From: Nitrospira sp.
GTDB lineage: Bacteria; Nitrospirota; Nitrospiria; Nitrospirales; Nitrospiraceae
Assembly (NCBI GenBank): GCA_025361385.1
Contig: JANYAJ010000138.1
Coordinates: forward strand, 1 to 12,256
Direction of reading: 5' to 3'
Length of the DNA: 12,256 nt
The translations under genes were made by a program, and so were the position numbers. Numbering within the stretch: the first letter of the stretch is position 1; the number at the start of each line of letters is the position of its first letter. Below, piece by piece: positions 1 to 12,256 of this stretch. The notes under the pieces are model-generated. The model was not told where the DNA came from. It did not search any database and saw nothing but the letters and a program-made list of their open reading frames with translations.

Positions 1-167
1 GCGGTGGTGGCGACATCACCGGCACGGTAAGCGTCGCCCGATGCAAGGCCAAATAGGAAGACATCTGTCGGCTTTCTTCGGAGAGTCGGCGACCGGCTGG
101 CCCGGCCGAGGTCTTCGGGTAGGTCGCTTGAGGTTCGAGGCAACTCGGATCCCAGAGAAATGATCAC
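1..167 (-). CDS. N-terminal part of an unidentified protein (cut by window edge)
   Basis: This minus-strand frame is open from a GTG at 167-165 to the window edge, about 55 codons. The GTG overlaps the TGA stop of the upstream glutaredoxin-like gene as GTGA, a usual sign of translational coupling. An in-frame ATG at 185-183 is an alternative start. The first 30 or so residues are polar and rich in Arg, Ser and Pro. They are followed by FLFGLASGDAYRAGD, whose Ala/Gly/Tyr spacing recalls the first helices of tetratricopeptide repeats, but the fragment is too short to assign a family. There is no clear ribosome binding site. One plus-strand frame is also open here (2-163), but it lacks a start of its own and reads as low-complexity Arg/Gly sequence. 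I take the minus strand as the coding one, with moderate confidence. Confidence 0.45.
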   Translation of the reverse strand, partial: MIISLGSELPRTSSDLPEDLGRASRSPTLRRKPTDVFLFGLASGDAYRAGDVATT

Positions 168-472
168 CCCCGCTTGGGACCACATCCCAGACGGGACAGA
201 ATCCGGCTTATAGGTCTTCTCCACCGCGCTTTTTTTATCGCTCGACGGAGCTCTCCTTCTGTCACTTTACCTGCGAAGTGTTCGACCTCGTCGATGAGGA
301 CGACAGGAACTCTCGATCCATAACGTTCCGTCAATGCGCTATCTCCCTCAATGTCCACTTTCCTTGTGGTGATGTTCATCTCTGTCTGGAGATGCATCGC
401 GATACGATAGATGACATCGCAGAGATGGCAGTCTTCGCGAGAGAGAATGGTCACATGGACAGGCATGTTCAT
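164..472 (-). CDS. Glutaredoxin-like thioredoxin-fold protein (DUF836 type)
   Basis: This is a 102-residue protein with a thioredoxin fold. A beta strand (HVTILSRE) leads into the redox pair C15-H-L-C18 at the start of helix 1. The cis-proline typical of the fold follows at P56 (RVPVVLID). The family is taken to exchange thiols and disulfides in the cytoplasm, and its partner cannot be read from sequence. There is no signal peptide. The last 20 residues are basic (RWRRPISR) and extend past the fold. Met1 and Met3 are both possible starts, neither with a good ribosome binding site. The gene is divergent from ilvB, and the next gene on its strand overlaps its stop by 4 bases. The family call is firm, but the physiological role is unknown. 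Confidence 0.8.
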   Translation of the reverse strand: MNMPVHVTILSREDCHLCDVIYRIAMHLQTEMNITTRKVDIEGDSALTERYGSRVPVVLIDEVEHFAGKVTEGELRRAIKKARWRRPISRILSRLGCGPKRG

Positions 473-568
473 GGAGTGGCGACTCAGGGCCTACGCAGAG
501 AGAACAACTCAAGGTATCACGTGGGGAGGGAGACTGTCTGCGAGCGGTGGATGTCGTGTGCCGCACTC

Positions 569-598
569 TTGACGCCATGAAATACGTGGTGCTAGGAT
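569..598 (+). promoter_or_regulatory. Candidate sigma-70 promoter for the ilvBNC operon
   Basis: A -35 box TTGACG (569-574) and a -10 box TAGGAT (593-598) are separated by 18 bases. The -35 matches the consensus at 5 of 6 positions and the -10 at 4 of 6. Transcription would begin near position 605 and give an untranslated leader of about 138 bases before ilvB. A second TAGGAT lies at 665-670 but has no fitting -35 box. This was found by eye, so the promoter is plausible but unproven. Confidence 0.45.
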
Positions 599-621
599 CA
601 TCCATCTTTATCCCTGATTTT

Positions 622-635
622 TCAGAATGTTCTGA
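622..635. promoter_or_regulatory. Inverted repeat, possible operator in the ilvB leader
   Basis: TCAGAA (622-627) and TTCTGA (630-635) form a perfect 6-bp inverted repeat around TG. It lies about 20 bases downstream of the predicted transcription start, where a repressor could bind. It could equally be a small RNA hairpin or chance. No regulator gene is adjacent. Confidence 0.25.
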
Positions 636-702
636 GTTATCATGGAATTCGTGTACGGTCTACTTAGGATAAGCCGCAACGTCGCCTATCGTGCCGATTC
701 CT

Positions 703-723
703 CCGCTCGGTTTTTACCGGCGG
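703..723 (+). other. Hairpin just upstream of the ilvB ribosome binding site
   Basis: CCGC (703-706) pairs with GCGG (720-723), and CGGT (708-711) pairs with ACCG (716-719). The loop is TTTT and T707 is a single bulge. The hairpin ends 7 bases before the GGAGG at 731-735. The T run is in the loop and not after the stem, so this is not an intrinsic terminator. It could influence ribosome access, but the sequence does not show an alternative pairing partner. Confidence 0.4.
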
Positions 724-730
724 GGTGGAT

Positions 731-735
731 GGAGG
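731..735 (+). promoter_or_regulatory. Ribosome binding site that sets the ilvB start
   Basis: GGAGG lies 7 bases before ATG 743. An in-frame GTG at 725 would place this Shine-Dalgarno sequence inside the coding region and has none of its own. ATG 743 is therefore the better start. Confidence 0.75.
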
Positions 736-742
736 TTCTATC

Positions 743-2518
743 ATGAAGCTCACAGGTGCTGAAATCCTCATCGAATGCCTCAAGCGGGAAGGCGTCAAAA
801 CAGTTTTTGCGCTTCCTGGTGGTGTCGTATTGAAGATTTTTGACATGCTTCATCAGCAGAAGGACATTGAGGTGGTGCTCACTCGCCATGAGCAGGGTGC
901 GGGCCATATGGCAGAAGGCTACGCCAAGGCAACCGGTAAAGCCGGGGTCTGTCTCGTGACTTCAGGACCGGGCATGACGAATGTGATCACGGCTTTGGCT
1001 GATGCCTACATGGATTCTGTACCGATGGTCTGCTTTACCGGGCAAGTGCCGACGAGCCTGATTGGAAATGACGCATTCCAAGAAGCGGACAATATCGGCT
1101 TGAGCCGTCCTTGTACCAAGTACAACTTTCTCGTGAAGAATGTCGCCGATTTGGCGACGACGATCAAAGAAGCGTTCTACATTGCGACGACAGGGCGTCC
1201 GGGGCCGGTGTTAGTCGATATTCCCAAAGATGTATCAATGGATAAGGCAGAGTTTACCTATCCGAGCTCCGTCTCCATTCGAAGCTACAACCCGGTATAT
1301 GAGGGAAATAAGTGGCAGATTAAGCAAGCGGCTGAGGCCATGACGAAGGCGAAGAAGCCGATTTTGTACGTCGGCGGCGGCGTCATCTTCTCGGGTGCAT
1401 CACAAGAGTTGCTGGAGTTGGCCGAGCTGACTCATATGCCGGTCGACATGACCTTGATGGGACTCGGGGCTTTCCCCGGCGAACATCCTCAGTCCCTGGG
1501 CATGTTAGGCATGCATGGCACCTATTGTGCGAATATGGCGATGCACTATTCCGATCTGGTTGTGGCCATTGGGGCACGGTTCGATGATCGTGTGACGGGA
1601 AAGGTTTCTGAGTTTTGCCCGCATGCCAAGGTCATCCATATTGATATCGATCCGACCTCGATTCGGAAGAATGTGAATGTCGATATTCCGATCGTTGGCG
1701 ACTGTAAGACCGTGCTTCGCGAGTTAGTCCAGATCCTTCGTGCCACGGTGAACGGCGATCAACAGGAGTTGCGCAAGCCCTGGTGGAATCAGATTCGTGA
1801 ATGGCAGCAGGCCAATCCTCTTGCCTATCAACAGGCCGCTGATGGTCCGACCAAGCCGCAGTATGTGATCAAGCGGCTCTATGAGCTGACGAAAGATTTG
1901 GACCCGATTGTGTCGACTGATGTGGGGCAACATCAGATGTGGGCCGCCCAATATTTTAAGTTGGCCAAGCCGAACCGCTGGTTGACATCGGGGGGGCTTG
2001 GGACCATGGGGTTCGGGTTTCCTGCCGCCATGGGGGCGCAGGCTGCATTTCCAGGCCGGTTGGTTCTCTGTATTGCGGGCGACGGCAGTATCCAGATGAA
2101 CATGCAGGAAATGGCGACGGCCGTCGTGCATAAGTTACCGGTTAAGATTATCGTGCTCAATAACCGGTTTCACGGAATGGTTCGTCAATGGCAGGATCTT
2201 TTCTACGAAGGACGGTATGCGTCGAGCGATCTGGAAACAACGCCGGACTTTGTGAAGTTGGCGGAAGCGTACGGAGCGGTCGGGCTTCGGGCCAGTAAGC
2301 CTTCTGAGATCGATGATGTTTTGAAAGAGGCGATTGCCGTGAATAAGCCGGTGATCGTCGATGTGCCGACGTATCGATATGAGAACGTCTATCCGATGAT
2401 CCCCGCCGGCGGTTGTAATCATGAGATGATCTTGGAGGATCCGCCGGCCTTGAAGAGTAAGCAGGCAGGATCCGGGCAAGTGACGCCGAAGGATTCGGAT
2501 ACGATCCTCACGGCCTAA
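743..2518 (+). CDS. ilvB: Acetolactate (acetohydroxyacid) synthase large subunit
   Basis: This is the catalytic subunit of the first shared step of valine, leucine and isoleucine synthesis. It condenses two pyruvates, or pyruvate with 2-oxobutyrate, using thiamine diphosphate, Mg2+ and FAD. At 591 residues it is near the usual size. The N-terminal domain has the catalytic Glu at E50 (LTRHEQGAGH) and the substrate-channel segment LIGNDAFQEAD. The middle FAD-fold domain contains GARFDDRVTGK. The C-terminal thiamine-diphosphate motif runs from GDG (446-448) to NN (473-474). About 25 residues after the conserved end (PALKSKQAG onward) form a polar tail. It is the first gene of the operon, behind the candidate promoter at 569-598, and the regulatory subunit follows 25 bases downstream. 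The gene may equally be named ilvI or ilvG. Confidence 0.96.
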   Translation: MKLTGAEILIECLKREGVKTVFALPGGVVLKIFDMLHQQKDIEVVLTRHEQGAGHMAEGYAKATGKAGVCLVTSGPGMTNVITALADAYMDSVPMVCFTGQVPTSLIGNDAFQEADNIGLSRPCTKYNFLVKNVADLATTIKEAFYIATTGRPGPVLVDIPKDVSMDKAEFTYPSSVSIRSYNPVYEGNKWQIKQAAEAMTKAKKPILYVGGGVIFSGASQELLELAELTHMPVDMTLMGLGAFPGEHPQSLGMLGMHGTYCANMAMHYSDLVVAIGARFDDRVTGKVSEFCPHAKVIHIDIDPTSIRKNVNVDIPIVGDCKTVLRELVQILRATVNGDQQELRKPWWNQIREWQQANPLAYQQAADGPTKPQYVIKRLYELTKDLDPIVSTDVGQHQMWAAQYFKLAKPNRWLTSGGLGTMGFGFPAAMGAQAAFPGRLVLCIAGDGSIQMNMQEMATAVVHKLPVKIIVLNNRFHGMVRQWQDLFYEGRYASSDLETTPDFVKLAEAYGAVGLRASKPSEIDDVLKEAIAVNKPVIVDVPTYRYENVYPMIPAGGCNHEMILEDPPALKSKQAGSGQVTPKDSDTILTA

Positions 2519-2526
2519 ACGGTGTC

Positions 2527-2531
2527 GGGAG
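2527..2531 (+). promoter_or_regulatory. Ribosome binding site ahead of ilvN
   Basis: GGGAG stands 6 bases before an in-frame TTG at 2538 and 12 bases before ATG 2544. Spacing alone favours TTG, while codon preference and family alignment favour ATG. The two proteins differ only by Met-Gly at the N-terminus. Confidence 0.45.
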
Positions 2532-2543
2532 TACAGATTGGGT

Positions 2544-3062
2544 ATGGAACACATTATTTCGATAACGGTAGAGAATAAGTTTGGCTCTCTGTCTCGCGTC
2601 GCCGGCTTGTTCAGCGGTCGCGGCTTCAACATCGAAAGTCTCTCTGTGGCGCCGACGCTCGATCCGTCCATGTCGCAGATGACCATCGTCACGTCCGGAG
2701 ACGACCGGATCATCGAGCAGATCGTGAAACAGCTTAATAAACTGATCGACGTCATCAAGGTTGTGGATTTGAATGAGAGCGATTTTGTCTCGCGGGAGAC
2801 CGCGCTCATCAAAGTGCATACGCGACCGGAAGATCGCGCAGAAGCGTTACGGATTGCCGATATTTTTCGGGCCAATGTCATCGACTCCACACCGGCAACC
2901 TACACGATTGAAGTGACCGGAGATCCTCACAAGATCGAAGCGATCATCAACCTGCTGCAACCACTCGGCATCAAAGAGCTCACCAGGACCGGACGGGTCG
3001 CGGTCGCCCGTGAGTCGATTCGCTCGACGAGCCTGCAGACGAAAAAAGTTGCCCGCGAATAG
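2544..3062 (+). CDS. ilvN: Acetolactate synthase small (regulatory) subunit
   Basis: This subunit binds the catalytic IlvB subunit, raises its activity and usually gives feedback inhibition by valine. The 172 residues from ATG match the family length. The N-terminal ACT domain (about 1-75) starts with the typical strand HIISITVEN, followed by GSLSRVAGLFSGRGFNIESL, which contains the family's effector-site and dimer-contact signature. The C-terminal domain (about 80-160) contains RETALIKV and ends with the GRVAVAR segment. The gene sits directly downstream of its partner, so the subunits are made together. TTG 2538 is an alternative start with better Shine-Dalgarno spacing. The symbol ilvH is equally used for this family. 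No residue looks anomalous. Confidence 0.95.
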   Translation: MEHIISITVENKFGSLSRVAGLFSGRGFNIESLSVAPTLDPSMSQMTIVTSGDDRIIEQIVKQLNKLIDVIKVVDLNESDFVSRETALIKVHTRPEDRAEALRIADIFRANVIDSTPATYTIEVTGDPHKIEAIINLLQPLGIKELTRTGRVAVARESIRSTSLQTKKVARE

Positions 3063-3122
3063 GCGTCACCTCGGACCCAACGTCCCATCAGTTCCCTGAC
3101 ACGACTATTACCCAAGGAGTGA

Positions 3123-4139
<1,017 letters not shown>

Positions 4140-4157
4140 GAAAGAGTTGAGGTCTCT

Positions 4158-4808
4158 GTGGCAGATCGTGCCGTCGGCATCCCGTTTGCCAAAGAAGGAA
4201 TTCCCTTCATCGGGGCTGCTGTTGGCGTTACACTGCTAACAGGATGGCTTGGTTGGGCTCTCATCGCGGTGGGTGGGGCGATTCTGACGCTGTTTGTCGC
4301 CTGGTTTTTCCGCAACCCCCATCGAGTGGTCCCTCAAGGGCCTCGTCTCCTCGTGGCATCCGGTGACGGGAAAGTCATTGCCATCGAAGAGGAGTTCGAG
4401 CCTCGATTCATCAAGGATCGCAGCATCCGCGTCACCATCTTCTTGAACGTATTCGATGTGCATATCAATCGGATTCCCTGTGAAGGGGTTGTCGAGGAGG
4501 TGCAGTATCAGCCGGGTTTATTTCTCGTGGCCAGCAGACCTGATGCCACGTTGCGGAACGAGCAAAATGCGTTGATGATTCGGACGGCTCAGGGCGCAAA
4601 GGTACTCTGTGTGCAGGTGGCGGGATTAATTGCCAGGCGGATTGTCTGTTGGATTTCAGCCGGGGATCGGGCCATACTCGGTGAGCGGTTTGGGCTGATT
4701 CGATTCGGATCGCGGATGGATACGTTTCTTCCTCTCGGGACGGTTCTGAAAGTTGCAGTCGGCGATCGAGTCAAAGGTGGCGAAACCATCTTGGGGGAAT
4801 TGCCATGA
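4158..4808 (+). CDS. psd: Phosphatidylserine decarboxylase, short proenzyme
   Basis: The enzyme decarboxylates phosphatidylserine to phosphatidylethanolamine at the inner membrane. The 216-residue size and the FGSR cleavage site mark the short Psd family. The chain should cut itself between G184 and S185, and S185 then becomes the pyruvoyl group of the alpha subunit. The other members of the self-processing triad are visible as D70 (SGDGKV) and H102 (DVHINR). Hydrophobic stretches at about 17-30 and 33-50 anchor the N-terminus in the membrane. The start is GTG 4158 with TTGAGGT at 4147-4153. It lies 18 bases after ilvC and overlaps pssA by 4 bases. The downstream partner makes its substrate. 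Archaetidylserine decarboxylase activity is an alternative known for this family. Confidence 0.92.
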   Translation: MADRAVGIPFAKEGIPFIGAAVGVTLLTGWLGWALIAVGGAILTLFVAWFFRNPHRVVPQGPRLLVASGDGKVIAIEEEFEPRFIKDRSIRVTIFLNVFDVHINRIPCEGVVEEVQYQPGLFLVASRPDATLRNEQNALMIRTAQGAKVLCVQVAGLIARRIVCWISAGDRAILGERFGLIRFGSRMDTFLPLGTVLKVAVGDRVKGGETILGELP

Positions 4809-5596
4809 AAACTACTGCGTTGCGTCAATCATTCGGCAGAGATGGAAAACGGCGTAAAGCCGCCATGCACCTGATTCCGAATCTGTTCACGACAGGGAAT
4901 CTTCTCTGCGGTGTATTTTCGATATTGTCGGTGTTCAATGCAAACTACATGGTCGCAGCCGTCGCCATTCTGGTGGCAATGATCTTCGACGTGCTTGACG
5001 GAAAGTCGGCGCGGTTAACGAACAGCACCAGTCATTTCGGTCTCGAATACGACTCGTTGTCAGACGTGGTGTCGTTCGGAGTTGCCCCTGGCCTTTTGAT
5101 TTACTCTTGGGCGTTGAGCGGACAGGGGACATTTGGCATTGCGGTGATGTTTGCCTATGTCGCGATGGGTGCGGTTCGGTTGGCCCGATTTAATTCGACT
5201 GTGGCCACGTCGGACGGCAAGTATTTTACCGGGCTCGCCATTCCTGCGGCGGCAGGGGTTGTGGCCTCACTCGTGATTTTTGATCACTATAGCGTCAGGA
5301 TTGGCACGGAAGTGAAGCCTCTTCTCGTCCTGATTGTGACGCTGACTCTTTCGTTCTTGATGGTCAGCACCATTAAGTATCGAAGCTTTAAAGATCTGAA
5401 GTTTCGCGGTGGGCGGCACATTACGTATCTCGTGTGGGGAATTCTCGCACTCATGCTCGTAGCCGCCTGGCCCCCGGTCATGTTATTTGTCATATTCGCT
5501 GGGTATGCCTTGCTCGGTCCGGCAGAACGGCTTGTCGGGCTTGTCGCAAAAATGTCCTGGAAACGTTCACCGGCCAAGACCGAGCAGTCGGTCTGA
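4805..5596 (+). CDS. pssA: CDP-diacylglycerol-serine O-phosphatidyltransferase
   Basis: This integral membrane enzyme transfers phosphatidyl from CDP-diacylglycerol to serine, giving phosphatidylserine, the Psd substrate. The CDP-alcohol phosphotransferase signature is complete: D62-x2-D65-G66-x2-A69-R70-x8-G79-x3-D83-x3-D87. It is preceded by the subfamily hallmark HLIPNLFTTGNLLCG (22-36). Several hydrophobic segments follow, at about 35-60, 95-118, 130-155, 165-185 and 205-240. Its 263 residues fit the Bacillus-type PssA. ATG 4805 overlaps the psd stop as ATGA, with GGGGGA 6 bases upstream. The first 20 residues are polar and basic, and Met21 could be an alternative start. The stop lies 14 bases before the first base of the T-box. 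Confidence 0.94.
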   Translation: MKTTALRQSFGRDGKRRKAAMHLIPNLFTTGNLLCGVFSILSVFNANYMVAAVAILVAMIFDVLDGKSARLTNSTSHFGLEYDSLSDVVSFGVAPGLLIYSWALSGQGTFGIAVMFAYVAMGAVRLARFNSTVATSDGKYFTGLAIPAAAGVVASLVIFDHYSVRIGTEVKPLLVLIVTLTLSFLMVSTIKYRSFKDLKFRGGRHITYLVWGILALMLVAAWPPVMLFVIFAGYALLGPAERLVGLVAKMSWKRSPAKTEQSV

Positions 5597-5802
5597 ATTG
5601 AATTGTTCGTGGCTGCGACGAGGAGTAGTACGCGATTCGCATAGCAGTGAGAGAGCTGGTGAATGGTGCAAACCAGCCTGTGCGGCGCCGAACTCGCCTC
5701 TGAGCCAGAATCCGTGAAACCCGAGTAATGGATTCCGTTTCGCCCTCGTGACCGGGCGCAATGAAGGGTCGTGAGCAGCGAGCGCGTTGTTCATGGCTAA
5801 AT

Positions 5803-5841
5803 CAGGGTGGTACCACGGAGCTTCTCAAGCCTCCGTCCCTG
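5803..5841 (+). promoter_or_regulatory. T-box antiterminator with UGGU tRNA-acceptor bulge
   Basis: CAGGG (5803-5807) pairs with CCCTG (5837-5841), and ACGGAG (5815-5820) pairs with CTCCGT (5831-5836). They flank the 7-base bulge TGGTACC (5808-5814). UGGU at 5808-5811 complements the ACCA end of a tRNA whose discriminator base is A, as in bacterial tRNA-Leu, which agrees with the CTC specifier. The right arm (5831-5841) overlaps the left arm of the terminator, so the two folds exclude each other. Confidence 0.93.
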
Positions 5842-5864
5842 GGCGTAGGGATGGAGGTTTTTTT
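5830..5864 (+). terminator. Intrinsic terminator of the leuA T-box leader
   Basis: CCTCCGTCCCT (5830-5840) pairs with AGGGATGGAGG (5847-5857). This makes an 11-bp stem with one G-U pair and a 6-base loop, followed by seven T residues (5858-5864). With charged tRNA-Leu this hairpin should form and stop transcription before leuA. Confidence 0.93.
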
Positions 5865-5868
5865 ATTT

Positions 5869-5993
5869 GAGATTGCTGAAAATGCTTTCCCGCTGCGTTC
5901 TCGGTCGCGTGTCTCCCTGCGACGTACCCTACGGGTACGCCTCAGTCGTCCCGCTTCCTGCAGCCTTGCGGGAAAAGCATTTTGAGCAATCTC
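5869..5993. repeat. 125-bp imperfect palindrome, MITE-like or extragenic repeat element
   Basis: The left arm (5869-5893) and right arm (5968-5993) are inverted copies that differ by one substitution (G5878 against the complement of G5984) and one extra A in the right arm. A 7-bp stem with a TAC loop sits at the centre (5923-5929/5933-5939, CGTACCC/GGGTACG). There is no transposase gene, and I see no clear target-site duplication at the ends. The element fills the space between the T-box terminator and the leuA ribosome binding site. It is either a non-autonomous mobile element or a repeated extragenic palindrome. That it recurs elsewhere in the genome is inference. Confidence 0.7.
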
Positions 5994-6015
5994 ACCAGAT
6001 AAGAGAGGTGAAGTT

Positions 6016-7563
6016 ATGACCAGAATGATCAAAATTTTCGATACGACCTTGCGTGACGGAGAGCAATCTCCTGGCGCCAGCATGAATGTAGAAGAGAAAA
6101 TCATGCTGGCGAAGCAATTGGCTCGTCTTGGGGTCGATATTATCGAGGCGGGATTTGCGTATAGTTCGCCCGGAGATTTCGAGGCGGTGCGGCGAATTGC
6201 GCAGGAGGTCGAGGGACCGACGATTTGTAGCTTGGCGCGGGCACGCCCGGAGGATATCGATCGAGCCTGGGAAGCTTTAAAGGGGGCGCCGAAGGTCCGG
6301 ATCCATACGTTTCTCTCGACCTCGGATATCCACTTGAAACATCAGTTCCGTATGACGCGTGATGAGGCCAAGAAACGGGCAGTGGAGATGGTCCAGCGGG
6401 CAAGAGGCTATGTGGAGGATGTGGAGTTTTCGGCAATGGATGCGAGCCGGTCCGATCCGGCCTATCTCTATGAAGTCCTTGAAGCGGTGATCGAAGCCGG
6501 AGCCGGCACGGTGAATATTCCGGACACGGTCGGCTATGGGGTTCCTCAGGAGTTTGGGAAGTTGATCCGGGGATTCCGCGAGCAGGTGACGAACAGTGCG
6601 AAGGCGGTGATTTCCGTCCATTGTCACAACGACCTCGGCCTCGCCGTGGGGAACAGCTTGGCGGCGGTATTCGAAGGGGCAGGTCAGGTCGAGTGCACGA
6701 TCAATGGGATCGGTGAGCGGGCAGGGAATACGGCGTTGGAAGAAATTGTTATGGGTCTTCGGACCAGGAAAGACTTCTATCAAGCCGACACGAAGATCCG
6801 CACCGAAGAGATCTCGAAAACTAGCCGATTGGTCAGCAAGATCACCGGTATGGTGGTGCAGCCGAACAAGGCGATTGTCGGGGCGAATGCCTTTGCCCAT
6901 ACGTCCGGCATTCACCAGGACGGGCTGCTGAAGGACAAGACGACCTATGAAATCATGAAGCCAGAGACGATCGGGCTGGTCGAGGGCAAGATGGTCATGG
7001 GGAAGCTTTCTGGACGGCATGCGTTTCGGCAGAGGCTGGTGGAGCTGGGCTATACGCTCTCGGACGAAGAGGTGAACCACGCGTTCGAGCGGTTCAAGAA
7101 GCTGGCCGACCAGAAGAAGGAGATCTACGAAGAGGATCTCGAAGTGATTGTCTCCGAAGAGTTGGTCAAAATGGCCGATCGGATCACCTTGAAGTCGTTC
7201 CATGTGGCCAGCGGAACGGACCAAGTGCCGACCGCGACGGTTGAACTTGAGATCGACGGACGAACGATCGTTCAGACGGGAACAGGCGATGGGCCGGTGG
7301 ATGCCGTCTATCGGACCATTGCCGCCATCACGCAGACGAAGAGCACGCTCCTCATGTACGTCGTGAAAGCGATCACGGGGGGGACCGATGCTCAGGGTGA
7401 AGTCTCAGTCAAGGTTCAAGAGGATGGGCGCACCGTATCGGGCCATGGAGCGGATACAGACATCATTATGGCGTCAGCCCGTGCCTATCTCAACGCGTTG
7501 AACAAGCTATTGTATTTGGCGGGAAAGCAGGCGCAGGGCGAGCAGAAAGTGAACTTGATTTAA
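6016..7563 (+). CDS. leuA: 2-isopropylmalate synthase
   Basis: This is the first committed step of leucine synthesis, joining acetyl-CoA and 2-oxoisovalerate into 2-isopropylmalate. Its 515 residues are the usual length for the type with a regulatory domain. The TIM barrel (about 5-270) opens with DTTLRDGEQSPG. Metal ligands are visible at D14, H202 and H204 (VHCHNDLGLA) and N238 (GNTALEE), with R13 as the catalytic Arg. A linker (about 290-390, GANAFAHTSGIHQDG) leads to the C-terminal LeuA dimer domain (about 395-500), where leucine normally inhibits. The start is ATG 6016 with GAGAGGTG at 6003-6010. Met4 is possible but less well spaced. The gene lies behind the leucine T-box, so it should be controlled both by transcription and by feedback. 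Homocitrate or citramalate synthase is a less likely reading. Confidence 0.95.
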   Translation: MTRMIKIFDTTLRDGEQSPGASMNVEEKIMLAKQLARLGVDIIEAGFAYSSPGDFEAVRRIAQEVEGPTICSLARARPEDIDRAWEALKGAPKVRIHTFLSTSDIHLKHQFRMTRDEAKKRAVEMVQRARGYVEDVEFSAMDASRSDPAYLYEVLEAVIEAGAGTVNIPDTVGYGVPQEFGKLIRGFREQVTNSAKAVISVHCHNDLGLAVGNSLAAVFEGAGQVECTINGIGERAGNTALEEIVMGLRTRKDFYQADTKIRTEEISKTSRLVSKITGMVVQPNKAIVGANAFAHTSGIHQDGLLKDKTTYEIMKPETIGLVEGKMVMGKLSGRHAFRQRLVELGYTLSDEEVNHAFERFKKLADQKKEIYEEDLEVIVSEELVKMADRITLKSFHVASGTDQVPTATVELEIDGRTIVQTGTGDGPVDAVYRTIAAITQTKSTLLMYVVKAITGGTDAQGEVSVKVQEDGRTVSGHGADTDIIMASARAYLNALNKLLYLAGKQAQGEQKVNLI

Positions 7564-7568
7564 GGAAA

Positions 7569-7997
7569 GTGGCCACGGTACAGTCACCGGCTCCGGCCTG
7601 TGGCGGAAACGTATTGTTGGCTGTGAGGCGCTCCGTGGTTCATGTCACCCTGGCAGATCGGCCTGAGTTTCTGGCCGGCGATCACACCGTCCTCCGCGAG
7701 CTCCTGCATCCGGCGAAGCAGACGCTCACACTTGGGTATAGCCTGGCGCATGGGACCTTGGCTCCAGGCGGTCGGTCGAAATGGCACAGGCTGACTTCGT
7801 CCGAGGTCTACTACATCATCGCCGGTCGAGGAATATTGACGGTGGACGATTCGGCTGTTGTAGTTGAGGCCGGCGCCACTGTTTATGTGCCTCCAGGGGC
7901 TAGGCAGTCGTTAGAGAATAGTGGGCCCACTGCCATCGAGTTTCTTTGTCTGGTTGATCCCGCTTGGCGGCCAGAGGATGAAGAAGTTCTGGAATAG
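7569..7997 (+). CDS. Small single-domain cupin of unknown function
   Basis: This 142-residue protein is a single beta-barrel cupin. Motif 1 reads [20 protein letters not shown] (67-86), with H73 and E79 in the ligand positions but L75 where the second His is common. Motif 2 is [18 protein letters not shown] (102-119), with Q113 in place of the usual His. A possible metal site would thus use H, E and Q. My recollection is that the HRL...VQ pattern recurs in one cupin subfamily ending in [13 protein letters not shown], so this is probably not decay. The gene starts 5 bases after leuA, but its GTG lies only 3 bases after the nearest AAGG, and a later start such as GTG 7623 is possible. It sits where leuCD stand in related operons. 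Its reaction and substrate are unknown. Confidence 0.82.
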
Positions 7998-8038
7998 AGG
8001 CTGGTGCGTTCATCACGCGTAACGAGGGAGAGTGCTCT

Positions 8039-9112
8039 GTGAAGGCGAAGATTGCGGTATTAGCGGGCGATGGAGTAGGCCGGGAGATCGTTCCTGAAGC
8101 GGTAAAAGTATTGAAGGCTGTCGCCGAGAAGTTCCAGCACCAGTTCGAGTTCGTGTCCGGTGATGTCGGTGGCCAGGCCATCGATAAAGTCGGTGTCCCG
8201 CTTCCACAGGAGACGTTGACCCTGGCCAAACAGAGCGATGCCGTTTTGCTCGGTGCAGTCGGCGGCCCCAAGTGGGAAGGGCTGGAGTACAGTTTGCGGC
8301 CTGAACGCGCGCTGCTGGGTTTGCGGGAGCACCTGGGCCTCTATGCGAATTTGCGGCCGGCGAAGTTGTACCCGATGTTGGCCGATGCCTCTACGCTCAA
8401 ACGCGAGGTCATCGAGGGCATCGACATCCTCGTCATCCGGGAGCTGACGGGCGGCATTTATTTCGGGAAGCCGAAAGGCATCGAGAAGCTGCCGAACGGG
8501 AGCGAGCGAGGGTTCAACACCGAGGTCTATACGACTGAAGAAATCGCGCGCATCGCGAAAGTGGCGTTCGAAGCGGCGAGAAAACGTCGGAGCAAAGTGA
8601 TGTCTGTCGACAAAGCGAACGTGCTGGAGTCGTCAGAACTCTGGCGTCGAGTCGTCATCGAGACCCATAAGGGTTATCAGGATGTAGAACTGAGCCATAT
8701 CTATGTCGACAATGCCGCGATGCAACTCGTACGCAACCCCCGTCAGTTCGATGTGATGCTCTGTAATAATATATTCGGCGATATTCTGAGCGATGAAGCG
8801 GCCATGTTAACCGGCTCCATCGGCATGTTGCCGTCGGCCAGTATCGGTGCGCAGGTCGGGCTGTTCGAACCGATCCACGGCAGCGCGCCGGATATTGCCG
8901 GAAAGAATGTGGCGAATCCCATCGCGACGATAGCCTCGGCTGCCATGATGCTGTCGTATGGATTTAAGTTGGATCAGGAAGCGTCCGCCATCGAGCAGGC
9001 GATCGTGAAAACCCTCGAACTCGGGTATCGCACTAAAGATATTCATAGCCAGGGGACCTGTCTCGTCAGTACGACGGAAATGGGTGAAGCGATCCTGCGA
9101 AACCTGAACTAG
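8039..9112 (+). CDS. leuB: 3-isopropylmalate dehydrogenase
   Basis: The enzyme oxidatively decarboxylates 3-isopropylmalate with NAD+ to 2-oxoisocaproate, the last leucine-specific step before transamination. The 357 residues are a standard length. Substrate residues are visible at R96, R106 and R134 ([24 protein letters not shown]), Y141 and K192 ([11 protein letters not shown]). The Mg2+ ligands are D224, D248 and D252. The NAD loop [15 protein letters not shown] (280-294) is intact. The IRELTGG segment points to isopropylmalate rather than isocitrate as substrate. The start is GTG 8039 with GGGAG 8 bases upstream. It follows the cupin by 41 bases and leads straight into the NHL gene. Its substrate needs LeuCD, which must be encoded elsewhere. 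Confidence 0.96.
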
Positions 9113-9120
9113 CCAGGCTT

Positions 9121-10335
9121 GTGGACTCGATGACTGTACACCTCAACATTGGATTGATCAGGACCCTCGCTGGCACCGGAGAGCCTGGCTGGTCTGGTGA
9201 CGGAGCCGCGGCCCTCGCTGCCTGCCTCAATGAGCCCAAGAGTCTGACTCTCGATGGAGAGGGGAACTTGTTCATTGCCGACTCTGAGAACCATGTCATT
9301 CGGAGGATCGACAAAAAGACCGGCTGTATCAGGACGGTTGCGGGATGCATCCAGGGCGTCGGACCTGAGGCTGCGCCAGTTCCGCCCCCTCCAGCAGCGG
9401 AAGGATCGACAGATGATCCTTTTGCCGAAAGTGACGCCGTCCATTCGCATGCGTTCACGCAACAGACTGACTTGAGCGGGACCGTTCGATATCTTGTGGC
9501 CGGTACTGCGCCGGCAAAACGTTTCAGCGGCGACGGTGGCCCTGCCGATCAAGCCTTGTTGAATTTTCCAACAGCGGTGGTAGTCGATCGGGGAGGGCAT
9601 CTCTATATTGCCGATACGCTGAACCATCGAGTGCGGCGTGTGGATGCGGTGACGGGTGTGATCACGACGGTCGCGGGCCTTGGACAACCTCGATATTCTG
9701 GAGACGGGGGATTAGCCGTGGAGGCCGGCTTGAATGAACCGGTTGCCTTGGCCGTGAGTGATGCCGGCCATCTCTACATTGCCGATCAGAATAATAATCG
9801 CGTGCGGGCAGTGGATTTCGCGACCGGAGTGATTCGTACGGTCGCAGGGACGGGAGCGGCTGCCTACAATGGAGATGGCATGGCTGCCGCCGAAACCGGT
9901 CTGGCCGGTCCTGGCGGGTTGGCGCTGACGGCAGATGGCACGTTAGTCATCGCCGATAGCTTTAGTGGAAGGATTCGAGCCGTCGATCTCGGCACTGGCC
10001 TCATCAGCACCGTGGCGGGTGACGGTGGAGAGTACAAGTATCAGGGGCCGGATGAGCCGCCCAGCCGCAGTCTTTCACGGCCATCCGGAATCGTGTTGGA
10101 CGAAGCGGGGAACCTGTTTTTTACCGATTCGGACAACCATCTGGTCCGTCGATGGGATCGAGCGACCGGACGTATTACGCGTATTGCCGGTGTTGGTGTG
10201 GCAAGCTATGGGGGCGACGACCGTGCGGCCCTCGACGCCAGTCTGAGTTATCCGTTTGGAATCGTAATGGCTCGTGCGGGGTATCTGCTCGTGGCCGATA
10301 CGTTCAATCATCGTATTCGCGAGATCGCGCTGTAG
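9121..10335 (+). CDS. NHL-repeat beta-propeller protein, cytoplasmic
   Basis: This 404-residue protein consists almost entirely of NHL repeats. Each unit follows the pattern [V/L]IxTVAGxGxxxYSGDGGxAxxAxLxxPxGLAVDxxGxLYIADxxNxRVRxVDxxTG. Six units begin at residues 12, 122, 180, 237, 294 and 351, which suits a six-bladed propeller. A 53-residue insertion (69-121) opens with a copy of the first strand (CIRTVAG) and then becomes Pro/Ala-rich. There is no signal peptide or membrane segment. The gene starts 9 bases after the leuB stop and ends 18 bases before asd. GTG 9121 and ATG 9130 are both possible starts, neither with a strong Shine-Dalgarno sequence. NHL propellers serve as binding scaffolds or, rarely, as enzymes. 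The partner here is unknown, and a regulatory or scaffolding role in the pathway would be guesswork. Confidence 0.85.
   Translation: MDSMTVHLNIGLIRTLAGTGEPGWSGDGAAALAACLNEPKSLTLDGEGNLFIADSENHVIRRIDKKTGCIRTVAGCIQGVGPEAAPVPPPPAAEGSTDDPFAESDAVHSHAFTQQTDLSGTVRYLVAGTAPAKRFSGDGGPADQALLNFPTAVVVDRGGHLYIADTLNHRVRRVDAVTGVITTVAGLGQPRYSGDGGLAVEAGLNEPVALAVSDAGHLYIADQNNNRVRAVDFATGVIRTVAGTGAAAYNGDGMAAAETGLAGPGGLALTADGTLVIADSFSGRIRAVDLGTGLISTVAGDGGEYKYQGPDEPPSRSLSRPSGIVLDEAGNLFFTDSDNHLVRRWDRATGRITRIAGVGVASYGGDDRAALDASLSYPFGIVMARAGYLLVADTFNHRIREIAL
9154..10335 (+). repeat. Six 57-residue NHL repeats (171-bp period)
   Basis: Units start at 9154, 9484, 9658, 9829, 10000 and 10171. The last three intervals are exactly 171 bp and the second is 174 bp. 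The first unit is also 171 bp long, ending at 9324, and is followed by a 159-bp insertion. The copies differ widely in base sequence, so the duplications are old and the period is kept by protein structure. Confidence 0.8.
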
Positions 10336-10353
10336 GCAGGATCGAGGTTTAGA

Positions 10354-11370
10354 ATGAAAAAGAAACAATCAGGGTATGTGGTGGCGATTGTCGGGGCGAC
10401 CGGGGCCGTCGGGACTGAAATGATCGAGGTGCTTGAGGAGCGAGCGTTTCCCGTCACACGGCTGATCCCTCTTGCATCGGCTCGTTCTGCCGGCGGCACC
10501 GTGACATTTCATGGGAACGAGATCCCGATTGAAGTTTTGACGAAAGATTCGTTTGCCGGCGTGGACATCGCGCTTTTTTCCGCCGGGGCGGAGCTCAGCC
10601 GAGAGTTCGCGCCGATCGCGGTGAAGGCCGGTGCGGTGGTGATCGATAATAGCGCAGCCTGGCGGATGACCCTTGAGGTGCCGCTCGTGGTGCCTGAGGT
10701 GAACGCGCACGATATCCCACGGCATAAGGGCATCATTGCCAATCCGAACTGTTCCACGATTCAAATGGTCGTGGCCTTGAAGCCCCTCCATGATCGGGCC
10801 AGGATTAAGCGAATTGTCGTGACGACTTTTCAAGCCGTGTCCGGTACGGGGAAGGACGCCATGGACGAGTTGATGACGGAGTGCCAAGACCTGTTGAGTT
10901 TCAAGGAGGCCAGTCCCAAGGTCTATCCCTATCAGATCGCCTTCAACTGCTTGCCGCAGATCGATGACTTTCTTCCGTCTGGCTATACGAAAGAAGAGAT
11001 GAAGATGCTCCATGAGACGAGAAAAATCATGGGCGACCAGTCGATTCAGGTGACGGCGACGACGGTGCGGGTTCCGGTATATGTCGGGCATTCGGAAGCC
11101 ATCAATATTGAGACGGAGAAAAAACTATCGGTCAACGAGGCTCGCGCCATTCTGTCGACGGCGCCAGGCGTGTTGCTGTATGACGATCCAGCCCATCAGA
11201 TCTACCCCATGCCGTTGGAGGTTGCGGGGAAGGACGAGGTCTACGTCGGCCGCATTCGTGAAGATGAGTCGATCACGAACGGTCTCAATCTGTGGGTGGT
11301 GGCGGATAATTTGCGCAAAGGGGCCGCCCTCAATGCGGTGCAAATCGCAGAGCATTTGGCCAAAGGTTGA
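10354..11370 (+). CDS. asd: Aspartate-semialdehyde dehydrogenase
   Basis: The enzyme reduces aspartyl phosphate with NADPH to aspartate semialdehyde, the branch point to lysine and diaminopimelate, threonine, methionine and isoleucine. Its 338 residues match the common bacterial form. The N-terminal nucleotide motif is GATGAVGTEM (14-23). The nucleophile is C133 in NPNCSTIQ, and H246 in VYVGHSEA is the catalytic base. R239 belongs to the substrate site, and AVSGTGKDAMDEL is also typical. ATG 10354 has GAGG 6 bases upstream. The gene feeds 2-oxobutyrate formation through threonine, so it connects with IlvBN, and it also feeds cell-wall diaminopimelate. Its stop shares one base with the next start (TGATG). 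Confidence 0.96.
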   Translation: MKKKQSGYVVAIVGATGAVGTEMIEVLEERAFPVTRLIPLASARSAGGTVTFHGNEIPIEVLTKDSFAGVDIALFSAGAELSREFAPIAVKAGAVVIDNSAAWRMTLEVPLVVPEVNAHDIPRHKGIIANPNCSTIQMVVALKPLHDRARIKRIVVTTFQAVSGTGKDAMDELMTECQDLLSFKEASPKVYPYQIAFNCLPQIDDFLPSGYTKEEMKMLHETRKIMGDQSIQVTATTVRVPVYVGHSEAINIETEKKLSVNEARAILSTAPGVLLYDDPAHQIYPMPLEVAGKDEVYVGRIREDESITNGLNLWVVADNLRKGAALNAVQIAEHLAKG

Positions 11371-11624
11371 TGACTGAGTGGGGAAGTCTCGGGAAAGTTC
11401 TCCTTGTTGTAGGGCTGTGCATCGCATTGACCGGTCTGCTTTTGTTGATCATCGATCGTGTTCAAGGAGCTGGGAGTCTCCTGGGATGGTTCGGTAAGTT
11501 GCCCGGGGATCTCTCCATTCAGCGAGATAACTTCAGCTTTTCTTTTCCCCTCGCGACCAGTCTGCTCCTCAGCATCCTCCTGAGTCTGGTATTCTTTCTC
11601 GTATCATGGATATTTCGTCGGTGA
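11370..11624 (+). CDS. Small two-helix membrane protein (DUF2905)
   Basis: This 84-residue protein has two hydrophobic helices, at about 8-27 and 58-80. Between them lies the conserved segment GWFGKLPGDLSIQRDNFSF that defines DUF2905. It should sit in the inner membrane as a hairpin. No biochemical function is known for the family. ATG 11370 overlaps the asd stop by one base, so translation is probably coupled. A TTG at 11367 is in frame but unneeded. The 3' end overlaps the SpoIID-domain gene by up to 19 bases. Neighbourhood to a cell-wall protein hints at an envelope role, which is inference only. Confidence 0.85.
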   Translation: MTEWGSLGKVLLVVGLCIALTGLLLLIIDRVQGAGSLLGWFGKLPGDLSIQRDNFSFSFPLATSLLLSILLSLVFFLVSWIFRR

Positions 11625-12256
11625 AGCCATTCAAGGGTGCACTGTACCGGGCCATCGCGGTCGGAGCCTGTCTTCTGGGCCTGTCTTCTGGCACGGAGGC
11701 GGCGCAGTCGATTCGTGTCTTGCTGTCGGCCAACGTCTCACAGCTCGATGTCCGCGCAGACCGTCCCTTGTGGGTGACGGATGCCAAAGGGCATAGTCAA
11801 ACTCTGCGCACGTCGGTTCATATTCTAGTTGGAGAAAATAGTTTTCTCTTGAATGGCGTTCGCGTGCAGGCGGAGCGGCTGACGCTGCAGGGTGGAGAGC
11901 AAGGCCTCACATTGACCTTTCCACGGCCCACCCGGAAATCTCACGAGGCGGCGGTATCATCGGGCGATTCGGGTGTGGGGATCTCGGTGAGTGGTCTCAT
12001 TCACCTTGTGCGAAAAGGGAAAGGATTTCTCGTTATCAATCGGGTAGATTTTGAAGAGTACGTGAAAGGGGTGGTGCCTGCAGAGGTCAGTTCGGCCTGG
12101 CATCCTGAGATGTTGAAGGCACAGGCGGTCGCGGCTCGAACCTATGCGCTTTATCAACAGATGTTGAGCGCCACACGTGACTACGACGTGGCTGCGACGG
12201 TGCAAGACCAAGTCTATAGGGGGAAGCAGGGGGTCGATGCCGGAATTCTGCGCGCG
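11606..12256 (+). CDS. SpoIID/LytB-domain exported protein (3' end outside window)
   Basis: An open frame of 217 codons runs to the window end with no stop. Residues 7-33 look like a signal peptide: basic residues (KPFKGALYR), a hydrophobic core (AIAVGACLLGL) and a small-residue cleavage region (SSGTEAAQS). Residues 35-130 form a beta-rich region. The SpoIID domain starts near 141. FEEYVKGVVPAEVSSAW holds E160, equivalent to the catalytic Glu of SpoIID, and KAQAVAARTYAL (171-182) is a family hallmark. SpoIID cuts glycan strands of peptidoglycan that lack stem peptides. Homologues in non-spore-formers are thought to act in cell-wall remodelling or division. ATG 11606 overlaps DUF2905 by 19 bases. 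GTG 11621 (GTGA overlap with its stop) is an in-frame alternative. Neither start has a strong Shine-Dalgarno sequence. Confidence 0.88.
   Translation, partial: MDISSVKPFKGALYRAIAVGACLLGLSSGTEAAQSIRVLLSANVSQLDVRADRPLWVTDAKGHSQTLRTSVHILVGENSFLLNGVRVQAERLTLQGGEQGLTLTFPRPTRKSHEAAVSSGDSGVGISVSGLIHLVRKGKGFLVINRVDFEEYVKGVVPAEVSSAWHPEMLKAQAVAARTYALYQQMLSATRDYDVAATVQDQVYRGKQGVDAGILRA

Follow-up and report, generated by a model that had tools for sequence, protein, structure and literature searches.

A leucine T-box riboswitch ahead of leuA in Nitrospira, and dispersed palindromic repeats as a likely source of T-box insertions

Between pssA and leuA in a 12,256-nucleotide stretch of Nitrospira DNA (the window), a preliminary description made from the letters alone had placed a complete leucine T-box riboswitch and had suggested that it either extended the known distribution of these leaders or recorded horizontal transfer of the regulator. 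The locus raises the questions of whether this leader is a genuine T-box, how such a switch came to stand in the Nitrospirota, nitrite oxidizers that are central to the nitrogen cycle, and what the hairpin between its terminator and leuA, which the preliminary description did not include, represents. The genes of the window were named by NCBIfam as ilvB, ilvN, ilvC, psd, pssA, leuA, and leuB, and the features under discussion are the following.

743-2518: ilvB, ahead of ilvC
2538-3062: ilvN, ahead of ilvC
3126-4139, forward strand: ilvC (TIGR00465, 454.6 bits, cut-off 226.15)
4805-5596, forward strand: pssA (TIGR00473, 127.9 bits, cut-off 107), with a conserved junction
5606-5864, forward strand: leucine T-box riboswitch (class I, transcriptional) with terminator (RF00230, 84.0 bits; covariation)
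5611-5706, forward strand: stem I, comprising basal helix, specifier loop, mid helix, and distal loop module (pairs and covariation)
5693-5695, forward strand: specifier codon CUC (Leu), complement of the tRNA-Leu anticodon GAG, in the context GAA-CTC-GCC
5708-5735, forward strand: stem II with a GUGAA...AGUA internal loop (pairs 5708-5713/5730-5735; 99.6% of cells paired)
5736-5758, forward strand: stem IIA/B region, helix IIB at 5741-5745/5754-5758 (65.4% of cells paired)
5767-5798, forward strand: stem III (pairs 5767-5780/5785-5798; 80.7% of cells paired)
5804-5840, forward strand: antiterminator, helices 5804-5807/5837-5840 and 5815-5820/5831-5836 (100% and 99.6% of cells paired)
5808-5814, forward strand: T-box bulge UGGUACC, of which UGGU (5808-5811) complements the tRNA 3' ACCA
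5830-5864, forward strand: intrinsic terminator of 11 bp (5830-5840/5847-5857) followed by T7 (5858-5864); -23.6 kcal/mol for 5829-5864
5867-5995, forward strand: dispersed palindromic repeat (hairpin) of ~128 nt, between terminator and leuA (model R1, 125 bits)
6016-7563, forward strand: leuA, 2-isopropylmalate synthase, the controlled gene (TIGR00973, 738 bits, cut-off 598.7)

The feature is a genuine leucine T-box of class I, of the transcriptional type. Window positions 5606-5843 on the forward strand corresponded to positions 1-219 of the Rfam model RF00230, end to end, at 84.0 bits and with E-values of 7.2e-19 (461 nt searched) and 1.2e-18 (genome-wide), and the host assembly (82% complete) contained no second RF00230 match. 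The RF00230 gathering score is 93, so a default Rfam pass leaves the window T-box without an entry, and the check proposed in the preliminary description came out divided: the E-value spoke for a T-box, and the bit score failed the literal rule of a score below threshold. Membership in the covariance model was thus given by the E-value and not by the curated cut-off. The threshold failure was overruled because of the E-value, the covariation described below, and matches in 124 further Nitrospirota genomes; 67 of the 125 Nitrospirota T-boxes likewise fell under the cut-off of 93. As to folding, none of 200 shuffled sequences was as stable as the leader (z -3.4).

Stem I was built from pairs at 5611-5614/5703-5706, 5620-5623/5697-5700, 5632-5634/5686-5688, 5638-5644/5678-5684, and 5655-5660/5672-5677. 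The CTC specifier lay exactly at the claimed 5693-5695, and the UGGU bulge, antiterminator, and terminator likewise occupied the places first assigned to them, which bears out a T-box ahead of leuA. The internal loop of stem II is one that we take to be an S-turn. One described part differed: in place of an 8-bp IIA/B pseudoknot, we found the 5-bp helix IIB and, by eye, about 2 bp of IIA. Positions 5831-5840 are used by both antiterminator and terminator, so the two folds exclude each other, as had been proposed. The host genome carries a tRNA-Leu(GAG) gene (L162:380-463) whose gene end reads ACCA, and this tRNA fits both the CUC specifier and the UGGU bulge.

Alignment A4, in which covariation was evaluated, comprised 44 distinct family T-boxes: that of the window plus 43 others, canonical in stem I and picked by hand from 85 non-redundant sequences among 129 T-boxes. 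Over 59 pairs, 89.8% of the cells were paired, compared with 32.0 to 49.0% when the partners were slid, and double changes were seen in 36 of the 59 pairs, compared with 19 to 25 for slid partners; on none of five measures did any of 500 shuffles reach the observed value. Double changes occurred in every pair (7 of 7) of the mid helix in stem I (5638-5644/5678-5684), 5 of 6 in stem II, 13 of 14 in stem III, and 2 of 5 in IIB, the weakest helix. The antiterminator was near-invariant across the alignment. In the terminator, 94.2% of the cells were paired (46 to 63% when slid) and covariation was weak, with double changes in 1 of 11 pairs and 406 of 500 shuffles reaching its pair-type count. At the column common to both folds, the triples were GCG in 13 rows, GTA in 12, ATG in 10, ATA in 6, and GTG in 3; a standard pair was formed in both folds in 44 of 44 rows, and in 25 of the 44 one fold or both used a G-U wobble (GTA 12, ATG 10, and GTG 3).

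The LeuA protein of the window was 93% identical over its full length to that of a Nitrospira lenta MAG (L002) and 96% identical over 396 residues to that of L014. Among the matches listed, the best 80 of at least 592 confirmed stretches, the nearest relatives were Nitrospira MAGs including N. lenta, and the LeuA tree was concordant, so that the host, earlier guessed to belong to the Nitrospirota, can be assigned to Nitrospira. With leuA downstream, a CUC specifier, and tRNA-Leu(GAG) in the genome, the assignment of the switch to leucine and to leuA also stood. We put the probability at roughly 90% that this Nitrospira leader is a canonical leucine T-box of class I, which would work by tRNA-Leu(GAG)-controlled readthrough into leuA. 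By analogy with the known T-box mechanism, leucine shortage would let the anticodon of uncharged tRNA-Leu(GAG) pair with CUC in the specifier loop of stem I while the tRNA elbow docks on the distal loop; pairing of the tRNA ACCA end with UGGU would then hold the antiterminator, and RNA polymerase would read into leuA. When the tRNA is charged, the terminator (5830-5864) would form and transcription would end ahead of leuA. The hairpin at 5867-5995 would travel in the readthrough leader as a passenger repeat outside the switch.

In the window, 14 nt separate the pssA stop from the first stem I pair. Across loci, the distance from the pssA stop to ~3 nt ahead of stem I was 50 nt or less in 122 of the 130 loci that could be measured; of the 145 loci given, 9 dropped out for want of a pssA match and 6 for want of T-box landmarks, and some genomes were counted twice. 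The order ilvC-psd-pssA-T-box-leuA was found in all 13 named T-box loci from the family. Since stem I directly follows the pssA stop, the T-box probably serves as a valve within one ilv-psd-pssA-leu transcription unit and would control the leucine branch where it departs from the common branched-chain pathway. At its upstream end, the window carries a bacterial RNase P RNA of class A at 1-226 (123 bits), which is cut by the window start.

RF00230 was matched in 125 of 395 sampled Nitrospirota genomes (E<=1e-3; 58 matches above the cut-off) in a scan whose stricter filters lost some weak matches. Positive genomes belonged to 24 of 169 sampled genera. In the family of the window, 108 of 110 sampled genomes were positive, and all 18 genomes listed for the sister family f2 were negative; a further 250 Nitrospirota genomes, seemingly more distant by their order of kinship, were negative in the same scan, and the remaining 17 positives were in f6, f9, f15, f16, and f19. 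Whole genomes behind the best LeuA loci had a T-box match in 24 of 78 cases (14/39 and 10/39), these genomes covering 78 of the 80 loci, with L075 and L076 left out. Of 126 T-box loci, namely, those from the Nitrospirota genome scan plus the window, 122 had leuA downstream, and the other four (L100, L198, L257, and L258) were short stretches with no leuA match in them. The specifier was CUC in 122 of 125 loci (L094 and L175, for instance, read CTC) and CUG in 3 of 125; L258 was without the bulge. The three CUG-specifier leuA T-boxes (L097, L102, and L225) came from two genera and stood together on the leuA tree. Two leuA T-boxes, L183 and L198, were unusually short, with 57 to 58 nt from specifier to bulge, which suggests loss of stem II.

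An extension of the known distribution of T-boxes, as the preliminary description had anticipated, is thereby supported: the string “Nitrospir” is absent from the main text of four papers on T-boxes or riboswitches (PMC2494555, PMC3766115, PMC7778990, and PMC12452182), and no T-box report for Nitrospira or Nitrospirota was found in the open-licence literature searched. This suggests a known kind of switch in a phylum unreported in that literature, although the 58 T-boxes above the cut-off are ones that the automatic annotation of Rfam would pick up already.

Two alternatives bear on the position and the origin of the leader. Promoters within upstream genes are common, and a conventional 5' leader transcribed from a separate promoter within the pssA coding region, in place of an operon-internal attenuator, is quite possible, although we lean against it. 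A simple scan of window positions 5300-6020 found no sigma-70-like promoter, which fits an internal attenuator but proves nothing, the scan having been limited to one promoter type. In most of the loci measured, stem I starts at the pssA stop or close to it, which also speaks against a separate promoter, as do L012, L013, and L027, which have the identical gene order, ilvC-psd-pssA-leuA, with no T-box and whose genomes had no RF00230 match. Judged from position only, a separate promoter for the T-box would be absent. As to origin, the patchy presence across the phylum and the eight changes of the T-box label on the LeuA tree (a quick tree of 102 rows), six of them forced by well-supported branches, could be taken for recent horizontal transfer of the leader, for example from Bacillota or Geobacter, and the specifier context GAACT[C/G] is common to the Nitrospirota and four Geobacter-type copies. 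However, recent transfer is very unlikely. It is unsupported because the LeuA proteins of the family group with those of other Nitrospirota and not near those of Geobacter or Bacillota, because presence in the family is nearly universal, and because the same pssA|leuA junction recurs in the family. The Geobacter locus L062 does have the identical ilvC-psd-pssA-T-box-leuA order, but that order fits shared descent of the cluster too; in L067 and L073 the upstream genes were absent within 3 kb, and L065 had too little upstream sequence to tell. The suggestion of horizontal transfer, taken as a recent event, was therefore not upheld. Patchy presence across the phylum would fit an ancient transfer of the leader as well as its loss on several occasions. 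In our reading the leader is long established in the family and elsewhere has been lost or exchanged, at undated times. Leucine T-boxes are in this way firmly placed in the Nitrospirota, in whose Nitrospira family they are a near-universal trait rather than a stray import.

The hairpin behind the terminator belongs to a family of dispersed repeats, many copies of one covarying hairpin lying mostly between genes. The window copy (5867-5995, 129 nt) contributed to the repeat model R1, and its folding was markedly stable (z -7.4 for window 5866-6001). The host genome held 109 copies at E<=1e-3 among 150 scored and 70 at E<=1e-15 among 84 scored. No Rfam family matched up to an E-value of 10 in 5560-6020. 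At L203, ~1.1 kb separated the T-box terminator from leuA, starting with an apparently interrupted repeat copy. A Y1/RAYT transposase was considered as the mobilizer and rejected, no link being found: PF01797 (Y1 transposase) was matched in 25 of 41 family genomes, and G077 had at least 84 repeat copies yet no PF01797 match, so that the partnership expected of REPIN and RAYT was not seen. The sole Y1 transposase match in the host genome (G000:C174:14990-15310) contained an internal TAG.

The same repeat was found inside stem I of related T-boxes. Both stem I landmarks were located in 114 of the 126 loci, and the 5' strand, counted from GGAGTAGTA as far as the distal AGAGA, measured 25 to 30 nt in 81 loci, 45 to 49 nt in 20, 88 to 104 nt in 3, 152 to 156 nt in 9, and 126 nt in L217. 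The full inserts (L229, L230, L239, L243, L244, L245, L246, L249, and L251) scored 104 to 130 bits with R1, and the partial inserts (L247, L250, L255, and L258) scored 25 to 33 bits, all on the strand opposite to the T-box; none of the 7 short forms tested, of the 20, had an R1 match. Seven of the nine full inserts had helped build R1, and the two left out were L229 (113.7 bits), which is near-identical to the included L230, and L245 (110.4 bits). On a quick leuA DNA tree (106 rows, SH-aLRT only), the invaded loci formed one clade with a support of 100 (20 short, 9 full, 2 partial, and 1 unclassified), with L255 apart. The T-box of the window is itself canonical and free of repeat invasion.

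Throughout these changes the opposite strand, from distal module to specifier, stayed at exactly 40 nt in 33 of 33 classified loci with a longer 5' strand (20 short, 3 partial, 9 full, and L217); the same length was found in 66 of the 81 canonical loci. In alignment A1 (60 rows, 16 invaded), the distal stem, stems II and III, and the antiterminator paired about equally in invaded and canonical rows, and the terminator had 91.5% of its cells paired in invaded rows versus 94.4% in canonical rows. Predicted stem I folds placed most long inserts in a side arm, with the specifier stem and distal hairpin intact, and several short forms were predicted to refold differently. The short remnants (~18 nt) folded better than shuffles in 12 of 20 cases (p<=0.05), and the 8 others comprised 7 members of one sub-clade of eight, plus L216; given this mixed folding, we make no claim that all remnants are maintained hairpins. 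Elsewhere, L253, L256, and L257 had 62 to 64 nt in place of 40 from distal module to specifier, with extra sequence in the distal loop of stem I, which in L253 is a hairpin by eye.

How the hairpins behind and within the switch are to be understood depends on two further weighings. The hairpin at 5867-5995 could be a second functional element of the leuA leader, such as an mRNA stabilizer, a processing site, or an ncRNA, since double changes were found in 18 of 30 consensus pairs (44 copies) and many genomes, from several genera, have the repeat between the terminator and leuA. Nevertheless, this is doubtful: the repeat occurs in 41 of 41 family genomes with 1 (G288) to at least 84 copies each; only 9 of the 30 best host copies lay wholly inside an ORF of at least 120 codons, compared with 79% of random windows from the same loci; the spacer from terminator to leuA is 39 nt or less in 21 of 122 loci, too short for the repeat, which is therefore absent at those leuA loci; and close relatives (L001 and L231) carry very different variants. 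We read the hairpin as a passenger repeat outside the switch. Within stem I, a ~126-nt repeat would have entered the 5' strand once and then been cut several times, down to the ~18-nt remnant. That the short hairpin is older, with the full repeat inserted into it several times, is improbable. In its favour, the two states are intermixed on the leuA DNA tree (nine changes between short and longer forms, seven of them forced for the short form), and the length of the short form is near-constant at 46 nt in 17 of 20. Against it, the arms of the short hairpin in L241, CAGAATG/CATTCTG, are the ends of the repeat itself and are present once in full copies, 9 of 9 full copies share one orientation, and there are partial forms, measuring 88, 95, and 104 nt. 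A single entry followed by several cut-downs is the history that we consider more likely.

Invasion was not confined to this clade. In L217 (G131:C39, family f6), a different multi-copy hairpin repeat occupied the same stretch of stem I; it had no R1 match, and blastn matched it at 43 places in the genome of L217 (its own site included; of 109 candidates, 40 were scored) and at 7 in the other T-box-bearing f6 genome. In the f16 loci L087 and L088, a palindrome, GTCATTCCCGCG-NNN-GCGGGAATCCAG, which differs by eye from the other repeats, lay in the region of stem II, downstream of the specifier and ahead of the T-box bulge. Sites of the GTCATTCCCGCG type, with at most 2 mismatches, numbered 282 in the L087 genome (one inside its T-box) and 39 in the L088 genome, compared with 0 in each for the reversed control. 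Together with the R1 clade, these loci give three repeat families inside the T-boxes of three families of one phylum. It is likely that dispersed palindromic repeats of the host repeatedly invade T-boxes and are a source of lineage-specific insertions, in one Nitrospira clade (one entry and several cut-downs) and in two further Nitrospirota families, with the length of the ruler kept.

PMC4919913 describes stem I as a length-sensitive ruler. The tRNA ruler would survive such an event because its length is unaffected by a hairpin that folds on itself within one strand, and on the sequences at hand we favour a neutral origin of the insertions with the ruler preserved. The natural series of empty site, full insert, partial insert, and remnant makes the function of insertions a testable question of neutral versus adaptive change.

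Set beside known systems, the window T-box resembles the RF00230 T-box leader in its full-length match, specifier loop, distal loop module, stems II and III, UGGN bulge, and antiterminator/terminator, and differs in its 84 bits against a cut-off of 93 and in adjoining the stop of a phospholipid gene inside a gene cluster. A leuA T-box is reported for Geobacter sulfurreducens and Pelobacter carbinolicus in PMC2494555; it likewise stands upstream of leuA in a Gram-negative host, and the four Geobacter-type loci included here also have CUC, whereas their LeuA is 58 to 59% identical to that of the window and separate on the tree.

ERIC/REP/REPIN-type repeats are dispersed imperfect palindromes in many copies. 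The window repeat is like them an imperfect palindrome in many copies, mostly outside long ORFs, and differs in having no Rfam match and no linked Y1 transposase. At ~128 nt, it is longer than the E. coli elements of 10 to 71 nt given in PMC12306157, which also counts 3,788 REPs in Nitrospira moscoviensis; parts of the window repeat family may be within that count. No report of dispersed-palindrome (ERIC) insertion in riboswitches was found in the open-licence literature searched. The review PMC7583486 treats T-box insertions as an open question and suggests possible new tRNA contacts. The Nitrospirota cases are like those insertions in adding hairpins to stem I and the stem II region, but differ in that their origin is visible as dispersed repeat copies in the same genome, and some of the insertions described there as “with unknown structure and function” would be accounted for by derivation from genomic repeats. 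The result of most interest therefore comes from the relatives and the neighbor of the window T-box, in which captured palindromic repeats of the genome offer a concrete, likely origin for some riboswitch insertions.
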